64,000 bases of DNA from a bacterium (GTDB taxonomy: Bacteria > Hinthialibacterota > Hinthialibacteria > H5-UNCL2): positions 1 through 64,000 of the forward strand of contig JABTUV010000014.1 in the NCBI GenBank assembly GCA_015075175.1, written 5' to 3'. Within the stretch, counting starts at the first letter, position 1. Each line of letters starts with the position of its first letter. The position numbers and the translations under genes were made by a program. Of this stretch, positions 1 to 64,000 are shown piece by piece. The notes under the pieces are model-generated. The model was given only the letters and a program-made list of their open reading frames with translations. It ran no database searches and was not told where the DNA came from.

Positions 1-984
1 CCGCGCCGAGTATCGGAAGAGATGCGTCTTGCCGAACTCCAGCTCCTCCAGCGCCGAGAGGCTGGCGGCAAAGTCCGCCTCCGTCTCGCCCGGAAACCCC
101 ACCATGAGGTCGGTGGTGGCGACGAAATCGGGCACGATCTCCCGCGCGAATTGCACTACCGCGTCATACTCGCTGCGTGCATAGGGGCGCTGCATGAGGG
201 CCAGGATGCGGTCGCTGCCGCTCTGAAGGGGGAGATGCAGGTGGGGGCAGAGACGCGGTTCGCCGGCCAGCAGCTCGATCAGCGCACGCGGCACGTCGTT
301 GGCCTCCAGACTGGAGAGTCGAATGCGCTCGATGCCGGTTTCATCCAATAACCGGCGTAGGAGCTGGACCAAGTCCGTTCCCAACTCGCGGCCGTATATG
401 CCCATCTTGATGGCGCAGAGGACGATTTCGCGATAGCCGTGGGCCACGAGGCCGGCGACTTCGCGCACGATCTCGTCGGGCGGACGGCTGCGGGGACGGC
501 CGCGCGTGAAGGGAATACGGCAGAAACTGCAATACTGGTCGCAGCCGTCGCCGATCTTGACAAAGGCGCGGGTACGCTCGCCCAAGCGCACAAGGCCGCC
601 CTGGCGGTCGGTCAAGAGGGCGAGATCGTAGCCGCGCTCCGCCAGCGCTGAGACGAGCGCCGCCTTTTGCTGCGCCAGGCTGCCGTTGGAGAGCACGCAG
701 CTCACGCCCGGAATGGCCGCCGCCTCACGCGGACAGGCGGTCGCGTAACACCCGGCCACGACCACGAAGGCTTCGGGATTCCGGCGGATCACACGGCGGA
801 TCAACTGCCGCGACTTGCGATCGGCCTCCGCTGTCACCGAACACGTGTTGATGACGTGCACATCCAACGGCTCGATGGTCGAAGATACAAATGGGGCCGG
901 CACGAACTCGGTACGCAGCGCCTCGCCGTCGTACTGGTTCACCTTGCACCCGAGGGTATGCACGAAAAACCGAACGCCGCTCAT
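1..984 (-). CDS. mtaB: tRNA threonylcarbamoyladenosine methylthiotransferase MtaB (3' end off window)
   Basis: Only the first 328 codons are visible; the stop lies beyond the left edge. The product matches the MtaB branch of MiaB-like radical-SAM methylthiotransferases, cytosolic enzymes that add a methylthio group to threonylcarbamoyl-adenosine 37 of ANN-decoding tRNAs. The N-terminal UPF0004 domain shows 'TLGCKVNQYD' (Cys13), 'VINTCSVT' (Cys48) and 'AGCYA' (Cys79), expected to hold one 4Fe-4S cluster. The radical-SAM triad is 'GDGCDQYCSFC' (Cys148, Cys152, Cys155). 'GCKVNQYDGEAL' favours MtaB over MiaB or RimO. The ATG at 984 places the first cysteine at the usual distance from the N-terminus. 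The TRAM domain would be off window. The gene lies 306 nt downstream of gspD and is probably transcribed separately. Confidence 0.88.
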   Translation of the reverse strand, partial: MSGVRFFVHTLGCKVNQYDGEALRTEFVPAPFVSSTIEPLDVHVINTCSVTAEADRKSRQLIRRVIRRNPEAFVVVAGCYATACPREAAAIPGVSCVLSNGSLAQQKAALVSALAERGYDLALLTDRQGGLVRLGERTRAFVKIGDGCDQYCSFCRIPFTRGRPRSRPPDEIVREVAGLVAHGYREIVLCAIKMGIYGRELGTDLVQLLRRLLDETGIERIRLSSLEANDVPRALIELLAGEPRLCPHLHLPLQSGSDRILALMQRPYARSEYDAVVQFAREIVPDFVATTDLMVGFPGETEADFAASLSALEELEFGKTHLFRYSAR

Positions 985-1290
985 GAGCGCCTATGCTACG
1001 AAAAACACCCGCACTCCGCCAGTGTTTTTCCCCTTTGTCCAATAGGTCCTATTCGATTGCGCATTGTCCCCCCCAACCCCCCTTGTTACTACTGCGGCCA
1101 GGAAATGCCTGGCCGGGAAAGTCGGGCGGAGGCGCAGCACGCTGCGCAACCACGGCGTTTGGATGCCCGGTAAAATGTGGCCGACGTAATATTTTCTTGC
1201 TATTCGAGGACTCGGGTTTTCATTTTTCCCCAACTTAAGGCGATGCCCTTGTTCCGGGAGGGCCACATGTTTCCGTCGGCGGCCGGGGCG
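985..1290. repeat. intergenic stretch with three small palindromic elements
   Basis: I see no gene in these 306 nt. The stretch holds a perfect 8-bp hairpin at 1095-1115 (CGGCCAGG/CCTGGCCG), a copy of the element GCGCAGCACGCTGCGC at 1131-1150 (7-bp stem, also at 13506, 40029 and 44587), and a fragment of the element TCGAGGACTCGGGTTTT at 1202-1220 that is found complete at 38210 and 45964 and as an array at 56572-58690. A TTGTCCAATAGGTCCTATT palindrome lies near 1036. None is an evident promoter for the minus-strand genes on either side. Confidence 0.6.
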
Positions 1291-3546
1291 TCAGCGGCCT
1301 TCGGCGGAGAGTTCGGCGCGCTGGCGGGTAGTCAGGTTTTCCAGCACGGCGCGGTTGGTCTCCGGGTCGACGCCGACGAGGCGGGCGGTGCGGCCCACCT
1401 TGTCGCCGACGGAGGCCTGCAAGCGGCGGGCCTCCGAGGTGTAAAAAATCGCCTTTTTATCGCTGACGACCTCGCCCAGGCGCACGCCCGGGTCCCAGGC
1501 GTCGTCGGACTCGGTGACGCGCTTCTGCAAACTGAGGACGCGCCCGGACTCGTCGGGTGCGAGCGACTCCTGCGGCTCTTCGCTGGACTCCTTCTTCTCC
1601 TCGGTGGGAGGCGCGACGGTCATCACGTCCTCGGGTTTCTCTTCGACGGGGATGGCGATGCGACCGCCGGACTCGAGCGGCCGGCCGGCGGCGGGCCGGT
1701 CGGCGTCGGGATCGATGCCGGCGCGGCGCAATTCCTGGCGCCGCTTCTCTTCTTTCATCAGCTCGTCCTCCTCGCGGAAGTCCACGATCTTCTGGTCCTG
1801 GTAGAACTTGAGGAGGTCGCGGTCGGTGGAGAGATTCATGTCGAAGGGATTCTCGATGTTGATGATGTGAGGCGTGACGAAGAGCAGGAGGCGGCGCTGG
1901 TCCTCCTGGCGGCCGGTACTGCGGCCGAGAAAGCCGAGGAGGGGGATTTCGGAAAGAAAGGGGACGCCCTTGCGGTCGATGCTCTTGCGCCGGCGCAACA
2001 CGCCGCCCATGACGGCGGTATGGTGGTTCTTGAGGACGAGTTCGGTGTCGATCTCGATGCGGGTGGTACGCACGCCGGTCTGGTTGTTGCCGACGTCGAT
2101 GCGCTGGAGGACCTGCTCGTCGTTGAGGTTGATGGTGAGTTCGACGTAGCCGTTCTCGGAGACGTGGACGTCGGTCAGCTCGAGCTGGAGGCCGACGACC
2201 TTGTCGCGCACGTTGGCGTAGCCGCCGTAGGCGTAGTTGGGATCGTTGGGGTTGTAGCCGTAGCCGCTGGTCTGGAAGGTGGCGACGGGTTCGGAGCCGC
2301 CGTCGTTGAAGAGGGCCTCGCCGTCGTCGCGGACGAGCAGGCGGGGGGAGGAGATGGTGCGGGTGTCGCTGCGGGACTTGAGCGCCTTGATGGTGAGGAG
2401 ATACTGCTCGGGCTTCAGGAAGAAGAGATCGAAGCCGGTCGTGCCGAGCTGGACGAGGTCGCCGGAGCCGCCGTAGACGTTCTTAATGGGGAGGGCGTCG
2501 GTGGCGGCGCCGGAGAGGCCGGCCTTGCCGACGTCGTCGCCGATGGCCCAGTCGACGCCGAACTGGAACTCGTCGTTGGCGCCGACCTCGATGATTTCGC
2601 AGACGATGAAGACCTGGCCGGTGGGGATGTCGATGGCGTCGATGATCTGGCGGATTTTCTTGAGTTTGTTGGGAGGCGCCTCGACGATCATGCGGCGGTT
2701 GCCCTCGTTGTAGGTGAGTTTCTTGAGGTCGTCGCCGACGATCTCGCGGATCATGTCGATGAGGTTGTTGACCTGGTCGCGCTTGAGGAAGTTGATGGGG
2801 AAGACGGCCAGGGGCAGGTCGGCGTCGATGATCTCGATGATCTGGGCGGCCTTGTCGAGGTTGTCCTGGGTGCTGCGGACGACGATGAGGCGGAGGCGCT
2901 CGTCGAGGATGATCTCGGGTTCGCCGGAGAGGGCCTCCTTGAGGCGGGTTTCGACCTCCTTGATGTCGGCGTTCTCGATCTTGAAGACGCGGGAGGCGAT
3001 TTCGGCGCCCTCGATGATCTGAATCTGTTCGTCGATCTTGGCGAGGGCGGCGGCGGTGTCGGTGACGGTGACGGAGTTGTTCTCCACGTCGAGGGTGATC
3101 TTGCCCTCGTTGGTTTTGTAGGACTCCAGGATGGGTTTGATGTCCTCGACCTTGCGGTTTTTGAGGCGGAAGGTCTTGGTGACCATCTGCTCGCCGGGGC
3201 GCAGAGCGGCGGCCTCGGTCTCGGTCATGATGCGGATGATGCCGCTTTCCTCCATGTAGGTGGCGCCGAGGGGGGGCAGGATGGTGTCGAGGATGGCGCG
3301 GAGGGTGACTTCGCCGGTCAGGTTGGCGTTGACGTTGCCCTTGACCTGGGGGCTGACGACGATGCGCAGGTTGAGGTCCTGGCCGAGGAGGGTCATGACG
3401 TCCTGGATGGAGTCGCCGGTCGCCACGAAGTCGGAGACCTTGGTGGTATCCAGCTTGCTGGCCTGGCCCCAGCCGGAGGCGAGGGCGAAGGCGAGGAAGA
3501 AGAGGGGCAGAACCAGTCTGCCGGGGTGCGAAAAGAAGATGGTCAT
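1291..3546 (-). CDS. gspD: type II secretion secretin GspD
   Basis: A 751-residue outer-membrane secretin, the channel of the type II secretion machine. A signal peptide occupies residues 1-29. An N0-type domain follows at about 38-108 ('DSIQDVMTLLGQDLNL'), then N1-N3 repeats to about 310, and the secretin barrel domain at about 320-565. Its hallmark 'VPFLSEIPLLGFLG' is at 527-540, followed by 'LLLFVTPHII' at 553-562. The N3 region carries 'LIVVRSTQDN', typical of GspD and PilQ. An acidic tail of about 180 residues after the barrel is longer than usual and ends in a small beta-rich segment that could bind a pilotin or other partner (inference). It is the last gene of the operon, 314 nt after the PilP-like gene, so it may be partly uncoupled from it. 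ATG start at 3546. Confidence 0.93.
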   Translation of the reverse strand: MTIFFSHPGRLVLPLFFLAFALASGWGQASKLDTTKVSDFVATGDSIQDVMTLLGQDLNLRIVVSPQVKGNVNANLTGEVTLRAILDTILPPLGATYMEESGIIRIMTETEAAALRPGEQMVTKTFRLKNRKVEDIKPILESYKTNEGKITLDVENNSVTVTDTAAALAKIDEQIQIIEGAEIASRVFKIENADIKEVETRLKEALSGEPEIILDERLRLIVVRSTQDNLDKAAQIIEIIDADLPLAVFPINFLKRDQVNNLIDMIREIVGDDLKKLTYNEGNRRMIVEAPPNKLKKIRQIIDAIDIPTGQVFIVCEIIEVGANDEFQFGVDWAIGDDVGKAGLSGAATDALPIKNVYGGSGDLVQLGTTGFDLFFLKPEQYLLTIKALKSRSDTRTISSPRLLVRDDGEALFNDGGSEPVATFQTSGYGYNPNDPNYAYGGYANVRDKVVGLQLELTDVHVSENGYVELTINLNDEQVLQRIDVGNNQTGVRTTRIEIDTELVLKNHHTAVMGGVLRRRKSIDRKGVPFLSEIPLLGFLGRSTGRQEDQRRLLLFVTPHIINIENPFDMNLSTDRDLLKFYQDQKIVDFREEDELMKEEKRRQELRRAGIDPDADRPAAGRPLESGGRIAIPVEEKPEDVMTVAPPTEEKKESSEEPQESLAPDESGRVLSLQKRVTESDDAWDPGVRLGEVVSDKKAIFYTSEARRLQASVGDKVGRTARLVGVDPETNRAVLENLTTRQRAELSAEGR

Positions 3547-3860
3547 GGGGTCCTACTCTCTGTCACAGTTTAGTATTCTTGATCTTATTGACGACGGCAA
3601 AAGCAATGGAACATCGCGCGGAAGGGCGATGGGACCTATAGGACCCATGGGACGCAGGTTGCGGGATTCCATTGGTTGTGCAGCGATCAATAGTCTTGGT
3701 TTCGATCTTCGTCTTAATCTCACACTTAAACTTGCTCTTGCTCTCAATCTTGCTTGAGGGCGGCGCGGGCCTGCCTGCCCGAGCGCCCCGGCCCCCGGCA
3801 GGAATGCCTGTACCACCCGTCGCCGCAGCTGTGTGCAAAGGCGAGGCTGGTCGGGCCATG
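3547..3860. repeat. intra-operon gap with low-complexity and palindromic repeats
   Basis: These 314 nt between the PilP-like gene and gspD hold no ORF with coding character. They contain a GGGACCTATAGGACCCATG palindrome near 3631-3650, a CTTGCTCTTGCTCTCAATC-type hexamer tract at about 3703-3757 (the same minisatellite family as 24008 and 47281) and a GGCAGGAATGCCTG hairpin element near 3797. The gap is exceptional in an operon whose other genes mostly overlap or abut, so it is probably an insertion of repeat DNA. Confidence 0.55.
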
Positions 3861-4484
3861 TCACGGGCCTTCGGGGGCGGCGGCGCCGGGTTGCGCGGGC
3901 GGGGGCTGGTAGCCTGGGGCGCCGGGTTGCGGGGGCGGGGGTGCGCGGTCGGCGGCGCCGGGGCCGCCGAGGGACGGCCCGCCGCGGGCGGCCTTGATGA
4001 TCTCGCGCGTGCGCGACGGATCCTCCGTGTGCTGCACGATGATGCGATCGGGGGGATGAATCTCCTTCACCAGCACGTTGCCGTCATACACCTGGCCCAA
4101 TTTAACGTAGGTGTCCTGCTTGTAGACGTTCTTAATCTTGGCGATCTTGCCCATGCACAACTGGAGTTGCCAGGCGTCGCCGGCCCAGGGCGGGGGTTTG
4201 GGGGTGTTGGTGGGCGTGGGAGCCTTGGTGGGAACCGGCGTGGGGGTGACGATGGGTCCGAGCACATGCCGCTGGATGGGATTGAGGAGGAGTTCGGATT
4301 CAATGCTGGCCCAGGTGACGGCGCCGGCGAAGGCGGTTTCGGCGCGGACGCGGGCGGCCAGTTCGGCCTCGGAATTGACCTCGACGGCGCTGGGACGGAT
4401 TTCCAGCACCAGGTAGACCATCAGGGCCACGATGGCGCTGGAGAGGATCATGTAGACCAGGCGTTCGCCCTGGGTGGATTTCAT
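3861..4484 (-). CDS. PilP/GspC-like inner-membrane connector protein
   Basis: A 207-residue bitopic protein: a cytoplasmic stub, a membrane segment at about 11-27, a coiled or helical stretch, a Pro/Thr-rich linker at about 79-100 ('[19 protein letters not shown]') and a compact beta domain at about 105-165 ('[19 protein letters not shown]'), then a Pro/Ala-rich tail. This layout matches GspC homology-region or PilP proteins, which link the inner-membrane platform to the secretin N0 domain. Its place between gspM and gspD supports that role. The sequence itself is too diverged to choose between GspC and PilP. It starts 4 nt after the gspM stop, so it is probably co-translated with it. Confidence 0.7.
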
Positions 4485-4488
4485 GGGA

Positions 4489-5052
4489 TTACCTCCGGGA
4501 CCTTGCGCCGGCGGCGCCGGCGGCCAGCGAGAGGCGCGTGATGTTCATCACGCTGACCTTCAGCGGGGCCTGGTCGTCGCGCGGATCGGCCTCGATGACG
4601 ATACTGCTGACCTCCAGCACGGTGGAGCGGTCGTTGAGAAGATAGAGGAAGCGCATCAATTGTTCCAGACTGGCCTGCACGTTGGTGACGGCGAAGGTAA
4701 TGGACTCGAACTGCTCGTCCTTGCGGGCGGAGGCGGGGACGGGGCGGATGACGCCGCGTTCGAGTTTGATGCCGCTTTCGTTGAGGAGTTGCGTGAGTTG
4801 ATCCTGGACGACGATGATCTTGTCGGTGCCTAGGTTGACCTCGGCCATGACCTGGCGGTACTTCTCCTCCTTGGTTTTGCGTTCCTCGGCGAGGCGCCGG
4901 TAGGTGTCCAGGCGGCGTTCCATTTCGGCGATCTGATCCTCGATGATCTGGAAGCGGGCGGCGATGTCGCGATAGACCCAGGTCCCAAGGAAGGAGAAGG
5001 CGGCGACGAGGGTGAGGGAGAGAAGCAGTTTCTCGCGGGGATTGTTAACCAC
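4489..5052 (-). CDS. gspM: type II secretion platform protein GspM/PilO-like
   Basis: A 187-residue inner-membrane protein with one membrane helix at about 9-26, a coiled coil at about 32-70 ('[20 protein letters not shown]') and a ferredoxin-like C-terminal domain, the standard GspM/PilO architecture. These proteins dimerise with GspL/PilN and connect the ATPase to the pseudopilus. The start is GTG at 5052, inside the last codons of gspL (8-nt overlap), and no other in-frame start fits the membrane segment. The family is recognised from architecture and gene order more than from sequence identity. The following PilP-like gene starts 4 nt after its stop. Confidence 0.75.
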
Positions 5053-6664
5053 GGTCGCCCCTCCCGGTGGTGGAGGTAGGCAGGGCGGCGGTGCGGCCGG
5101 GGCGGCGGCGCTGGTCCTTCTTGACGGCGGAGGCCAGTTCGCAACGCACCTCGTACTCCCAGATGGGCAGGTGGATGGCGGGGCCGGAGCGGTTCTGGGA
5201 GGGTCCCGGGACGACGCCTTCGCGGCGGAAGTGGGGTGACTCTTTCAACTTTTTGACGATCTCGCTGGCGTCTTCGAGGGAATGGACCTGGCCCTTGACC
5301 ACGACCACGTCGCGTTTCTTGAAGTCGATGGAGGTGACGGTACTGGGGCGGGGGACGCGGCGGAGGATGTCGAAGATGACGTCGACGGCGGGATGGTCCT
5401 TGTCGAGGGCTTCGTTGAGGTCGCGGAAGTACTTCTCACTTTCCTGGATGAACTTGATTTCGCTGCCCCACTCGGCGAGTTGCTGCTCCAGTTCGGCGCG
5501 GCGGGCGTCCAGGCGGACGTACTTGACGGAGACGGCGGCGGCGGCGAGGAAGAGGAGGGCGAGCGCGAGGCAGGCGGCGTTGGTGAGGAAGCGCTTGCGA
5601 TGGACGCGGACGTGCTCGGCGACGACCTTGCGGGGGATGAGGTTGATGCAGCCGGGTTGGTAGTAGAGGCCGCGCAGGGCCAGGCCGAGGGCGGTCGCGA
5701 ATTCGGGGCCGGGGGCCTTGGCGGGGTCGGCGAGGGCGAAGAGGCTGGGAGGCGGCGGCTCGACGCGCGCGGGCAGGGCGAGGGCGGCGGAGAGGTGGGA
5801 GATGGCCTCTGCGTTGTGGGCCAGGCCGCCGCAGAAGATGACACGATGGATGGGGGAGCCGTAGGACTCGTGCTGGAAGGCGGTGAAGCCGCGGCGGAGT
5901 TCGCGGGCGAGTTGCTCGGCCCACTCGGCGAGGCCGGTGGGAGAGGGTGTGGGAGCGTCGAGCTGGAGGCGGTCGCCGGCGGGCGCGGACGGGCCGACCG
6001 GCGCGGCTGCCGCCAGGAGTTTCTGTTCGCCGAAGAAGCTGGAGCGGGACTCGACCACGCGGCCGGCGCGCAGGATGGAGATTTCCGTCACCTGGCGGCC
6101 CAGGTTGACGACGGCGACGGTTTCGTTTTCGGCGACGGTGGAGAGGTAGGCGCTGCCGGTTCCGAAGGAGGAGACGTCGATGACGTCGGGTTCCTGGCCG
6201 GCGCCTTCCAGAAGGGCCATGTGGGCGACGAGTTCACGTTCGGCGGCGCCGACGAGCATGAGATGCGATTCGGCGTCGCCGACCTGGTCGATGACCTGGA
6301 AGCTGATCTCGGCTTCGCCGGGGCCGAAGGGCATCTGGCGCTCGGCCTCGATGGGGACCATGTCGGCGATCTCGTCGCGATGGACGGAGGGGAGGACGAG
6401 GCGGCGTGCGGCGACGAGGTGTCTTGGGAGGGCGGAGACGAAAAGGCCGGAGACGCCGCCGTGCAGGCGCAGGGCCTCGCGCAGTGCGGCGGTTTGGCGG
6501 GCGGAGAGGTCCTCGGCGTTCTGGCCGGCGACGGGCCGGGGGACGTCGACGCGGGTAGCCTTGACGAGTTCCACCGTACCCGCGGGGGTGCGCGCGAGCG
6601 TGGCGACTTTCACCTGCGCGTGTCCCAGGTCGATGGCGGTTGCGTAGCGTTTTCCGCGTCGCAT
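5045..6664 (-). CDS. gspL: GspL-like protein, PilM-PilN fusion
   Basis: A 539-residue platform protein. Residues 1 to about 340 form an actin-like (PilM/GspL cytoplasmic) domain with 'ATAIDLGHAQVKVATL' at the start, 'VAVVNLGRQVTEISIL' in the middle and 'VIFCGGLAHNAEAISHL' as the second phosphate-binding region. A membrane helix at about 357-378 is followed by a coiled coil and a PilN-like periplasmic fold. This is the natural GspL layout, but the N-terminal half is closer to PilM of type IV pili. It should bind GspE in the cytosol and GspM in the periplasm. The ATG at 6664 overlaps the gspK stop by one base (TGATG). Longer upstream reading is out of frame with gspK and has no coding character. 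Confidence 0.85.
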   Translation of the reverse strand: MRRGKRYATAIDLGHAQVKVATLARTPAGTVELVKATRVDVPRPVAGQNAEDLSARQTAALREALRLHGGVSGLFVSALPRHLVAARRLVLPSVHRDEIADMVPIEAERQMPFGPGEAEISFQVIDQVGDAESHLMLVGAAERELVAHMALLEGAGQEPDVIDVSSFGTGSAYLSTVAENETVAVVNLGRQVTEISILRAGRVVESRSSFFGEQKLLAAAAPVGPSAPAGDRLQLDAPTPSPTGLAEWAEQLARELRRGFTAFQHESYGSPIHRVIFCGGLAHNAEAISHLSAALALPARVEPPPPSLFALADPAKAPGPEFATALGLALRGLYYQPGCINLIPRKVVAEHVRVHRKRFLTNAACLALALLFLAAAAVSVKYVRLDARRAELEQQLAEWGSEIKFIQESEKYFRDLNEALDKDHPAVDVIFDILRRVPRPSTVTSIDFKKRDVVVVKGQVHSLEDASEIVKKLKESPHFRREGVVPGPSQNRSGPAIHLPIWEYEVRCELASAVKKDQRRRPGRTAALPTSTTGRGDRG

Positions 6665-7956
6665 CAATGATCCTCGTAGCGCTCGAATATGAATCGTACC
6701 TGCTCCTTTTCGCGGAGTGAGAGGGCGTCGAGGTCGACGACCTTGGTCTGATCGAGGGGGTCGCGTCCGAGTTGCTCCTCGGGCAGGAACGACCGCCCCA
6801 CGACGGCGGTAATGGTGTATCTGACGTCGCGGACCATGCCGGTGGAACGGATGAGGAAGCGCGGGGAGGAGACATTGCCCATGCGCTTGAGGTTGGCGGC
6901 GACCTGGGGATCGACGCCGGTGATGTTGAGGAGGTCCATGTCGTCGTTGTCGTTGTTGTTGATTTCGCGGAAGAAGCGGTCGTCGTCGGTCCCGAAGTCG
7001 CCGTCGTTGCCGCGGCGGTACTCGTCGATATTTTCGGCCACGTGCTCGGCGCTGTCTCCAAGGAAGGGGAAGAGCATGGCCTCCAGGCACTCTTTCTTGA
7101 TGGTGTTGAGGTTGACCATGCCGGCGCCCATGACGGTGCAGTAGTCCATCATGCCGCGCTGGAGTTCGCCGTCGGCGTTGTCGCCGGGGGGCGTCTCGTC
7201 GCCGTCGTCCTCGTTGGGGTCGAGTTTGCCGTTGCGGTTGGAGTCCTCGCCGTAGAGGATGGAGTGGGGGAGCTGGAGTTTGTCCAGGAGGAGGAGGACT
7301 TCCTCCATGCTGTCGAAGAAGGCGTTCTTGAGGACGAACTGAGGTCCGCCGGCCTCGATGTCGCGGGGGTCCTGGTCGGGGTTCCAGTAGGCGTCCTCGG
7401 TGCTGTTGTCGCCGCGGCGATGGTCGCCGGCATCGGAGGCGTTGGGGTCGGGATCGCGCCAGTCGACGATGAGGGCGGCGAGTTTCTGGGAGTCCTCCTC
7501 GCTGTTGCCGAGTTGCTGGAGGAGACGGGAGAGGATTTCGACGGTGACCCAGGCGGCGTTGAGGTTGAGCTTGTCGGAGAGGTCCTCGATTTGGACGGTG
7601 AAGGCGCCGTCGCCGTACTCGACGTCGGTGAGGAGGTCGGGGTTGTTGCCCCAGCCTTCGGCGTAGGCGTCGTACTTGAAGCCCTTGTCCTCGTTATCGA
7701 CGGGGACGAGGTCGTCGTCGGTCTTGTCCAGGAGGTCGTTGTCCTTGAGGAGGTCGTCGCGGAGGATGACGAGGGCGCGGGTGAGGCCGGCGCGGGCGAG
7801 GCTGCGGGCTTGTTGGCGTTGCACCTGGTAGCCGGCCATCTTGACGTCGAGGCGGGTGTGGTAGGCGAGGGCGAGGGCGATGCTGGAGAGCACGACCATG
7901 ACCCAGAGGACGATGATGAGGGCGGAGCCGGAGCGCGGGGGGGGGAGGGGGCGCAT
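6664..7956 (-). CDS. gspK: minor pseudopilin GspK
   Basis: A 430-residue protein, the largest of the minor pseudopilins. It starts 'RSGSALIIVLWVMVVLSSIA', the class III signal and membrane helix of GspK, which has no Glu5 of the GFTLxE type. The body carries the GspK SAM-like region ('AWVTVEILSRLLQQLG', 'KLAALIVDWRDPDPNASDAG') and the Ca-binding acidic loops ('DSNRNGKLDPNEDDGDE'). GspK caps the pseudopilus tip with GspI and GspJ. The ATG at 7956 overlaps the gspJ stop (TGATG), and its own stop overlaps gspL, so translation is probably coupled along this stretch. The very acidic loops (Asp/Asn-rich, about residues 165-320) suggest calcium binding. Confidence 0.92.
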   Translation of the reverse strand: MRPLPPPRSGSALIIVLWVMVVLSSIALALAYHTRLDVKMAGYQVQRQQARSLARAGLTRALVILRDDLLKDNDLLDKTDDDLVPVDNEDKGFKYDAYAEGWGNNPDLLTDVEYGDGAFTVQIEDLSDKLNLNAAWVTVEILSRLLQQLGNSEEDSQKLAALIVDWRDPDPNASDAGDHRRGDNSTEDAYWNPDQDPRDIEAGGPQFVLKNAFFDSMEEVLLLLDKLQLPHSILYGEDSNRNGKLDPNEDDGDETPPGDNADGELQRGMMDYCTVMGAGMVNLNTIKKECLEAMLFPFLGDSAEHVAENIDEYRRGNDGDFGTDDDRFFREINNNDNDDMDLLNITGVDPQVAANLKRMGNVSSPRFLIRSTGMVRDVRYTITAVVGRSFLPEEQLGRDPLDQTKVVDLDALSLREKEQVRFIFERYEDH

Positions 7957-8978
7957 CAGCGGTACCTCGTTTCGCTGCGGCGGCCGTCGTCGGGCTGACG
8001 GATGAGGCGGCCCACGCCGGGGAGGTTGGAGAAATCGACGGCGGCGGGCTGATCGATGTCCATGGAGGGGAGGACCACGCCGGAGCCGCGGCGATGGCGG
8101 TCGCGCAGATAGCGGCCGCCGCCGCGGGAGATGACCTTGCCGGTCTTCTCGTGGGGGATGAGGTTGAGGAGGCTGGCGGGGACGTCGGAGACGGTGTAGA
8201 AGGACTTGTCGCCCTCGAAGGTGAGGACGATTTCGACCGCGAGGGGCAGGCCGAGTCGGACGGGACGCTCGCCGGGGGCGTAGGGAATCTCCTCGGCGGC
8301 CACGCCCTCGGGAGTGATGATCTCCTCGGAGTCCCAGCTGTCGCGCCACTTTTCGCCGTCCCAGTAGCGGAGGTGGAGGGCGGTGACGCGGTCGGTGAGG
8401 ACGTACTCGCGCGGCTCGACGCCGTACTGGGCGTCGGCGATGAAGGCGGCGTAGTAGCTCTCCTCCTCGTCGGGGAAACGCATGGCGCGCCAGGCGGCCA
8501 TCTGGTCGGCGAGGACGCTGCGGGTACTGATCTTGACCAGTTGGTGGTCGTCGTTGACTTTGAACTCATACTCGCGCAGGTCGTAGCTGGGCGAGAGGCG
8601 GCTGTCGGCCTCGATCTGGACGAAGCTCATGTTGGCGCGGGAGCCCTTAAAGGTGATGGTATTGGCCTCCAGGTCGACTTCGCCGGGGAGGTCGCGGCGG
8701 GAGACGAGTTCGGCGAGGGTAGTGGTCGAGGCGCCGGCGCCGGGGTTGCGGCGGCGCTTCCAGAAGCCCTCGGGATTGATGGCCAGGCGGACCTCGGCGG
8801 CCAGCCGCTCCATGCCGGTGCGGGCGCTCTGGTAGAGGTCCATGCTCTTCTCGCCCGCGTGGAAGGTGCGGATGGAGGCGTTCAGCGTCAGGAAAATAGT
8901 GGAGAGGGTGAGCGCCGCGATGAAGGAGGCGATGAGCAGCTCGACCAGGGTGAAGCCGTTGCGCGGTCGCATGGTCAT
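7956..8978 (-). CDS. gspJ: minor pseudopilin GspJ
   Basis: A 340-residue pseudopilin with the prepilin signal 'RNGFTLVELLIASFIAALTL' near the N-terminus (cleavage expected after Gly8, Glu5 of the mature form present). The middle of the protein ('YQSARTGMERLAAEVRLAI') matches the GspJ helical extension. GspJ assembles with GspI and GspK at the pseudopilus tip. It is longer than the usual 200 or so residues because of inserted loops and a basic C-terminal tail. The ATG at 8978 overlaps the gspI stop by 4 nt (ATGA). Prepilin peptidase (GspO), needed to process it, is not in the window. Confidence 0.9.
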   Translation of the reverse strand: MTMRPRNGFTLVELLIASFIAALTLSTIFLTLNASIRTFHAGEKSMDLYQSARTGMERLAAEVRLAINPEGFWKRRRNPGAGASTTTLAELVSRRDLPGEVDLEANTITFKGSRANMSFVQIEADSRLSPSYDLREYEFKVNDDHQLVKISTRSVLADQMAAWRAMRFPDEEESYYAAFIADAQYGVEPREYVLTDRVTALHLRYWDGEKWRDSWDSEEIITPEGVAAEEIPYAPGERPVRLGLPLAVEIVLTFEGDKSFYTVSDVPASLLNLIPHEKTGKVISRGGGRYLRDRHRRGSGVVLPSMDIDQPAAVDFSNLPGVGRLIRQPDDGRRSETRYR

Positions 8979-9388
8979 TTCCTTCCCACCGTGACGCGGG
9001 GCATCATGCTCTGGGAATAGAGCGAGAGGCTTTTTTCTGCTTTATCGCGGTCGCTGCGGACCCAGTAGACGGTGACGCGCAATTCGTAGCTGGCGGTTTT
9101 CCTGTTTTCCTTCTTTTCCGACTCCCAGCGGAAGCGGGAGAACTGGGGCAGTTCGAAGTCGCCCGCCTCGCGATCGGGGACGTCCTTGTTGTCGGCGAGG
9201 TCGGTAGCCTCCTCGAGGCGCCACATGATGCGTTCGGCCAGGAAGACGGCGGTACTGCGGTCGCGGGTGTCGCGGGAGAGGTTGACGGAGTTGATGATGG
9301 ACATGAGCAGGACGGTGACGCCGGTCGCCAGGATGGTCATGGCGATGAGGACTTCCGCCAGCATGAAGCCGCGCGCGCGCCGATTCAT
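8975..9388 (-). CDS. gspI: minor pseudopilin GspI
   Basis: A 137-residue pseudopilin. The prepilin motif is 'ARGFMLAEVLIAMTILATGV', with Met replacing Thr in the common GFTLxE box but Glu5 retained. The rest is a short beta domain as in GspI ('ASYELRVTVYWVRSDRDKAE'). GspI nucleates the tip complex with GspJ and GspK. The ATG at 9388 overlaps the stop of the HR/N0-domain gene by 4 nt, and its stop overlaps gspJ by 4 nt. The assignment rests on size, prepilin motif and position directly before gspJ and gspK. Confidence 0.85.
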   Translation of the reverse strand: MNRRARGFMLAEVLIAMTILATGVTVLLMSIINSVNLSRDTRDRSTAVFLAERIMWRLEEATDLADNKDVPDREAGDFELPQFSRFRWESEKKENRKTASYELRVTVYWVRSDRDKAEKSLSLYSQSMMPRVTVGRK

Positions 9389-10554
9389 CGGGGCGCCTCC
9401 GCGGCGGGAGCCGGCTCGACGTAGAGCGTGCCGTCCTTGATGTAATAGCAGGCGCCCACCTGCGGCAGCATCATCTCCAGGATTTCCAGGCCGGTCGTGT
9501 TGCGGAGATTGAGGCGGACCGCGCCGTGCACGTCGGGGGAGAGCTCGAGGCGCAACTTGAGTTGCTCGGCCAGGCGCGGCAGGAGGAAGTCGATCGTGCT
9601 GCCGGGCGAGTAGAAGCGCTCGATGCGGTCGCGCAGGACGGGATGGATGGTGATCCCGCCCTGCTTGGCGGAGAGGGCGCGGGGGCGATACTCGACGTAG
9701 ACGCTTCGGCCCTCGATGCGGCTGTCGGTAGGACACTGGGCGTCCACTTGAGAGAGGACTTCGGGCAGCGTGTACTCGCGTTCGGGGATGGCGCACGCGC
9801 CGTCGACGGGGCGGGACACGTCAATCACGACGCCCCAGGCGTGGGCGATGGCGTAGAGGGCGTACCAGACGTCGTCCTCGGGGAAGGCGAAGGGGAGGCG
9901 GGCGGCGGGTCCGGGGCCGGAGCCGCCGTCGATGCGATAGCGGTCGGAGGCGCGGATGCGGTCGAGCTCGCGCATGATGAGGGCGGGCCGGCCCAGCGTG
10001 GGCAGCACCTTCTCGCGGTACTCGTCCAGTTTCCTGGCCCGCTCCTCGGGGTCCATGCGCGTGTCGGGGTCGAAGTAGGTGCCCTTGGGGTCGTAGGGCT
10101 TGTAGCGGCGCGGTAGGGCTTTCTCGACGCCGTGATGCTCCATGATGAGGCGGTCGCGCTCGATGCTCTTGATGTAGGTGTCGGGGGCGAACTTTTCGCC
10201 TTCGGCGAGTAGCAAGAGACCGTAGACCTCCTTGGTTTGCAGGAGGGCGTAACGGGTGGATTCATCCTCGACGGGAGCGAGGAAGGCGATGCCGCCGGTG
10301 TAGTGGTCCAGTTCGCGGCGGGCGGTGGTGGCGTCGGGGACGAAGCGGGCCGTCTCGGGGCGGTCGAAGAAGGGGGTGGGGCGGCCGGTCGGTTCGGGTT
10401 CCCAGACGGCGGGGCGCAGGGTGAGGGGGGAGTCGGGGGCGGCGGGGCGGAGCTGGGGGGCCGGCCCCGTGCCCTTGGGGCTTGCCAACAGCAACACCAC
10501 GAGGACCAGCACGCCGCCGGCGATCATCAAGGCTATCAAGGCTCGTTTGTCCAT
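9385..10554 (-). CDS. bitopic protein with GspC-HR-like and secretin-N0-like domains
   Basis: A 389-residue protein that is not a standard Gsp component. It has one N-terminal membrane helix (about 5-24), a Pro-rich linker, and then at about 85-150 a segment ('YALLQTKEVYGLLLLAEGEK', 'IMEHHGVEKALPRR') that reads like the GspC/PilP homology-region beta domain. A helical middle part follows. The last 70 residues ('LRLELSPDVHGAVRLNL', 'LEILEMMLPQVGACYYIKDG') match the N0/STN fold that secretins and TonB receptors carry at their N-termini. In type II machines GspC HR binds secretin N0, so a single inner-membrane protein carrying both kinds of fold inside the operon may bridge the platform and GspD. 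Domain assignment is by eye and moderate. The gene lies 65 nt after gspH and overlaps gspI by 4 nt. Confidence 0.6.
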   Translation of the reverse strand: MDKRALIALMIAGGVLVLVVLLLASPKGTGPAPQLRPAAPDSPLTLRPAVWEPEPTGRPTPFFDRPETARFVPDATTARRELDHYTGGIAFLAPVEDESTRYALLQTKEVYGLLLLAEGEKFAPDTYIKSIERDRLIMEHHGVEKALPRRYKPYDPKGTYFDPDTRMDPEERARKLDEYREKVLPTLGRPALIMRELDRIRASDRYRIDGGSGPGPAARLPFAFPEDDVWYALYAIAHAWGVVIDVSRPVDGACAIPEREYTLPEVLSQVDAQCPTDSRIEGRSVYVEYRPRALSAKQGGITIHPVLRDRIERFYSPGSTIDFLLPRLAEQLKLRLELSPDVHGAVRLNLRNTTGLEILEMMLPQVGACYYIKDGTLYVEPAPAAEAPR

Positions 10555-10619
10555 GTGCTGCTCAATCGACGTCAGCGTAATACTTGCTGCGCGTCCGGCG
10601 GTGCGACGCCGGCGCTACG

Positions 10620-11177
10620 TCATACTCCTCCGAAGGTCTGGTTGAGTTCATCCGCGTCCATGTAGCGGGGGTTGGAGTTGAAGTTCTCGACCTTGACGCC
10701 CGAGCGGAGGGCGGGATGCTTGTCGGTAGCCAGGCGATCCAGGGCGACGCGGGCGCCTTCGGCGGTACCGTCGGGATAGAAGAAAATCTCGACGATGCCG
10801 TTGGTGTACATGTCGTCGCTGAAGGTTTTGTAAACGGCGCGGATGGCGTAGCCCTCGGGGACGTGGTTGAGATGCTTTTTCTCCCACTTGCGGCGGTCGT
10901 CGCGGGCGCGGTACTTGTCTTTTCGATCCACGAGGTCGCGGTCCCAGATCCAGTAGGAGCCGCGGTCCAGGTCGATGCCGACGCGGCGCGGCTCCTGGGT
11001 GACGACCGCGCGCTGGCGCGCGTAGCGCAGGAGCATGAGGAGGTCGGAGCCGGCCTGGTTCATCTGATATTTCTGCAGGGAGCCCACGAAGGCGGGCGCA
11101 GTCACGGACACGATGATGGCCATGATGACCACCACGATGATGACTTCGGCCAGGGTGAAACCGCGCTTTGCCTGCAT
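10620..11177 (-). CDS. gspH: minor pseudopilin GspH
   Basis: A 185-residue pseudopilin beginning 'MQAKRGFTLAEVIIVVVIMA', a perfect prepilin signal with Glu5. 'SDLLMLLRYARQRAVVTQEP' and a later hydrophobic strand 'GIVEIFFYPDGTAEGARV' match the GspH/FimT family, where 'F.P.G....' is conserved. GspH joins the pseudopilus tip to the GspG shaft. It starts 6 nt after the second gspG gene. A charged insert at about 85-105 is longer than usual. Confidence 0.88.
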   Translation of the reverse strand: MQAKRGFTLAEVIIVVVIMAIIVSVTAPAFVGSLQKYQMNQAGSDLLMLLRYARQRAVVTQEPRRVGIDLDRGSYWIWDRDLVDRKDKYRARDDRRKWEKKHLNHVPEGYAIRAVYKTFSDDMYTNGIVEIFFYPDGTAEGARVALDRLATDKHPALRSGVKVENFNSNPRYMDADELNQTFGGV

Positions 11178-11183
11178 GGTCAG

Positions 11184-11615
11184 TTACCTTTGGGCCAGTT
11201 GGGGCGGCCAGTTGCCGATGTCGTCGTCGGTTCCCTCCTGCCCGTCGGGACCGGGGGAGAAGAGGTCGTAGGCGACGCCGCGCTGCCCTTGGGGATCGTA
11301 CACGTAGGCGTGGCGCCAGGGATCGACGGGGACCTGGCGGCTCATGAGGTAGGGACCGGCCCAGTCCTGGCTGCCGTCGAGATTGTCGACCAGCGCGGCC
11401 AGTCCCTCCTCAGAGGAGGGATAGCGGCCCATGTGCACGTTGAAGGCGGAGAGGGCGACCTCCAGGTTGCGGATTTGCGTCTGGGCGGCGTGGCGCTTGG
11501 CGCGGCCGGCGCCGTCGGTGTAGTTGATCGCCACGACCGAGGTCAGGATGCCCAGGATGGCGACGACCAGGATGAGTTCGACCAGCGTGAAGCCGGCGCA
11601 AGGGTTTTTGTGCAC
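11184..11615 (-). CDS. gspG: major pseudopilin GspG, second paralogue
   Basis: A 143-residue GspG. The prepilin box 'CAGFTLVELILVVAILGILT' is followed by the GspG body: 'HMGRYPSSEEGLAALVDN', the 'DPWRHAYVYDPQGQRG' region and the calcium loop 'SPGPDGQEGTDDDIGNW'. GspG polymerises into the pseudopilus shaft. The start is GTG at 11615 with AAAGGAG about 11 nt upstream. It lies about 100 nt after a second, closer-to-consensus gspG. The pair share the calcium loop and C-terminal layout, so they are tandem paralogues; whether both are shaft subunits is unknown. The gap between them contains a perfect CACAGGCA/TGCCTGTG hairpin at 11656-11675. Confidence 0.9.
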   Translation of the reverse strand: MHKNPCAGFTLVELILVVAILGILTSVVAINYTDGAGRAKRHAAQTQIRNLEVALSAFNVHMGRYPSSEEGLAALVDNLDGSQDWAGPYLMSRQVPVDPWRHAYVYDPQGQRGVAYDLFSPGPDGQEGTDDDIGNWPPQLAQR

Positions 11616-11715
11616 GGGGCGACGCTCCTTTCTAGCTTGACCTGTTCATCTTCATCACAGGCAGGAATGCCTGTGGCGCTCTACGGCGCACTCACGACGG
11701 TGCGCGGTGCGCACC

Positions 11716-12150
11716 CTACTGTGCGTCTTCGGTCCAGTTGCCGATGTCGTCCTCGGTTCCGTCCTGGCCGTCGGGTCCGACGGAGTAGACGTCGAAGTCG
11801 ATGCCGCGGGTACCATCGGGGTTATAGATGTAATCGCGTTTCCAGGGGTCCTTGGGGACCTCGCGGCTGCGCAGATAGGGGCCGGCCCAGTCGGGGCTGC
11901 CGTCGAGGTTTTCGACCAGGGCCTTCAGCCCCTCGTCGGCGGTAGGATAGCGGCCCATGTGGATGTCAAAGGTCTCCAGGGCGGTCTCGAAAGTCTTGAT
12001 CTGGGTTTTGGCGGCGTTGACGCGGGCCTTCTGGCCGGAGCCGCGGACGTTGAGGGCCACCACCCCGGCCATGATGCCGAGGATGGTGACGACCAGGATG
12101 AGTTCGACCAGCGTGAAGCCGGCTCTCCGTGTCATGGATGTTCTGCGCAT
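11716..12150 (-). CDS. gspG: major pseudopilin GspG, first paralogue
   Basis: A 144-residue GspG with the prepilin box 'RAGFTLVELILVVTILGIMA', 'HMGRYPTADEGLKALVEN', 'DPWKRDYIYNPDGTRG' and the canonical calcium loop 'SVGPDGQDGTEDDIGNW'. It is the closer of the two paralogues to the family consensus and is probably the main shaft subunit. The ATG at 12150 has AAAGGAG 10 nt upstream; an internal ATG six codons later is also possible. It sits directly after gspF. Confidence 0.93.
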   Translation of the reverse strand: MRRTSMTRRAGFTLVELILVVTILGIMAGVVALNVRGSGQKARVNAAKTQIKTFETALETFDIHMGRYPTADEGLKALVENLDGSPDWAGPYLRSREVPKDPWKRDYIYNPDGTRGIDFDVYSVGPDGQDGTEDDIGNWTEDAQ

Positions 12151-12191
12151 CGCAAATCACTCCTTTCGCGCCTTGCGGCGGGTGGTTGTCG

Positions 12192-13400
12192 TCATAGTTT
12201 GCTCGTGAGCTGGAAGATGGGGATGACCATGGCGTAGACAATGCAGCCGACGGCGGCGCCCATGACGATGATCATGAGCGGCTCGATGAGGGAGGTGAGG
12301 ACCTTGAGGGTGCGGTCGGTCTCGGTTTCGTAGGACTCGGCCATGCGCACGAGGGTCTCTTCGAGGCGGCCGGTCTCCTCGCCGACGGCGACCATGTTGA
12401 CGGCGACGTCGGGGAAGAGGCCGCCCTCGCCGAGGCGGTCGGAGAGGCGCTCGCCCTCGCGGATGTTGTTTCTGACGTTGGCGATCACGCGGGCGATGTG
12501 GAGGTTGGAGGAGACGGACTCGACGATCTCCAGCGCCTTGAGGATGGGCACGCCGTTGGTGAGGAGGGTGCCCAGGGTGCGTCCGAACTTGGCCACCTCG
12601 CGCTTGATGAGGAGGTCCCCCAGCACGGGTATCTTCATCACGATGCGGTCGCGCTGCGTCTTGCCCTCGCGGGTGGAGACCACGCGCACGTATCCGAATA
12701 CCAGCAGCGCAAGGGTTCCCAGGATCAACCACCAGTAGCCGGTGAGGGCGTGGGAGACGAGCACGAGCATCTGGGTGGCGTAGGGCAGTTCCTGGTCGAG
12801 TTCGGCGAACATGGTGACGAAGTTGGGGATGACGAAGGCGACGAGCACGAGGACGACGCCGGTTCCCAGGACGACCATGATGGCGGGATAGAACATGGCG
12901 GCGATGATCTTGCTTTTCATCTCGCGCTCGGCTTCCTGGAAGTCGGCGAGGCGTTCCATGACCTGGTCCAACATGCCGCCCATTTCGCCGGCGCGGACCA
13001 TGTTGCTGTAGAGGTCGGGGAAGATTCTGGGGTGCTTGGCGAGGGCGTCGGAGAGGCGGAGGCCGCCCTGCACGTCGGCGCGGAGGGTAGTGAGGATGCG
13101 GCGGAACTTGAGGTTGCCGCACTGCTTTTCAAGTACCGAGAGGGCGCGGACGAGCGGCAGGCCGGCGCGCAGAAGGTCGCTCATCTGGCGGGTGAAGGTG
13201 GCGATGTCGCTTTGGGAGACGCGCTTGAAGGTCTGCAGGGAGACTTCCTGGGCGAGCCCTCGCCCGCCCTTCTCCTCGACCCGGATGGGGTAGAGGTTCA
13301 TGCTTTGCAGGCGGCTGATGACGAGGCGGCGGTTGTCGGCCTCAAGGGTGCCTTCGACGGTTTCGCCGCTGGTTTTGCGGGCTTTATATTCGTAAAGCAT
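12192..13400 (-). CDS. gspF: type II secretion inner-membrane platform protein GspF
   Basis: A 402-residue polytopic protein of normal GspF length. Two copies of the T2SSF helical-bundle domain are visible at about 70-190 ('FTRQMSDLLRAGLPLVRALS') and 270-395 ('FGRTLGTLLTNGVPILKALE'), each ending in 'MVRAGEMGGMLDQV' or 'MVAVGEETGRLEET'. Three membrane helices lie at about 170-190, 220-240 and 375-395. GspF is the rotor-like core that GspE and GspL act on. It lies 133 nt after gspE; the gap contains a hexamer-rich tract (13408-13460) and a GGCGCAGCACGCTGCGCAAC element at 13506-13525. Confidence 0.95.
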   Translation of the reverse strand: MLYEYKARKTSGETVEGTLEADNRRLVISRLQSMNLYPIRVEEKGGRGLAQEVSLQTFKRVSQSDIATFTRQMSDLLRAGLPLVRALSVLEKQCGNLKFRRILTTLRADVQGGLRLSDALAKHPRIFPDLYSNMVRAGEMGGMLDQVMERLADFQEAEREMKSKIIAAMFYPAIMVVLGTGVVLVLVAFVIPNFVTMFAELDQELPYATQMLVLVSHALTGYWWLILGTLALLVFGYVRVVSTREGKTQRDRIVMKIPVLGDLLIKREVAKFGRTLGTLLTNGVPILKALEIVESVSSNLHIARVIANVRNNIREGERLSDRLGEGGLFPDVAVNMVAVGEETGRLEETLVRMAESYETETDRTLKVLTSLIEPLMIIVMGAAVGCIVYAMVIPIFQLTSKL

Positions 13401-13533
13401 GGGTGGCTGCTCTTGTTCTCTCTCTTAATTCTCGATCTTGCTCTTGATCGTAATCTCTCTCTGCTGCGCTCACCGACCCGGAGGTCTGTGCTACGCCGGG
13501 GGACAGGCGCAGCACGCTGCGCAACTACGGGCG

Positions 13534-15303
13534 TCAGTCGCCGACGGCGCGGAAGGAGCCTCCTTCGTCGGGCAGGACGTTGTCGAAGATTTCGACGTCC
13601 TCGAAGGAATCCTCCTGGGTGACGCGCATGACTTCCTCCAAGGTAGTGACGCCCTCCTTGGCTTTGCGCCAGCCGTACTGGCGCAGGGTGACCATGCCGT
13701 TGGCGATGGCCTGTTTTTTGATTTCGGCGGCGCTGCACTTGGCGACCGTCATCTCGCGCAGGCGGTCGGTCATGGGGATGATCTCGTAAATGGCGATGCG
13801 GCCCTTGTAGCCGAGGTACTTGCAGGACTCGCAGCCGCGGCCCTTGCAGAGGGTGACGCCCTCCCACTGCTCGCGGGGCATGTTGAGGGCCATGAGGTCG
13901 GCCTTGTCGGGCCGGTAGACTTCCTTGCAGTCGGGGCAGATGCGGCGCACCAGGCGCTGGGCGATGATGCCGATGACCGAGCTGGCGACGAGAAACGGCT
14001 CGACGCCCATGTCCAGAAGGCGGCTGACGGCGCCGGCGGCGTCGTTGGTGTGCAGGGTGGTAAACACCAGGTGGCCGGTGAGGGCGGTGCGAATGGTGAT
14101 CTCGGCCGTTTCGTGGTCGCGGGTTTCGCCCACGAGCATCACGTCGGGGTCCTGGCGCAGGAGCGAGCGCAGGACGTTGGCGAAGGTCAGTCCGATCTTG
14201 GGCAGCACCTGAATCTGGGTGATGCCGTGCATCTGGTACTCGATGGGGTCCTCGATGGTGATGATCTTGCGCTCGACCGAGTTGAGCTTGTCCAGGGCGG
14301 CGTAGAGGGTGGTGGTCTTGCCGGAGCCGGTGGGGCCGGTGACGAGGATGATGCCGTGGGGGCGGTCGATCATGCGTTTGAAGAGGGCGAGGGCGTCGCC
14401 CTCAAAGCCGAGTTCCTCCAGTTGCATGATGGAGCTGGAACGGTTGAGGATGCGGAGGACGAGGCTTTCGTCGTAGGGGGTGGGGACGGTGGAGACGCGG
14501 AGGTCGTACTCGTGGCCGCCCAGTTTGAAGTTGATGCGGCCGTCCTGGGGGAGGCGTTTTTCGGCGATGTTCATGTCCGCCATGATCTTGACGCGGGAGA
14601 TGACCGCGCTCTGGTAGTGGCGGATGCTGGGGGGCACGGGCGACTCGTAGAGGATGCCGTCGATGCGGTAACGGATGCGCAGCTCCTCCTCGAAGGGCTC
14701 GATGTGGATGTCGGTGGCGCGGTCGTTGATGGCCTCGGTGATGATCTGGTTGACGAAGCGGATGATGGTGGCGTCTTCGGTGAGGTCCTCGCCCTCGATC
14801 TCCTCTTTTTGGTCGCGGGCGCCGGACTCGCGCATGAGTTGGTCGATGGTGTCGGCGCCGATGCCGAAGTGGCGCTTGAGGCAGTCGCGGATGTCGGCGG
14901 AGACGGCCAGGACAGGCTCGATCTCGAGTTTGGTGACGAGGCGGAGGTCGTCGAAGGCGGTGTAATTGAGGGGATCGGCGGTAGCGACGCGCAGCGTGCC
15001 GTCGCTGATGGCGAGCGGAAGAACGTGATAGCGGAGGGACAATTGCACCGGCACGGCGCGCAGGGCTTCGGGCTCGGGCGACAGCTTGGTGACGTCCACG
15101 CTGGGGATGCCCAGATACTCGGAGACGCGGGAGAGCAGGGCGTCCTCGGTGAGGACGCCGTTGGAGATGAGGATTTCGTCCAGGCTGCGGCCGCTCTTCT
15201 CCTGCTCGACGAGGGCGCGGTTGACGTCGTCCTGCTGGACCAGTCCCACGTCGACGAGCAGTTCGCCGAATCTGCGGCCGAGGACACCCGGTGCTTGTCT
15301 CAT
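13534..15303 (-). CDS. gspE: type II secretion ATPase GspE
   Basis: A 589-residue hexameric secretion ATPase. An N-terminal MshEN/GspE-N1 domain ('GELLVDVGLVQQDDVNRAL', about 12-150) precedes the N2E and catalytic domains. Walker A is 'TGPTGSGKTT' at 322-331, the Asp box is 'IITIEDPIEYQM' near 347-358, Walker B is 'QDPDVMLVGETRD' near 384-396 and the His box is 'GHLVFTTLHTNDA'. The zinc-binding cysteines are Cys456, Cys459, Cys491 and Cys494, which type II and PilB-like ATPases carry. The start at 15303 has GGGAGGGAAG about 9 nt upstream. It is the first gene of the Gsp operon. The N-terminal MshEN fold could bind cyclic di-GMP, but the key motif residues were not checked. Confidence 0.96.
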   Translation of the reverse strand: MRQAPGVLGRRFGELLVDVGLVQQDDVNRALVEQEKSGRSLDEILISNGVLTEDALLSRVSEYLGIPSVDVTKLSPEPEALRAVPVQLSLRYHVLPLAISDGTLRVATADPLNYTAFDDLRLVTKLEIEPVLAVSADIRDCLKRHFGIGADTIDQLMRESGARDQKEEIEGEDLTEDATIIRFVNQIITEAINDRATDIHIEPFEEELRIRYRIDGILYESPVPPSIRHYQSAVISRVKIMADMNIAEKRLPQDGRINFKLGGHEYDLRVSTVPTPYDESLVLRILNRSSSIMQLEELGFEGDALALFKRMIDRPHGIILVTGPTGSGKTTTLYAALDKLNSVERKIITIEDPIEYQMHGITQIQVLPKIGLTFANVLRSLLRQDPDVMLVGETRDHETAEITIRTALTGHLVFTTLHTNDAAGAVSRLLDMGVEPFLVASSVIGIIAQRLVRRICPDCKEVYRPDKADLMALNMPREQWEGVTLCKGRGCESCKYLGYKGRIAIYEIIPMTDRLREMTVAKCSAAEIKKQAIANGMVTLRQYGWRKAKEGVTTLEEVMRVTQEDSFEDVEIFDNVLPDEGGSFRAVGD

Positions 15304-15648
15304 GCCGATGCTTCCCTCCCGGGAGTTTGCCGGAGGACTCAGAGCAACTCCCGTACCAAGTTGTTAACGCGAGCCGGGCACTGTTGGTAACCCCGGCGCA
15401 CCGGAGCGCCCTGACCCGAAAACGCGTCCTAAGTACCTACAACTACGAGAGTTGCTGGTTAGACGAGGGACGGTCGTGGGTTCGTGGTCATGGGGCCATC
15501 GGCGTCGCGCGGGCGGAGGCGGACTGGGTTTTGCCGGTTGTCCGACCGCGAAATCGCGATTGGGGGGAGGGACAGGCGCCAATTTCCGAAGGGGAATGGT
15601 GGCGCGGTCGGGAAGTTGCAGGCGGAAATCGGCGACTGTCCCAGTGGG
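15304..15648. other. gene-free stretch upstream of gspE
   Basis: These 345 nt hold the upstream region of the gspE operon and a 74-bp inverted-repeat element at 15569-15642, listed separately. I see a good ribosome site for gspE but no convincing -35/-10 pair. No gene is supported. Confidence 0.5.
15569..15642. repeat. 74-bp inverted-repeat element, copy 1 (REP-doublet type)
   Basis: The left arm GGGACAGGCGCCAATTTCC and right arm GGAAATCGGCGACTGTCCC are imperfect inverted repeats about 20 nt long, with a spacer of about 35 nt. A second copy of exactly the same length is at 49064-49137. Arms are conserved between copies while spacers are not, as in REP doublets. Widespread REP families of the GGGACAGGCxCC type are often mobilised by RAYT transposases; none is in the window. 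Confidence 0.7.
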
Positions 15649-16218
15649 TTACATAGGGCCCCAGGCCATCAGGTCGCCGTAGGACATGATGCCGTTGCTG
15701 ATGTCGTAGTAGATGCCGCAGGCGGCGTCCAGGCGGCGGTCGGGGGCGATCGAGAGCGTCATGTATTGGCGGCCCGCGCGCATCATCTTGACCGCCAGCT
15801 GCGTGCCCGCCGGCGGCCAGCCGTAGATCGAATTGCCCAAAGGCTCGAAGTGGTACAACCCGAACATGTAGTTGGCCCAGTTGGTGACCCCGGAGCCGCA
15901 ATCGTAAACCGGCTCGGGATAACGCGCGAAGGGGTCCACCAGCTGGTGGCTCATGTAGGCGACGGGAGTGGTCAGGCGGCTATGCTGGTTGGCGGTGTGA
16001 AAATGCAGCGCCGCCTCCAGGTCGGTCAGCTTGCCGAGGTTGTTGTCGATGCGATACGACTCGACGGCCAGAAAGAAGGTATGGAAGTCAGATTCGACGC
16101 GGGCGATCTTGGCGCGAATCTGCGCGGTGAGAAAATTGGGCACGGCGATGGCCGCCAGAATGGCGATGATGGCGACGACGATCAGGAGTTCGATCAACGT
16201 AAAGGCGCGCTTGGGCAT
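15649..16218 (-). CDS. isolated pseudopilin (prepilin-type N-terminal domain)
   Basis: A 189-residue secreted pilin-like protein. The signal 'KRAFTLIELLIVVAIIAILA' is a strict prepilin box, with Ala rather than Gly before Phe. The rest is unlike GspG/H: it contains 'VESDFHTFFLAVESYRID' and ends 'CGIYYDISNGIMSYGDLM'. This 'YD.SNG..S.GD' ending recurs in the pseudopilin at 18241-18841 and is seen in pseudopilin-like families that are strongly expanded in some uncultivated bacteria. The function is unknown; it could be a minor pilin exported by the Gsp machine nearby. A TTTACA/TATACT promoter candidate lies about 155 nt upstream. Confidence 0.8.
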   Translation of the reverse strand: MPKRAFTLIELLIVVAIIAILAAIAVPNFLTAQIRAKIARVESDFHTFFLAVESYRIDNNLGKLTDLEAALHFHTANQHSRLTTPVAYMSHQLVDPFARYPEPVYDCGSGVTNWANYMFGLYHFEPLGNSIYGWPPAGTQLAVKMMRAGRQYMTLSIAPDRRLDAACGIYYDISNGIMSYGDLMAWGPM

Positions 16219-16369
16219 GATCCCCTCCCCTGCGGAACAACTATGTCGTGGGGATGAACGGACGAGGCGCGAGGAGAAAGCGGGCGAGGGCAGAATGACA
16301 GGCAGGAGAGGCCCTTTACGACCCGTTCATCCACGGGGAGAAGCTACTCCTGCGGGGGGCGGAATTTCA

Positions 16370-16396
16370 AGTATAAAATCCGTTTTTACCTGTAAA
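16370..16396 (-). promoter_or_regulatory. promoter candidate for the 15649-16218 pseudopilin
   Basis: On the minus strand TTTACA and TATACT are separated by 15 nt, inside an AT-rich island in GC-rich DNA. It would give a leader of about 145 nt. The spacing is short, so confidence is modest. Confidence 0.35.
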
Positions 16397-16418
16397 TCGG
16401 GATGAGCGCTCCCATCGG

Positions 16419-17780
16419 CTACTCGGGCGACCAGTGGCGGGAGCGGCTGCCGCGGGAGCGGCGCGTCTCTACGGGCAGGCCGGTGAGGTCCTGGGGCAGG
16501 CTGGTCACGTAACCCGGGAAGCCCTGGGCGGTGTCTTTTACTTCCACCATCCAGGCGTCGGGAAGTTTGCCCGTGACGTAGCCGGCCCAGCTGCCGTCCG
16601 GCTGCCTGACCATGAACTCGGGATACCAGACGAGATCCCGCCAGTAGGGCGGATCGTCGTTATAGACGTACCAGACTTTGACCATGATGAGTTTGTTGGG
16701 GGAGTCGATGCGGCAGCGGAAGAGCGTGCCCGCGCCGTACTTGCGCCCGCCCCACAGGAAGTCCGCCCCCTTGCGCTCATAACTGAGATCCCGGATGGTG
16801 GTGATGGGGCGGCCGTCGAACACGTGCGCGATCCACATCATCCAATCGAGGGGGTGCTTTTCGCTCTGGCTGGCGTGGCGATAGTTGGGGACCATTTCGA
16901 TCGTCCAACTGTTCCCCATCGAGGCCTGGATGGCATTGATGCGATACATGGCGTAGCCGTCTTCGTTGGTTCCGCCGATATAGAGCGTTTTGGCGTTGCT
17001 CCACTTGCGGCAATAGGGGGGATAGAGGACGCGCTCTTTGGATTCCAGGTGGTGTCGGCTCCAGGCCGACTCGTTGCCCATGTAGACGATGCCGACGATG
17101 CGGGGATCGGCGGCGGCCATGGCGGGGATGGGAGTCGCGCGTTTGGAGTGGCCGCCCACGACGGCGCGGATGTCCTGGCGCGGGAGCCTCAGCACGTCCG
17201 CCATCACGTCCAGGGCGAGAAGATAGGGGACGCCGATGCGGAAGAGGGGATGGTCGTAGAGTTGTCCGGTTTTCTGGTAGTAGGCGGAAAGGAAGCCGAT
17301 GGAAATCTCGCGGCCGTCTTCGCCGTCGTATTCGCCGGGGACGGGACAGATCATGGTGGGATAGCCGGTGCGGGCGGCGATGGGTTCGCCGTAGTTGCCA
17401 AGGAAAGCGTCGCGCCAGGGGCCGGTCGCCAGGCCGTCCCAGCTGCGCTGGCCGACGATGACGACACGGCCGCGGCGGGCGCCGCGCGCGTAGAGTCTGC
17501 GCTCGGCGGGCGCGAAGATGACGCAGGGATGGCCCCACTTCCGCCCCTCCAGCTCTTGGCTGTAGAACTTGACCTCGATGCGCCGCAGCTTCATGCCCAC
17601 GACCGTGTCGGAGGGGACGATTTCGTCTTTGACGATGGTGTAGTTGTAGGGAAGGAGCGTCGGCCGGCAACGCGCCCACAGCCCGGCGGGCGTCTCTTCG
17701 GTCGCGCCGGCGGGAGTGGGCTGGGCGCCGGCTGAGAACGGCAACAGCAGGATGAGAACGACTGAAAGGCGAAGGATCAT
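16419..17780 (-). CDS. secreted PhoPQ-activated-protein-like alpha/beta hydrolase
   Basis: A 453-residue protein with a signal peptide at 1-19 ('LSVVLILLLPFSAGAQP'). The core resembles the PhoPQ-activated pathogenicity-related (PqaA) family of alpha/beta hydrolases: nucleophile-elbow-like 'AVVGGHSKRATPIPAMAAAD', then 'RIVGIVYMGNE', an Asp-containing strand 'KTLYIGGTNEDGYAMYRI', and 'TIEMVPNYRHASQSEKHP', which carries the candidate catalytic His. The C-terminal beta domain has 'YVYNDDPPYWRDLVWYP', also seen in that family. The substrate is unknown. The ATG at 17780 is chosen because it directly precedes the signal peptide. The frame stays open for 140 codons upstream, but only by reading through a tandem repeat array (17822-18221), which I do not treat as coding. 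Confidence 0.6.
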   Translation of the reverse strand: MILRLSVVLILLLPFSAGAQPTPAGATEETPAGLWARCRPTLLPYNYTIVKDEIVPSDTVVGMKLRRIEVKFYSQELEGRKWGHPCVIFAPAERRLYARGARRGRVVIVGQRSWDGLATGPWRDAFLGNYGEPIAARTGYPTMICPVPGEYDGEDGREISIGFLSAYYQKTGQLYDHPLFRIGVPYLLALDVMADVLRLPRQDIRAVVGGHSKRATPIPAMAAADPRIVGIVYMGNESAWSRHHLESKERVLYPPYCRKWSNAKTLYIGGTNEDGYAMYRINAIQASMGNSWTIEMVPNYRHASQSEKHPLDWMMWIAHVFDGRPITTIRDLSYERKGADFLWGGRKYGAGTLFRCRIDSPNKLIMVKVWYVYNDDPPYWRDLVWYPEFMVRQPDGSWAGYVTGKLPDAWMVEVKDTAQGFPGYVTSLPQDLTGLPVETRRSRGSRSRHWSPE

Positions 17781-17821
17781 GGCGGGGACTCCCTGGGTCT
17801 GCAATATGCGCCGACGAAGGC

Positions 17822-18221
17822 TGTCGTTTCGACCGAAGGGAGAAATCCCTGCTCGCGTGGGCGGGCCGCAGGACGGAGGGGGGAAGATTTCTCCCTTCGG
17901 TCGAAATGACAGTGTAGTTCGGTCGAAATGACAGTGTAGTTCGGTCGAAATGACAGTGGAGGGGGGAAGATTTCTCCCTTCGGTCGAAATGACAGTGTAG
18001 TTCGGTCGAAATGACAGAGTAGTTCGGTTGAAATGACAGTGGAGGGGGGAAGATTTCTCCCTTCGGTCGAAATGACAGTGTAGTTCGGTCGAAACGACAG
18101 TGTAGTTCGGTTGAAATGACAGTGGAGGGGGAAGATTTCCCGGTCGAAATGACAGTGTAGTTCGGTCGAAAGTGACAGTGTAATTCGGTTGCAATGACAA
18201 TTGCGCGGTCGAAATGACAAT
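17822..18221. repeat. tandem array of the TTCGGTCGAAATGACA element with 83-bp higher-order period
   Basis: One inverted copy at 17822-17847 is followed by about 13 direct copies of a 22-bp core (TTCGGTCGAAATGACAGTG plus a short linker). The full-length form, starting AAGATTTCTCCC, recurs at 17884, 17967, 18050 and 18132, giving a higher-order period of 83, 83 and 82 bp. Each unit has one full copy, two short cores and a GGAGGGGGG tail. Single and paired copies of the element are at 26741, 35698-35851, 39873, 42971-43060, 45835-45914 and 46066. It separates the 16419 hydrolase gene from the 18241 pseudopilin gene. Confidence 0.9.
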
Positions 18222-18240
18222 GCTACCGACAGCGACGGCG

Positions 18241-18841
18241 TTATTTCCAGCCGGTCACGTCGGCCGGGCCGGAGCGGTAGATGTTGCCTTTCGAGAGCAG
18301 GCCGTTGGAGACGTCGTAGCGCATGTCCACTTCGGTATACACCCGGTCGGGGCCGAGGCTGTGCGAGATGTAGCGCGCGCCCTGATCCTTCAACATGCGG
18401 TTGCTTCCAATGCGGTGTTGCCCTCGAACGTGATGTAGGCCGTATCATTGTCTGCTCGACGTCCAGCGTGTCCACGTGATAGACGGACATGATCCAGGTC
18501 TGGGTCGTACTTCTAACTTGCCAGGGGTCCTTGAAGGGACCTTGCTGTAGGGATGGGGTAGTGAGATACTTGTGCTGGGCCTCGGTGTGGATGAGGGGGT
18601 TGCCGGTATAGGTGTAGTTGCCCGGGATGCCGCTGCGGATGTAATGGGGCGGATAGGTCTGATGGTCGGTGTAATAGCTCTCGTAGGCGACGAAGAGTTC
18701 GCGCAGGTCGGCGATGGCGCGGGTGTTCTTGGCGCGCACCTGGGCGGAGAGGAAGTTAGGCACGGCAATCGCGGCCAGAATGGAGATGATGGCGACCACG
18801 ATGAGGAGTTCGATGAGTGTGAAGGCGCGGCGGTTTGACAT
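18241..18841 (-). CDS. pseudopilin-like protein, frameshifted
   Basis: The frame starts 'NRRAFTLIELLIVVAIISIL', a strict prepilin box, and stays coding to 'WIMSVYHVDTLDVEQT', near 18450. Coding then continues in a second frame ('NDTAYITFEGNTA') and, after about 18405, in a third ('MLKDQGARYISHSLGPDRVY', 'YDVSNGLLSKGNIYRSG', stop TAA at 18243-18241). Each shift is explained by one missing base, so the gene is probably intact with about 200 residues. The C-terminus has the same 'YD.SNG..S' ending as the pseudopilin at 15649-16218. The start codon lies 3 nt after the thrB stop with a GGAGAG site, so it is probably co-transcribed with thrB. Confidence 0.75.
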
Positions 18842-18844
18842 GGG

Positions 18845-19753
18845 TCAACTCTCCACGACACGGGCTGGCGCTACCGCCGTCGGCAGAACGAGGGTGTCAA
18901 AGGGAACGGTATGCGCGGTCATGGCCTTGGCCATAGCTGATTTAATGATAGGCGCCTTGGCGGGGGAAGTAAAGGCCAGGATTGAAGGGCCGGAGCCGGA
19001 GAGGAAGCAGCCCTCCGCGCCCGCCTCTACGGCCGCGGCGACGACTTGGGGAAACCAGGGCATGAGCACCCGCCGGGCGGGTTGGTGCAAGTAGTCGCGG
19101 AAGCAGTCGGGGGACAGTCGGCGCGGTTTGGAGAGGAGTCCGGCCACGAGGGCGGCGGTATTGGCCAGGTTTTCGACCGCTTGGGCGCGCGGGATGGAAG
19201 TCGGAAGGAGGGCGCGCGCCTTCTGGGTGGGTATCTCTATTTTGGGATGCAGGATGACGGCGAGGGGCGGATCGGGGATGGAGGGGGAGAATGAAACCCA
19301 GCGGTCGCCGACACGGCGGGAGAGGGTGAGGCCGCCGTAGAGGCTGGCGGAGACGTTGTCGGGATGGCCCTCGAGGGCGCAGGCGAGTTGCAGTTGTTCG
19401 TCGTGGGACAGTTCGAGTTGCGAGAGTGCGCATCCGAGGAGCACCCCGGCGACCGCGGCGGCGCCGCTGCTGCCCAGGCCGCCGTGGAGCGGAATGGGGT
19501 TGTCGATGGCGACATGCAGGGGGGGGAGCGCGCGGCCGGCGCGGCTATACACGACGGCGATGGCGCGATGGACGAGGTTGCGCTGGTCGCGGGGGATGGC
19601 GTCCGCCGGGCCGGCGCCGTGGTAGTCGATGGCCAGGGCGTCGGCCGGTTGCGCCGCGACGCGGAGGTGGAGACCGAGGGCGAGGCCGAGCACGTCGAAG
19701 CCCGGCCCCAGGTTGGAGGTCGAGGCGGGGACTTCGACGGAGATGCGGTTCAT
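18845..19753 (-). CDS. thrB: homoserine kinase
   Basis: A 302-residue GHMP kinase that phosphorylates L-homoserine in threonine biosynthesis (cytosol). It has the family N-terminus 'VEVPASTSNLGPGFDVLGLA', the ATP-binding loop 'PLHGGLGSSGAAAVAGVLLG' (about 85-104), 'ALEGHPDNVSASLYGGL' and the C-terminal 'GCFLSGSGPSILAF'. 'GHPDNVS' is diagnostic for ThrB. The ATG at 19753 is the only start that leaves the N-terminal strand intact; upstream reading enters a palindromic repeat (19791-19819). The pseudopilin gene at 18241-18841 follows after 3 nt. No other threonine-pathway gene is present. Confidence 0.94.
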   Translation of the reverse strand: MNRISVEVPASTSNLGPGFDVLGLALGLHLRVAAQPADALAIDYHGAGPADAIPRDQRNLVHRAIAVVYSRAGRALPPLHVAIDNPIPLHGGLGSSGAAAVAGVLLGCALSQLELSHDEQLQLACALEGHPDNVSASLYGGLTLSRRVGDRWVSFSPSIPDPPLAVILHPKIEIPTQKARALLPTSIPRAQAVENLANTAALVAGLLSKPRRLSPDCFRDYLHQPARRVLMPWFPQVVAAAVEAGAEGCFLSGSGPSILAFTSPAKAPIIKSAMAKAMTAHTVPFDTLVLPTAVAPARVVES

Positions 19754-19790
19754 GGTGTGCGGCGCCAGCACGTGTACCGGCGCGGGCGCC

Positions 19791-19819
19791 ATGCGGCGGC
19801 AAGCAGCCGCAGTCCAGAG
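19791..19819. repeat. palindromic element GCGGCGGCAAGCAGCCGCAG
   Basis: This is one of five copies of an element whose consensus is GCGGCAGCAAGCTGCCGCAG followed by TCCAGAG. The others are at 21269-21297, 23935-23957, 33878-33899 and 33927-33955. The stem is GCGGCAGC/GCTGCCGC. Four of the copies lie within 100 nt of a gene start or end. Confidence 0.7.
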
Positions 19820-19835
19820 GGGGAGGAGAGCGGGT

Positions 19836-21305
19836 TCATTGCGCCTCCAGGATGTCGATGGAGAGTTTGCCGATGAGGGGGCCGAGGGCGATCTGGCGGT
19901 CGACGTTGCCTTCGACCAGCACAATGTGGGTGGCGTCCACGTCGGAGAGGCCGAGCGAGGGGTCCTGGGGCAACCAGAGGCGGCCGTCCGGGGTTTGCAC
20001 CGCGACTTCGTTCCAGGCGTGATAGTGGAAATGGCCGTTGCGATAGACCAGGCCGGCGACGATGCGGCAGGGGAGGCCGGCGGCGCGAGCCAGGGCGGCG
20101 TAGAGGGTCGAAAGCTCGGTGCAATCGCCGGCGCCGTAGCGCAGGGTGCGGCTGGCGACGGGAAGGCCGGGGCACACCTCATATTGCACTTTCTGATAGA
20201 CGTAATGGGTGAGGCGGGCGGCCTTGGCGGGTTCGTCGGAGAGGCCGCGCAGCGCCTCGCGCGCGGCCTTTTGGATGTCGGGATGCCGGCTGTTGGCGAA
20301 GAGATCGGGAGCCAGGTAAGGTGCGAGGTCGCCGTCGGCGGGGTCGAGTCGTCGCGCGGAGATGGTGATTTCGGCGGTGTTCCAGTCAACGGCGGTGACG
20401 GCCTGACGGAGGCCGGAAGGTATCGGACGGCGTTCGCGGGGAAAATGTAGATAGAGGCGGAGGAGGCGGGTGCGCTCGGGTTCGTCGAGGGCGCGCTGCG
20501 GCACAATCCCGCCCGCGGGCATGCGGGCGGCGACGGCCTCTTGCTCGGCGGCGGACAACATGCGGGGCGGCGCGGTAGCGCGTTCAGCCGGTTCCGCCTT
20601 CCATTCGTATTCAAAGAGGTCCTCGTTCATCACTAGGCGCTGGGGGACGCCGGAGTCGTCCCGCTCCACGATCAAGACCGACTCGGCGTACTGCGAGTCG
20701 ATGGAGAGGTGCGTGGTACTGGAGGGGACGAGCGTGGCGGGCACGATGGAGGCGGTGTAGGGCTTGAGCGCTTGCAGCGTGCCTGCCTGGTCCAGGAGCG
20801 GGAGAAGATCATAGAGAAAGAGGGGGCCGCCGGCGTCGATATCCATGCCGCTGGGCGCATCGGTTTCCAGGCGGCCCCGGCCGTGCTCGTCGAAGCGACC
20901 GCGCAAGAGGAGGCGGGTCTCGGGGAAGTCGGGGGAGGTCTTGGACTTGGTGTCGCACTCGAAGGAGACGAGCGAGAGGTCGGCGGCGAGGCGGACCTGC
21001 CAGCGATGTTCCTCGCGCACGGACAGGCCGAGGGGGTTGTAGTCGCGCACGTCGTCGAGCTCGAGATAGTAGGCCTGGCGGGGCTGCTTGCGGTCGGTTT
21101 GGGGTGAGAGGTCAAGGCGCATGTAGCCGACGTGGACGCCGTAGATGCGGCAGGTGAGATAGTGGTCCTTGATAACGGGTGCGGCATGGACGGAAGAGGG
21201 AAGCAAGAGAGCGAACACGACGGCGGCAACGAGGGCGTAGCGCCGGCATCCCTGCCGGCGCGCGCGCCATGCGGCAGCAAGCTGCCGCAGTCCAGAGAGT
21301 GTCAT
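19836..21305 (-). CDS. secreted transglutaminase-like protein
   Basis: A 489-residue exported protein. A hydrophobic signal lies at about 25-42 ('ALVAAVVFALLLPSSVHAAP'), then a beta-rich region of about 300 residues. A transglutaminase-like (papain-fold) domain is at about 355-465 with the triad Cys in 'LRYGAGDCTELSTLYAALAR', His in 'NGHFHYHAWNEV' and Asp in 'LWLPQDPSLG'. The role may be peptide cross-linking, amidation or proteolysis; the substrate is unknown. The first 24 residues are encoded by two repeat elements (21241-21297). The ATG at 21305 is still the likely start because it overlaps the stop of the TPR gene by 4 nt (ATGA). The TPR gene, moaC and a parvulin isomerase lie upstream. 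Confidence 0.82.
   Translation of the reverse strand: MTLSGLRQLAAAWRARRQGCRRYALVAAVVFALLLPSSVHAAPVIKDHYLTCRIYGVHVGYMRLDLSPQTDRKQPRQAYYLELDDVRDYNPLGLSVREEHRWQVRLAADLSLVSFECDTKSKTSPDFPETRLLLRGRFDEHGRGRLETDAPSGMDIDAGGPLFLYDLLPLLDQAGTLQALKPYTASIVPATLVPSSTTHLSIDSQYAESVLIVERDDSGVPQRLVMNEDLFEYEWKAEPAERATAPPRMLSAAEQEAVAARMPAGGIVPQRALDEPERTRLLRLYLHFPRERRPIPSGLRQAVTAVDWNTAEITISARRLDPADGDLAPYLAPDLFANSRHPDIQKAAREALRGLSDEPAKAARLTHYVYQKVQYEVCPGLPVASRTLRYGAGDCTELSTLYAALARAAGLPCRIVAGLVYRNGHFHYHAWNEVAVQTPDGRLWLPQDPSLGLSDVDATHIVLVEGNVDRQIALGPLIGKLSIDILEAQ
21241..21297. repeat. two repeat elements forming the 5' end of a gene
   Basis: GCCGGCATCCCTGCCGGC at 21242-21259 (7-bp stem) and ATGCGGCAGCAAGCTGCCGC with TCCAGAG at 21269-21297 lie side by side inside the first 22 codons of the transglutaminase gene. 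The same two families are found elsewhere in intergenic DNA. Confidence 0.75.
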
Positions 21306-22252
21306 CGGGGGGGTCTCCTTTGCGCGGCGGCGGCTTCGGCGTCCTCCAGTTTTTTCTCCAAGGCGTCCAGGCGCGCGCGTGTTTGTTCGTCCCAGGGGTG
21401 TTGGCGGCTGCGGGCCAGTTGCTGGCGCGCGCGTTCCCAGCGCTTCTGCTGAATCAGGTTCTCGATGGCTGCCAGATGCACTTCGGGATTGTCCGGCTCG
21501 GCGCGGAGGCGCTCGCGCAGCAGCCTGCCCTCGGCGGTGAGGATGTTCTCCTGGGCGGCGGGCACGAGCAGGGGGTCCTTGCCGACCTTAAGGAAGGCCT
21601 TCCAGAGGCGGATGGCGTCCTCGTAGTGGCCGAGGGCGTCGTGGGCAGCGGCCAGATTGTTGAGCACGATGGGATCGCGGGGATCGATGGTCAAACCCTC
21701 CTGGAAACAGCGCAGCGCCTGATTGTATTCGCCCTCTTGATAATAGAGCTGGCCGAGATTGACGACGGCCTCGATGAAGTCGGGCTTGAGCAGGACGGCC
21801 TTCTTGTACTCTTCGACGGCTTGGGCGTAGTTCTTCTCGTCGGAGAGGGCGAGGCCGCGGTCGAAGGCGGCGTTGGCGGCGGGAAGCGTCTTGGGCGCGA
21901 GGGCGCGTTGGCGGGCGCGGGCCTCTTTGTGATCGGGATCGAGGAGAAGAATCTCGCGCAAGGCGCTCATGGCCGCCAGGTCGTCGCCGGTTTTCCGGGC
22001 GTGGTCAAAGCGCTCCAAGCAGGCGGTGAAGCTGGCCGAGAAGATTTCCGCGCACACGCGGCTGTTGAGCTTGCGGGCCTCTTTGTGGTGGGGATCGAGG
22101 AGCAGGAGTTGCTCGAGCGATTGGCGGGCGTCGAGCAGTCGGCCCGCCCGTTGGGCCTCTTTGGCCTGAGACCAGAGCGTCGCCGCGTCGGTCGCCGACG
22201 CAGGTTGGGCAAGAAGAGTGAAAGCGAGGACGAAAGGCGCGATGCCTGTCAT
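21302..22252 (-). CDS. TPR-repeat protein, exported
   Basis: A 316-residue protein with a signal peptide (1-20, 'MTGIAPFVLAFTLLAQPASA') and tetratricopeptide repeats. The clearest units are 'KTGDDLAAMSALREILLLDP', 'EKNYAQAVEEYKKAVLLKP' and 'EGEYNQALRCFQEGLTIDP', then 'LGHYEDAIRLWKAFLKVGKD'. TPR proteins are scaffolds; the partner is unknown. The C-terminus is a charged coiled coil ('LDALEKKLEDAEAAAAQRR'). It overlaps the transglutaminase start by 4 nt, so the two are probably made together, and starts 10 nt after moaC. Confidence 0.83.
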   Translation of the reverse strand: MTGIAPFVLAFTLLAQPASATDAATLWSQAKEAQRAGRLLDARQSLEQLLLLDPHHKEARKLNSRVCAEIFSASFTACLERFDHARKTGDDLAAMSALREILLLDPDHKEARARQRALAPKTLPAANAAFDRGLALSDEKNYAQAVEEYKKAVLLKPDFIEAVVNLGQLYYQEGEYNQALRCFQEGLTIDPRDPIVLNNLAAAHDALGHYEDAIRLWKAFLKVGKDPLLVPAAQENILTAEGRLLRERLRAEPDNPEVHLAAIENLIQQKRWERARQQLARSRQHPWDEQTRARLDALEKKLEDAEAAAAQRRPPR

Positions 22253-22262
22253 GCGGGCGGCC

Positions 22263-22745
22263 TCACTCGGCGCGAAAGTCGCTTTTGCCGCCGGTTTTTT
22301 CCAAGAGGCGGAGGGGGCCGATGACGATGCCTCGGTCGATGGCCTTGCACATATCGTAGACGGTGAGGGCGGCGGCGGAGGCGGCGACGAGGGCCTCCAT
22401 CTCGACGCCGGTCGTAGCGCGGGCACGGGCGCGCGTGAGGATGCGCAGGCGGCATCCCTCGGGGGGCGGTTCGGGCGCCTCGATCTCGACTTCGACGAGC
22501 GAGAGAGGCAAGGAATGGCAGAGGGGGATGAGGCGGGCGGTCTCCTTGGCGGCCAGGATGCCGGCCAGGCGGGCGACGGCGAGCACGTCGCCCTTGGGAA
22601 CCTTCTGCGACAGGATGGCGGCCAGCGTGTCGGGGGCGAGCGTGAGGATGGCCTCGGCGCGCGCCTGCCGGTCGGTTGCGGACTTGTCGCCCACGTCGAC
22701 CATGCGCGCGCGACCGCGCTCGTCCAGGTGCGTCAGCTCGTTCAT
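22263..22745 (-). CDS. moaC: cyclic pyranopterin monophosphate synthase MoaC
   Basis: A 160-residue MoaC of normal length, acting with MoaA in the first step of molybdenum cofactor synthesis. It shows '[18 protein letters not shown]', '[19 protein letters not shown]', '[15 protein letters not shown]', '[20 protein letters not shown]' and the C-terminal '[14 protein letters not shown]' (the common form ends KSG or KSGH). The conserved catalytic Lys and Asp positions ('KGDV', 'YDMCKAID') are present. The ATG at 22745 overlaps the parvulin gene stop by 4 nt. No other moa gene is in the window. Confidence 0.95.
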
Positions 22746-23829
22746 GGAGTCAGCAGCTCGGCGTCGGCGGAGAAGAGTTTGCGATAGCGTTCGTGGACGA
22801 TGTTGATCTTGGTCTGCGAGGAGCGCTTGACGCGGTCCAGCCAGGCGGCGACGTTTTCGGCGCGCTTTTTTTCGCCCAGTTCAGCCGCCAGGGCCTCGCG
22901 CAGGTTGTACTCGGAGAGGTCCTGGCCGCGCTTCTCGAATCTGACGATGTAGTAGCCGCGGGGGGATTCGATGGGTCCCAGGATGCTTCCCGGGGGCGCG
23001 TTTTCCACCGCGCGGAGGATGTAGGGATCGATGTCGTCGGGGCGCATGAAGCCCATGTCGCCGCCGGTCTCCTTGCCCTGGGGATCGTCGGAGAATTCGC
23101 GCGCGACGGTGTTAAAATCGGCGCCGGACTCCAGGCGGGCCTTGGCCATCTCGGCCAGGGCGCGCCGCTCCTGGCGCTCGGCCTCGGGGGCGCCCGGTTC
23201 GACGTACACCGCGACGACGCGCAGGTGCAGGCGGTTCTGGAAGAACTCGGGATGCTCCTCGAAATACTTGGTCACCTCCTCCTGGGTGACCACGACGGGC
23301 TGTTCCTCCTGCTTCTGGCGCAGGAACTCGCCGCTTTTCATCTCCAGGAGCACGCGCTCGCGCAGGTCGTTTTCGTTCATCTCCTGCTCGTAGAGGAATT
23401 TCTGGAAGAGTTCCTCGGAGGCGAAGGAGCGGCGGATGCTGGCCATGGCCTCCTCGACCTTGGCGGGCTGGTTGGGGATGACGATGTTGGCGTCGCGGGT
23501 GTGCTGGAGGATGAGGGTCCGCGATGAGGGGGTATCCAGGAGGGGCCGCGGAGTTCCTCGAAGCCGCGTTTCAGGCGTCCGTGCCCGGGCGCAGGCCCCG
23601 CCGCTGAGCAGGAGCGGCTCGGCCTCCTCGACGACCTGCCGCTCGCGGATAGGCTCGCCGTTGACTTCGGCGATGATGGCGGTGAGGGGAATCTCCTCAT
23701 CGATGGAGTAGGCGTGGTCTTGGTGGGAGGGGCGGTCGGCGTCGGCTTGGCCTGGTCCGGATTGCATCCGGCCAATGCGATGAGCAGCACGGCCAAGAGC
23801 GGGGCGAGGGCGGCGGAACCGACTTTCAT
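22742..23829 (-). CDS. SurA-like parvulin peptidyl-prolyl isomerase lipoprotein, frameshifted
   Basis: The gene opens with a lipoprotein signal ending '[20 protein letters not shown]' (frame from 23829). After about 23715 coding continues in a second frame with '[20 protein letters not shown]', and around 23555-23595 there are further shifts ('[11 protein letters not shown]' is in the first frame). The rest is uninterrupted: a SurA_N-like helical region ('[20 protein letters not shown]') and a parvulin domain at about 23230-22900 with '[20 protein letters not shown]', '[15 protein letters not shown]' and '[13 protein letters not shown]'. The first shift fits one missing C in a short C run, so sequencing error is more likely than decay. 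The product would fold outer-membrane or periplasmic proteins. It is the first gene of the moaC, TPR and transglutaminase operon. Confidence 0.78.
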
Positions 23830-24163
23830 GGCGCAAACTTCCTGATTTCAAAAGCTTTGGAGTTAAAGCCTTCAGCGGCGGTTGCGAGGCGGTGTCAACG
23901 GAAAGTCCCGTTTGAAGGGGATACGGCGTGAGGCGCGGCAGCAAGCTGCCGCAGTCCATGGGGGTCCCCTCAAGGAGAGGGGGTGGTGCATGGGCGGGGG
24001 AGTGGGACTAAGAGCAAGATTAAGAACAAGCGCAAGATTAAGAGCAAGAGCAAGATTAAGATTAAGAGTAAGATTAAGAGCAAGAGCAAGATTAAGATTA
24101 AGATTAAGATTAAGATGAGATGACGATACGCGGGCGCGTATCGTCATCTCAAGCGCGCCCGGA
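23830..24163. repeat. intergenic stretch: palindrome, hexamer minisatellite, hairpin
   Basis: I see no gene in these 334 nt. A GCGGCAGCAAGCTGCCGCAG element lies at 23935-23957, and a run of AAGATT and AAGAGC hexamers at about 24008-24116. A perfect 15-bp hairpin at 24117-24150 follows, listed as a terminator. The hexamer tract keeps all frames open but has no coding character. Confidence 0.7.
24117..24150 (-). terminator. perfect 15-bp hairpin downstream of the 24164-26305 gene
   Basis: GAGATGACGATACGC (24117-24131) and its exact complement (24136-24150) flank a 4-nt GGGC loop, 13 nt after the stop codon. On the minus strand it is followed by ATCTTAATCTTAATC, which is T-rich but not a clean T run. 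It is probably a terminator, or an mRNA 3'-end stabiliser. Confidence 0.6.
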
Positions 24164-26305
24164 TCATGAACATCTGGAGGCACTCGACCAGTTTGCGGCG
24201 GAGGAGGGAGGGGCGGCGGGGCGGAGGCTCTCGCGCAGCATGGCCTCCAGGCCGGCCTGGCCCTCCTCCTCGAAGAGCGGCGAAGTCGGGGCCACGCCGA
24301 TGGGATTGACGATGAGCGGCTGGCGGGTGATGGGACAAACGGGCTGCTCGGAGAGCAGACCGGCGGTCAGGAGATCGTAGGTGTTTTTGCCTTCGCCGTC
24401 GGCGGTAATGGGGGTGCCCTGGGAGAGGCCGTACATTTGGGCGAGACGCTTCTTGGCCTCATCGACCATGGTCAGGCGCTCGCGCAGGAGCATGACCTGA
24501 TAGCGATCGCGCAGGCGGAGGAGATCGGGGACCGCTCCCAAGAGAAGGACGGCCTCCTGGCCGAGGTCGCCGCCCTTGCGCGACAGGCCGCGCAGCACGA
24601 TGCCGTCGCCGGCGTACTGGCCGAGGGAGAGGCGCGGCTCCAGGAGGGAGCGCTGGGCGGAGAGGTCCACGGGCAGGCGGCGCACGAGTCCGAGCGAGAA
24701 GAGGCCGTCGGGGCGCTCGGAGGCGCGGGCGGCCAGGTAGTCGGGGGACACGAATTGCATGACGTGCCGGTCGCCGGGCATCTGCGAGGCGAGGGCGCGC
24801 AAGTCGGGACGCTCGGCCATCACGCGGCCGGCGGCCTGCGCCTCAAAGACCGCCACCAGCGTCTCCGGGCTGTCCGCCCAGTAGGTGAACGGCTCCTTGT
24901 AAGTGAAGGCGGACCAGTGGGAGAAGGGAAAAGCGGCACCGCGGCCCACGCTGTAGCTGGGGCCGTGCGGCAGACTTCCCCGCTGTACGGAGAGGCCCAT
25001 GCGCTCGGCCATCTCTTTGAGCAGGCGCGCGCCGCGGTCGCTTTTGGTGCGCGCGAGAATCAATACGGGTTCGGGCCGGGAGGTCGAGTATCCCACCGCG
25101 AGCTCGTCTCCCATTTCATTGAAGAGATCGTCCAGCGACACGCCGGTGGTGGAGGCGAAGGCGCCGGAGAGTTGGGCGAAAGCGGCGGCGGGCGAACCGC
25201 CGATCTTGTCCATGGCCTTCTTGACCGCGTCCCAGGTAGGGCCGAGCTGGAGGACGGCGGCGGAAAAGGCCGCCAGGTCGGCGGGAACCAGCGCGGGGGA
25301 TTGCAACTCCTCGGAGCCACGGGTGGAAAACAGGTGCAGGAGACCTTCGTACTTGCCGCCCAGGTCCACGTAGCGGGTGCTACGCACGCCGTCGGAGGCG
25401 GACTCGACCAGGAAGGCCAGACTGCGCACATGGGTAGCGCCCAGTCCGTCGACCAATCGGCGCAGGTCGTAATACTGCTTCTCGCGCAGGCTGTCCACGC
25501 GGCCCTGTTGTTCCATGTAGGCGTAGAGGTTGTTGACGGTGGTCTTGACGTCGCAGAAGGCCAGAAGAAGCGCACGGCCGCTGTCGGGGCGGGCGAACTT
25601 CTTCTTGATCTGCGCGTACTGGGGGTTCTGGGCGAGGCTGTCGGCGGCGGCGGCGGGGCGCGCCAGCGTCCTCTTGAGCAGGTCGGCGTCCATGGAGGCG
25701 AAGAAGAGGCCCGGCTCTTCCTGCCAGCTGCAATAGAGTTTGGATTTGCGCGTGGCGATGCTCCAGACGTCTCCCGCCTCGGTCACGAGCACCTCGCTGC
25801 GCTGCGGGAAGTCCTGGCGATAGGCGTTGCGCAGGGCGGCGAGGAATCCCACCGGCCGGGTCTTGTCCAATCGGCCCACGAGGACGGCGGGGACGGCCAG
25901 CGTGGTCTCGACGTCCAGACGGGTGGGAGGCATGACGCCCAGCATGACCTCACCTTCAATATAGCCGCCGAGGACGCGGGCCAGGGTCTGGATTTCGGGG
26001 TCCAAGGTGCCCACGACGCGGCGGACGTACCCGGACAAGTCGGGGGTGGTGAAGGCTTCCTTCCAGCCGGAGTCCGCGCCGACCTTCTCCATCTCGGCCA
26101 CATCGAGTTTGAGGGCCAGGAAGGTATCCTTGGGGAAAAAGGCCTCCACGTCGCCGCCGGCGGCCAGGCGGGCGGCTTGCTCGGCCTGGCCGGCGGCGGT
26201 CGGGCCGACGTTGCCGGTGTTTTTCGGGCCCTTGTAGAAGTAATAGGTGTACGCCGCCAACAAGACGACGATGACGGCCATGATGAGTCGGCCAGGGTTT
26301 TTCAC
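24164..26305 (-). CDS. large membrane-anchored protein, possibly DUF3352-like
   Basis: A 713-residue protein with one N-terminal membrane helix (about 7-25, 'LIMAVIVVLLAAYTYYFYKG') and a large periplasmic part. Features such as 'AFFPKDTFLALKLDVAEMEK', 'FFASMDADLLKRTLARP' and paired internal repeats of strand-helix units recall DUF3352, a family of abundant periplasmic proteins of unknown role. The match is by eye and weak. A 'PVCPITRQPLIVNPIG' segment near the C-terminus is unusual for an exported protein. The start is GTG at 26305 with GGGGAGGAG just upstream. It appears to be a single-gene unit: a promoter candidate at 26405-26433 and a strong hairpin after the stop. Confidence 0.55.
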   Translation of the reverse strand: MKNPGRLIMAVIVVLLAAYTYYFYKGPKNTGNVGPTAAGQAEQAARLAAGGDVEAFFPKDTFLALKLDVAEMEKVGADSGWKEAFTTPDLSGYVRRVVGTLDPEIQTLARVLGGYIEGEVMLGVMPPTRLDVETTLAVPAVLVGRLDKTRPVGFLAALRNAYRQDFPQRSEVLVTEAGDVWSIATRKSKLYCSWQEEPGLFFASMDADLLKRTLARPAAAADSLAQNPQYAQIKKKFARPDSGRALLLAFCDVKTTVNNLYAYMEQQGRVDSLREKQYYDLRRLVDGLGATHVRSLAFLVESASDGVRSTRYVDLGGKYEGLLHLFSTRGSEELQSPALVPADLAAFSAAVLQLGPTWDAVKKAMDKIGGSPAAAFAQLSGAFASTTGVSLDDLFNEMGDELAVGYSTSRPEPVLILARTKSDRGARLLKEMAERMGLSVQRGSLPHGPSYSVGRGAAFPFSHWSAFTYKEPFTYWADSPETLVAVFEAQAAGRVMAERPDLRALASQMPGDRHVMQFVSPDYLAARASERPDGLFSLGLVRRLPVDLSAQRSLLEPRLSLGQYAGDGIVLRGLSRKGGDLGQEAVLLLGAVPDLLRLRDRYQVMLLRERLTMVDEAKKRLAQMYGLSQGTPITADGEGKNTYDLLTAGLLSEQPVCPITRQPLIVNPIGVAPTSPLFEEEGQAGLEAMLRESLRPAAPPSSAANWSSASRCS

Positions 26306-26777
26306 GGTACGCTCCTCCCCTTCCTCGCTGGGTCGTTATGCTCCCGTCCGGTAGTGCTCGTGGTCGGTTGCGCGTATGTGTGCGAAGATTGTGCCAGATA
26401 GGGTATAATATCTAGAATCGGCGGCAATGCAAAGTACTAAAATCGAATAAAATGATATTGTTATGTGCACAAATGCCGGTCCCAGGATCGTCGAAGTGCT
26501 GCAATATTCTGCGGTTGTTCCCACGATTATTTTGCAAATTTGCGTAAATATTTGTTGCAACCGGCGTGCCGCACGGGTCGTCGGTTGCGGTCGGGGCGCC
26601 GGCCGTCCCTACCTATTATAATACGCCTTTGCGATTTGTGCTTGCGGGGCGCGCGGGTGGAGCGCAAGCGTGAGGATTCACGGCTGCAGACGGCGCGGAC
26701 CTGCACGGGCCAGTCGTCGCAGTTTGGGAGTGGGTGCAGAAGATTTCTCCCTTCGGTCGAAATGACAGGCGCCGTTG
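26306..26777. other. AT-rich gene-free stretch with promoter candidate
   Basis: These 472 nt are locally AT-rich (about 26395-26560), in sharp contrast to the surrounding genes, and carry no coding ORF. A minus-strand promoter candidate is at 26405-26433, and a single copy of AGATTTCTCCCTTCGGTCG at 26741-26767. A second TATAAT box (26617-26622, plus strand) has no -35 partner. I cannot exclude a small RNA. Confidence 0.5.
26405..26433 (-). promoter_or_regulatory. promoter candidate for the 24164-26305 gene
   Basis: TTTGCA and TATTAT are separated by 17 nt on the minus strand, about 100 nt upstream of the GTG start, within an AT-rich island. Four of six -35 bases and five of six -10 bases match the vegetative consensus. 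Confidence 0.42.
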
Positions 26778-27452
26778 TCAGACGGGCGGGATGGGATGGA
26801 CTACGGAGGGAATGGCCTCCGGCGAGACCGCTCCGCCGGAGACGATGAGCTTGATGGCGTCTTCGACCGCGATGTCAACGATGCGCACGTCCTCCTCGGG
26901 GACCAGCAGCAGATAGCCGGAGGTGGGATTGGGGGTAGTGGGAATGAAGACATAGCGCAGGCGCTGGTTGACGTCGATGACGTCGGCGATATGGCGGGTC
27001 GTGTCCGCGGTGTAAAAGCCCAGCGACCACATGCCTCGCCGCGGATACTCGACCAGCACGACCTCCTGAAAGAGGCCCTTCTTGGAGCCGAGGATGGCGT
27101 CGGTAATCTGCTTGATGCCGCGATAGACCGTGTTCACCACGGGCAGGCGTCCCAGCAGGGCCTCGAAGAGTCCGATCAGCAGCTTGCCCGCGTACAAGCG
27201 CGCCAGGACGCCCACGAACATGATGAAGAGGACGAGGATGACCAGGCCGACGCCGTAGAGTCGCACCTCGATGTCCATCTCCGCCAGTCTCTCCTCCAGA
27301 AACCTGCGGAAGGGGCCGTCCAGCTTGTTGAAGGCCCACTGCAGGAGCCAGAAGGTGAGAAAGATGGGGACGGTAACGAAGAGGCCGGCGAAAAAGAGAT
27401 TGCGCAACTGGGAGAGATGGGGATGCCGGGGGGTTCCGTCGGGTTTCTTCAT
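26778..27452 (-). CDS. DUF502 family membrane protein
   Basis: A 224-residue inner-membrane protein. Two membrane helices lie at about 19-41 ('LFFAGLFVTVPIFLTFWLLQ') and 68-90 ('VGLVILVLFIMFVGVLARLY'), followed by the conserved 'IPTTPNPTSGYLLLVPEEDV' and 'VYRGIKQITDAILG', both diagnostic of DUF502. The function is unknown. It is the last gene after the CNNM/CorC gene, from which it is separated by 108 nt with a hairpin at 27508-27533. The stop at 26778 is followed by the AT-rich stretch. Confidence 0.88.
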   Translation of the reverse strand: MKKPDGTPRHPHLSQLRNLFFAGLFVTVPIFLTFWLLQWAFNKLDGPFRRFLEERLAEMDIEVRLYGVGLVILVLFIMFVGVLARLYAGKLLIGLFEALLGRLPVVNTVYRGIKQITDAILGSKKGLFQEVVLVEYPRRGMWSLGFYTADTTRHIADVIDVNQRLRYVFIPTTPNPTSGYLLLVPEEDVRIVDIAVEDAIKLIVSGGAVSPEAIPSVVHPIPPV

Positions 27453-27483
27453 TTTGGAGTTCCTCCGCCTGCGGGAGCATCAC

Positions 27484-27541
27484 ACTCGTAATCCTAATCG
27501 TAATGGTACTCGTAATCGATCACGATTACGAGTGCGATTAC
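27484..27541. repeat. CGTAAT repeats with an 11-bp hairpin
   Basis: CGTAATCCTAATCGTAATGG is followed by the perfect hairpin ACTCGTAATCG-ATCA-CGATTACGAGT (27508-27533), all in the gap between the CorC and DUF502 genes. It may act as a weak terminator on the minus strand, but no T run follows. Confidence 0.55.
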
Positions 27542-27560
27542 GAAAGGGAATCGAGGAAGA

Positions 27561-28859
27561 TCAGGGTTCCTCATCGTGGGAAGCCTCCGCTTGCAGCGGA
27601 CGGGCGAGGATGCGGGTGACGCGACGGGCGTCGCCGGAGAGGATTTTCCAGGAGAAGGGGGGATGGGAGATTTCCTCGCCGACGAGGGGGATGTGGCCGA
27701 AGAGACTGGAGACGTAGCCGCCGACGGTGTCGCACTCGAGGGTGTCGAACTCGCGATGGACGGCGTCCTGAAACTCTTCGAGGTTGAGGCGGGCGTCCAC
27801 GATCCAGCCGCCGTCGGGGGCGTCCTGGATCATGGGGGCCTCCTCCAGGTCGTACTCGTCCTGGATTTCGCCCACGATCTCCTCGAGGATGTCCTCGAAG
27901 GTGACGAGGCCGGCGGTACCGCCGTACTCGTCGAGCACGATGGCGATGTGGGTTTTGCGGGTCTGCAGTTCGCGCAGGAGTTCGAGGATGCGCTTGTTTT
28001 CGGGGATGAAGTGGGGCTGGCGCATGACGTCGGCGAGGCAGAAGGGACGGGAGGGGTCGGCGATGAAGGCGAGGAGGTCCTTGACGTGGAGGATGCCGAC
28101 GATGTGGTCGACGCTGTCCTCGTAGACAGGGATGCGGCTGTGGCCGGACTCTTGGCAGAGGCGCAGGGCGTCGGCGAGGCTGGTGGTTTTCTCGACCGCC
28201 TGAATGAAGGTGCGGGGGGTCAGGATCTCGCGCGCGTAGGTGTCGCCGAAGTCGATGATGGAGTGGATCATCTCGCGTTCCTGGTCCTCCAGGACGCCCT
28301 CTTCCTCGCCCACGTCGATGAAGGTGCGGATTTCCTCCTCGGTGAGGAGGGTGATTTCCTTGCGGCCGCCCTGGCGCAGGAGGATGAAGATGGCGCCGGC
28401 GCAGGCCTGGGCCAGCCAGATGATGGGATAGAGCAGGACGTGCACGAAGCGTAGGGGGCGGATGACGAGGACGGAGATGCGTTCGGCGTGGCGGCGGCAG
28501 AAGGCCTTGGGCACGAACTCGCCGAAGACCAGGATGATGAAGGTCGTCAGGGCGGCGGCGAGGGCGGTAGCGCGCGCGTGCAGGAGGTGCTGCGAACCGG
28601 GGAAAAACAGCGCCAGCGTCAGTCGTTCGGCCAGGAAGGCGGTGGCGATGTTGACGATGTTGTTGCCCACGAGAAGGATGGCCAGGTACTTGTTGGGATT
28701 GTCGATCCACTCGTGCAGGGGATTGGTCTCGGGCGGCCCGAGTTTTTTCACCCGCCAGCTGGTCATGGAGGTGAGGGCCGTCTCGGAGCCGGAGAAGAAT
28801 CCGGAGAGGATGAGGAGACACACGAACGAGAGGGACTGATAAAAAAGTATGTTTTCCAT
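27561..28859 (-). CDS. CNNM/CorC-type membrane protein with CBS pair
   Basis: A 432-residue protein with a DUF21 (CNNM) membrane domain of four helices at about 1-185, opening 'LILSGFFSGSETALTSMTSW'. A CBS pair follows at about 205-335 ('ILTPRTFIQAVEKTTSLADA', 'SRIPVYEDSVDHIVGILHVK', 'THIAIVLDEYGGTAGLVTFE'), then a CorC_HlyC C-terminal domain ('GGWIVDARLNLEEFQDAV'). These proteins are thought to move Mg2+ or Co2+, with adenine nucleotides sensed by the CBS domains. It starts 3 nt after ybeY and belongs to the phoH-HD-ybeY-corC cluster, a common bacterial arrangement. Confidence 0.93.
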   Translation of the reverse strand: MENILFYQSLSFVCLLILSGFFSGSETALTSMTSWRVKKLGPPETNPLHEWIDNPNKYLAILLVGNNIVNIATAFLAERLTLALFFPGSQHLLHARATALAAALTTFIILVFGEFVPKAFCRRHAERISVLVIRPLRFVHVLLYPIIWLAQACAGAIFILLRQGGRKEITLLTEEEIRTFIDVGEEEGVLEDQEREMIHSIIDFGDTYAREILTPRTFIQAVEKTTSLADALRLCQESGHSRIPVYEDSVDHIVGILHVKDLLAFIADPSRPFCLADVMRQPHFIPENKRILELLRELQTRKTHIAIVLDEYGGTAGLVTFEDILEEIVGEIQDEYDLEEAPMIQDAPDGGWIVDARLNLEEFQDAVHREFDTLECDTVGGYVSSLFGHIPLVGEEISHPPFSWKILSGDARRVTRILARPLQAEASHDEEP

Positions 28860-28862
28860 GCG

Positions 28863-29429
28863 TCAGGGTTCTCCCAGCATTCCCAGCGCCCGGTGCTGCC
28901 AGCCGGGCGGGAGGAGATGGTTGACGAGGCGGCCGAGGCGCAGTTCGGCGTCGGCCCAGGCGAGCTCGTCGGATTCATGGTCGTAACCGCAGAGATGCAG
29001 AAAGCCGTGGAGGAGCAGATAGGCGAGTTCGCGGGCGCGGGCGTGGCCGAGGCGGGCGGCCTGTCGTCGCACCGCGGGCAGAGAGATGATGAGATCCCCC
29101 AAACGCTGCGTCTCGCACGGAAAATCGGGTTCGCCCGCGGGAAATGAGAGCACGTCGGTGCACTTGGACTTACCCAAGTAGCGGCGATGGTAGGTTTTCA
29201 TTTCGGCGTCGCCGGTGAAGAGGACGGCGAGGGGTTGGCGGGCGCGGCCCTGGGCGCGCGCGAGTCGGGCGATCAGTTCGGTCATTGTGCGTCGAGGCAG
29301 GGGGACGCGCTCGCCGGAGCGGTTCAGGAATTCGAGGGTGTCGGGGGGCGCACCCTCTTGAGTACAAAAGGGCAGCACCCGGAGCGGACTTGATTTTGCT
29401 TTCTCCCGCGGTTGTTTGAATCCGTTCAT
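28863..29429 (-). CDS. ybeY: endoribonuclease YbeY
   Basis: A 188-residue rRNA maturation endonuclease. The metal site 'LLLHGFLHLCGYDHES' (HGxLHLxGYDH) is perfect. 'YLGKSKCTDVLSFPAGEPDF' and 'LGDLIISLPAVRRQA' are the other family blocks. The first 35 residues are an extension without family support. The start is ATG at 29429, overlapping the stop of the HD-hydrolase gene by 4 nt; a shorter start inside (for example the Met of 'RRTMTELIARLARAQG') is possible. YbeY acts on 16S rRNA ends and in ribosome quality control with PhoH-like helicase partners, which fits the neighbours. Confidence 0.93.
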   Translation of the reverse strand: MNGFKQPREKAKSSPLRVLPFCTQEGAPPDTLEFLNRSGERVPLPRRTMTELIARLARAQGRARQPLAVLFTGDAEMKTYHRRYLGKSKCTDVLSFPAGEPDFPCETQRLGDLIISLPAVRRQAARLGHARARELAYLLLHGFLHLCGYDHESDELAWADAELRLGRLVNHLLPPGWQHRALGMLGEP

Positions 29430-31747
29430 AGCGGTACCGCCTTGCCCTCGGCGCGGTCCTGGGAGGGGCGTGGATACTCGATGCGGCGGTGCATCATGTT
29501 GCGGACGCTTTTGGCGAAGGCCTCGCCGAGTTTGTGCAGGTCCGCGAGCGTGAGGGCGCATTCGTCGAACTGATCGTCCACGAAGCGGTCGTTGATGATC
29601 TGGCGGATCATCTGCTTGATCTCGCCCTCGTTGGTGGTGTTGAGGGTGCGGGAGACGGCCTCGACGGCGTCGGCCAGCATGACGATGGCGGTCTCGGGGC
29701 GCTGGGGCTTGGGACCGGGATAGCGGAAGTCCTCCTCGCGCACGGAGTCGTGCTGGTCGCTCTGGAGGGCGCGCTCGTAGAAGTAACTGATGAGCATGGT
29801 GCCGTGATGCTGGGGGATGTAGTCCATGAGGACCGCGGGCAGGCCGTGCTCGCGGGCCATCTCCAGGCCGGTCTTGACGTGGTTGCGGATGATCTTGGCG
29901 CTCATACTGGGCTGCAACTTGCTGTGCTTCATCTTCTGTTCGCGGGTGACCTGGTTTTCGGCGAAGTACTCGGGGCGCTCGATCTTGCCGATGTCGTGGT
30001 AGAGGGTACCGACGCGGACTTCGAGGGCGTTGGCGCCGATGGCCTCGGCGGCGGTTTCGCCCAGCTGGCACATGGTCAGGGTGTGCTGGTAGGTGGCGGG
30101 TGCGCGCTCCTCCAGGAGTTGCAGGAGTTTGGTCTTGCGGCTCCATTCCAGAAGCTTGAGGTCGGTGGTGAGGCCGAGGAGCGATTCCATGGCGGGCAGG
30201 AGGAAGCCGGTAAACATGGCGGCCATGACGCCGGAGGCGGCCGCCCAGCCCAGGCCGATGAGATGCTGGCGCCAGTTTTGCTGGAGGTCGACGAGAAAGG
30301 GATTGAGGATGCCGATGATGGCGGCGGCCAGCAGGAGGGCGGCGAGGGAAATCCAGAGGCAAGCCAGGTAGAGGTCGCTGCGCTTGCGGATGACGCGGGT
30401 AGTAAAGATGGCGACCATGGCGCAGCACATGAAATAGACGTAGAGCATGCCGGCCAGGAGGCCGTTGTCGGCGTGGTTGATGACGATGCAGATGGAGATG
30501 AGGTTGACGATGAAGAGGGCCATGCGGCCGGAGATGAGGATGTTGAACATGAGGCCGACCATGGCGACGGGGACGGCGAAGTAGAGATGGCTGAAGGTGG
30601 TGGGGATGCGAGCGGCGACGTGGTCGAAGAGCTGGGAGAGTCCGAGGGTGAGGAGAAAGATGCCGGCGAGGGTGGAGAGGAAGCGGTTGTCGGCGAACCA
30701 GCGGGGATAGTATTTGCGCAGGAAGCCGGCGAGGGCACCGACGAGGGCGGCGCAGATGAGTGCCCAGCCGAGGCGGGCGGTGTACCAGGGGCGTTCGAGG
30801 AGGCCGGCGTACTTATTGAGTTTGGCGCGGGCGAGGGGTGTGATTTCGTCGCCGGCGGCGACGATGACGTCGCCGGCGCGCACGCGCTCCTCCAAGCCGG
30901 CGACGCTCCTGCTCTGCTGCTCGCGGCGGGTGCGGGTGAGGTCGCGCAGGTAGCGATGGGTGGGGACCAGCAGCTGGTTGCCGATGGCCAGGGCCAGCTC
31001 GCGCTGGTTGGCGTACTCGTCGCCGGGGAAGGCGGCGTTGAAGTAACGGGACAGCTCGGCGCGCGCGCTGGCCATGGTGATGAAGGGGCCGGCCAACTGC
31101 TGCCAGTGGACCTCGCCGTTGCTGTAGCTGCCGATGCGCGGATCGTTCTGCAGGGCGTAGAGCATCTCGGCGAAGCCTTCCGTGCCGTCCACGATCTTGG
31201 AGCGATAGACGTTCTGCACGGCCAGGCGGATGGCGTCGCGCATGGTGCGATACTGATAGTAGCGGTTGTGGTAGACCACTTCGGGGGTGCCGGTGAGGAG
31301 CAGGCCGGCGGAGGCGAGCGCCTGGCGGCGCTCCTCGAAGGAGGATTCACGGGGGGAACCGTCCGGGTTGATGAAGAAGATGGAATCGACCTTGGAGAGG
31401 ATGTCGGACAGGGAGCCGGATTCGACGGTGAAGATGGGGGGCAGTTTGCGGGCGGCCTCCTGGCGCAGTTCGTGGGTGCGCATCTCGTCCACGACGGTGA
31501 AGTCGCGGTCGGCGACGATGGTGCGGCGCGCGCGGTCGCCGACTTGCAGGTTGGTTTCCAGCGTGATCTGGCGGGGATAGAGGAACTGGTGGACGGCCAG
31601 GCCGAAGACGAGAAAGAGGGCGAGGCGATAGGCGACGGAGAGGCCGCGACGTGCGGAAGCGGCCAGGCCCAGTTCGCGCATGGCGCGGCGCGGGTCCTTG
31701 GGACGCCCGACCGACTTGCGCGCCGCCTCGCGTTCTCCCGCCGGCAT
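29426..31747 (-). CDS. 7TM-HD cyclic di-AMP phosphodiesterase-like protein (PgpH family)
   Basis: A protein of about 773 residues: an N-terminal membrane helix, an extracytoplasmic 7TMR-HDED region ('VIVADRDFTVVDEMRTHELR' type, about residues 65-300), a seven-helix membrane block at about 330-530 and a C-terminal HD domain at about 550-720. The HD motif is 'RVGTLYHDIGKIERPEYFAE', with later metal ligands in 'IPQHHGTMLISYFYERAL' and 'VMLADAVEAVSRTL'. The family (PgpH) hydrolyses cyclic di-AMP. I chose the ATG at 31747, 4 nt after the phoH stop, because an upstream start at 31801 would overlap phoH by 50 nt. It overlaps ybeY by 4 nt. Confidence 0.9.
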   Translation of the reverse strand: MPAGEREAARKSVGRPKDPRRAMRELGLAASARRGLSVAYRLALFLVFGLAVHQFLYPRQITLETNLQVGDRARRTIVADRDFTVVDEMRTHELRQEAARKLPPIFTVESGSLSDILSKVDSIFFINPDGSPRESSFEERRQALASAGLLLTGTPEVVYHNRYYQYRTMRDAIRLAVQNVYRSKIVDGTEGFAEMLYALQNDPRIGSYSNGEVHWQQLAGPFITMASARAELSRYFNAAFPGDEYANQRELALAIGNQLLVPTHRYLRDLTRTRREQQSRSVAGLEERVRAGDVIVAAGDEITPLARAKLNKYAGLLERPWYTARLGWALICAALVGALAGFLRKYYPRWFADNRFLSTLAGIFLLTLGLSQLFDHVAARIPTTFSHLYFAVPVAMVGLMFNILISGRMALFIVNLISICIVINHADNGLLAGMLYVYFMCCAMVAIFTTRVIRKRSDLYLACLWISLAALLLAAAIIGILNPFLVDLQQNWRQHLIGLGWAAASGVMAAMFTGFLLPAMESLLGLTTDLKLLEWSRKTKLLQLLEERAPATYQHTLTMCQLGETAAEAIGANALEVRVGTLYHDIGKIERPEYFAENQVTREQKMKHSKLQPSMSAKIIRNHVKTGLEMAREHGLPAVLMDYIPQHHGTMLISYFYERALQSDQHDSVREEDFRYPGPKPQRPETAIVMLADAVEAVSRTLNTTNEGEIKQMIRQIINDRFVDDQFDECALTLADLHKLGEAFAKSVRNMMHRRIEYPRPSQDRAEGKAVPL

Positions 31748-31751
31748 AAGG

Positions 31752-32828
31752 TCAGTTGCTGCCTTTCTCGCCCGCAGAATCCCCCTTACCCCCCTTGTCA
31801 AGGGCGGTTTCGGAAGCGCTCACCTTATTGAGGGGGGTTTCGGAAGTACGGTCAAGGGGGGGTTGGGGAGCGCGGGCGCCGTTCTCCTGGCGTTCGTAGG
31901 CGTCGATGATTTTTTGCACCAGGGGATGGCGCACCACGTCGCGCGAGTTGAACTCGACCAGGGCGATGCCGGGAATGTCGGCGAGGATCTCGCGTGCTTG
32001 CACGAGGCCGCTCATCTTGCGGCTGGCCAAGTCGATCTGGGTGATGTCGCCGGTGACGACGGCCTGGGAGTTGTTGCCCAGGCGGGTGAGGAACATCTTC
32101 ATCTGGCCGGTAGTGGTGTTCTGGGCCTCGTCCAGGAGGACGAAGCAGTGATTGAGGGTGCGGCCGCGCATGTAGGCGAGAGGGGCCAGTTCGATGACGC
32201 CGTAGCCCATGAGGCGCTGGATTTTCTCGAAGTCCATCATGTCGTGGAGGGCGTCGGTGAGGGGGCGGATGTAGGGGGCGAGTTTTTCCTGCATGTCGCC
32301 GGGCAGGTAGCCGAGGCTTTCGCCGGCCTCGACGACGGGGCGGGTGAGGATGATGCGCTTGACGCGGCCTTCTTCGAGGGCGGAGACGGCCATGGCCATG
32401 GCGACGTAGGTTTTGCCGGTCCCTGCGGGGCCGATGCCGAAGACGATGGGGTGGTCGCGGATGGCCTGCATGTAGAGGCGCTGGGCGGCGGTTTGAGCGC
32501 GCACGTGGGCCTTCTGAGGGGAGACCTTGACGCTATAGCGCAGGGCCTCGCTGGGGGAGACGGGGCTGGCTTCGTCGACCATGCGGATGATTTGCTCGAC
32601 GTCGGGGACGCGCAGGACGTGGCCGCTCGTGACCAAGGCGGTCATCTCGCCGATGACGCGGTCCACCTTATCCAGATCCTCGGGGCGACCGGAGAGGAAG
32701 AGTTGGTGGCCGCGGGCGGTGATGCGGCTGGCGAAGCGGCGTTCCAGGACGCGCAGCAGGGCGTCGTTCTCTCCGTAAATGTCAAGGCCGGAAAGCGAGC
32801 CATCCAGGATGACCGTGCGCTCTTCCAT
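31752..32828 (-). CDS. phoH: PhoH-like ATPase
   Basis: A 358-residue protein. A KH-like N-terminal part ('LSGRPEDLDKVDRVIGEM') precedes the PhoH ATPase domain (about 125-320) with Walker A 'GIGPAGTGKTYVAMAMA', 'LTRPVVEAGESLGYLPGD', Walker B 'HCFVLLDEAQNTT' and 'VVTGDITQIDLASRKMSGL'. PhoH proteins are RNA-related ATPases that pair with YbeY. The last 35 residues read through a repeat element (31785-31870) and are not family-conserved. The ATG at 32828 is preferred; an ATG 15 codons upstream is also open. It is the first gene of the cluster. Confidence 0.93.
   Translation of the reverse strand: MEERTVILDGSLSGLDIYGENDALLRVLERRFASRITARGHQLFLSGRPEDLDKVDRVIGEMTALVTSGHVLRVPDVEQIIRMVDEASPVSPSEALRYSVKVSPQKAHVRAQTAAQRLYMQAIRDHPIVFGIGPAGTGKTYVAMAMAVSALEEGRVKRIILTRPVVEAGESLGYLPGDMQEKLAPYIRPLTDALHDMMDFEKIQRLMGYGVIELAPLAYMRGRTLNHCFVLLDEAQNTTTGQMKMFLTRLGNNSQAVVTGDITQIDLASRKMSGLVQAREILADIPGIALVEFNSRDVVRHPLVQKIIDAYERQENGARAPQPPLDRTSETPLNKVSASETALDKGGKGDSAGEKGSN
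31785..31870. repeat. CCCTTGTCAAGGGCGG-type repeats inside the phoH 3' end
   Basis: Three imperfect copies of a CCCCTTGTCAAGGG palindrome (31790, 31825 and 31850 region) encode the PhoH tail 'TPLNKVSASETALDKGGKGD'. A CTCTTGACAAGGGCGGTTTT copy is at 55562. Such 'LDKGG' repeats are common as dispersed intergenic elements in unrelated bacteria. Confidence 0.55.
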
Positions 32829-33272
32829 CTTGGGTGCGGTTACCTCTGGGAGGTTCCCGAGGGCGGGAGCCATAAGCCGGCGCGATGGAGGGTGAAGGTG
32901 CGGCGGCCAGCGAACGGTAGCGAAGCGAGGCGTCCGGTGTTGGACCCGGTCGCGTGCCAAAAAGGAGACGGGCGTCGATCGGGTTCTGCGTCTTCGAGCA
33001 TGATGAAGAATTTGCCATCGGGCGGTTGGGGTGTCAACAGCAATTTGCGCGCGGAGCGCGTGGGGAAGGGGGAGCCGCGAAAGCGTGGCAGCGTCGCGGC
33101 GGCGTGTGGAGTGCGGCCGCGGGTTGGCGGTCACGTGGTTGCATGGTGCGTGCACCTTAGAGTACTCGAGGGTGGCGCCTCGTCCACGCGTCTTCGGCGA
33201 GCCGGGGATGCGCGGAGGCGGCGAGTGCGGTATAATTTTTTTCGAGGTGAGGAGGCGTGGATGCTTTTTTTC
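32829..33272. other. gene-free stretch upstream of phoH and of the small-protein unit
   Basis: These 444 nt separate divergent transcription units (phoH on minus, the 33-residue protein on plus). Open frames in them lack coding character. I see no convincing promoter for phoH and no structured repeat other than short GC palindromes. Confidence 0.4.
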
Positions 33273-33300
33273 TTGACAAGGTACTTCAAAAAAATATGAT
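33273..33300 (+). promoter_or_regulatory. strong vegetative promoter of the small-protein unit
   Basis: A perfect TTGACA (33273-33278) and TATGAT (33295-33300) are separated by 16 nt with an A-rich spacer. Transcription should start near 33307. It is the best promoter match in the window. The next gene on this strand starts at 33621, so the leader would be about 315 nt. Confidence 0.68.
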
Positions 33301-33306
33301 AACTCT

Positions 33307-33549
33307 CGCAAAGTGAAGCGCTCCCGAATTTTTTCGGCGACACAATCTACCGAGGAGCAAGAGAAGCAGTCACGCACAAGAGGACAGGAAGATTTCGGGA
33401 TGGAAGTCTTCCGGACCCCGGGAGGGAGAAGCGACCGGGGTTGCATCGGCGCCAGGGATACATGGAAGTTACGCGCAACCGTCGAAGGCAGCAGCCGTAG
33501 GGGCTCTCTGGGACGCGCCCGGCGTCCCGCTGTTGACGACGGTTTTTTC
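33307..33549 (+). ncRNA. candidate structured leader or small RNA
   Basis: Between the promoter and the 33-residue ORF the sequence folds by eye into several hairpins: ACCCCGG/CCGGGGT (33415-33421 with 33435-33441), GGAAGA/TCTTCC near 33388, and a branched terminal structure in which AACCGTCG (33478-33485) pairs with CGACGGTT (33536-33543). That structure encloses CAGC/GCTG and GGGACGC/GCGTCCC hairpins and is followed at once by TTTT. This looks like an intrinsic terminator that would give a free RNA of about 240 nt, or an attenuator. It does not match 6S, SRP or RNase P conserved motifs that I know. Confidence 0.42.
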
Positions 33550-33620
33550 ATGCGCGGGGTTGGGCGAGACTCGCCTGGAGTTCCAGGCTCTCCAGCCACG
33601 GAGGGAAGGAGGTGATGAGC

Positions 33621-33722
33621 GTGAAGAAGACGGCGAAAAAGGCCGCGAAGAAGGCCGCCAAGAAGACGGCGAAGAAGGCCGCCAAGAAGGCGACGAAGAA
33701 GGCCAAGAAGGCGAAGAAGTAG
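33621..33722 (+). CDS. 33-residue Lys/Ala-rich histone H1-like protein
   Basis: A tiny ORF, GTG at 33621 to TAG at 33722, coding a protein made almost only of Lys, Ala and Thr in the pattern 'AKKAAKKAAKKTAKKAAKK'. This resembles the tails of histone H1-like and Hc1-type DNA-binding proteins, so nucleoid or RNA binding is likely (inference). A near-perfect ribosome site AAGGAGG ends 8 nt before the GTG; an in-frame ATG two codons earlier is too close to it. A strong promoter lies upstream and a clear terminator at 33841-33869 downstream, so the gene is a self-contained unit. Repetition of the AAG-AAG-GCC codons could be seen as low-complexity DNA, but the ribosome site and flanking signals argue for a real gene. 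Confidence 0.65.
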   Translation: MKKTAKKAAKKAAKKTAKKAAKKATKKAKKAKK

Positions 33723-33815
33723 TCGCTTTCGACCGGGCCGTCCGGGCGGATCTTCCCCCGGAACACGGCCACGACTCTCAGGAAGATCGCAAAGACTGCA
33801 AGACAAAGAGGTAGG

Positions 33816-33869
33816 CTCTCCCCTCGGGGAGAGCAAAAGCAGCCCCACTCCGGTGGGGCTGCTTTTTTA
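33816..33869 (+). terminator. hairpin plus intrinsic terminator after the 33-residue gene
   Basis: A first hairpin GCTCTCCCC/GGGGAGAGC (33816-33835) is followed by AGCCCCAC-TCCG-GTGGGGCT (33841-33860) and then GCTTTTTTA. The second is a textbook Rho-independent terminator for plus-strand transcription. Confidence 0.85.
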
Positions 33870-34039
33870 TGTGGAGTGCAGCAGCAAGCTGCCGCGGACG
33901 TGGAGTGGATGCGCGCGTTGGCAGGCGCGGCGGCAGCAGCCGCCGTAGTCCAGAGGGACGCACCAAGTGGGCGCCGATGCCCACACGCGAGCGGCGGGAC
34001 GCCGGCGCTACGGAAGAATCCTACGGGAGCAGTCCAGAG
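33870..34039. repeat. two GCGGCAGC-type palindromes and gene-free DNA
   Basis: GCAGCAGCAAGCTGCCGC at 33878-33899 and GCGGCGGCAGCAGCCGCC with GTAGTCCAGAG at 33927-33955 are copies of the element at 19791 and 21269. The remaining DNA up to the acetyltransferase stop (34040) holds GACGCCGGCGCTACGG, part of another dispersed element. No gene is supported. Confidence 0.6.
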
Positions 34040-34876
34040 TTACACGACGGGGGGGAGAGCGAGGAGGCGCCAGCCGGTCTCGCGGATGGTGCGCAGGCTG
34101 GCGGCGCGCACCGCGCTGGTGGGTTTGTCGGGATCATAGACGAGCGACTCGGGATTCTCCAGGAGGCATTCGAGCGCGGCGCGAAGGATGTCCGTTCCCA
34201 GCGCCAGCGTCGAAGCCGCCTGGCCGATCCTGCCTTCGATCAACCTGCCTTCAGCTCGAAGCCTGCGTTCGACCACTTCAAAGCAGGCGGAGTCGCCGGG
34301 ATTCTCGAAGGGATGAAAAGTCAACTCGACGCCGTTGGCCAAGCGAGCGCGCAGGTCCACTTCGTAGCCGGGATAGAAGATGCCCAGGTAGGGGACTTTG
34401 GCGATGGCCTCGGCGACGTGGACGAGCGAGCAGCTGGTGTAGGTGGCGCCGAGCATGAGCACGCGGCCGCCGAGTTTGGCGAGACGATGGAAGGGGCTGT
34501 CGACGCCGAGGGCGGAGGCGGCGGGATGGCCGGCGAGGATGCGATCGGCGTGTTTGCCCCAGGCGCAGGCGGAGTGAGTGGGATGCAGGCTGCGGGCGAC
34601 GCCCTGGCGGCGGCGGAAGGCTTCGCTGACGGCGCCGACGGCGCTGGGGGTCTGGGCGTGCAACCAAACGGGCACGGGGCGATTCATGGCGGGCATGAGC
34701 AGCGTGCCTTCGGGCGTAAGCGTTTCCATGAGGGCATCGACGACGGCGTCGGGGCCGCCCTCGACCCAGCCGATGGCTTTCAGCGAGCTGTGCACGGCCA
34801 GGATGTCGCCGGGGGCGACGCCCAGTGCGGCCAGGTCGCGGACGATGCGCGCCTTGCTGATGACGGGCTGGTTCAT
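34040..34876 (-). CDS. AAC(3)-family N-acetyltransferase
   Basis: A 278-residue member of the aminoglycoside 3-N-acetyltransferase (Antibiotic_NAT/YokD) family, which uses acetyl-CoA. Diagnostic blocks are 'LAVHSSLKAIGWVEGGPDAV', 'LMETLTPEGTLLMPAMN', 'SLHPTHSACAWGKHADRIL' and 'GVDSPFHRLAKLGGRVLMLG'. Many members of this fold are not resistance enzymes but modify other amino sugars or peptidyl groups, so the substrate is open. The ATG at 34876 overlaps the methyltransferase stop by 4 nt, which suggests the two act in one pathway. Confidence 0.88.
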   Translation of the reverse strand: MNQPVISKARIVRDLAALGVAPGDILAVHSSLKAIGWVEGGPDAVVDALMETLTPEGTLLMPAMNRPVPVWLHAQTPSAVGAVSEAFRRRQGVARSLHPTHSACAWGKHADRILAGHPAASALGVDSPFHRLAKLGGRVLMLGATYTSCSLVHVAEAIAKVPYLGIFYPGYEVDLRARLANGVELTFHPFENPGDSACFEVVERRLRAEGRLIEGRIGQAASTLALGTDILRAALECLLENPESLVYDPDKPTSAVRAASLRTIRETGWRLLALPPVV

Positions 34877-35625
34877 GGCTTTCGGCCCAGGGCGATGAGT
34901 TCGAAGGGTTCGGGGACGGGTTTTTTCTGCTGGATAAGTTCGAGGCGCGAGCGGTCCTCGTCGAGGGAGAATCCGGCGCCTTCCATCATCTTGCGCACCT
35001 CGGGTGCGGTGTAGAAGCGGGGGCGGGCGACGAGGGACTCGCCCATGATTTCGCCGTGGCGGACGTTGCGCAAAAAGAACTCCCAGCCGCCGGGATGCAG
35101 AAGGTTATAGAACTGGCAGTAGGCGACGCCGCCGGTTCGCAGCACGCGGCGGGCTTCGCAGAGATAGCGGAAGGCGTCCTCGCGGGCGAGGTGGATGAGG
35201 ACGATCTCGAAGACGACGGCGTCAAAGGAGGCGTCGGGGAAGAGGGAGAGGTCGCTTTTTTCCAACGGGGAGAAGGCGACGTTGGAGAGGTCGTCGCAGC
35301 GGCGGCGGGCCTCGTGGATCATGTTCTCGGAGATGTCGACGCCGACGTAGCGGCGGCAGTGGGGGGCGAGGCCGCGGGCCACGCGGCCGATGCCGCAGCC
35401 GACTTCGAGCACGACTTCCCGGCCGGAGAGGGCGAGAATGGTACGGATGATGTCGAGGGCGCGGGCGGAGGCGGCCGCTATTTCGTCGTCGCTTTTGGCT
35501 TCGCCCAGGACGCCGATGACGGCGCCTTCGGGGGTGGAGGCGAGGCTGTTCCAGAAGGACTTGTAGTCGCGACCGCGGCGCGGGTCCCAGTGATGCAGGG
35601 GTTGGTGGTGGGGCGGGTCGGGCAT
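34873..35625 (-). CDS. class I SAM-dependent methyltransferase
   Basis: A 250-residue methyltransferase with motif I 'VLEVGCGIGRVARGLAPH', motif II 'YVGVDISENMIHEARRRC', an acidic post II region ('FPDASFDAVVFEIVLIHLA') and a late motif 'LCEARRVLRTGGVAYCQFYN'. It belongs to the Methyltransf_11/25 type; the substrate is unknown. The N-terminal extension 'SFWNSLASTPEGAVIGVLG' suggests a SAM- or substrate-capping helix. The ATG at 35625 is chosen because the frame upstream lacks conservation and enters repeat DNA. It is coupled to the acetyltransferase gene by a 4-nt overlap. Confidence 0.87.
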   Translation of the reverse strand: MPDPPHHQPLHHWDPRRGRDYKSFWNSLASTPEGAVIGVLGEAKSDDEIAAASARALDIIRTILALSGREVVLEVGCGIGRVARGLAPHCRRYVGVDISENMIHEARRRCDDLSNVAFSPLEKSDLSLFPDASFDAVVFEIVLIHLAREDAFRYLCEARRVLRTGGVAYCQFYNLLHPGGWEFFLRNVRHGEIMGESLVARPRFYTAPEVRKMMEGAGFSLDEDRSRLELIQQKKPVPEPFELIALGRKP

Positions 35626-35697
35626 GGCGCAATTCCTCGCTGTCGGTCTTGTGACATCATGCGCGAAGGGGGGAGGCGGCGCAAGGGGGACGTACCC

Positions 35698-35851
35698 TGT
35701 CATTTCGACCGAAGGGCGTTGTCATTTCGACCGGAGGGCGCTGTCATTTCGACCGAAGGGCGCTGTCATTTCGACCGAAGGGAGAAATCTTCCCCGCGGC
35801 GAGCGCAGGCGGCAAGAAGGCGAAAGATTTCTCCCTTCGGTCGAAATGACA
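35698..35851. repeat. tandem and inverted TGTCATTTCGACCGAAGGG copies
   Basis: Four direct copies of TGTCATTTCGACCGAAGGG start at 35698, 35720, 35742 and 35764, a strict 22-bp period. The last one continues into GAGAAATCTT. After about 36 nt an inverted copy follows (35825-35851), so the right end forms a 27-bp stem with the full-length copy. This element family also forms the array at 17822-18221. Confidence 0.88.
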
Positions 35852-35982
35852 GGGGGGGTGCGTGGCTGTGGTCGTTGCGTTGCCCAACGGCTTTTGCTAA
35901 GTTGACGCGACTGGTCTTTGGATGATCCCAAACATAGACAGGCGTCGCGCCTGTCCACCTCGCAAGGGAGGGCCTGCCCGCC
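35852..35982. other. gap before the symporter gene with a GACAGGCG hairpin
   Basis: GACAGGCG-TCG-CGCCTGTC at 35937-35955 is a perfect 8-bp hairpin 27 nt upstream of the symporter start. A GACGGCG-TCG-CGCCGTC relative is at 43843. It may be a REP element or regulate the symporter. TTGACG at about 35901 has no good -10. Confidence 0.45.
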
Positions 35983-38139
35983 ATGCCCGTTGCACCGGAT
36001 GCGCTTACGACCAACTTCAGCTGGTGGATCGACGGGACGCTGATCGTCGTTTTCTTCGGCAGCATCGTCTTCATCGGGTCCTATTTTCACAAGTGGATCA
36101 AGAGTCCGGAGGATTACGCCATCGCGGGGCGGCAGCTGACGCCGTTCATCCTGGCGGCGTCGCTGGCGGCGACCAACATCAACCTCTACAACTTTCAGAG
36201 TTACGTGGGCTACGCGTATCGCGAGGGCATCTCGATCGTGTGGCACGAGTGGACGGGGCTGATGGCGCTGGCCTTTGCGGGGGTGTTCATCCTGCCCATT
36301 TTCCGGCGGCTGCGGATCGCGACCATACCCGAGTTTGCGGGGATGCGTTACAGCCCGGCCCTGCGGATGTTGATCGGCGTACTTTGGACGCTGCGTTTCG
36401 CGGTGTGGCTGGGGATCGTTTTGTATCTGGCGGCGCAGATCGGCTGCGGGGTGATGGGGTTGTCCGACCAGGGGCCGGCGTTCACCTACCTGGTGTTCAC
36501 GTTCGGCGTGATGACGGTTCTTTTCACGATGGCGGGCGGCATGTGGGCGGTGGCGCTGACGGACATTCTGCAATTCATCTGTCTCCTGGGGGGCGCCTTG
36601 GTGATGATCCCCATGATCATGCACACGGTGGGCTATTGGCGGGGCATGGAGAGCACGCTGGCGGAGCTGGGGCGGAGCGAGCTGTTGAACTTCGTGCCGG
36701 TGGAGGGGACGTGGAACTGGAAGGGCATCCTGGGCATCTGGCTATTGGGGATGCAGTGGGCGAGTACCGACCAGGCGATGCTGCAGCGGGCGTTCGGCAG
36801 CAAGACCATCAAGGGTGCGGCGCAGGGGATGGTGTACGCGGGCCTGATCATGGTGGCCTTCGCATTCATCATCCCGATGCCGGGGATCGCCTACGGAATC
36901 AAGGCGACGCTGGGGGAGATGCCGGCGCTGCTAAAGCAGGACAACGCCCTGCCGTATCTTCTGGCGTCGGAGATCGTGCCGGTGGGGCTTCTGGGATTCG
37001 TATTGTGCGGGCTTTTGGCGTCGCAGATATCCACGCTGGACGCGGGGCTGAACTCGGCGGCGACGGTGTTCACGCAGGACCTGTACCTGGGCTTTCTCAA
37101 GCGCAAGCCCAGCCCGCGCAGTCAGGTGTTGGTGATGCGGGTGATGACGTGCGTGGTGGGAGTGTTCATGATCGGGTCGGCGTACTGGGCGCGGGCGTCC
37201 CAGAGCGGAGTGGACCTGTACCTGGGGATCATCACGGTGATGGATCTGCCCATGTTCGTGGTGATCGTGATTTACGGGCTGTTGTGGAAGCGTGCGACGG
37301 CGGCGGGGGCGATCGCTGGATATTTGGCGGGGATGGGTTTCGGATTGCTCGTGCAAGTGCGCGCCTACCTGGGCGCATGGGCGGACAAGGCGGTCGACGG
37401 CATCTATCGCGTCTACTCGTATCTGCCGGTACTGGGTGAAGGCGTGACCGCCGACAACGCCGGCGGCTGGGACACGGCGCTGATCGGGATGATCGTGACC
37501 GCGGCGGTCGTGCCCGTGGTCAGTCTCCTGACGCGGCAGACGCGCGCGAAAGAAGTTGAGGAAATCTGGAAGCATCGGGCGGTCTCGGAGGAGGAGCTGG
37601 AGACGGGGGAGGTGTTTCACATCTGGCCGCGCACCGCGGCGGGGCGGTTGTGGATTACGGTGATGCTTTTGGGACTGGGGGCGTTTCTGGTGGGGAGTTT
37701 CATGGGGAAGTATCCGTCGGCGCGGGGTTATGGGATCAGCAAGCTGGAGATGCGGCGATTTGAGCAGACGGCGCTGCTCTTGTCGCCGGCGCAATTGCCG
37801 CCGGAGGTTACGGTGGAGGCGCGCAAGGCGCTGCTGGATGATCTGGTCGCCTTCGCCAAGCTGGATGCCACTGTCCCGGACTCGGAGCGGCGGCCGGCAG
37901 CCGACGCATTGGCCGGGCGGATGAAGGAGATGATGAAGAAGTACTTGGCGCACGTCGAGAGTTCGCTGCAGACGGACATCCGGGCGGCGGAATGGATGGG
38001 CGAGTTTTCGGCGCGCCTGGAGGGCGCGGTCGCGGGTCCCGACATGCCGTTGGCGGACAACCGCTATGCGGGCTACGTCACGGTGCTGGGGATGCTCTTG
38101 TTTTTCGCCGGGGCGATCTTGCGCATGAGGTACGATTGA
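35983..38139 (+). CDS. sodium:solute symporter (SSS/SSF family)
   Basis: A 718-residue inner-membrane transporter. The SSF core (about 15-520) has helices such as 'LIVVFFGSIVFIGSYFHKW', 'TPFILAASLAATNINLYNFQ', 'FGVMTVLFTMAGGMWAVALT' and 'FVLCGLLASQISTLDAGLNS', the last being the characteristic SSF stretch. It should move a sugar, inositol or amino-acid-like solute with Na+; the substrate cannot be read. The C-terminal part after about residue 560 contains a coiled or helical soluble domain ('ARKALLDDLVAFAKLD') and a last membrane helix, more than in most SSS transporters. The ATG at 35983 starts the hydrophobic N-terminus. It is a single gene with an 8-bp hairpin upstream and a terminator-like element at 38210-38253. 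Confidence 0.92.
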   Translation: MPVAPDALTTNFSWWIDGTLIVVFFGSIVFIGSYFHKWIKSPEDYAIAGRQLTPFILAASLAATNINLYNFQSYVGYAYREGISIVWHEWTGLMALAFAGVFILPIFRRLRIATIPEFAGMRYSPALRMLIGVLWTLRFAVWLGIVLYLAAQIGCGVMGLSDQGPAFTYLVFTFGVMTVLFTMAGGMWAVALTDILQFICLLGGALVMIPMIMHTVGYWRGMESTLAELGRSELLNFVPVEGTWNWKGILGIWLLGMQWASTDQAMLQRAFGSKTIKGAAQGMVYAGLIMVAFAFIIPMPGIAYGIKATLGEMPALLKQDNALPYLLASEIVPVGLLGFVLCGLLASQISTLDAGLNSAATVFTQDLYLGFLKRKPSPRSQVLVMRVMTCVVGVFMIGSAYWARASQSGVDLYLGIITVMDLPMFVVIVIYGLLWKRATAAGAIAGYLAGMGFGLLVQVRAYLGAWADKAVDGIYRVYSYLPVLGEGVTADNAGGWDTALIGMIVTAAVVPVVSLLTRQTRAKEVEEIWKHRAVSEEELETGEVFHIWPRTAAGRLWITVMLLGLGAFLVGSFMGKYPSARGYGISKLEMRRFEQTALLLSPAQLPPEVTVEARKALLDDLVAFAKLDATVPDSERRPAADALAGRMKEMMKKYLAHVESSLQTDIRAAEWMGEFSARLEGAVAGPDMPLADNRYAGYVTVLGMLLFFAGAILRMRYD

Positions 38140-38209
38140 GGCGGAAACGGGGAAGAAGGGGAAATCGTTCTCATTGCGGCCGTTACAAGGGAAGTTCCAG
38201 CGAGGCGGT

Positions 38210-38265
38210 CGTCCTCTCGATAGGCCCGAGTACCGGCTGCTTGAGGACTCGGGTTTTGTTTTTTC
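38210..38265 (+). terminator. terminator-like dispersed element after the symporter gene
   Basis: The element GTCCTCTCGATAGG....GCTTGAGGACTCGGG can fold as CCCGAGT....ACTCGGG, ending in TTTTGTTTTTTCG. This is a good intrinsic terminator for the symporter. The same element occurs complete at 45964-46012, degenerate at 1202 and 39698, and in inverse orientation as the array at 56572-58690. Confidence 0.55.
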
Positions 38266-38291
38266 GCAGGTGCTTTTAGGGAAACCGGCGG

Positions 38292-39530
38292 CTAGGCCGT
38301 GATGGCGAAGGCGGCGTCCAGGATGCGGCCGGTAGTGCCGTCGTTGCGGATGAAGGTGGAGCCGGAGATGAGGCGATGGTCGCCGATGGCCTGGTTGAGG
38401 GCGTAGCTTTGCAGGGAGAGCGCGACGATGCCGTAGTCGGAGAGGCGCGAGAGTTCGGAGGGCTGCGAGAGGCCGTCGCGGTTGTCGTCGCGGAAGAGTA
38501 GTAGCTCGGCGAAGATGGGGTCGCGGGCGTCGATTAGGCCGTTGCGGTCGGCGTCGAAGCGGGCCAGTTCGGCGAAGCCGTCGACGGCGCCGTGTTGATC
38601 GCCGAAGAGTTCGCGCCCGCCGTCGATGGCGCCGTTCCGGTTGCGGTCCCAGGCGAGGAAGGCGTCGCCGCCCGCGGCCGTGGCGGTTTTTTCGACCACG
38701 CCATCGCCGGTGAGATCATAGGTGGCCTCGGCCAGCTGGACGCCGTTGCCGTCCAGGTCGAGGATGAGCGGATCGCTGCCCGGCGGGGGCTGAGGTTGCA
38801 CCTGGATGCGCGAGACGCGGATGATGGTGCGCTGCTCTTGTACTTCGACTTGGACGCGCAGTTCAAAGGCCTCGGCGGCGCCGACGGGTGTACCCGTGGC
38901 CGCCTGCATTTGTGCGTTGAAGTCGGAGAGGCCCGCCACGTCGCCTTGCGAGAGAAACTCCTCCACCTTGCGGATGTACTCGCCGAGGGCCTCCTCGTCG
39001 CCGGAGAGATGCTTGATGAGGGAGAGATAGTCCATGAGGAGGCGGCCGTCCTTGCCGAGCATCTGGGTCGCCTGGCGGTTGATGGTGTCGGCCAGGCCTT
39101 GCGGGAGGATGGAGGCGCTTTGCGACAGGAGACCGGAGCTCCAGTCCAACTGGACGGAGAGGCTGGTGCGCTCGCGCAGGACGGAGAGATCGAGGGCGGA
39201 GAGGCGGGCGCCGGTGCGGGTGTCCAGGAAGGAGAAACGAGAGAGCGCGAATTGCTCCTGTGTCGTCTCGATGCCGGCGGCGAGGCTGAGGCGGCCGGCG
39301 AGGGCGTAGGTCCCGTCGGGGAGGAGGGTGAGGGGTCCGTCGGAGCGGGGAAGCGCGGGAGGGGTCCCGGTCAGGTCCAAACGATCCCCTGGGGTGACGG
39401 CGTTTCCGACGGGGGCGGTTGGCTGGCCGGGATCCCCTCCCGAGAGAGCGGGGACAACCTCCGTGTTGCGCCCCGATGAACTGGACGAAAGCGTCTCGGG
39501 GTGCGCGCCCGAGAGGGATAGTGGGTCCAT
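38292..39530 (-). CDS. EF-hand calcium-binding protein of RTX/hemolysin-associated type
   Basis: A 412-residue protein. The C-terminal 170 residues are the tail block seen in many bacterial RTX and adhesin proteins: 'PLILDLDGNGVQLAEATYDL', 'FLAWDRNRNGAIDGGRELFG', 'FDADRNGLIDARDPIFAEL' and 'FRDDNRDGLSQPSELSRL', with three clear EF-hand-like DxDxNGxID loops. The N-terminal half is helical ('LSVLRERTSLSVQLDWSSG') and opens with a disordered Ser-rich region. There is no signal peptide, so export by a type I route or a cytosolic role are both possible. The ATG at 39530 is one choice; a TTG at 39638 would add 36 low-complexity residues. The gene converges with the symporter. Confidence 0.78.
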   Translation of the reverse strand: MDPLSLSGAHPETLSSSSSGRNTEVVPALSGGDPGQPTAPVGNAVTPGDRLDLTGTPPALPRSDGPLTLLPDGTYALAGRLSLAAGIETTQEQFALSRFSFLDTRTGARLSALDLSVLRERTSLSVQLDWSSGLLSQSASILPQGLADTINRQATQMLGKDGRLLMDYLSLIKHLSGDEEALGEYIRKVEEFLSQGDVAGLSDFNAQMQAATGTPVGAAEAFELRVQVEVQEQRTIIRVSRIQVQPQPPPGSDPLILDLDGNGVQLAEATYDLTGDGVVEKTATAAGGDAFLAWDRNRNGAIDGGRELFGDQHGAVDGFAELARFDADRNGLIDARDPIFAELLLFRDDNRDGLSQPSELSRLSDYGIVALSLQSYALNQAIGDHRLISGSTFIRNDGTTGRILDAAFAITA

Positions 39531-40221
39531 GAGCGGCGTCCGTGCCAGAGTCGGGCCGGTGGAACGCCCCCATTCCCCGCGCCCATTTCCCGTAACATCA
39601 TCGGCAGAATGTGCCGGGGACTTGAGGCGGAAAGGCAAGAGGCGCCGCAGGGGGGGAATAGAGGCAGGCTGGGAGGAGGGTGGCGGCGGGCGCGGCGTCC
39701 TCTCGATACGCGGCGCGAAGTCAGAGCGCGCGTTGCAGGCGGGTCTTCCGGCGCGCCGCTACTGGAGGACTCGGGTTTTCTCTTTCCCGGGTCCACCCGT
39801 TGGGGCGTTTTTTCGAAGAGTTTGGCGTGAGTGTCAAGAGACGGCAGCGCCCATCGCCGCCGCGGCGGGGGAAGATTTCTCCCTGCGGTCGAAATGACAG
39901 GCGGACTCCTGCTTTCGCTGGGGATCGACAACGGAGGCATCACCACGCTGGATCAGGATCATCGCGGTTTGTGTCGGGTGGTGTGTTTGAATCGCACCGA
40001 GTACCTGGCGGGATCGGAGTGCGAGGGTGGCGCAGCACGCTGCGCAACTACGTCCCCCTCACCCTAACCCTCTCCCCAAGGGAGAGGGGATTCGACCTCT
40101 CGCCAGGGGAGAGGGGATTCGACTTCTCCCCGAGGGAGAGGGGATTTCACGTCTGCCCGAGGGAGAGGTCGTGCGTTCGCCGAGGCGGACGCACGGGTGA
40201 GGGCAGCCCAAGCGGGCTGCG
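39531..40221. repeat. repeat-rich stretch between EF-hand and AlgJ-like genes
   Basis: I see no gene in about 690 nt. A degenerate TCTCGATACG....GGAGGACTCGGGTTTT element lies at 39698-39780, AGATTTCTCCCTGCGGTCG at 39873-39899, GGCGCAGCACGCTGCGCAAC at 40029-40048 and a tandem CTCTCCCC(GA)GGGAGAGGGG array at 40054-40171. A 50-codon open stretch at 39890-40040 ('LLLSLGIDNGGITTLDQDHR') could be a gene fragment but I cannot assign it. Confidence 0.65.
40054..40171. repeat. tandem CTCTCCCCGAGGGAGAGGGG array
   Basis: Four copies of a GAGAGGGG/CCCCTCTC palindromic unit, about 30 bp each, begin CCCCTCACCCTAACCCTCTC. The same array is at 43943-44060. It is a dispersed REP-like family that yields 'LTLTLSPRERG' peptides in false ORFs of many genomes. 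Confidence 0.85.
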
Positions 40222-41385
40222 TCAGAAGAGGGTTTCCTCGGTGTCGGGCATGCGGCCGAACCAGCGCTCGACCAACTCCTGGACGACCACGTCGGGCTTT
40301 TCGCGCTCGATGAGTTCGGGAGCGAAGCGGTCGGGGCGCATGTGGACGTAAACGGCGCGCGAGAAGTGCTCGGCGAAGTAGGGGATGACGCCGTAGAAGT
40401 AGGAGTCGTTGAAGACGACGGCGCGTGGGAGTGAGCGGTCGCGCGACTCGGTCGCCAGGGCCATGTAGACGCGCCAGCGCGCCCATTCGTCGGAGCGGAT
40501 GCGCGGCTGGGCGAGGGTGGCGGCGGTAGGGAAGTTCGCCGCCAGGGCCGGGTGCCATTCGAAGAAATCGTCCATGCCGAGCATTCCCGCCAGGTCGCCG
40601 CGCGGATTGGCGCGCTGATAGATGCGGTAATCCGACAAAGGCCGCGGTTGCACCGAGGGCAGAACGCGCCCGATGGCCATCATCATTTCAGTATAGCCGA
40701 CGAAGGCGCCCAGGTCGTTCCAGTGGGTGTCGGCCTTGTGGTAGAGCAGGCGGTCGCCCTTGGCGGCCTTCATGGGTCCGCGCAGGTCGACGATTACGAG
40801 GTCGGTGGTGGCGCGCATGAAGTTGACCCACTGGTCGGTGCGGGACTCGGTCGTGGCGGGGACGATCCAGTCGGGGAGATACTCGGGATAGACGCCGGCC
40901 TTGTCGGGGGCGATGACGATGATGTAGGGAATTCCCTTGCGGGCGAGCCACTCGCGGCGCAGGAGCAGGTTCCAGCGCCAGTCGTCCAGTTCCTTGTCGG
41001 TGAACGGTTCGGGAGAGCGATAGACATCGACGGCGTTCTGCGCGCCGTAGAAGAGCCAGCCGTGCTTGCCCAGGATGACGTCCGACTTGGGGGAGACTCC
41101 CAGTTCGCGGACGAGCAGATGATTGTAGGCATCGATGAGGTATCCGCGCAGGCCGAAGTGGTCGTTGTAGTACTTGTCGTAGAGGCCGGGATAGGCGGCC
41201 AGCGCGCGCCAGTTCCAGGCGAGGCGCGGCTTGATGGCGGGCTTGCGGCGCTCGGAGAGGGCGGGGTCGGGTCCGACTTCCCACTGCCGGGCCACGTAGG
41301 GCGCCGAAATCAATACCAGAAAGAGCAGGACGAGGATCGCATCGGGCCAGCGGGGGCGGCTATGGGTCGGCGTGGGCGCGTTCAT
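40222..41385 (-). CDS. AlgJ/AlgX-like SGNH polysaccharide O-acetyltransferase
   Basis: A 387-residue protein anchored by an N-terminal membrane helix (about 14-34, 'AILVLLFLVLISAPYVARQW'). The remainder is an SGNH-type domain of the ALGX/AlgJ family: 'GLYDKYYNDHFGLRGYLIDA', 'VILGKHGWLFYGAQNAVD', the Asp-His pair in 'YHKADTHWNDLGAFVGY' and the candidate Ser in 'AVVFNDSYFYGVIPYF'. These enzymes transfer acetyl groups to an exopolysaccharide in the periplasm, using acetate supplied across the membrane by the MBOAT partner. The gene starts one base after the AlgI-like stop, so translation is probably coupled. The start at 41385 is the first ATG before the membrane helix. Confidence 0.85.
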   Translation of the reverse strand: MNAPTPTHSRPRWPDAILVLLFLVLISAPYVARQWEVGPDPALSERRKPAIKPRLAWNWRALAAYPGLYDKYYNDHFGLRGYLIDAYNHLLVRELGVSPKSDVILGKHGWLFYGAQNAVDVYRSPEPFTDKELDDWRWNLLLRREWLARKGIPYIIVIAPDKAGVYPEYLPDWIVPATTESRTDQWVNFMRATTDLVIVDLRGPMKAAKGDRLLYHKADTHWNDLGAFVGYTEMMMAIGRVLPSVQPRPLSDYRIYQRANPRGDLAGMLGMDDFFEWHPALAANFPTAATLAQPRIRSDEWARWRVYMALATESRDRSLPRAVVFNDSYFYGVIPYFAEHFSRAVYVHMRPDRFAPELIEREKPDVVVQELVERWFGRMPDTEETLF

Positions 41386-41386
41386 G

Positions 41387-42862
41387 TCAGAATCGATAAT
41401 AGATGAAGGGATTGTGAGTGCCCGCGGCGAGCGCCATGGCGGAGCCGGCAAAGATCAGGGCCAGGCCGACGATGCCCGCGCCCTCCAGAACGAACCGCGC
41501 CAGGCGGGAGGATGGCGTCTCCGTCAGCCATACGCGCAGCATGGGCAGGACGGGCGTGCTCCCCAGCGCACCGATGGCCAGAATGAGGCGGAGGTGGTTG
41601 TTGAGATAGAGGGCGGGATAGTAGTGGCCGGTGCCCTGCGAAAGTCCGAACATGGCAGAGAGAAAGGTCGCGGCGTAGCCGAGGGTGTCCGCGCGGAAGA
41701 GGACCCAGCCCACCATGACGACGAGCATGACGTAGGCGTACCGGAGCGGTTGCGGGCGGCGGGCGATCCAGGCCTCCAGGCCCCATCGCTCCAGGACCAT
41801 AAAGGCGCCGTGGTAGAGGCCCCAGACGACGAAGTTCCAGGCGGCGCCGTGCCAGAGGCCGCAGAGAAAGAAGACGGCGACCAGGTTGAAATAGACGCGG
41901 GGCGGGACGCGGCTGCCTCCCAGGGGGATGTAGAGATAATCCCGGAACCAGAAGGAGAGCGTCATGTGCCAGCGCTGCCAGAACTCGCGGATGGAGTGGG
42001 AGATGTAGGGATAGTTGAAGTTCTCCGGGAACTTGAAGCCGAACATGAGGCCCATGCCGATGGCCATGTCGGAGTAGCCGGAGAAGTCGAAGTAGATTTG
42101 CAGGGTGTAGCAAGCGACGCCCAGCCAGGCGAGGCCGGGGGTGAGATCGGGGGCGGGCAGGGCGAAGACGGCGTCGGCGCCGGTCGCGGCCACGTTGGCG
42201 ATGAGGACTTTTTTGCCCAACCCGATGATGAAGCGCCGCACGCCCGCGGCGAAGCCCTCCAGGGAGACGGTGCGGTGGACGAGTTGCTCGGCCACGTCGC
42301 GATAGCGCACGATGGGGCCCGCGACCAGTTGCGGGAACATGGACACGAAGCAGGCGAAGCGCAGGAAGCGCCGGGTGGCGGCGACCTTGCCGCGATACAC
42401 GTCGATGGTGTAGCTCATGGACTGGAAGGTGTAGAAGCTGATGCCGAGGGGCAGGATGACGCGCATGGGGTCGGTCCAGGCCAGCCCGGAGAGTCCCAGT
42501 GCGGTGACTGCCGCGTTGTAGTTGTCGACTGCGAAGTTGAAGTACTTGAAGAAGCCCAGCAGCGACAGGTTGCCGACGAGTGAGAGCACGAGGCCGGCTT
42601 TCTGGAGGCGGGTGCGGGGGCCGGGGGGGAGCGGTTCCAGTGGCGCGCCCGGCCGCCAGCCGCCGGAGATCATCAGTCCCGCCACGTAGTCGATCAGGAT
42701 CGACAGCGACATGATGAAGACGAACCAGTTTTCGCCCCAGAAGTAGAAGAAGAGGCTGGCGAGGAGCAGCCAGAGGTTCCGCAACGCGCCGGGAAGGAGA
42801 AAATATCCGAACAGCACCGCGGGCAGGTAGAGGAAGAGGAAGACGGTAGACGAGAAAACCAT
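41387..42862 (-). CDS. MBOAT acyltransferase, AlgI family
   Basis: A 491-residue polytopic MBOAT protein. Key blocks: 'FSSTVFLFLYLPAVLFGYFL', 'RYRDVAEQLVHRTVSLEGFA', 'QIYFDFSGYSDMAIGMGLM', 'FNYPYISHSIREFWQRWHMT', 'WFRDYLYIPLGGSRVPPRV' and the catalytic His in 'FFLCGLWHGAAWNFVVWG'. AlgI-type proteins pass acetyl groups across the inner membrane to an AlgJ/AlgX partner, which lies directly downstream. The polymer is unknown; alginate genes are absent. The ATG at 42862 has no close upstream gene on the same strand. Confidence 0.93.
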   Translation of the reverse strand: MVFSSTVFLFLYLPAVLFGYFLLPGALRNLWLLLASLFFYFWGENWFVFIMSLSILIDYVAGLMISGGWRPGAPLEPLPPGPRTRLQKAGLVLSLVGNLSLLGFFKYFNFAVDNYNAAVTALGLSGLAWTDPMRVILPLGISFYTFQSMSYTIDVYRGKVAATRRFLRFACFVSMFPQLVAGPIVRYRDVAEQLVHRTVSLEGFAAGVRRFIIGLGKKVLIANVAATGADAVFALPAPDLTPGLAWLGVACYTLQIYFDFSGYSDMAIGMGLMFGFKFPENFNYPYISHSIREFWQRWHMTLSFWFRDYLYIPLGGSRVPPRVYFNLVAVFFLCGLWHGAAWNFVVWGLYHGAFMVLERWGLEAWIARRPQPLRYAYVMLVVMVGWVLFRADTLGYAATFLSAMFGLSQGTGHYYPALYLNNHLRLILAIGALGSTPVLPMLRVWLTETPSSRLARFVLEGAGIVGLALIFAGSAMALAAGTHNPFIYYRF

Positions 42863-42970
42863 GGGCGCTCCCGCGGGGGCGGTAAAATCGCCCTATATTA
42901 GACGAAAGCGGCGCGGGAGCAAGGCGGGGATTGGGGAGGCGGGGGGCAGGCGATTATTTGGATCCTGAAT

Positions 42971-43060
42971 TGTCATTTCGACCGCAGGGAGAAATCTACC
43001 CCGGCGCGGCGCGGTCGTCGGGCGGAAGGTGCAGGATTTCTCCCTGGGGTCGAAGTGACA
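42971..43060. repeat. inverted pair of TGTCATTTCGACCGCAGGG copies
   Basis: The copies at 42971-42997 and 43034-43060 (complement form) pair over about 25 bp, with a 36-nt GC-rich loop. It lies between the glycosyltransferase stop and the AlgI-like gene start, and could end or stabilise a transcript. Confidence 0.8.
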
Positions 43061-43097
43061 GGGGTGGCTGCGGGTGTGAAGAATCGCAGATGCACAC

Positions 43098-43778
43098 CTA
43101 GTCCATCAGGCGGAAGCGCAGGATGTACCAGACGGCGGCGAGGCCGTCGCGCCAGTTGATCTTTTTGCCCTCGCGATAGTCGCGGCCGTGGTAGCTGCAG
43201 GGGACTTCGTAGATGCGCACGCCCAGGCGGGCGATCTTGGCGGTTACTTCCGGCTCGAAGCCGAAGCGGTCGCAGCGCAGGCGGATCTTCTTGAGGACCT
43301 CGGTGCGAAAGACCTTGTAGCAGGTCTCCATGTCGGTGAGGTTGAGGTTGGTGAGCATGTTGGAGAGGAGGGTGAGCAGCTGGTTGCCCACGTAATGCCA
43401 GAAGAGATGGACGCGGCGTTCCTGGCCCATGAAGCGGCTGCCGTAGACCACGTCGGCATGGCCCTCGACGATGGGCCGGATGAGCTTGGGATACTCGGCC
43501 GGATCGTACTCGAGGTCGGCGTCCTGGATGATGACCATGTCGCCGGAGACGTGGGCGAGTCCGGTGCGAATGGCGGCGCCCTTGCCGCGGTTCTTTTCGT
43601 GATAGAGAATGCGTGCGACCTGGCCCTCTAGGCTGGGCAGGAGCTCGCGGGTGCCGTCGGTGGAGCAGTCGTCGACCAGGATGATCTCTTTATCGACGGG
43701 CGAGGCGTTGATGCGCCGGACGATCTCTTCCAGCGTGTTCCTCTCGTTGTAAACGGGCACGATCACGGAGAGGCGCAT
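43098..43778 (-). CDS. GT2 glycosyltransferase, dolichol/polyprenyl-phosphate mannosyltransferase type
   Basis: A 226-residue cytosolic or membrane-associated glycosyltransferase. It opens '[20 protein letters not shown]', then '[20 protein letters not shown]', the metal-binding '[19 protein letters not shown]', '[10 protein letters not shown]', and a C-terminal '[20 protein letters not shown]' block, the pattern of the DPM1/ArnC-type group that loads sugars on polyprenyl phosphate. No C-terminal membrane helices are present, as in the DPM1 group. ATG at 43778 has a better-placed ribosome site (AAAGGA 12 nt upstream) than the ATG at 43790. Its product could supply lipid-linked sugars to the GT39-like enzyme at 44105-45403. 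Confidence 0.9.
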
Positions 43779-44104
43779 GGTCGAGCGCATCCTTTCCCAT
43801 CGCGGAGCCGGAAGACTGGGCCGGTCGTTCCAGGTAGACGTTGACGGCGTCGCGCCGTCTTTGCCATATTGGCGGCATCCCGGAGGCGCGTCAAGTGCTG
43901 GGGTTCAGCTAGGTGAGGGGGAAGCCCGCCTGTGGGCAACGTCCCCCTCACCCTAACCCTCTCCCCGAGGGAGAGGGGACCATACCTCTCCCCGAAGGAG
44001 AGGGGATTGCACCTCTCCTCGGAGGAGAGGGGATTGCACCTCTCCCTTGAGGGAGAGGTCGGCGCGTCGAGCGGGTGAGACGAAAGCGGAGTGCGCGACC
44101 ATCG
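43779..44104. repeat. intergenic with hairpin and TCTCCCC tandem repeats
   Basis: GACGGCG-TCG-CGCCGTC hairpin at 43843-43859, and a tandem GAGAGGGG/CCCCTCTC palindrome array (four to five units) at 43943-44060. The divergent genes on each side start at 43778 and 44105. I see no clear promoter. A GTG at 44075 would extend the downstream gene by 10 codons into repeat DNA and is not used. Confidence 0.7.
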
Positions 44105-45403
44105 ATGAGGCAGGGACGGCGCGCCTTGTGGGCCGTGCTGGCCGTGGCGCTGGCGTTGCGTCTGGGCGCTTTCAGCCTCGCCGTGGGGCGCGATCCCGCC
44201 TGCATGTTGGAGCCGGATTCGCCTACCTACGAGGGGCCGGCGCAGGCGCTCCTGGCGCATGGCCGCTTTGCGCGCGTTCCTGAGACGCCCGAGACCCCGG
44301 AACTCCATCGCACCCCCGGCTATCCCCTCTTCATCGCCGGCGTCTACGCCCTCGCCGGTCCGAACCACATCGCGCTCGGGCTGGCGCAGATCGCGCTCAG
44401 CCTGGTCCCCATCATCGTCGTCCATCGCCTGGGAAGGCGAGTATGGAACCAGCGGGCGGGACGGTGCGCCGCACTGCTTCTGGCCCTGGACCCCATCAGC
44501 TTGATTACCGCCGGATTGATTCTCTCCGAGACGGCGTTCACGGCGGTTCTGGCGCTGGCCATGTTGAGTGGAGTGAGATTATTGGAGGCGCAGCACGCCG
44601 CGCAACTACGGGCCTGGCTCTTCGGGCTGCTTCTGGCATTGGCGGCGTTGGTACGGCCGCTGGCCTACTATCTCATCTTTCCCGTCGTGGCAGGCGTCGT
44701 GATCGCCCAACAACGAGTGCACGGCCGCTGGTCGCGGAGCCTATTCGTGGTGCTCGCGGTACTCGCGCCATGGCTGCTCCTGGTAGGCGGCTGGCAGGCG
44801 CGCAATTACTATGTCGCCGGCAGTCCCGAGTTCAGCCTGATCGCCAATCTCGACCTGTTTCTCTATCGCGCCGCGGGCGTGGTCGCCTTGCAGGAGGGAG
44901 AGAGTCTGGAGGAAGCGCAGGCGCGGCTGCTGGGAGAGCTGCCGGAAGGGGAGAAGCTCTCGGAAGCGGAGCGCAGCGCATGGTACGGCCGGCGGGCGCG
45001 CGAGATTCTCCTGGCGCACCCGGTCGCCGCGCTGCGGATGACGCTGTCAGGCGCGGGACGGATGCTGGTCGGACCGGGGCTGGCGCTGGCGCGCGAGTAC
45101 TTCTCCCTGGGAACGCGCCGCCTCGCGCGCGCCGTCGGTTTCGGGCTGGCAGGTTTTACCCTGGTGCATCTGGGCGTCGTCTATGCCGGCATTGCGCTGG
45201 CGCTGTGGGGCCTCCGTCGGAAGACGCCGGACGGTTGGGTGCATGCGCTGCTGGTCGGCACGGTCCTCTACTTCATCGCGCTGTCGTCCGGACCGGAGAC
45301 TTATGCGCGCTTCCGGGCGCCCATCATGCCCCTCTTCTGCCTTTACGCGGGGGCGGGATGGCAGCAACTGGGCAGCCGGCGGAGCGCCGACACGTCAGAC
45401 TAA
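44105..45403 (+). CDS. GT39-type (ArnT/PMT-like) membrane glycosyltransferase
   Basis: A 432-residue polytopic protein. The N-terminal extracytoplasmic loop carries 'MLEPDSPTYEGPAQALLAHG', a DxD/ExD-like site, then 'HRTPGYPLFIAGVYALAGPN' and 10-11 membrane helices; this is the PMT_2/ArnT pattern, enzymes that use polyprenyl-phosphate sugars. Residues encoded at 44587-44606 ('EAQHAAQLRAW') are read from a copy of the dispersed element GGCGCAGCACGCYGCGCAAC, which is inside the open frame without disrupting it. The ATG at 44105 is preferred. The stop at 45403 overlaps the convergent gene by 4 nt. Confidence 0.8.
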   Translation: MRQGRRALWAVLAVALALRLGAFSLAVGRDPACMLEPDSPTYEGPAQALLAHGRFARVPETPETPELHRTPGYPLFIAGVYALAGPNHIALGLAQIALSLVPIIVVHRLGRRVWNQRAGRCAALLLALDPISLITAGLILSETAFTAVLALAMLSGVRLLEAQHAAQLRAWLFGLLLALAALVRPLAYYLIFPVVAGVVIAQQRVHGRWSRSLFVVLAVLAPWLLLVGGWQARNYYVAGSPEFSLIANLDLFLYRAAGVVALQEGESLEEAQARLLGELPEGEKLSEAERSAWYGRRAREILLAHPVAALRMTLSGAGRMLVGPGLALAREYFSLGTRRLARAVGFGLAGFTLVHLGVVYAGIALALWGLRRKTPDGWVHALLVGTVLYFIALSSGPETYARFRAPIMPLFCLYAGAGWQQLGSRRSADTSD

Positions 45404-45756
45404 AACGGTTCGCGTTGCCAGACGTCACTGCGCAAGACGGCGTTGTCAGGCTCAAAGAAGGTGGGAAGGGGCGCCGGCTGGACGGCCGGACGCTTCGCGG
45501 GCGCGGTCGAAGGCAGGAACGGGATGGCGTCGCCGGGCGGGGCCAGGGGGGTTCGCAGCCACGGTACCGACGGCTCAGTAAGTTCGCCCATCGCCAGGGC
45601 GAGAGACGACAGTTGGGAGCGGGTCGCGGCCAGCTGGTAGCGGATGTGCGCGGCCAGGTAGGAATCCACCGCGATCCCGGCCAGCACGACCAAGATCACG
45701 ACGACCGCCGCCGCCCCCAAGATGGAAAACGCCGCTGTCTGCCGTCTTCCCCGCAT
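45400..45756 (-). CDS. small single-pass membrane protein, unknown
   Basis: A 118-residue protein with one membrane helix at about 11-31 ('SILGAAAVVVILVVLAGIAV') and a Pro-rich C-terminal tail ('APAKRPAVQPAPLPTFF'). I do not recognise a family. The short basic N-terminus before the helix and the periplasmic tail suggest a minor cell-envelope protein; there is no prepilin box. Its last codon overlaps the GT39-like gene on the opposite strand by 4 nt. The evidence is an ATG, a good hydrophobic segment and no overlap with another frame. Confidence 0.5.
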   Translation of the reverse strand: MRGRRQTAAFSILGAAAVVVILVVLAGIAVDSYLAAHIRYQLAATRSQLSSLALAMGELTEPSVPWLRTPLAPPGDAIPFLPSTAPAKRPAVQPAPLPTFFEPDNAVLRSDVWQREPF

Positions 45757-46171
45757 GGCGCGCCTCTCCTGTTCGCGCTTTCCCCACTGCCCCTGTTTTT
45801 CTATTATGACGGATCAACCCGCCTTCCGTCACGCTCATTTCGACCGTTTCTTGTCATTTCGACCGTTCGTTGTCATTTCGACCGTTCGTTGTCATTTCGA
45901 CCGAAGGGAGAAATCCTTCTTCCCTCCCCCTAGCGCCGTTTCAAGAAAAGTTTTAGCGCCCCGGTCGTCCTCTCGATACGCCGGAGTACCGGCTACTCGA
46001 GGACTCGGTTTTTGCCTTCCCGCAACTACTTTTTGAGAAACGGCACTAGTCAACCGCAGAAGCACAGATTTCTCCCTTCGGTCGAAATGACAGGAGGCCG
46101 GCTTGCGTCACGCAGGAAACCGACGGTTGTCGCAACTTGCCTCAATGATTGGACTTGTGACTCCGGCTCGG
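45757..46171. repeat. repeat-rich gap before cydB
   Basis: No gene in 415 nt. Tandem TGTCATTTCGACCGTTCGT copies occupy 45835-45914 (starts 45852, 45871, 45890; 19-bp period), a complete GTCCTCTCGATACG....CTCGAGGACTCGG element is at 45964-46012, and one AGATTTCTCCCTTCGGTCG copy at 46066-46092. The stretch ends downstream of cydB. Confidence 0.8.
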
Positions 46172-47185
46172 TCAGTAACTGAACGGGTCCAGTTTCACCT
46201 TGCCGCGGAACACCCAGTAGACCGAGATGGTGTAGGCCAGGACGAACGGCATGCCGATCAGGGCGATGACCAGCATGATGCCCAGCGTCCTGTCCGAGCT
46301 GGCGGAGTTGTAGAGCGTCAGGTTGAAGGCCGGATCCAGGCTGGAGACGATGAGGTTGGGGTAGACGCCGATGCCGAAGAGGAACACGAGGGCCGCGATG
46401 GTAGCCGCCGAGGAGACGAACGCCCGCAAGGCCATGCCGTGGTAGAGGGCGCGAGGGATGTTGGCGATGGCCAGCACGTTGAGGATCACGACTACCCACG
46501 CCCAGGGGAAATGGGTGAAGTTGGCGATCATGGTGGGAACGGCGTAGAGCGTCCAGGCCGTCACGATGGCGTAGAACGCGAGAAAGGCGAAGTAGCTCTT
46601 CCAGATCCAGCGGCGCGCCTTCTCGGCCAGCTCGCCATCGGTTTTGAGATAGAGATAGATGGCGCCGTGCAGGGTGAAGATGGAGAGGTTGAAGAGTCCG
46701 ACCGCGATGGGATAGGGAGACAGGAGGGAGAGGAACGAGCCGGCGAACTCCATGTCGGGGCCGATGGGGATGCCCAGGATCATGTTGCCGACGGCGATGC
46801 CGAAGAGCAGGCTGGCGAGGATGCTGGAGAGGGCGAAGGCGACGTCCCAGGTCGTTCTCCACCATGGCCAGGGTTCCTTGCTTCGGAATTCGAGGGCGAC
46901 CGCGCGGAAGATGAGGCAGAAGAGGAGCAGCATGAAGGCGAGATAGAAGCCCGAGAAGGCGGTCGCGTAGGCATGGGGAAAAGCGGCGAAGAGCGCGCCG
47001 CCGCCGGTCACCAGCCAGACTTCGTTGCCGTCCCAGACCGGTCCGATCGAGTTGAGCAGGGTACGCCGTTCGCGGTCGCCCTTGGAAAAAAGATGCAGCG
47101 CGCCGATGCCCAGGTCGAAGCCGTCCAGGATGGCGTAGCCGATGAGGAGCAGGCCGAGAAGGAAGAACCAGATGACGGGCAGCAT
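46172..47185 (-). CDS. cydB: cytochrome bd oxidase subunit II
   Basis: A 337-residue inner-membrane subunit of the cytochrome bd ubiquinol oxidase. Diagnostic blocks: 'GYAILDGFDLGIGALHLF' and 'GPVWDGNEVWLVTGGGALFA' near the N-terminus, then the polytopic body ending 'SVYWVFRGKVKLDPFSY'. It pairs with CydA (47407-48834) to reduce O2 with high affinity. The ATG at 47185 places the first membrane helix directly at the N-terminus; a GTG at 47203 would add six residues. About 220 nt separate it from cydA, most of it a hexamer minisatellite (47281-47390), so transcription may be separate or read through. Confidence 0.94.
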   Translation of the reverse strand: MLPVIWFFLLGLLLIGYAILDGFDLGIGALHLFSKGDRERRTLLNSIGPVWDGNEVWLVTGGGALFAAFPHAYATAFSGFYLAFMLLLFCLIFRAVALEFRSKEPWPWWRTTWDVAFALSSILASLLFGIAVGNMILGIPIGPDMEFAGSFLSLLSPYPIAVGLFNLSIFTLHGAIYLYLKTDGELAEKARRWIWKSYFAFLAFYAIVTAWTLYAVPTMIANFTHFPWAWVVVILNVLAIANIPRALYHGMALRAFVSSAATIAALVFLFGIGVYPNLIVSSLDPAFNLTLYNSASSDRTLGIMLVIALIGMPFVLAYTISVYWVFRGKVKLDPFSY

Positions 47186-47280
47186 CAGGGAGTACCTCTC
47201 CACGTGGCACGGGCATCCCGCCCGTGCGCCGGGTGGGAATGGCGGGGATGGAAGGGGGCAGAAACGGGAATACGACGGAG

Positions 47281-47390
47281 AGTAAGATTAGGATTAAGAG
47301 CAAGATTAAGATTAGGATTAAGAGCAAGAGTAAGAGCAAGATTAAGATTAAGATTAAGAGTAAGATTAAGAGTAAGATTACGATTAACAG
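47281..47390. repeat. AAGATT/AAGAGC/AAGAGT hexamer minisatellite between cydA and cydB
   Basis: About 18 hexamer units (AAGATT, AAGAGC, AAGAGT) run without spacers between the cydA stop and the cydB start. The same kind of tract lies at 24008-24116 and shorter ones at 3703, 13408 and 27484. Because the unit is 6 nt the reading frames stay open, but no gene is implied. Confidence 0.85.
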
Positions 47391-47406
47391 AGCGGGGAGG
47401 CTGCAT

Positions 47407-48834
47407 CTACCTTTCCTCCGTGTCCGCCAGGCCGAAGCTGGTCTTGCCGCGGCGGGAGAGGGCGTCGCGCAGCGCCTCGGCTCCCTCCTCGTGCGGAGGA
47501 TGGACGGCCTCCGGGCCGGCCTTGATCTTGCGATCCAAAACAAACAAGAACAGCGCGAAGAGCAGCAGATAGACGAGGGTGAAGAGCGTGAGCGAGGTGA
47601 GAACCTCGCCCGGACGGACGACCTTCGACACGCCGTCGCCGGTTTTTAACAGGCCGTGCACCAGCCAGGGCTGGCGACCCACTTCGGTAGCGACCCAGCC
47701 GGCCTGGTTGGCCAGGTAGGGCAATCCCACGGCAAAAACAAAGACCCACAGCAACCACCGCGTCGACCAAAGGCTGCCGCGCCACAAAAGCAGAGCGGCG
47801 TAAAGCGTGAGGACCAGCATGACCATGCCCAGCGCGACCATGAGATGATAGCTCTGAAACGTCAGGCCGACGGGCGGCCAATCCTCGCGCGGAAAGGCGG
47901 AAAGTCCCGTGACCGGCGTCTGCCAGTCGCCGTGCACGAAAAGCTCAGCATTCCCGGCACGGCCAGCTCCGCCTGACGTGACTTCTCCCGCCTCTGGGTC
48001 GGGGATGCCGAAGAGATGCAGCGGAGCCGACGGCTCATTTGCCGCGAAGATGCCCTCGAAGGCCGCCAGCTTGGCCGGTTGATGCTTGGCGACCACGACC
48101 GCGCTGTAATGGCCGAGCAGCGGTTGGGCGAGGCACGAGAGAAGTCCCATGCCCAGGGCCAGCTTGAAGCTCTGCGTGGCGAAGGGGAGATGGCGGCCTT
48201 TGAGCACATAATACGCCGACACGCTCATGACGAAAAACGCCGCCAGGATGAAGGCGCCCACCAGCGTGTGCAGGAAGCGGCTGGGTAAGGACGGATTCCA
48301 GACCATGGCCCAGAAGTCGAGGATTTCGGCGCGCGGTCCCCAGGGCGTCGCGACGATGTGGTGCCCGGCGGGCGTGTGCATCCAGCTGACCGCCACGAGA
48401 ATCCAGATGGCGGAGAAGATGGAGCCCAGGGAGACCATGACGGTCGAGAAGAAGTGGACGCGCGGGGAGACCTTGTCCCAACCGAAGACGAGAATGGCCA
48501 GAAAGCCCGACTCCAGAAAGAAGGCGAAGATGGCCTCGGAGGCCAGGGCGGAGCCGAACACGTCGCCCACGTAGCGGCTGTAGGTTGACCAGTTGCTGCC
48601 GAACTCGAACTCCATCACGATGCCGGTCGCTACCCCGAGGGCGAAGGCGAGGGCGAAAACCTTGATCCAGAAGCGCGTCATGGCCTCGTAGAGTTTGTCG
48701 CCGGTGCGCAGGAAGCGCCATTCCATGAGTACGATCAAGACGCCGAGGCCCATGGTCAGCGGGGGGTAGAGATAGTGGAACATGGCCTTGACGGCGAACT
48801 GGAGGCGGGACAAGAGGACGAGATCGAGGTCCAT
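47407..48834 (-). CDS. cydA: cytochrome bd oxidase subunit I
   Basis: A 475-residue polytopic subunit that binds the b558, b595 and d haems. It starts 'MDLDLVLLSRLQFAVKAMFH', with the conserved His that ligates haem near the N-terminus ('FHYLYPPLTMG'), then 'NWSTYSRYVGDVFGSALASE', 'WNPSLPSRFLHTLVGAF' and 'GLPYLANQAGWVATEVGRQP', the last being the quinol-oxidising GWxxxExGRQPW motif. ATG at 48834; TTG at 48855 is not used. A TTGACA-CATAAT promoter lies at 48869-48896. The quinol-binding loop is of ordinary length, so it is not obviously a cyanide-insensitive variant. Confidence 0.95.
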   Translation of the reverse strand: MDLDLVLLSRLQFAVKAMFHYLYPPLTMGLGVLIVLMEWRFLRTGDKLYEAMTRFWIKVFALAFALGVATGIVMEFEFGSNWSTYSRYVGDVFGSALASEAIFAFFLESGFLAILVFGWDKVSPRVHFFSTVMVSLGSIFSAIWILVAVSWMHTPAGHHIVATPWGPRAEILDFWAMVWNPSLPSRFLHTLVGAFILAAFFVMSVSAYYVLKGRHLPFATQSFKLALGMGLLSCLAQPLLGHYSAVVVAKHQPAKLAAFEGIFAANEPSAPLHLFGIPDPEAGEVTSGGAGRAGNAELFVHGDWQTPVTGLSAFPREDWPPVGLTFQSYHLMVALGMVMLVLTLYAALLLWRGSLWSTRWLLWVFVFAVGLPYLANQAGWVATEVGRQPWLVHGLLKTGDGVSKVVRPGEVLTSLTLFTLVYLLLFALFLFVLDRKIKAGPEAVHPPHEEGAEALRDALSRRGKTSFGLADTEER

Positions 48835-48868
48835 GGAGTTTGTCCGTGGAAGCAAGTCGTTGTCGTGG

Positions 48869-48896
48869 ATTATGATAGTCGCGGCCGAGCTGTCAA
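48869..48896 (-). promoter_or_regulatory. promoter of the cyd genes
   Basis: Minus-strand TTGACA and CATAAT are separated by 16 nt; -35 is perfect and -10 matches five of six. The -10 lies 35 nt upstream of the cydA ATG. The site lies between divergent genes. Confidence 0.58.
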
Positions 48897-48905
48897 TAGC
48901 GTAGC

Positions 48906-49094
48906 ATGGCGACCATGAAACGACGCATTCCGGCCTTCAAGAAGGAAGACGAAGAGCGCGAGTTCCGGGCGACGCACGACACGACCGATGACGTCGATTG
49001 GTCCAAGGCGGAGGTTTGGAGGTTTCCCAAGCTGAAGCCGTCGCGGCGCATCGCCGGGGCGCAGGGACAGGCGCCCATTTCCGAAGATACCTGA
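48906..49094 (+). pseudogene. CopG/BrnA-type antitoxin remnant
   Basis: The 62-residue reading frame starts 'MKRRIPAFKKEDEEREFRA' and continues 'THDTTDDVDWSKAEVW', 'RFPKLKPS'. This is the N-terminal half of the CopG-family antitoxins that follow a BrnT-like toxin ('IPxFKxEDEEREFWxTHD', 'DWSKAxxxxFPNLKPS'). After 'KPS' the usual ribbon-helix-helix C-terminus is missing: the frame enters the 74-bp repeat at 49064-49137 and stops. No toxin gene is present. It is therefore a truncated relic of a toxin-antitoxin pair, cut at the point where the repeat begins. Confidence 0.6.
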
Positions 49095-49137
49095 TCGCTT
49101 GATTCGGGAGAGCTCGGCGGAAATGGGTGACTGTCCC
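49064..49137. repeat. 74-bp inverted-repeat element, copy 2, truncating the antitoxin
   Basis: The left arm GGGACAGGCGCCCATTTCC and right arm GGAAATGGGTGACTGTCCC pair over most of 19 nt, with a spacer of about 36 nt unlike that of the copy at 15569-15642. Both copies are 74 bp from GGGACAG to CTGTCCC. The antitoxin homology stops within 30 nt of its left end. Confidence 0.75.
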
Positions 49138-49153
49138 GTCGCGTCGTTCCGCC

Positions 49154-50209
49154 TCAGTTGGCGTGCCGGGGGGTGTAGAGGATGTTGCCCACGACCAGTT
49201 CATAGCCGCGCCGGCCGAAGACCACCTTGTACTCGACCTGGCGCACGTCCACGCGCCCGAGAAGTCCCTGGCGGCGGAGATAATCCTCTTCCAGAAGCGT
49301 CATGCGCCGGTCGACCTGGGCCAGCGCCTCGTCGGAATCGCCCAGAACTCCAATCTGAATTACGTCGCCCGGCGGCACGCGGGGCTTGAAGCGCTCGACG
49401 CCGCGCTCGGTGCGAACGCCTTGCGCCGGACCGTCGCCGCGATTGTAGAGCGTATGGTCGCTGTAGAAACGGCGCAGCTTGAGACCGAGGCCGGCGAAGG
49501 CTTCCTGGCGCGCGCGAAAGGAGAAGCCGTCGCGCGGATTGAGGGGCAGAATGAGGGCCGCGCCGGGGGTTCCGCCGGCGCGGTTGAAGAGGTCGGTGAG
49601 GTCGGCGGGGCCGGACGGTTCGCCTTGAGTCATGCCCGGCCCGGGCGCGGGCGAAAGGTTGGCATAGAGCTTGGCCAAGTAATCGGCAGGGTCGGCGGGA
49701 GCCGCCTTGGGGGCGGGCGTGGGGATGGCGGTGGGCGGGGGTTGGCGGCGGGCCAGGTCCTGGCGCGGGCGCGGCGGAGCGGCCTCACTCTCCTCCTGGA
49801 CCGGCGGCGGCACGCGCCGCGGCGAGACCTCGAGCAGCGGCTTGGGCGCTGACGGCGGGGGAACTTCGGCCACCACGGGCGTCGGGGGTGGGACCGGCGG
49901 GGGCGTGGGTACGGGTGGGGGCGCCTCGACCTGGGGAGCGGCCGTTTGCGCCTGGGGCGCGGCGGCCTTGGGCGGGGTGGGCGGCCGGCGTGCCGCCAGC
50001 GAACGCGGGGGCGTCGGCGCGGGGCGCTCGACGACGACCTGGACGGGCCGCCGCGCGGCTACCTCGGGTAGCAACAACCATCCCAGCGGCCAGGCGAGGA
50101 GCAGGGCGTGCAGGAGAACGGCGAGCGCGACGGTCCAGCGCGCGCCCGCCAGAGGCGGGCGCGGGCGGGGGTCGGGGTTGGTGCGATCCCTGCTCACGAT
50201 GCCTGCCAT
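49154..50209 (-). CDS. proline-rich TonB-like bitopic membrane protein
   Basis: A 351-residue protein with a short basic cytosolic N-terminus, one membrane helix at about 27-46 ('TVALAVLLHALLLAWPLGWL'), a Pro/Ala-rich periplasmic stretch at about 60-200 ('PPPVPTPPPVPPPTPVVAEV') and a folded C-terminal domain of about 110 residues ('IQIGVLGDSDEALAQVDRRM', 'VVFGRRGYELVVGNILYTP'). The layout is that of TonB or TolA energy-transducing proteins, but the C-terminal domain does not read as a classic TonB_C fold, so the role is open. ATG at 50209. An exbB/exbD pair is not in the window. Confidence 0.65.
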   Translation of the reverse strand: MAGIVSRDRTNPDPRPRPPLAGARWTVALAVLLHALLLAWPLGWLLLPEVAARRPVQVVVERPAPTPPRSLAARRPPTPPKAAAPQAQTAAPQVEAPPPVPTPPPVPPPTPVVAEVPPPSAPKPLLEVSPRRVPPPVQEESEAAPPRPRQDLARRQPPPTAIPTPAPKAAPADPADYLAKLYANLSPAPGPGMTQGEPSGPADLTDLFNRAGGTPGAALILPLNPRDGFSFRARQEAFAGLGLKLRRFYSDHTLYNRGDGPAQGVRTERGVERFKPRVPPGDVIQIGVLGDSDEALAQVDRRMTLLEEDYLRRQGLLGRVDVRQVEYKVVFGRRGYELVVGNILYTPRHAN

Positions 50210-50248
50210 GCTCTTTCCACATAGCGCGCGGATCGGAAGGTGTAGCGC

Positions 50249-50400
50249 CAGCATCCTGCCAGCTTGCGCAGGCATCTGCCTGCGCGCTCTGGCTTTCGCC
50301 TGCCGACCGCGAAGCGTGGGGCAGGACGCCCCACGCAAGCCGGCAGGATGTGCCGGCGCAATACGCCAGCGGTACATCTGCAAGCTGGCTACGTTCCAGG
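50249..50400. repeat. cluster of nested hairpins with a long-range pair
   Basis: GCGCAGGCA-TC-TGCCTGCGC, GCGTGGGGC/GCCCCACGC and GCCGGCA/TGCCGGC hairpins follow each other. Outer arms CCAGCTTGC (near 50262) and GCAAGCTGG (near 50381) could pair across the whole. The elements are relatives of those at 21241 and 55316-55545. The remaining DNA to 50528 is gene-free. Confidence 0.6.
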
Positions 50401-50528
50401 GGATTGCGCGACGAAATATTCCGCCTACCCGGGTGTGGGGAGCCAGAGGGGCGAAAAACCTGATTGACAGGGACAGGAGGGCGCATTATCGCAGTTTGGC
50501 GGCGTCTATCATTCAGAGATTACTAGGA

Positions 50529-50557
50529 TTGTACAGTCTCGTTTCAAGTTTTTTATA
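50529..50557 (+). promoter_or_regulatory. promoter candidate for the HDOD kinase gene
   Basis: TTGTAC and TTTATA are separated by 17 nt, 16 nt before the ATG at 50574, with an AT-rich island around it. TTGACA at 50464 with a weak TATCGC 17 nt later is an alternative. Confidence 0.4.
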
Positions 50558-50573
50558 AGTGGACGGAGCGCCC

Positions 50574-53249
50574 ATGAGCCGCAGTGAATACCGCCGCGTG
50601 GTGTCGGCCATCGACGAACTCCCGACCCTGCCGGCGGTCGCGATCCGGGTCATCGACGCCGCCTGCGACGAGGATCCGGCCAGCCTGCGGGAAATCGCGG
50701 CCATCGTCGAATCCGATCCGGCCCTTGCCTCCAAGCTGCTGAAGTTCGCCAACAGCTCGATGTTCCACTTCGAGGACGTGCACACGGTCTCGCGTGCCAT
50801 TTCGCTTCTGGGGACGCGCATGGTGCGCAACCTGGCGCTGTCGGTGGGCGTGTTCAACATCTTCGGCGAGGACAAGGGGGAAGTGGAAGGGTTCTCCGTA
50901 CCCGAGTTCTGGCGGCACGCGGCGGCGTCGGCGCTGATCGCGCAGAAGCTGGCGGAGCGGTTGGGCTATGGGCAGCCGGAAGAGGCGTTTCTGGGCGGGC
51001 TGATCCACGACGTGGGCAAGATCGCCATGTACCACTGCATGCCGGAGGAGCTGGCGCGGGTGATGCGGGCGATGGCCGACCAGCGGCGGAGCATGATCTC
51101 GGTCGAGCAGGAGCTGTTGGGGACGGACCATACCGAGCTGGGCAAGTGGGTGGCGCAGAAATGGCGGCTGCCGCAGCGCGTCATCGATCCGATCTGGTTG
51201 CATCATCAACCGCTGGCGGGCCGCAGCCGCGGGGAACTTTGCACGTTGCCCTTCTTCGCGCAGTTTTCCGACGTGATCGTGAACCTGTATCGCATCGGGA
51301 CCTCGGGCAACGACCGGCTGGTCGCGCCGATGGAGCCTTACCTGCGGGCCACGGGACTGACCGAAGCCGAAATCGACGCCATGGTCCAGGACACGGTCGC
51401 CAACCTGAACAGCCTGGCGGCGATGTTCGGATTATCGGAAACCACGGCGGAGTTGTATCTGTCGGCGGTGCGACGGGCCAACGCGGAGTTGGGGCGGATC
51501 GGCTTCGAGCTGGACCATCGGTTGCGGGCGCTGGAGATCTCGGAGAGCACGCTGAAGGTGTTGTGCGACTTTCTGTCGGCGACGCGACCGGAGGACGAGA
51601 TCAATTCCGTGCTCACGCAGGCGGTGCGCGCGGCGCACCAGGCGTTCAAGGCGCGCTGGGTGATTTGCCTGGCCATCGAGCCGGAAGAGGAGATGCTCTT
51701 GGGCAAGCGGCTGGACGCGGAGCTGGAGGTGATCTCCGAGTTGCGGCTGCCCATCGGCGGCGACCTGTCGCTGGAGGCGGTGGAGGAGAGCGGGAGCGGG
51801 CGGGTGTCGCTGTTGGAGCGGACGCTTCTGTCCGATCCCAACGGCGCGCGCATGTACTCGGAGATCATGCGGGCGCTGCAGTCCACCTCACTCGTGATCA
51901 GCCCGCTCTTGTCGGGGCGGCGGGTGATCGGGGAGCTGCTGCTGGACCTAGGGCCGCTGTCGGTCCCGGCGCGGCAGCATCTGTCGCTTCTGACCAGCAT
52001 GATCGCGTCGGCGCTGGACCGGTGCGTGCTCTACGAGGGGCTGTCGCGCAAGGCGGAGGACCTGGCGCGCGCGGGCCGCAAGGTGGAGGAGGCGCAGGTG
52101 CAGATGTTCCACAACGAGCGGCTGGCCTCGGTGGGACGGCTGGCGGCGGGAGCGGCGCACGAGATCAACAATCCGCTGGCCGTCATCTCGGGCAAGGCGC
52201 AGATGCTGGCGCGCATCGAGGACGACGCCAAGCGCCAGGCCGATCTTCGCACCATCGTCGAGCAGACCAAGCGCATCAGCCGCATCATCAACGACCTGAT
52301 GGGCTTCGCCCGCCCGCCGCAGCCCGAACTGAAGAGCACCGACATTCCGGAGGTGATCCGGCGCGCGCTTTCGCTGGTGCAAAACCGCATCAGCCTGGAC
52401 AACATCCAGGTCGTGCAGAATTTTTCCGCCGACCTGCCGCGCACCGTCGCCGACCCGCATCAGCTGGAGCAGGTGTTTCTCAACTTGCTTATCAACGCCG
52501 AGCAGGCCATGCCCAAAGGCGGCAAGATCACCATCACCGCGGGGCGCGCCGACGATCCCGCCATGATCGAAGTCTCGTTCGCGGATACCGGGGCGGGCAT
52601 CGATCCCGAGCACCTCAAGCACATTTTCGACCCGTTTTTTACGACCAAGGAGGAGGGCAAGGGGACGGGACTGGGGCTGGCGATCTGCCACTCGATCATC
52701 GAGAGCCATGGGGGCCGCATCGAGGTCAGGAGCCGGCCGGGGCAGGGGGCGGTCTTCACGATACGTTTGCCCATCGACCAGGGGGCGCAGATCCGGGCGA
52801 TCCAGTCGGACCTGAAGCGGGAGACGCGGCGCAAGCGGGCGGCGCGGCACGAGACGTATCGCCTGCTGGTGATCGACGACGAGGCGGACCTGCGCGAGAT
52901 TCTGACGACCAGTTTCCGCGACGCCGGCTACGAAGTGGAGACGGCGGCCAATGGCATGGAGGGGCTGGAGTTTCTGGCGGGCCACGAGGTGGACTGCGTG
53001 CTTCTGGACATTCGGATGCCCAAGAAGGACGGGCTGGAGGTGCTGTCGGCGATCCGCAACAATCTGGCCAACGTGCCGGTGGTGGTGATTACCGGGCTGG
53101 CCTCCAGCGAGCAGATCAACGAGGCGATGGAGCTGGGGGCGTTCGCGGTGTTGCGCAAGCCGTTTGACATCGGGGAGGTGATGCAGACGGCGGAGGCGGC
53201 GATCAAGGCGGCGCGCAAGCAGAACGGGGCGGGAGGCGGAGCGGCGTGA
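50574..53249 (+). CDS. HDOD-GAF-histidine kinase-receiver hybrid protein
   Basis: An 891-residue cytosolic signalling protein. Domains in order: HDOD (about 10-215, 'LPTLPAVAIRVIDAACDEDP' and 'GGLIHDVGKIAMYHCMPEEL'), a GAF-like sensor (about 330-485, 'SVLTQAVRAAHQAFKARWVI'), HisKA with phospho-acceptor His529 ('AAGAAHEINNPLAVISGKAQ'), HATPase_c ('QLEQVFLNLLINAEQAMPKG', 'FADTGAGIDPEHLKHIFDPF', 'GTGLGLAICHSIIESHGGRI') and a receiver domain with Asp812 ('VDCVLLDIRMPKKDGLEV') and Lys in 'FAVLRKPFD'. HDOD domains are often linked to cyclic di-GMP or stress signalling without catalysis. The ATG at 50574 gives the HDOD domain its full N-terminus. The stop overlaps the MerR-MinD start (GTGA). Confidence 0.92.
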   Translation: MSRSEYRRVVSAIDELPTLPAVAIRVIDAACDEDPASLREIAAIVESDPALASKLLKFANSSMFHFEDVHTVSRAISLLGTRMVRNLALSVGVFNIFGEDKGEVEGFSVPEFWRHAAASALIAQKLAERLGYGQPEEAFLGGLIHDVGKIAMYHCMPEELARVMRAMADQRRSMISVEQELLGTDHTELGKWVAQKWRLPQRVIDPIWLHHQPLAGRSRGELCTLPFFAQFSDVIVNLYRIGTSGNDRLVAPMEPYLRATGLTEAEIDAMVQDTVANLNSLAAMFGLSETTAELYLSAVRRANAELGRIGFELDHRLRALEISESTLKVLCDFLSATRPEDEINSVLTQAVRAAHQAFKARWVICLAIEPEEEMLLGKRLDAELEVISELRLPIGGDLSLEAVEESGSGRVSLLERTLLSDPNGARMYSEIMRALQSTSLVISPLLSGRRVIGELLLDLGPLSVPARQHLSLLTSMIASALDRCVLYEGLSRKAEDLARAGRKVEEAQVQMFHNERLASVGRLAAGAAHEINNPLAVISGKAQMLARIEDDAKRQADLRTIVEQTKRISRIINDLMGFARPPQPELKSTDIPEVIRRALSLVQNRISLDNIQVVQNFSADLPRTVADPHQLEQVFLNLLINAEQAMPKGGKITITAGRADDPAMIEVSFADTGAGIDPEHLKHIFDPFFTTKEEGKGTGLGLAICHSIIESHGGRIEVRSRPGQGAVFTIRLPIDQGAQIRAIQSDLKRETRRKRAARHETYRLLVIDDEADLREILTTSFRDAGYEVETAANGMEGLEFLAGHEVDCVLLDIRMPKKDGLEVLSAIRNNLANVPVVVITGLASSEQINEAMELGAFAVLRKPFDIGEVMQTAEAAIKAARKQNGAGGGAA

Positions 53250-54295
53250 GCGTGGCGGAAGCCGGCGGACTCACCATCGAGGAATTGTGCGGGCGGACGG
53301 GGCTGGAGGAGAGCGCGGTGCGTTTTTACGAGGCGCGCTATCCGCAGCTGTTGCCCCCGCGGCGGCTGGGGCGGGACGAGGTGCTGTTCGCGCCGGAGAC
53401 GGCGGACGTGCTGCTGCGATTGGATGGGCTGTTCCGGGCGGGCACGAGCAGTCCGGAGGCGCTGGCGGCGCGGCTGGAGGAGTGTGGGCGAAGCGCGTCG
53501 CGGGCGGGTTTTGCGCAAGTGTTGGCGGTGACCAGCGGCAAGGGCGGCGTGGGCAAGAGCAATCTGGCGCTGGCGCTGGCGATCGAGATGTCGCGGCGCG
53601 GGCTGTCGACGCTGCTTCTGGACGCCGACTTGGGCGCGGCCAATCAGCATATTCTCGCGGGCGTCTCGCCCGCCGCCACGCTGGACGACGTGGTACTGCA
53701 CGGTCGCAGCCGGGAGCTGTTGGTGACGCCGGGACCGGAAGGCATCGGCCTCATCGCCGGCGCCTCGGGCATTTATCAACTGGCCAATCTCAATCCCTTG
53801 GAGAAGCGCACGCTGTTCGGGGTCTTCTCCGAGTTGGAGGCGCGCGCCGACGTGCTGGTGGTGGATACGGGGACGGGGCTGTCGGACAACGTGGTCGAGT
53901 TCGCCGCGCGGGCGGATGAAGTGGTGGTTGTGACTACCCCGGACCTGACCAGCATCACCGACGCCTACGGGATGCTGAAGACGCTGGCGCGGCTGGGATC
54001 GGAGGGGCGGTTGGGTGTGGTGGCCAACCGGGTGCAGAGCGTGATGGAGGGGGAAGCGGTGTATCGGCGGCTGCTCGTGTGTAGCGAGCGGTTTCTGGGG
54101 CGCGGGGTGGAGTATCTGGGGCACGTGTATCGGGACGGGGTGATCGAGCGGGCGACGGGGGCGCGGCGGCCGTTTCTCTTGTTGGCGCCGGACAGCCGGG
54201 CGGCGCGATGCGTGTGGCGCATCGCGGACGAGATTTTCCCGCGTCTCTGCCGGCGCAAGACGGCCCCCTCCGCCCTGGTCCGCCGCGCAGGGTAG
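53246..54295 (+). CDS. MerR-type HTH fused to a MinD/FlhG-like ATPase
   Basis: A 349-residue protein. The N-terminal 70 residues are a MerR-like winged helix ('LTIEELCGRTGLEESAVRFY', 'FAPETADVLLRLDGLFRAGT'). The remainder is a MinD/ParA-family ATPase close to FlhG/YlxH: deviant Walker A 'AVTSGKGGVGKSNLALALA', switch I region 'LLLDADLGAANQHILAGVSP', 'VLVVDTGTGLSDNVVEFAA' and 'VTTPDLTSITDAYGMLKTLA'. In FlhG homologues this class places flagella or pili. The Walker A Lys is present. It starts with GTG at 53246, overlapping the kinase stop by 4 nt, so both are probably one regulatory module. The stop is the first base of a REP doublet (54295-54384). Confidence 0.88.
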   Translation: MSVAEAGGLTIEELCGRTGLEESAVRFYEARYPQLLPPRRLGRDEVLFAPETADVLLRLDGLFRAGTSSPEALAARLEECGRSASRAGFAQVLAVTSGKGGVGKSNLALALAIEMSRRGLSTLLLDADLGAANQHILAGVSPAATLDDVVLHGRSRELLVTPGPEGIGLIAGASGIYQLANLNPLEKRTLFGVFSELEARADVLVVDTGTGLSDNVVEFAARADEVVVVTTPDLTSITDAYGMLKTLARLGSEGRLGVVANRVQSVMEGEAVYRRLLVCSERFLGRGVEYLGHVYRDGVIERATGARRPFLLLAPDSRAARCVWRIADEIFPRLCRRKTAPSALVRRAG

Positions 54296-54384
54296 GAAAA
54301 ATAGGGTCAGCGCCTATTTTTCCAGTGGGAGCACCGCCGGGCGAGAGTCTCGCCGGAAAATAGGCGCTGACCCTATTTTTCCGG
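54295..54384. repeat. REP doublet, GGAAAAATAGGGTCAGCGCC type
   Basis: The first hairpin GGAAAAATAGG-GTCAGCG-CCTATTTTTCC (54295-54323) and the second CCGGAAAATAGG-CGCTGAC-CCTATTTTTCCGG (54353-54384) are near-identical and inverted relative to each other, with a small GGGCGAGA/TCTCGCC hairpin between them. This is a BIME-like REP pair. The first hairpin begins at the last base of the MerR-MinD stop codon. Confidence 0.85.
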
Positions 54385-54401
54385 AGACGGGGTAAGGGAC
54401 G

Positions 54402-55278
54402 ATGAACGAAACCGCCAGAGCAACCGTCGGACCGTCTGTGGACGGGGCTTTCCTGGAAGGAGGCCGCAAGGGGGTTTACGGCCACTTCCAGCTGAAGGAG
54501 GCGCCCTTCCGCGACGCCGTCAATCCGCGCTTTCTTTTTCGCACCCGCCAGGCCGAGCGCGCGTATCTGCAACTCAAGATGTATCTTGAAGACAAGGGGG
54601 CGCTGGCGCTGGTGACCGGCCGGAGCGGCGCCGGCAAGAGCCTCTTCATGCAGTGTCTGCTGGAAGAACTGAGCCAGTCGGACGAATTTCGGCCTATCGC
54701 GCTCTTCGCCACTCCGGATATGAGCCTGACCGGCCTGCTCTACGAGATTCTCTACGAGCTGGACGCAGAGATGCCGGGATTCCGCCGCCAGGCCATGCTG
54801 GAGCAACTGCACGAGAAGATCATGGAGGAGGCGGCGGCGGGCCGACGGGTCGTGATCCTCCTGGACGAGGCGCACTTTCTCTCCAGCTCGGCGCTGCATC
54901 TCCTGCGCACGCTCACCAACCTGGAGTCGCCTGAGGAGAAGCTCTGTACGCTGGTGCTTTTCGCCGAAGAAGGATTTGTCGCCCGGCTCAAGCACAAGAG
55001 CTGCCGTCGCTCTCCAGCCGCATCGGCTGCCACGTGTCGCCGCTGCCGATGGACCGCGACCAGACGGAGCAGTACATCAAGTTCCGGCTGCTGGTGGCCG
55101 GGGGCGGGCGACGCTGTTCACCAAGGAGGCGTTCGAGGCGGTGTATCAGCATACGGGCGGCGTTCCGCGCCTGGTATCGCGGCTGGCGGCGGCTGCGATG
55201 CAGGAGGCGTACCTGGACGACGTGCCCGTGGTGGACAGCGAGCGGGTGCGACGGGCGCTGGCGCGCCAACTGCCATGA
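54402..55278 (+). CDS. ExeA/GspA-like AAA ATPase, frameshifted
   Basis: A roughly 290-residue AAA protein of the ExeA/GspA type. 'GHFQLKEAPFRDAVNPRFLF' is the family N-terminus, Walker A is 'LVTGRSGAGKSLFMQCLLEE' and Walker B is 'RRVVILLDEAHFLSSSAL'. The reading frame changes at about 54993 (needed: 'KHKELPSLSSRIGCHV') and again near 55103 ('GGGATLFTKEAFEAVYQHTG'). Each change is repaired by restoring one G in a short G run. It ends 'DSERVRRALARQLP'. ExeA-like proteins can serve in type II secretin assembly with a peptidoglycan-binding partner. It starts after the REP doublet and is independent of gspE by position. Confidence 0.75.
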
Positions 55279-55630
55279 AGCCGCCCCGCTTGACACGCAC
55301 CGGCCTGCGCTGCGCTCCTATGCCGCCGGCATCCCGTGCCGCCGGCATCTCTGCCGGCGCCGACCTCCGACCGCGTCACGCCCGAAGAAGAGGGCATCCT
55401 CTGGCAGGCTCCCGCGCTTCCTTCCCGACGCCTGGGAACTCGGCATAATAGCAAGAAAAACAAATAGTTATATCTTCGATTCGCCGGCATCTTCGCCGGC
55501 AAGGCGCACGCGCCGGCAGGGTTGCCGGCGGTACGCGGCTGTCGCAGCCCGCATATTATCCTCTTGACAAGGGCGGTTTTTGCAATCAATATGATATCAT
55601 ATGGATATTCAAGTCCCGGAGGTGAGTTCC
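55279..55630 (+). promoter_or_regulatory. repeat-rich upstream region with palindromic operator candidate
   Basis: GCCGGCAT/ATGCCGGC-type hairpins lie at 55316-55370 and 55483-55545. Then TTGACA (55564-55569) and TATGAT (55590-55595) are 20 nt apart, and the -10 overlaps a perfect 14-bp palindrome ATATGATATCATAT (55589-55602) that could be an operator. GGAGGTGA lies 5 nt before the ATG at 55631. No gene is supported in the upstream part. Confidence 0.4.
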
Positions 55631-55756
55631 ATGACCTCGCAAGAACGGATTCGCACCGCGTTGTCGGGCTGGTTGGTACTGGTCGTAGCCATCGTGCTGC
55701 TTGCCGCCATCGTCGGATTCATCGTCGTCCAAGCGCGCACCCGCGGTTGGGGATGA
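55631..55756 (+). CDS. 41-residue membrane segment, probably the N-terminus of the SPFH protein
   Basis: The frame reads 'MTSQERIRTALSGWLVLVV', 'AIVLLAAIVGFIVVQARTRG', so it has one membrane helix. SPFH proteins of this type usually begin with such a helix ('LSGWLVLLVL') fused to the rest in one frame. The stop TGA at 55756 overlaps the next ATG at 55753 by 4 nt. It may be a separate small protein, or the two halves may be joined by a single base missing near 55745-55755. It has the better ribosome site (GGAGGTGA, 5 nt before the ATG). Confidence 0.45.
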   Translation: MTSQERIRTALSGWLVLVVAIVLLAAIVGFIVVQARTRGWG

Positions 55757-56558
55757 CGCCGGAGCAGGCCTTTTACACGATGAAGGAGGGCCTGGCGGTC
55801 GGTTGGCGCGTGACCATCGCCGTCATACTGGTGCTCGCATTTGCCCTGACCTTGCCCGGGTTTCTCATTCTTCAGCCCAACGAGGCCAGCGTGCTTCTGC
55901 TCTTCGGCAAGTACAAGGGAACGGTGCGCGAGAGCGGCTTCTGGTGGGTGAATCCGTTTTACACCAAGAAGAAGATCAGTCTGCGATTGCGCAACCTGAA
56001 CATGCAGAAGCTAAAGGTCAACGACAAGGCGGGCAATCCCATCGAGATCGCCGCGGTGATCGTCTGGAAGGTGGAGGACACCTATGCGGCGTCGTTCGAG
56101 GTGGATCACTATCCTTCTTACGTCGAGATACAGAGCGAGTCGGCGCTCCGCCACCTGGCCAGTTACTATCCGTATGACAGTTGGGAGGACGTGGAGGTGG
56201 TGACGCTGCGGGGCAGCATCGACGAGTGTCGCACAAGCTGGAGGCGGAGTTGCAGGAGCGATTGGGTAAGGCGGGGGTGCGGGTGGTGGAGGCGCGCATC
56301 GCGCATCTGGCGTATGCGCCGGAGATCGCGGAGGCGATGCTGCGCCGGCAGCAGGCGACGGCGGTGGTGGCGGCGCGGTACAAGATCGTGGAGGGCGCCG
56401 TGGGCATGGTCGAGATCGCGCTGGAGAAGCTCAAGTCGCAGAACGTGGTCGCGCTGGACGAGGAGCGGAAGGCGGCCATGGTCAGCAACCTCTTGGTTGT
56501 TTTGTGCGGCGAGACCAACGCGCAGCCGGTAGTCAATACGGGGACGCTGTATCATTGA
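55753..56558 (+). CDS. SPFH/Band 7 membrane protein, frameshifted
   Basis: An SPFH protein with '[20 protein letters not shown]', '[20 protein letters not shown]', '[20 protein letters not shown]' and '[17 protein letters not shown]', then after the shift '[20 protein letters not shown]', '[20 protein letters not shown]' and '[20 protein letters not shown]', ending '[20 protein letters not shown]'. The shift at about 56227 ('GSIDE' then 'VSHKLE') is repaired by one G. The family forms oligomeric rings on membranes; many bacterial members are of unknown role. The ATG at 55753 overlaps the 41-residue frame. The repeat array begins 14 nt after the stop. Confidence 0.82.
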
Positions 56559-56571
56559 GGCTGGAAAGGGA

Positions 56572-58690
56572 AAGCCCGAGTTCCCGGGTAGGCTGGGAAA
56601 AGGAAAACCCGAGTTCTCGAGTAGCGCGGAAGGCGCGTATCGAGAGAACGGCGTGGGAGGGAGGCTGGGCGGAGGCAGGCCGCCGTGCCTCTCGATACGG
56701 CCCCGAAGTTACTGGCGGTGTCATGGGGGAGGGTCGGCGGGGCCTACTCGAGGACACGGCTGGGTTGCTTCGCGAGAGTCGAGGACACGGCACCAATGCT
56801 TGATCCGGCGTACTCGAGGACACGGCTTCGCGGCAATGGCGGCATGTTGATCCGGCGTACTCGAGGACACGGCTTACAATGCGGCTTGATCCGGCGTACT
56901 CGAGGACACGGCTTACATTGCGGCTTGATCCGGCGTACTCGAGGACACGGCTTACATTTTGAGTTCTCGGGTAGTCCGAAGAAAGTAAAGCCCGAGGTCT
57001 CGAGTAGTCCGGGAAAGAGAATCCCGAGTTCTCGAGTAGCGCCGAAGGCGCGTATCGAGAGAACGGCGTGGGAGGGAGGCTGGGCGGAGGCGGGCCGCCG
57101 TGCCTCTCGATACGGCTCGAAGCCTACTCGACTTATGGGGGCGTTCTCGGCGGGGCCTCTGAGAAGGACACGGCTTACGAGCGGCGCAGATCCGGCGTAC
57201 TCGAGGACACGGCTTACAATGTGGCTTGATCCGGCGTACTCGAGGACACGGCTTACAATGCGGCTTGATCCGGCGTACTCGAGGACACGGCTTACATTGC
57301 GGCTTGATCCGGCGTACTTGAGGACACGGCTTACATTTTGAGTTCTCGGGTAGTCCGAAGAAAGTAAAGCCCGAGGTCTCGAGTAGCGCAAATAGAAAAC
57401 CCGAGTTCTCGAGTAGCGCCGAAGGCGCGTATCGAGAGAACGGCATGGGAGGAGGCTGGGCGGGCAGCGCCGCCGCCGCCGCTCGGCCTCGATACGGCCG
57501 AGATCGCGGGGCTCTCTCGAGGACACGGCCGGTTGCGCGCGTTGCGTACTCGAGGACACGGCCTGATTCCTCGGAGGTCTCAGGCTCGAGTCCAGAAGAA
57601 AGCAAGAGTCTCTCAAGAGAGTCCGCGTAAAAAACTCCGAGTTCTCGAAGTAGCGCCGCGCGAGACCACGGCGCGTATCGAGAAGAACAGCATAGGAAGG
57701 AGGGCTGGGCGGAGGCCGCCGCCGCAGTCCGCCGATACGGCCCCGAAGGAGGTCAATCGTCATGGGGGGGCGTCGGCGGGGCCTACTCGAGGACACGGCT
57801 TACATTGCGGCTTGATTCGGCGTACTCGAGGACGCCTTAGCTGAACGCGCGCAGATCCGGCGTAACGGCACGAGCGGCCTGCGCGATCCAGCCGTACGCG
57901 ATTGACGGTGATACGGCCAAGCGATCCGCGTACTCGAGGACACGGCTTGAGGATCGCGTTCTCCAGTAGCCGAAAGAAAGCCCGCTCGCGAGTCCGGGAA
58001 AGAAATCCGAGTTCTCGAATAGCGCCGAAGGCGTATCGAGAGAACGGCATGGGAGGAAGGCTGGGCGCGAGGCCGATCGCGTGCCTCTCGATACGCCCCG
58101 AAGGAACGGCATTTCGCGCGTCTAGCACCTGGGGCGTCATGCCGAAATAGAAAACTCTCGAGTAGGCCACGGCTTACGAGAACGCATCCGGCGTACTCGA
58201 GGACACGGCTTACATTGCAGCAGATCCAGCCTACTCGAGGGACACGGCGTTGAGCGTTCTCGAGCAGTCCGAGCCAGAAAGTGCCCCGAGTCTCAGGTAG
58301 CGGCGCAGAAAGAAACCGGGAAGCTCCGAGTAGCGCCGGAAGCGCGTATCGAAGAACGGCACGGGAAGGGCCTGGGCGGAGGCCGGCCGCCGTGCCTCTC
58401 GATACAAGGGTCGCCACGGGAGGGTCAGCAGATGCCCTCGAGGACACGGCTGGAAGGACGCTTGTATCCGAAGCGGTCGTCGATCACGGCATACAATGTG
58501 GCCCTCCGTCCGTACTCGAGCGCACGGCTTAGGCTGTGGCTTGATCCGGCGTACTCAGGGACACGACGGGGTCGCAGCGATCCAGCGGCTTTACTCGAGG
58601 ACGCGGTGTACTGCGCAGGAGCGGTCAGGCGGCTTGCTTATCGCGGGGCGAATCGAGGACACGGCTTACATTCCGGCAGAATGAAGCGCC
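56572..58690. repeat. 2.1-kb gene-free tandem array of a dispersed palindromic element
   Basis: Six superunits begin CCCGAGTTCTCGAGTAGCGC near 56608, 57023, 57400, 57636, 58006 and 58326 and continue with a GCGTATCGAGAGAACGGC, GGAGGCTGGGCGGAGGC and GTGCCTCTCGATACGG block. Between superunits 1 and 2 and between 2 and 3, a GATCCGGCGTACTCGAGGAC unit is repeated in tandem with starts at 56802, 56849, 56888 and 56927 and at 57189, 57228, 57267 and 57306 (39-bp period). From about 57480 the copies are more degenerate. There is no spacer content as in CRISPR and no cas gene nearby. Open frames exist on both strands only because 39 is a multiple of three. The unit is the inverse orientation of the elements at 38210 and 45964. 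Confidence 0.9.
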
Positions 58691-58735
58691 CAGGGAGGCA
58701 ACCATAACCAGGTATGCGCGTCGCAGCCAACCTTT

Positions 58736-60573
58736 CTACGCCACATCAGCCCGGAACTCAGGCGGACAGCTCAATCGCTGAAGCAGCGGATGAAGCTTGA
58801 CCAAGCGTCGGCCGAATATCTCAGCGCGCGGGAGTGCGCGCCAGGTCGGCTGGGCGACGGCAAGCGCGCCACTCAAGGCAACGCATAGCTTCGCCCAGCC
58901 GCTCCCCAAGTGGGCCCAGAAGCCGCATCGAGCGCCAAGCTGATCTGGAATGCGGCTGGTCGCCGCATAGAAGGCCCACGCGCCGCGTCCGCGGCACGCC
59001 CTACGGCGTGGCGTCCTGGACGGGGTCGCTGAACAGGCTTGGCGGCGGGAGACATGGTCGGTGATCCATCGCCGCGCGGTCAGCGCCCCAGGCAGCGTCG
59101 TGGCGCCGCCAGTCGGCAGCGCCCGGATGGGCCAGGGCTGCGCCAGGTCGGCGGCGGCAGGCGCGACGGCCTCGCCCTCCAGCCCAAGTCTCAGGCAGCT
59201 CGCGCGAGGGGCTGAGGGGATCCAGAAACGCGAGCGCGCGCAGGTCGTCTGCGGCCGCTTCGCGCTGCCCCAGTCGGCGGTGGAGATGGGCGCGCAGGGC
59301 CAGCGTCTGCGCGTCGGCAGGCGCGACCGCCAGCGCCGCCGTCGCCATCTCGGCGGCCAACTGCGTGTCTCCATGCCGCAACGCCGCCCACCCGCCGCAA
59401 GGCCGCGCCCACTCCTGCGGCATCGCGCCTGGAAGGCCGCTACCGCCGCCGGCTCGGAACCAGACGCCAACAGTGCGCAGGCCGCCAGGTAGGCGTCCCG
59501 GCTTCCGTCTTCAGTCGCACCGGCAATTGCGCCCGTCTCTTGCAGACTCCCTGAACGTCCGCCGAGGACCTCCAGGCGACACAGCGAGCGACTGTGCGTC
59601 CATTCATCCACTCTGGCTTCCAGTTTCCGACCGGGATGCGTGAGGGGAAAGAGGAAGACATCGGGGCGGCCCGGCTGCAACTGCCAGGGCATGTCGAAGA
59701 GCATGGCGCCGTCCCGCTCGACTACCAGCCGCAGCCAGTTGAGAAAGCGAAAACTGCACCAGCGCGCCTCCAGGTGCGCGTCGCGGAGGGTAAAGCCGCC
59801 GGCCAGGTCGGGCGCCATCCAGGCTGGCTCGCCCATGCGGTGCACTGCGACCCACTGCACGACCCACTCGCGGCGCTGTCCGGGCACGAGCTGGGTGGGA
59901 TGGTTGGAAAGCTTGAGAGCCGCTGCGCGCTCGTCCAGGGTTGCGTCCACGTGAAGCAGGAGAAGCGCATAGAGGCCAGAATCGGAGTCGGGATCGTAAT
60001 AGCCCGCGAAGGCCCAGCTGTCGCCGGAGGCGGGTGGACGCCCGCGGCGACGCGGATCATGCGGCCTGCCGGGGTAGTCGCCGGAGCGGCCGCCAGCGAC
60101 CAGCCGGTCTCCAGCGGATCGGGTCCCGCATTGTCGGCCCGCACGATGGTATAGAGTCCGGCCAGGTCGGAGGGCAGGCGGTACTCGACCGCCCAGCGCG
60201 CGCCCGTCGAGGCATCCGTCACGCCTACCCACACGCTGACGGAGGCGTCGCCGTCCGCCGTCAATCGCCAGGACAGCGGCCGGCCGGGGGGGAGGTTCTG
60301 TCCGAACGTGAAGGCGACGCCTGCTTCCGACAGGAGTTCGCGGCGGCTGAACTTGTCGTAGCACGAGACCAAGCGGCCTGACCGAGGTATGACCACGGCG
60401 CGCAGGTAGTCGTTTTCCAAAACCATGGCGGGGACGTGGCTCCAGGTGGATTCCGACAGGCGGGCGGTCGTGGGCAGGGGCGTGTCGGGGCGGCGGTCGC
60501 GCCCGACCGCCCACAGCGATGGGCCCAGCGTCAGGATGAAGAGCAAGGCGGTTGCGAGCAGCGGCGGACGCAT
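58736..60573 (-). pseudogene. DUF5107-like domain and TPR protein, multiply frameshifted
   Basis: From 60573 the product has a signal peptide ('PPLLATALLFILTLGPSLW') and a DUF5107-like domain ('VLENDYLRAVVIPRSGRLVS', 'SWRLTADGDASVSVWVGVTD'). At about 60030 the frame changes ('GDSWAFAGYYDPDSDSGLYA', 'WVVQWVAVHRMGEPAWMAPD'). Near 59430 it changes again, to a TPR-like part ('DTQLAAEMATAALAVAPADA', 'LGQREAAADDLRALAFLDP'), and at least once more before 58736. Such DUF5107 plus TPR proteins are exported proteins of unknown role. Some of the shifts fit one missing base, so sequencing error is possible, but four or more in one gene also fit decay. Start codon ATG at 60573. Confidence 0.65.
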
Positions 60574-60967
60574 GACCCTCTCCGGGAGCGACGTTCAGGC
60601 GGGAAGTATTCCAGAAAAACGGCGGGACGCAAGCGAGTTGGTGGATTGACGGAGGCGGGGTCGAGTGCGGGCCTACGAGGTGCGCTCAGGGCCTGCGGCT
60701 CTTGGCCGTGTCGGCGGACCGGAAAGTCCGAGGGGAGCGTGTACGTTTTCGTACAGGATGCTGAACCCGATGGTACAGTGACCCTGTGTCCCCCCGGCGC
60801 GCAAATCCTGTAACCAACTGGAAAGAAATGGACTAACATGCCAGCCGGGGGCCTGGCATGAGTCTCGCTTGCGCTCCGGGATGGGAAAGTGTCGGCCAAT
60901 ACGTCTGGGACGGATGGCGTTTGGGCAACATAGGGTGGCATCGCCCGGCACGGAAAGGAAGTGGCGC
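60574..60967. other. divergent upstream region of the arylsulfotransferase gene
   Basis: These 394 nt hold TGTACG-TTTT-CGTACA (60740-60755) and a CATGCCAG/CTGGCATG hairpin (60837-60860). I see no clear -10/-35 pair for either gene and no known riboswitch motif. Confidence 0.45.
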
Positions 60968-63437
60968 GTGGATCGCATCATCCCTCGGCTCGCCGCGACG
61001 TTTATCCTTCTGGGTTGCAGTCTTGAGAGTTTTGGCGCCGAAGCCTATGCCGGTTACACGTTGTTCAATCCCACCAGCTCGAAGACGGCCTATCTGATCA
61101 ACATGGCGGGGCAGACGGTGCGCTCCTGGACCAGCACCCGCAATGGGAACTATTCGGTATATTTGCTGGAGAACGGGCACGTGATCCGTGGGGCGGACGC
61201 GCCGAACCGGCCGCTGAACGGGCCGGCCGGGGGCGGGCTGATCGAGGAGTTCGACTGGAACGGCAACCTGGTGTGGCAGTACACGTACAGCAGCGCGACG
61301 GTGCTGGCGCATCACGACATCGAGCCGATGCCCAACGGCAACGTGCTCTTGATCGCCTGGGAGGTGAAGACAGCGGCAGAGGCGGTAGCGGCGGGGCGCA
61401 AGGTGAGCCGGGCCATGTGGCCGGACCATATCGTGGAAGTCAAAAAGACGGGCGCGAGCAGCGGGGAAATCGTCTGGGTGTGGCGCGCCTGGGATCATCT
61501 GATCCAGGATTTCGATGCGAGCAAGGCCAACTACGGCGCGGTCGGGAGCCATCCCGAGCTGATCGACATCAACCTGGGTTCGACCCTGGCGGCGGGCGAC
61601 TGGCTGCACATCAACGGGGTCAGCTACAATCCGGAGCTGGACCAGATCGCCATCAGTTCGCATTACATGAACGAGATTTACGTGATCGATCACGGCACGA
61701 CCATCGCCGAGGCGGCGGGCCACAGCGGCGGGCGGCGGGGGAAGGGCGGCGATATCCTGTATCGGTGGGGTTGTCCGGCCAACTATCGCGCGCCGGGCAG
61801 CCGGTACTTCGACGTGGTGCATTGCGCGTGGTGGATTCCGGCGGGCCTTCCGGGCGCCGGGCGGCTGATGGCCTTCAACAACGGGGCGGCCCAGCGTTAC
61901 TCGGTCGTGGTGGAACTGATTCCCCCGATGGACGGGCAGGGGAACTACGTTTTGAGCGCGGGTTCAGCCTACGGTCCGGCCGGCCCCGCCTGGACGTATT
62001 CGGAGGGTTCCACGTTCTACTCCAACCATCTGGGCAGCAATCAGCGCCTTCCCAACGGGAATACGCTGATCAGCCGGTCGACGACGGGGTACTTGTTCGA
62101 GGTGAGCGCGGCGGGGGAGAAGGTGTGGCAGTACACCTACGCGGGGCAGATCGCGCGCTCGCTGCGGTACGGTCTGGATTATCCCGGGGTAGCGGCGCTG
62201 GCGTCGACGCCGACGCCGACGCCTACGCCGACCGGCACGGCCACGCCGACTGCGACGCCGAGCGACACGCCGACCGGCACGCCGACTCTCAGCCCGACGC
62301 CCACGCCGACGTGGACGGCGACTGCCAACCCGGAACCGGATACCCCGACGCCCACGGATACGGCGACGGCCACGCCGAGTGAGACGCCCACGCCGCAGCC
62401 GGACACGCCCACACCCACGGAGACGGCGACGCCGACGGCCAGCGATACGGCGACGGTCACGGCCACGGCGACGGTCACGGCCACGGCGACGCCGCGGCCC
62501 CTCTCCGATTACGATCTGGACCATGACGGGACCATCGGGGCGGGGACCTCTTACTGCTCTTTGAAACTCGATGTCGGAGAAGGGCGGGGTGGACTTCAAC
62601 GGGGACGCGACCTGCGACCGGGTCGATCTGCTGCTTTTCAGTCAGCATTGGGGCGAAGTGATTCCGGCGCCGCCGGCCCTGATCGTGATCGACCTGCCGG
62701 GCGGGGCGACGATGGAGTTCGTGCGCATCCCCGCCGGCCATTTCCTGATGGGGCGACTTTGGAGCCGAACTGGAACGACTACTTCATCTCCGAGCAGCCG
62801 ATTCACTCCGTGACGCTGGAGTACGACTTCTATATGGGACGGACGGAGGTGACGCAGGCGCAATGGTTGGCGATCATGCAGAGTTGGCCGGGCGAGAATC
62901 CGGCCGACTTCAGTTTCGGGCACGGCGGCGAGTATCCGCGTATTTCGTGTCGTGGGAGGACTGCCGGGAGTATGCGCGGCTTTTGAACCTGTTGCAGTTG
63001 GATGCGGGGGTGTTCCGGTTGCCGAGCGCGGCGGAGTGGGAGTACGCGTGCCGGGCGGGCAGCGCCACGCGTTTCTTTTTCGGCGACTCCGACTGCAGCC
63101 CGCTGGGGATGAGCTCCTGCCAGTTGTCCGACTACGCCTGGTGGGCGGGCAACAACGAAGCCTATGGGGCCAAGCCGGTGGGAAGTCGGGCGCCCAACGC
63201 CTGGGGGCTGTTGGACATGCACGGCAACATCGCGGAGTGGTGCGCGCCGCACTGGCATGAGGATTACACGGCGCGCCGAGCGATGGGCGGGCGGGGGGAC
63301 AGCAGCGGCGAGGGGCGGAGGGTGCGCGGGGGATGTGGGACGACATCGCGGCCGACTGCCGCTCCGCCAGCCGCCTGGGACGCTACCCCGACGCGCGCGT
63401 CTATTACATCGGTTTCCGGCTGGTACTGGAGCGATGA
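60968..63437 (+). CDS. arylsulfotransferase-dockerin-FGE/sulfatase-modifying-factor fusion, frameshifted
   Basis: A GTG at 60968, with AAAGGAAG 8 nt upstream, starts a lipoprotein-like signal ('[15 protein letters not shown]'). The first 400 residues are an arylsulfotransferase (ASST) beta-propeller: '[20 protein letters not shown]', '[19 protein letters not shown]', '[20 protein letters not shown]' and '[20 protein letters not shown]'. A Thr/Pro linker ('[18 protein letters not shown]', about 410-515) leads to a dockerin-like pair ('[14 protein letters not shown]', '[20 protein letters not shown]') and then an FGE/sulfatase-modifying-factor domain ('[14 protein letters not shown]', '[20 protein letters not shown]', '[20 protein letters not shown]', '[20 protein letters not shown]', '[14 protein letters not shown]'). 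The frame changes near 62550, 62570, 62755, 62938 and 63325; four of these fit one missing G. The enzyme activities are unproven. Confidence 0.72.
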
Positions 63438-64000
63438 GGGCCGCGCCGCGCCTGGGCCTCCTACTCTTCTGGGCGCCCGCGCTTGTGGGCGCAGGCTCCG
63501 TCCGTGCCGAGGTGGTCGCGGATACCACGTTCAGCGTGGATCGCGGCTTCTACCGGCAGCCGATCGTGGTCGCCATCACGACGGAGACGCCCGGCGCGAC
63601 CATCCGCTACAGCCTGGACGGCAGCGCTCCCAGCCTGACGCACGGACAGGATTACGTGGCTCCCCTGTTGATCGAGCGCACCACGGTATTGCGGGCGGCG
63701 GCTTTTAAAGAGGGTCACACGCCGAGCAACGTGGATACGCAGACGTATCTTTTCATCGGCGACGTGATCCATCAGTGCGCGAGTGGAGAACCACCCGGTC
63801 CAGGCTGGCCGGCGGCGCCCGTCAACAACCAGGTGTTTGACTACGGGATGGACCCGGACGTGGTCAACGATCCGCGCTACGCAGAGCTCATGGACGATGC
63901 GCTGCTGGCGATTCCGTCGCTGTCGATTGTGACCGATCTCGCCAATCTGGTTGATCCGGCGACCGGCATCTACGTCAACGCCTACAACGACGAGCGGGAG
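63434..64000 (+). CDS. CotH/chitobiase-domain secreted protein (3' end off window)
   Basis: The gene starts with ATG at 63434, overlapping the previous stop by 4 nt, and runs off the right edge after 189 codons. The signal peptide is 'PRLGLLLFWAPALVGAGSVR'. Residues about 30-110 are the chitobiase/beta-hexosaminidase C-terminal (FN3-like) domain: 'FYRQPIVVAITTETPGATIR', 'YSLDGSAPSLTHGQDYVAPL', 'VLRAAAFKEGHTPSNVDTQT'. 'FDYGMDPDVVNDPRYAELM', 'ALLAIPSLSIVTDLANLVDP' and 'ATGIYVNAYNDERE' match the front part of CotH-kinase-type secreted proteins of bacteria. Full length usually exceeds 800 residues. It is probably one transcript with the fusion gene upstream. No frameshift is seen in the visible part. 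Confidence 0.8.
   Translation, partial: MRAAPRLGLLLFWAPALVGAGSVRAEVVADTTFSVDRGFYRQPIVVAITTETPGATIRYSLDGSAPSLTHGQDYVAPLLIERTTVLRAAAFKEGHTPSNVDTQTYLFIGDVIHQCASGEPPGPGWPAAPVNNQVFDYGMDPDVVNDPRYAELMDDALLAIPSLSIVTDLANLVDPATGIYVNAYNDERE

Follow-up and report, generated by a model that had tools for sequence, protein, structure and literature searches.

A probable tandem REPIN cluster of GTAG-tagged palindromes in a genome of the phylum Hinthialibacterota

The repeat array at positions 56572-58690 of the window (the whole 64,000-nucleotide stretch of DNA analyzed here) is very probably a tandem cluster of REPINs, whose members would have dispersed by transposition and then been duplicated locally. 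It would comprise either six superunits or one, and the "decay" of its right half would stem from an unpolished assembly. The family to which the array belongs is of a known REP/REPIN kind and is new in sequence. A sequence-only reading of this DNA had proposed a REP-like element that amplifies locally. That proposal holds well: the element is a GTAG-tagged, covarying, extragenic palindrome that forms head-to-head dimers and is found in tandem clusters at several loci.

A dispersed family of covarying hairpins

The strict palindrome CTCGATACG-N2-32-CTACTCGAG is present in at least 102 copies in the 4.98 Mb genome, where the reversed control pattern has none. A sister form that ends in GGGG, CTACTCGGGG, contributes 30 further copies genome-wide. 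A BLAST search of the whole genome with the element returned 95 matches, so that both the BLAST and the strict-hairpin counts bear out the earlier statement that the element is dispersed beyond the array. We distinguished four types by the right foot and the tail: A, CTACTCGAG-GACTCGG; B, CTACTCGAG-AACTCGG; C, CTACTCGAG-GACACGG; and D, CTACTCGGGG. The inner stem is highly variable in sequence while its pairing is kept, the first pair being C-G, G-C, T-A or A-T. Covariation within this stem amounts to 125 Watson-Crick cells, whereas 2000 shuffles averaged 62 and never exceeded 82.

Read on the opposite strand, the element has the form CTCGA-GTAG-hairpin-CGTATCGAG. It shows the distinguishing properties of GTAG-type REPs, namely GTAG at the 5' foot, a high-copy, dispersed and extragenic distribution, and compensatory changes in the stem; here, however, GTAG is internal, lying in the GTA/GTA loop of a longer palindrome and not at the palindrome end.

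The four single copies originally reported from the window all belong to this family, although the one at 1202 is merely a half-copy with a GAGGACTCGGGTTTT tail. At 38210 and 39698, the hairpins are either divergent or long-armed. Two dispersed copies were delimited as follows:

45972-46001, + strand: dispersed single hairpin of type A, nested in a larger palindrome, CTAGCGCCGTTTC...GAAACGGCACTAG
39702-39767, + strand: dispersed long-armed hairpin of the same family, with a diverged right foot, CTACTGGAG

A longer palindrome, CTAGYGCCGTTTCAAGAAAAGTT...AACTACTTTTTGAGAAACGGCACTAG, encloses the type-A hairpin at window positions 45925-46060 and at loci L013, L016, L027, L047, L074 and L075; it is possibly a MITE.

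Organization of the array

The count of six superunits made from the sequence alone agrees with the six starts that we found, at 56604, 57019, 57396, 57633, 58004 and about 58285, which delimit blocks of 237-415 bases. Compared with one another, the six units are 55-84% identical. The features of the array and its right flank are:

56572-58690, no strand: the complete tandem array of head-to-head REP pairs, with six superunits in the window assembly and a single one in contig C21, which assembles the locus a second time
56616-56644, - strand: type-B hairpin of superunit 1, with CTCGATACG...CTACTCGAG on the - strand and the GTAG foot on the + strand
56645-56690, no strand: spacer of 46 bases separating the two hairpins of superunit 1
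56691-56752, + strand: type-C hairpin of superunit 1, with a long inner arm; its outer foot pairs with the foot of the B hairpin
56802-56956, + strand: half-unit run 1, four copies of GATCCGGCGTACTCGAGGACACGGC..., in steps of 47, 39 and 39
57031-57059, - strand: type-B hairpin of superunit 2
57106-57132, + strand: type-C hairpin of superunit 2, shortened and probably mis-sequenced
57189-57335, + strand: half-unit run 2, four 39-bp copies
57408-57436, - strand: type-B hairpin of superunit 3
57633-58690, no strand: superunits 4-6, degraded, which we attribute to an unpolished consensus
58711-58890 (approximate), + strand: 62-aa ribbon-helix-helix gene, garbled here and intact in C21

Two strict four-copy runs of the 39-bp unit had been described; both runs exist, although the first is not strict, its initial step being 47. 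The 39-base half-unit joins the 3' half of a hairpin to some 20 bases that are locus-specific and repeated within the locus. Such a composition is what would be expected of a local duplication that takes in flanking DNA. The array was also thought to fill the entire gap between the SPFH and DUF5107 genes, which was not borne out: in C21 it is followed by the ribbon-helix-helix gene and an extra hairpin, both of them garbled in the window. The window also contains TTCGGTCGAAATGACAG-type repeats, some in tandem and some dispersed, at 17875-18219, 35697-35782 and 45835-45903, which have no relation to the array.

The superunit as a head-to-head pair

Each superunit combines a hairpin of type B or A with one of type C, placed head to head with GTAG on the outside, and tandem 39-base half-units come after the pair. 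Head-to-head pairs recur at many loci. Among 21 distinct pairs, the spacer measures 44-46 bases in 18, and the outer feet are paired over at least 8 bases in every one. For 13 of the 21, the minimum-energy fold is a complete four-way junction, with an outer stem (CTCGAGTAG/CTACTCGAG), a middle stem (CGTATCGAG/CTCGATACG) and two covarying side hairpins. The fold z-score is -7.45 for a clean pair and, as DNA, -3.07 for the first pair of the window. An inverted arrangement of REPs at near-constant spacing, with GTAG on the outside, is characteristic of REPINs and BIMEs, and so are ordered tandem clusters that include flanking DNA. The latter are found at two other loci, a cluster of three composites on C2 (L061; 97.5-99.2% identity) and one of two composites on C1 (L066; 98.0% identity), both surrounded by well-scored predicted genes. 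As near-identical units thus lie beside intact genes at other loci, local amplification is real and typical of the element.

A second assembly of the locus

Contig C21 (6,673 bases) is collinear end to end with window positions 54928-63243. Most 100-base bins are 100% identical between the two, indicating that C21 represents the same locus from the same or a nearly identical strain. It carries a single superunit, of 359 bases, where the window has six. One could therefore envision that assembly produced most of the six-superunit array and that the true locus holds one superunit, through which the window contig looped. We take this to be quite possible, if on balance somewhat unlikely. Besides the single superunit of the collinear contig, it is favored by the frameshifted and garbled state of the window where C21 duplicates it. 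Scattered single-base losses break the SPFH and arylsulfotransferase/FGE-sulfatase frames of the window; in C21, the SPFH and FGE-sulfatase frames stay open for 320 and 955 codons, respectively, measured between stops or up to where the contig ends. The predicted coding fraction is 0.65-0.70 in the duplicated stretch as against 0.87 in the rest of the window. On the other hand, the six units differ from one another to the extent given above, clean multi-unit clusters are present elsewhere, and the lone superunit of C21 could just as well reflect a collapse of copies or variation within the population as the true state. A collapsed or chimeric assembly had been named at the outset as what would overturn the REP interpretation; there are partial grounds for it as regards copy number and decay, but not as regards the existence of the element. 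Judged by reading frames, the ATPase gene at 54402 and the DUF5107 gene are also frameshifted in the window.

Position relative to genes

Position statistics were obtained with a home-made gene finder on a sample of about 0.85 Mb that includes loci picked for holding the element. In this sample, 5 of 54 element loci fell inside predicted genes, compared with 81% of random positions; in an unbiased 400 kb of C1, the figure was one locus in 18. In the ~0.85 Mb sample, gaps between convergent genes were enriched, holding 22 of the 48 intergenic loci while making up 84 of 451 gaps (Fisher P = 5e-5). This enrichment, the T-rich tails that follow the A and B forms (about 8 T in 12 bases) and the very stable fold would suit hairpins that serve chiefly as 3'-end RNA elements, acting as bidirectional terminators or mRNA stabilizers and spreading through their usefulness. 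Such a role as the main explanation seems unlikely to us. Type C is less T-rich (5.35 of 12), the orientation of the element relative to genes is mixed in tandem gaps, and REPs in general show a location of this sort.

Transposase genes and occurrence in other genomes

The search for a REP-associated transposase suggested by the sequence-only reading was partly rewarded. The assembly (84% complete) contains two Y1_Tnp genes, both RAYT-like, with RAYT model scores of 70.1 and 74.3 bits, under the 80-bit cut-off. The best solved relative of the first (L039, 1128-1912) is the TnpAREP entry 4er8 (E 0.0015). AAAATTAGGCGCTGACCCTAATTTT repeats flank this gene, an arrangement reminiscent of the TIR-flanked genes in PMC3733652, and by our reading of the sequence the gene appears to adjoin a ribosomal protein S2 gene. 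The AAAATTAGGCGCTGACCCTAATTTT repeats are also dispersed, with a near copy at window position 54297. The second gene (L040, 1279-1938; flanks 1000-1300 and 1930-2260) sits between tandem GGAGTACAAACTTYAGTTTG hairpins, which belong to a different REP family. This gene and its hairpins make up a second REP system, whose AACTTYAGTTTG core has 46 copies in the 0.85 Mb sample taken together with the two RAYT loci. Neither RAYT-like gene of the 84%-complete assembly is flanked by the array's repeat in the manner of a REPtron, and both were rejected as the cognate transposase, each having different repeats of its own. GTAG palindromes that differ in sequence from the array's repeat adjoin several RAYT-like genes of sister genomes (L096-L100, L103, L109), so that REP/RAYT systems appear common in the phylum; at L096 and L097, from two sister genomes, tandem GTAGGACAGGCCTCCGTGCCTGTC hairpins that repeat every 36-38 bases stand next to the genes. 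For the array's family, it looks as though the enzyme was lost, is unassembled or acts in trans.

No hairpin with the strict feet was found in 13 other genomes of the phylum; three matches to relaxed feet in these genomes were discarded, the family's inner stem being absent by eye. IMG/VR viral contigs yielded at least 122 matches to TCGATACG-N2-20-CTACTCGA. Among the matches listed, at least 16 have a palindromic inner stem of at least 3 pairs, and all 16 share GGTC...CC arms. These GGTCTCGATACG...CTACTCGACC palindromes resemble the array's family in their TCGATACG/CTACTCGA feet and variable palindromic inner stem, several with a GAGTAC loop, but differ from it in their outer GGTC/GACC arms. 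Plasmids gave one weak match for the type-A consensus and none for the viral-contig form. Among the matches listed by a literature search with the sequence, there was no paper on the array's repeat, the one match examined being an unrelated probe. The sequence comparisons suggest a REP superfamily that would be old or horizontally spread. A more specific proposal, that a superfamily with TCGAGTAG/CGTATCGA feet spans distant bacteria and viral contigs and that its four-way-junction composite is moved or amplified by an enzyme other than the resident RAYTs, strikes us as distinctly doubtful.

The apparent decay of the right half

Composite-core identity to the C21 unit drops from left to right, as it would if the array grew at its left end while old right-hand units decayed. 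This evolutionary gradient, put forward when the array was described from sequence alone, is strongly disfavored by the comparison with C21 and must be considered very improbable. The degradation does not stop with the array; it runs on through the coding DNA of the ribbon-helix-helix and DUF5107 genes, which C21 has intact. Identity to C21 goes down to 62% in a garbled patch of the window at about 58.6-59.5 kb (bins between 58670 and 59470) and returns to 100% beyond about 59.5 kb. The right half of the array adjoins this patch and shows degradation of the same kind. Most likely, therefore, the decay is an artefact of an unpolished assembly, made of uncorrected sequencing errors rather than evolutionary changes; we infer that the polishing reads went to C21 instead of the window contig.

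As for a CRISPR array or a repeat-protein gene, which short tandem repeats and a 39-bp unit whose length is divisible by three and keeps frames open might call to mind, the likelihood is negligible: each unit is one palindromic half of a hairpin that is dispersed in extragenic copies, the intervening DNA is repeated rather than made of unique, constant-length spacers, and half-unit spacings change from locus to locus and are not always divisible by three. Variable periods led us to reject a coding hypothesis for the array and, together with the lack of unique spacers of similar length, uphold the original verdict that it is neither gene nor CRISPR.

Discussion

We favor a tandem REPIN cluster as the nature of the array. 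GTAG-tagged REPs lie head to head, B or A with C, across a spacer of about 45 bases, and the pair, as single-stranded DNA or RNA, would fold into a four-way junction. Dispersed copies would presumably arise by transposition in trans, through a Y1/HUH transposase of the RAYT type. Whole pairs, as well as half-REPs with adjacent DNA (the 39-bp units), would then be duplicated locally in tandem, probably when replication slips or switches template at the hairpins.

These properties inspire comparison with three known systems. Published accounts contain every part of the arrangement seen here, with GTAG REPs, head-to-head dimers, tandem clusters that take in flanking DNA and positions downstream of genes (PMC3733652, PMC3116915, PMC8266576). 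With the GTAG REPs described by Di Nocera et al. (2013; PMC3733652), the present family shares GTAG beside a short covarying hairpin, an extragenic location in convergent or unidirectional gaps, head-to-head dimers and large clusters; it differs in having GTAG within the internal GTA/GTA loop of a longer palindrome and in that no flanked RAYT was found. In the REPINs of Pseudomonas fluorescens SBW25, an inverted REP pair is the unit, and ordered clusters consist of near-identical pairs together with flanking DNA (Bertels and Rainey 2011; PMC3116915). Both features are seen here, but a pair here takes its arms from different subfamilies (B or A with C), half-units occur in tandem and no RAYT is adjacent. 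The BIMEs of Escherichia coli are mosaics of y and z REPs (PMC8266576); they, too, combine two REP types in inverse orientation and occur in tandem copies, but have a different sequence, and the four-way junction with its 9-base outer foot stem sets the present unit apart.

The findings carry a caution, namely that "decay" gradients of repeats in draft assemblies can be polishing artefacts. They also provide a clear, covarying four-way-junction form of the REPIN unit, and extend the biology of GTAG-type REPs and REPINs to a sparsely sampled phylum (14 genomes).
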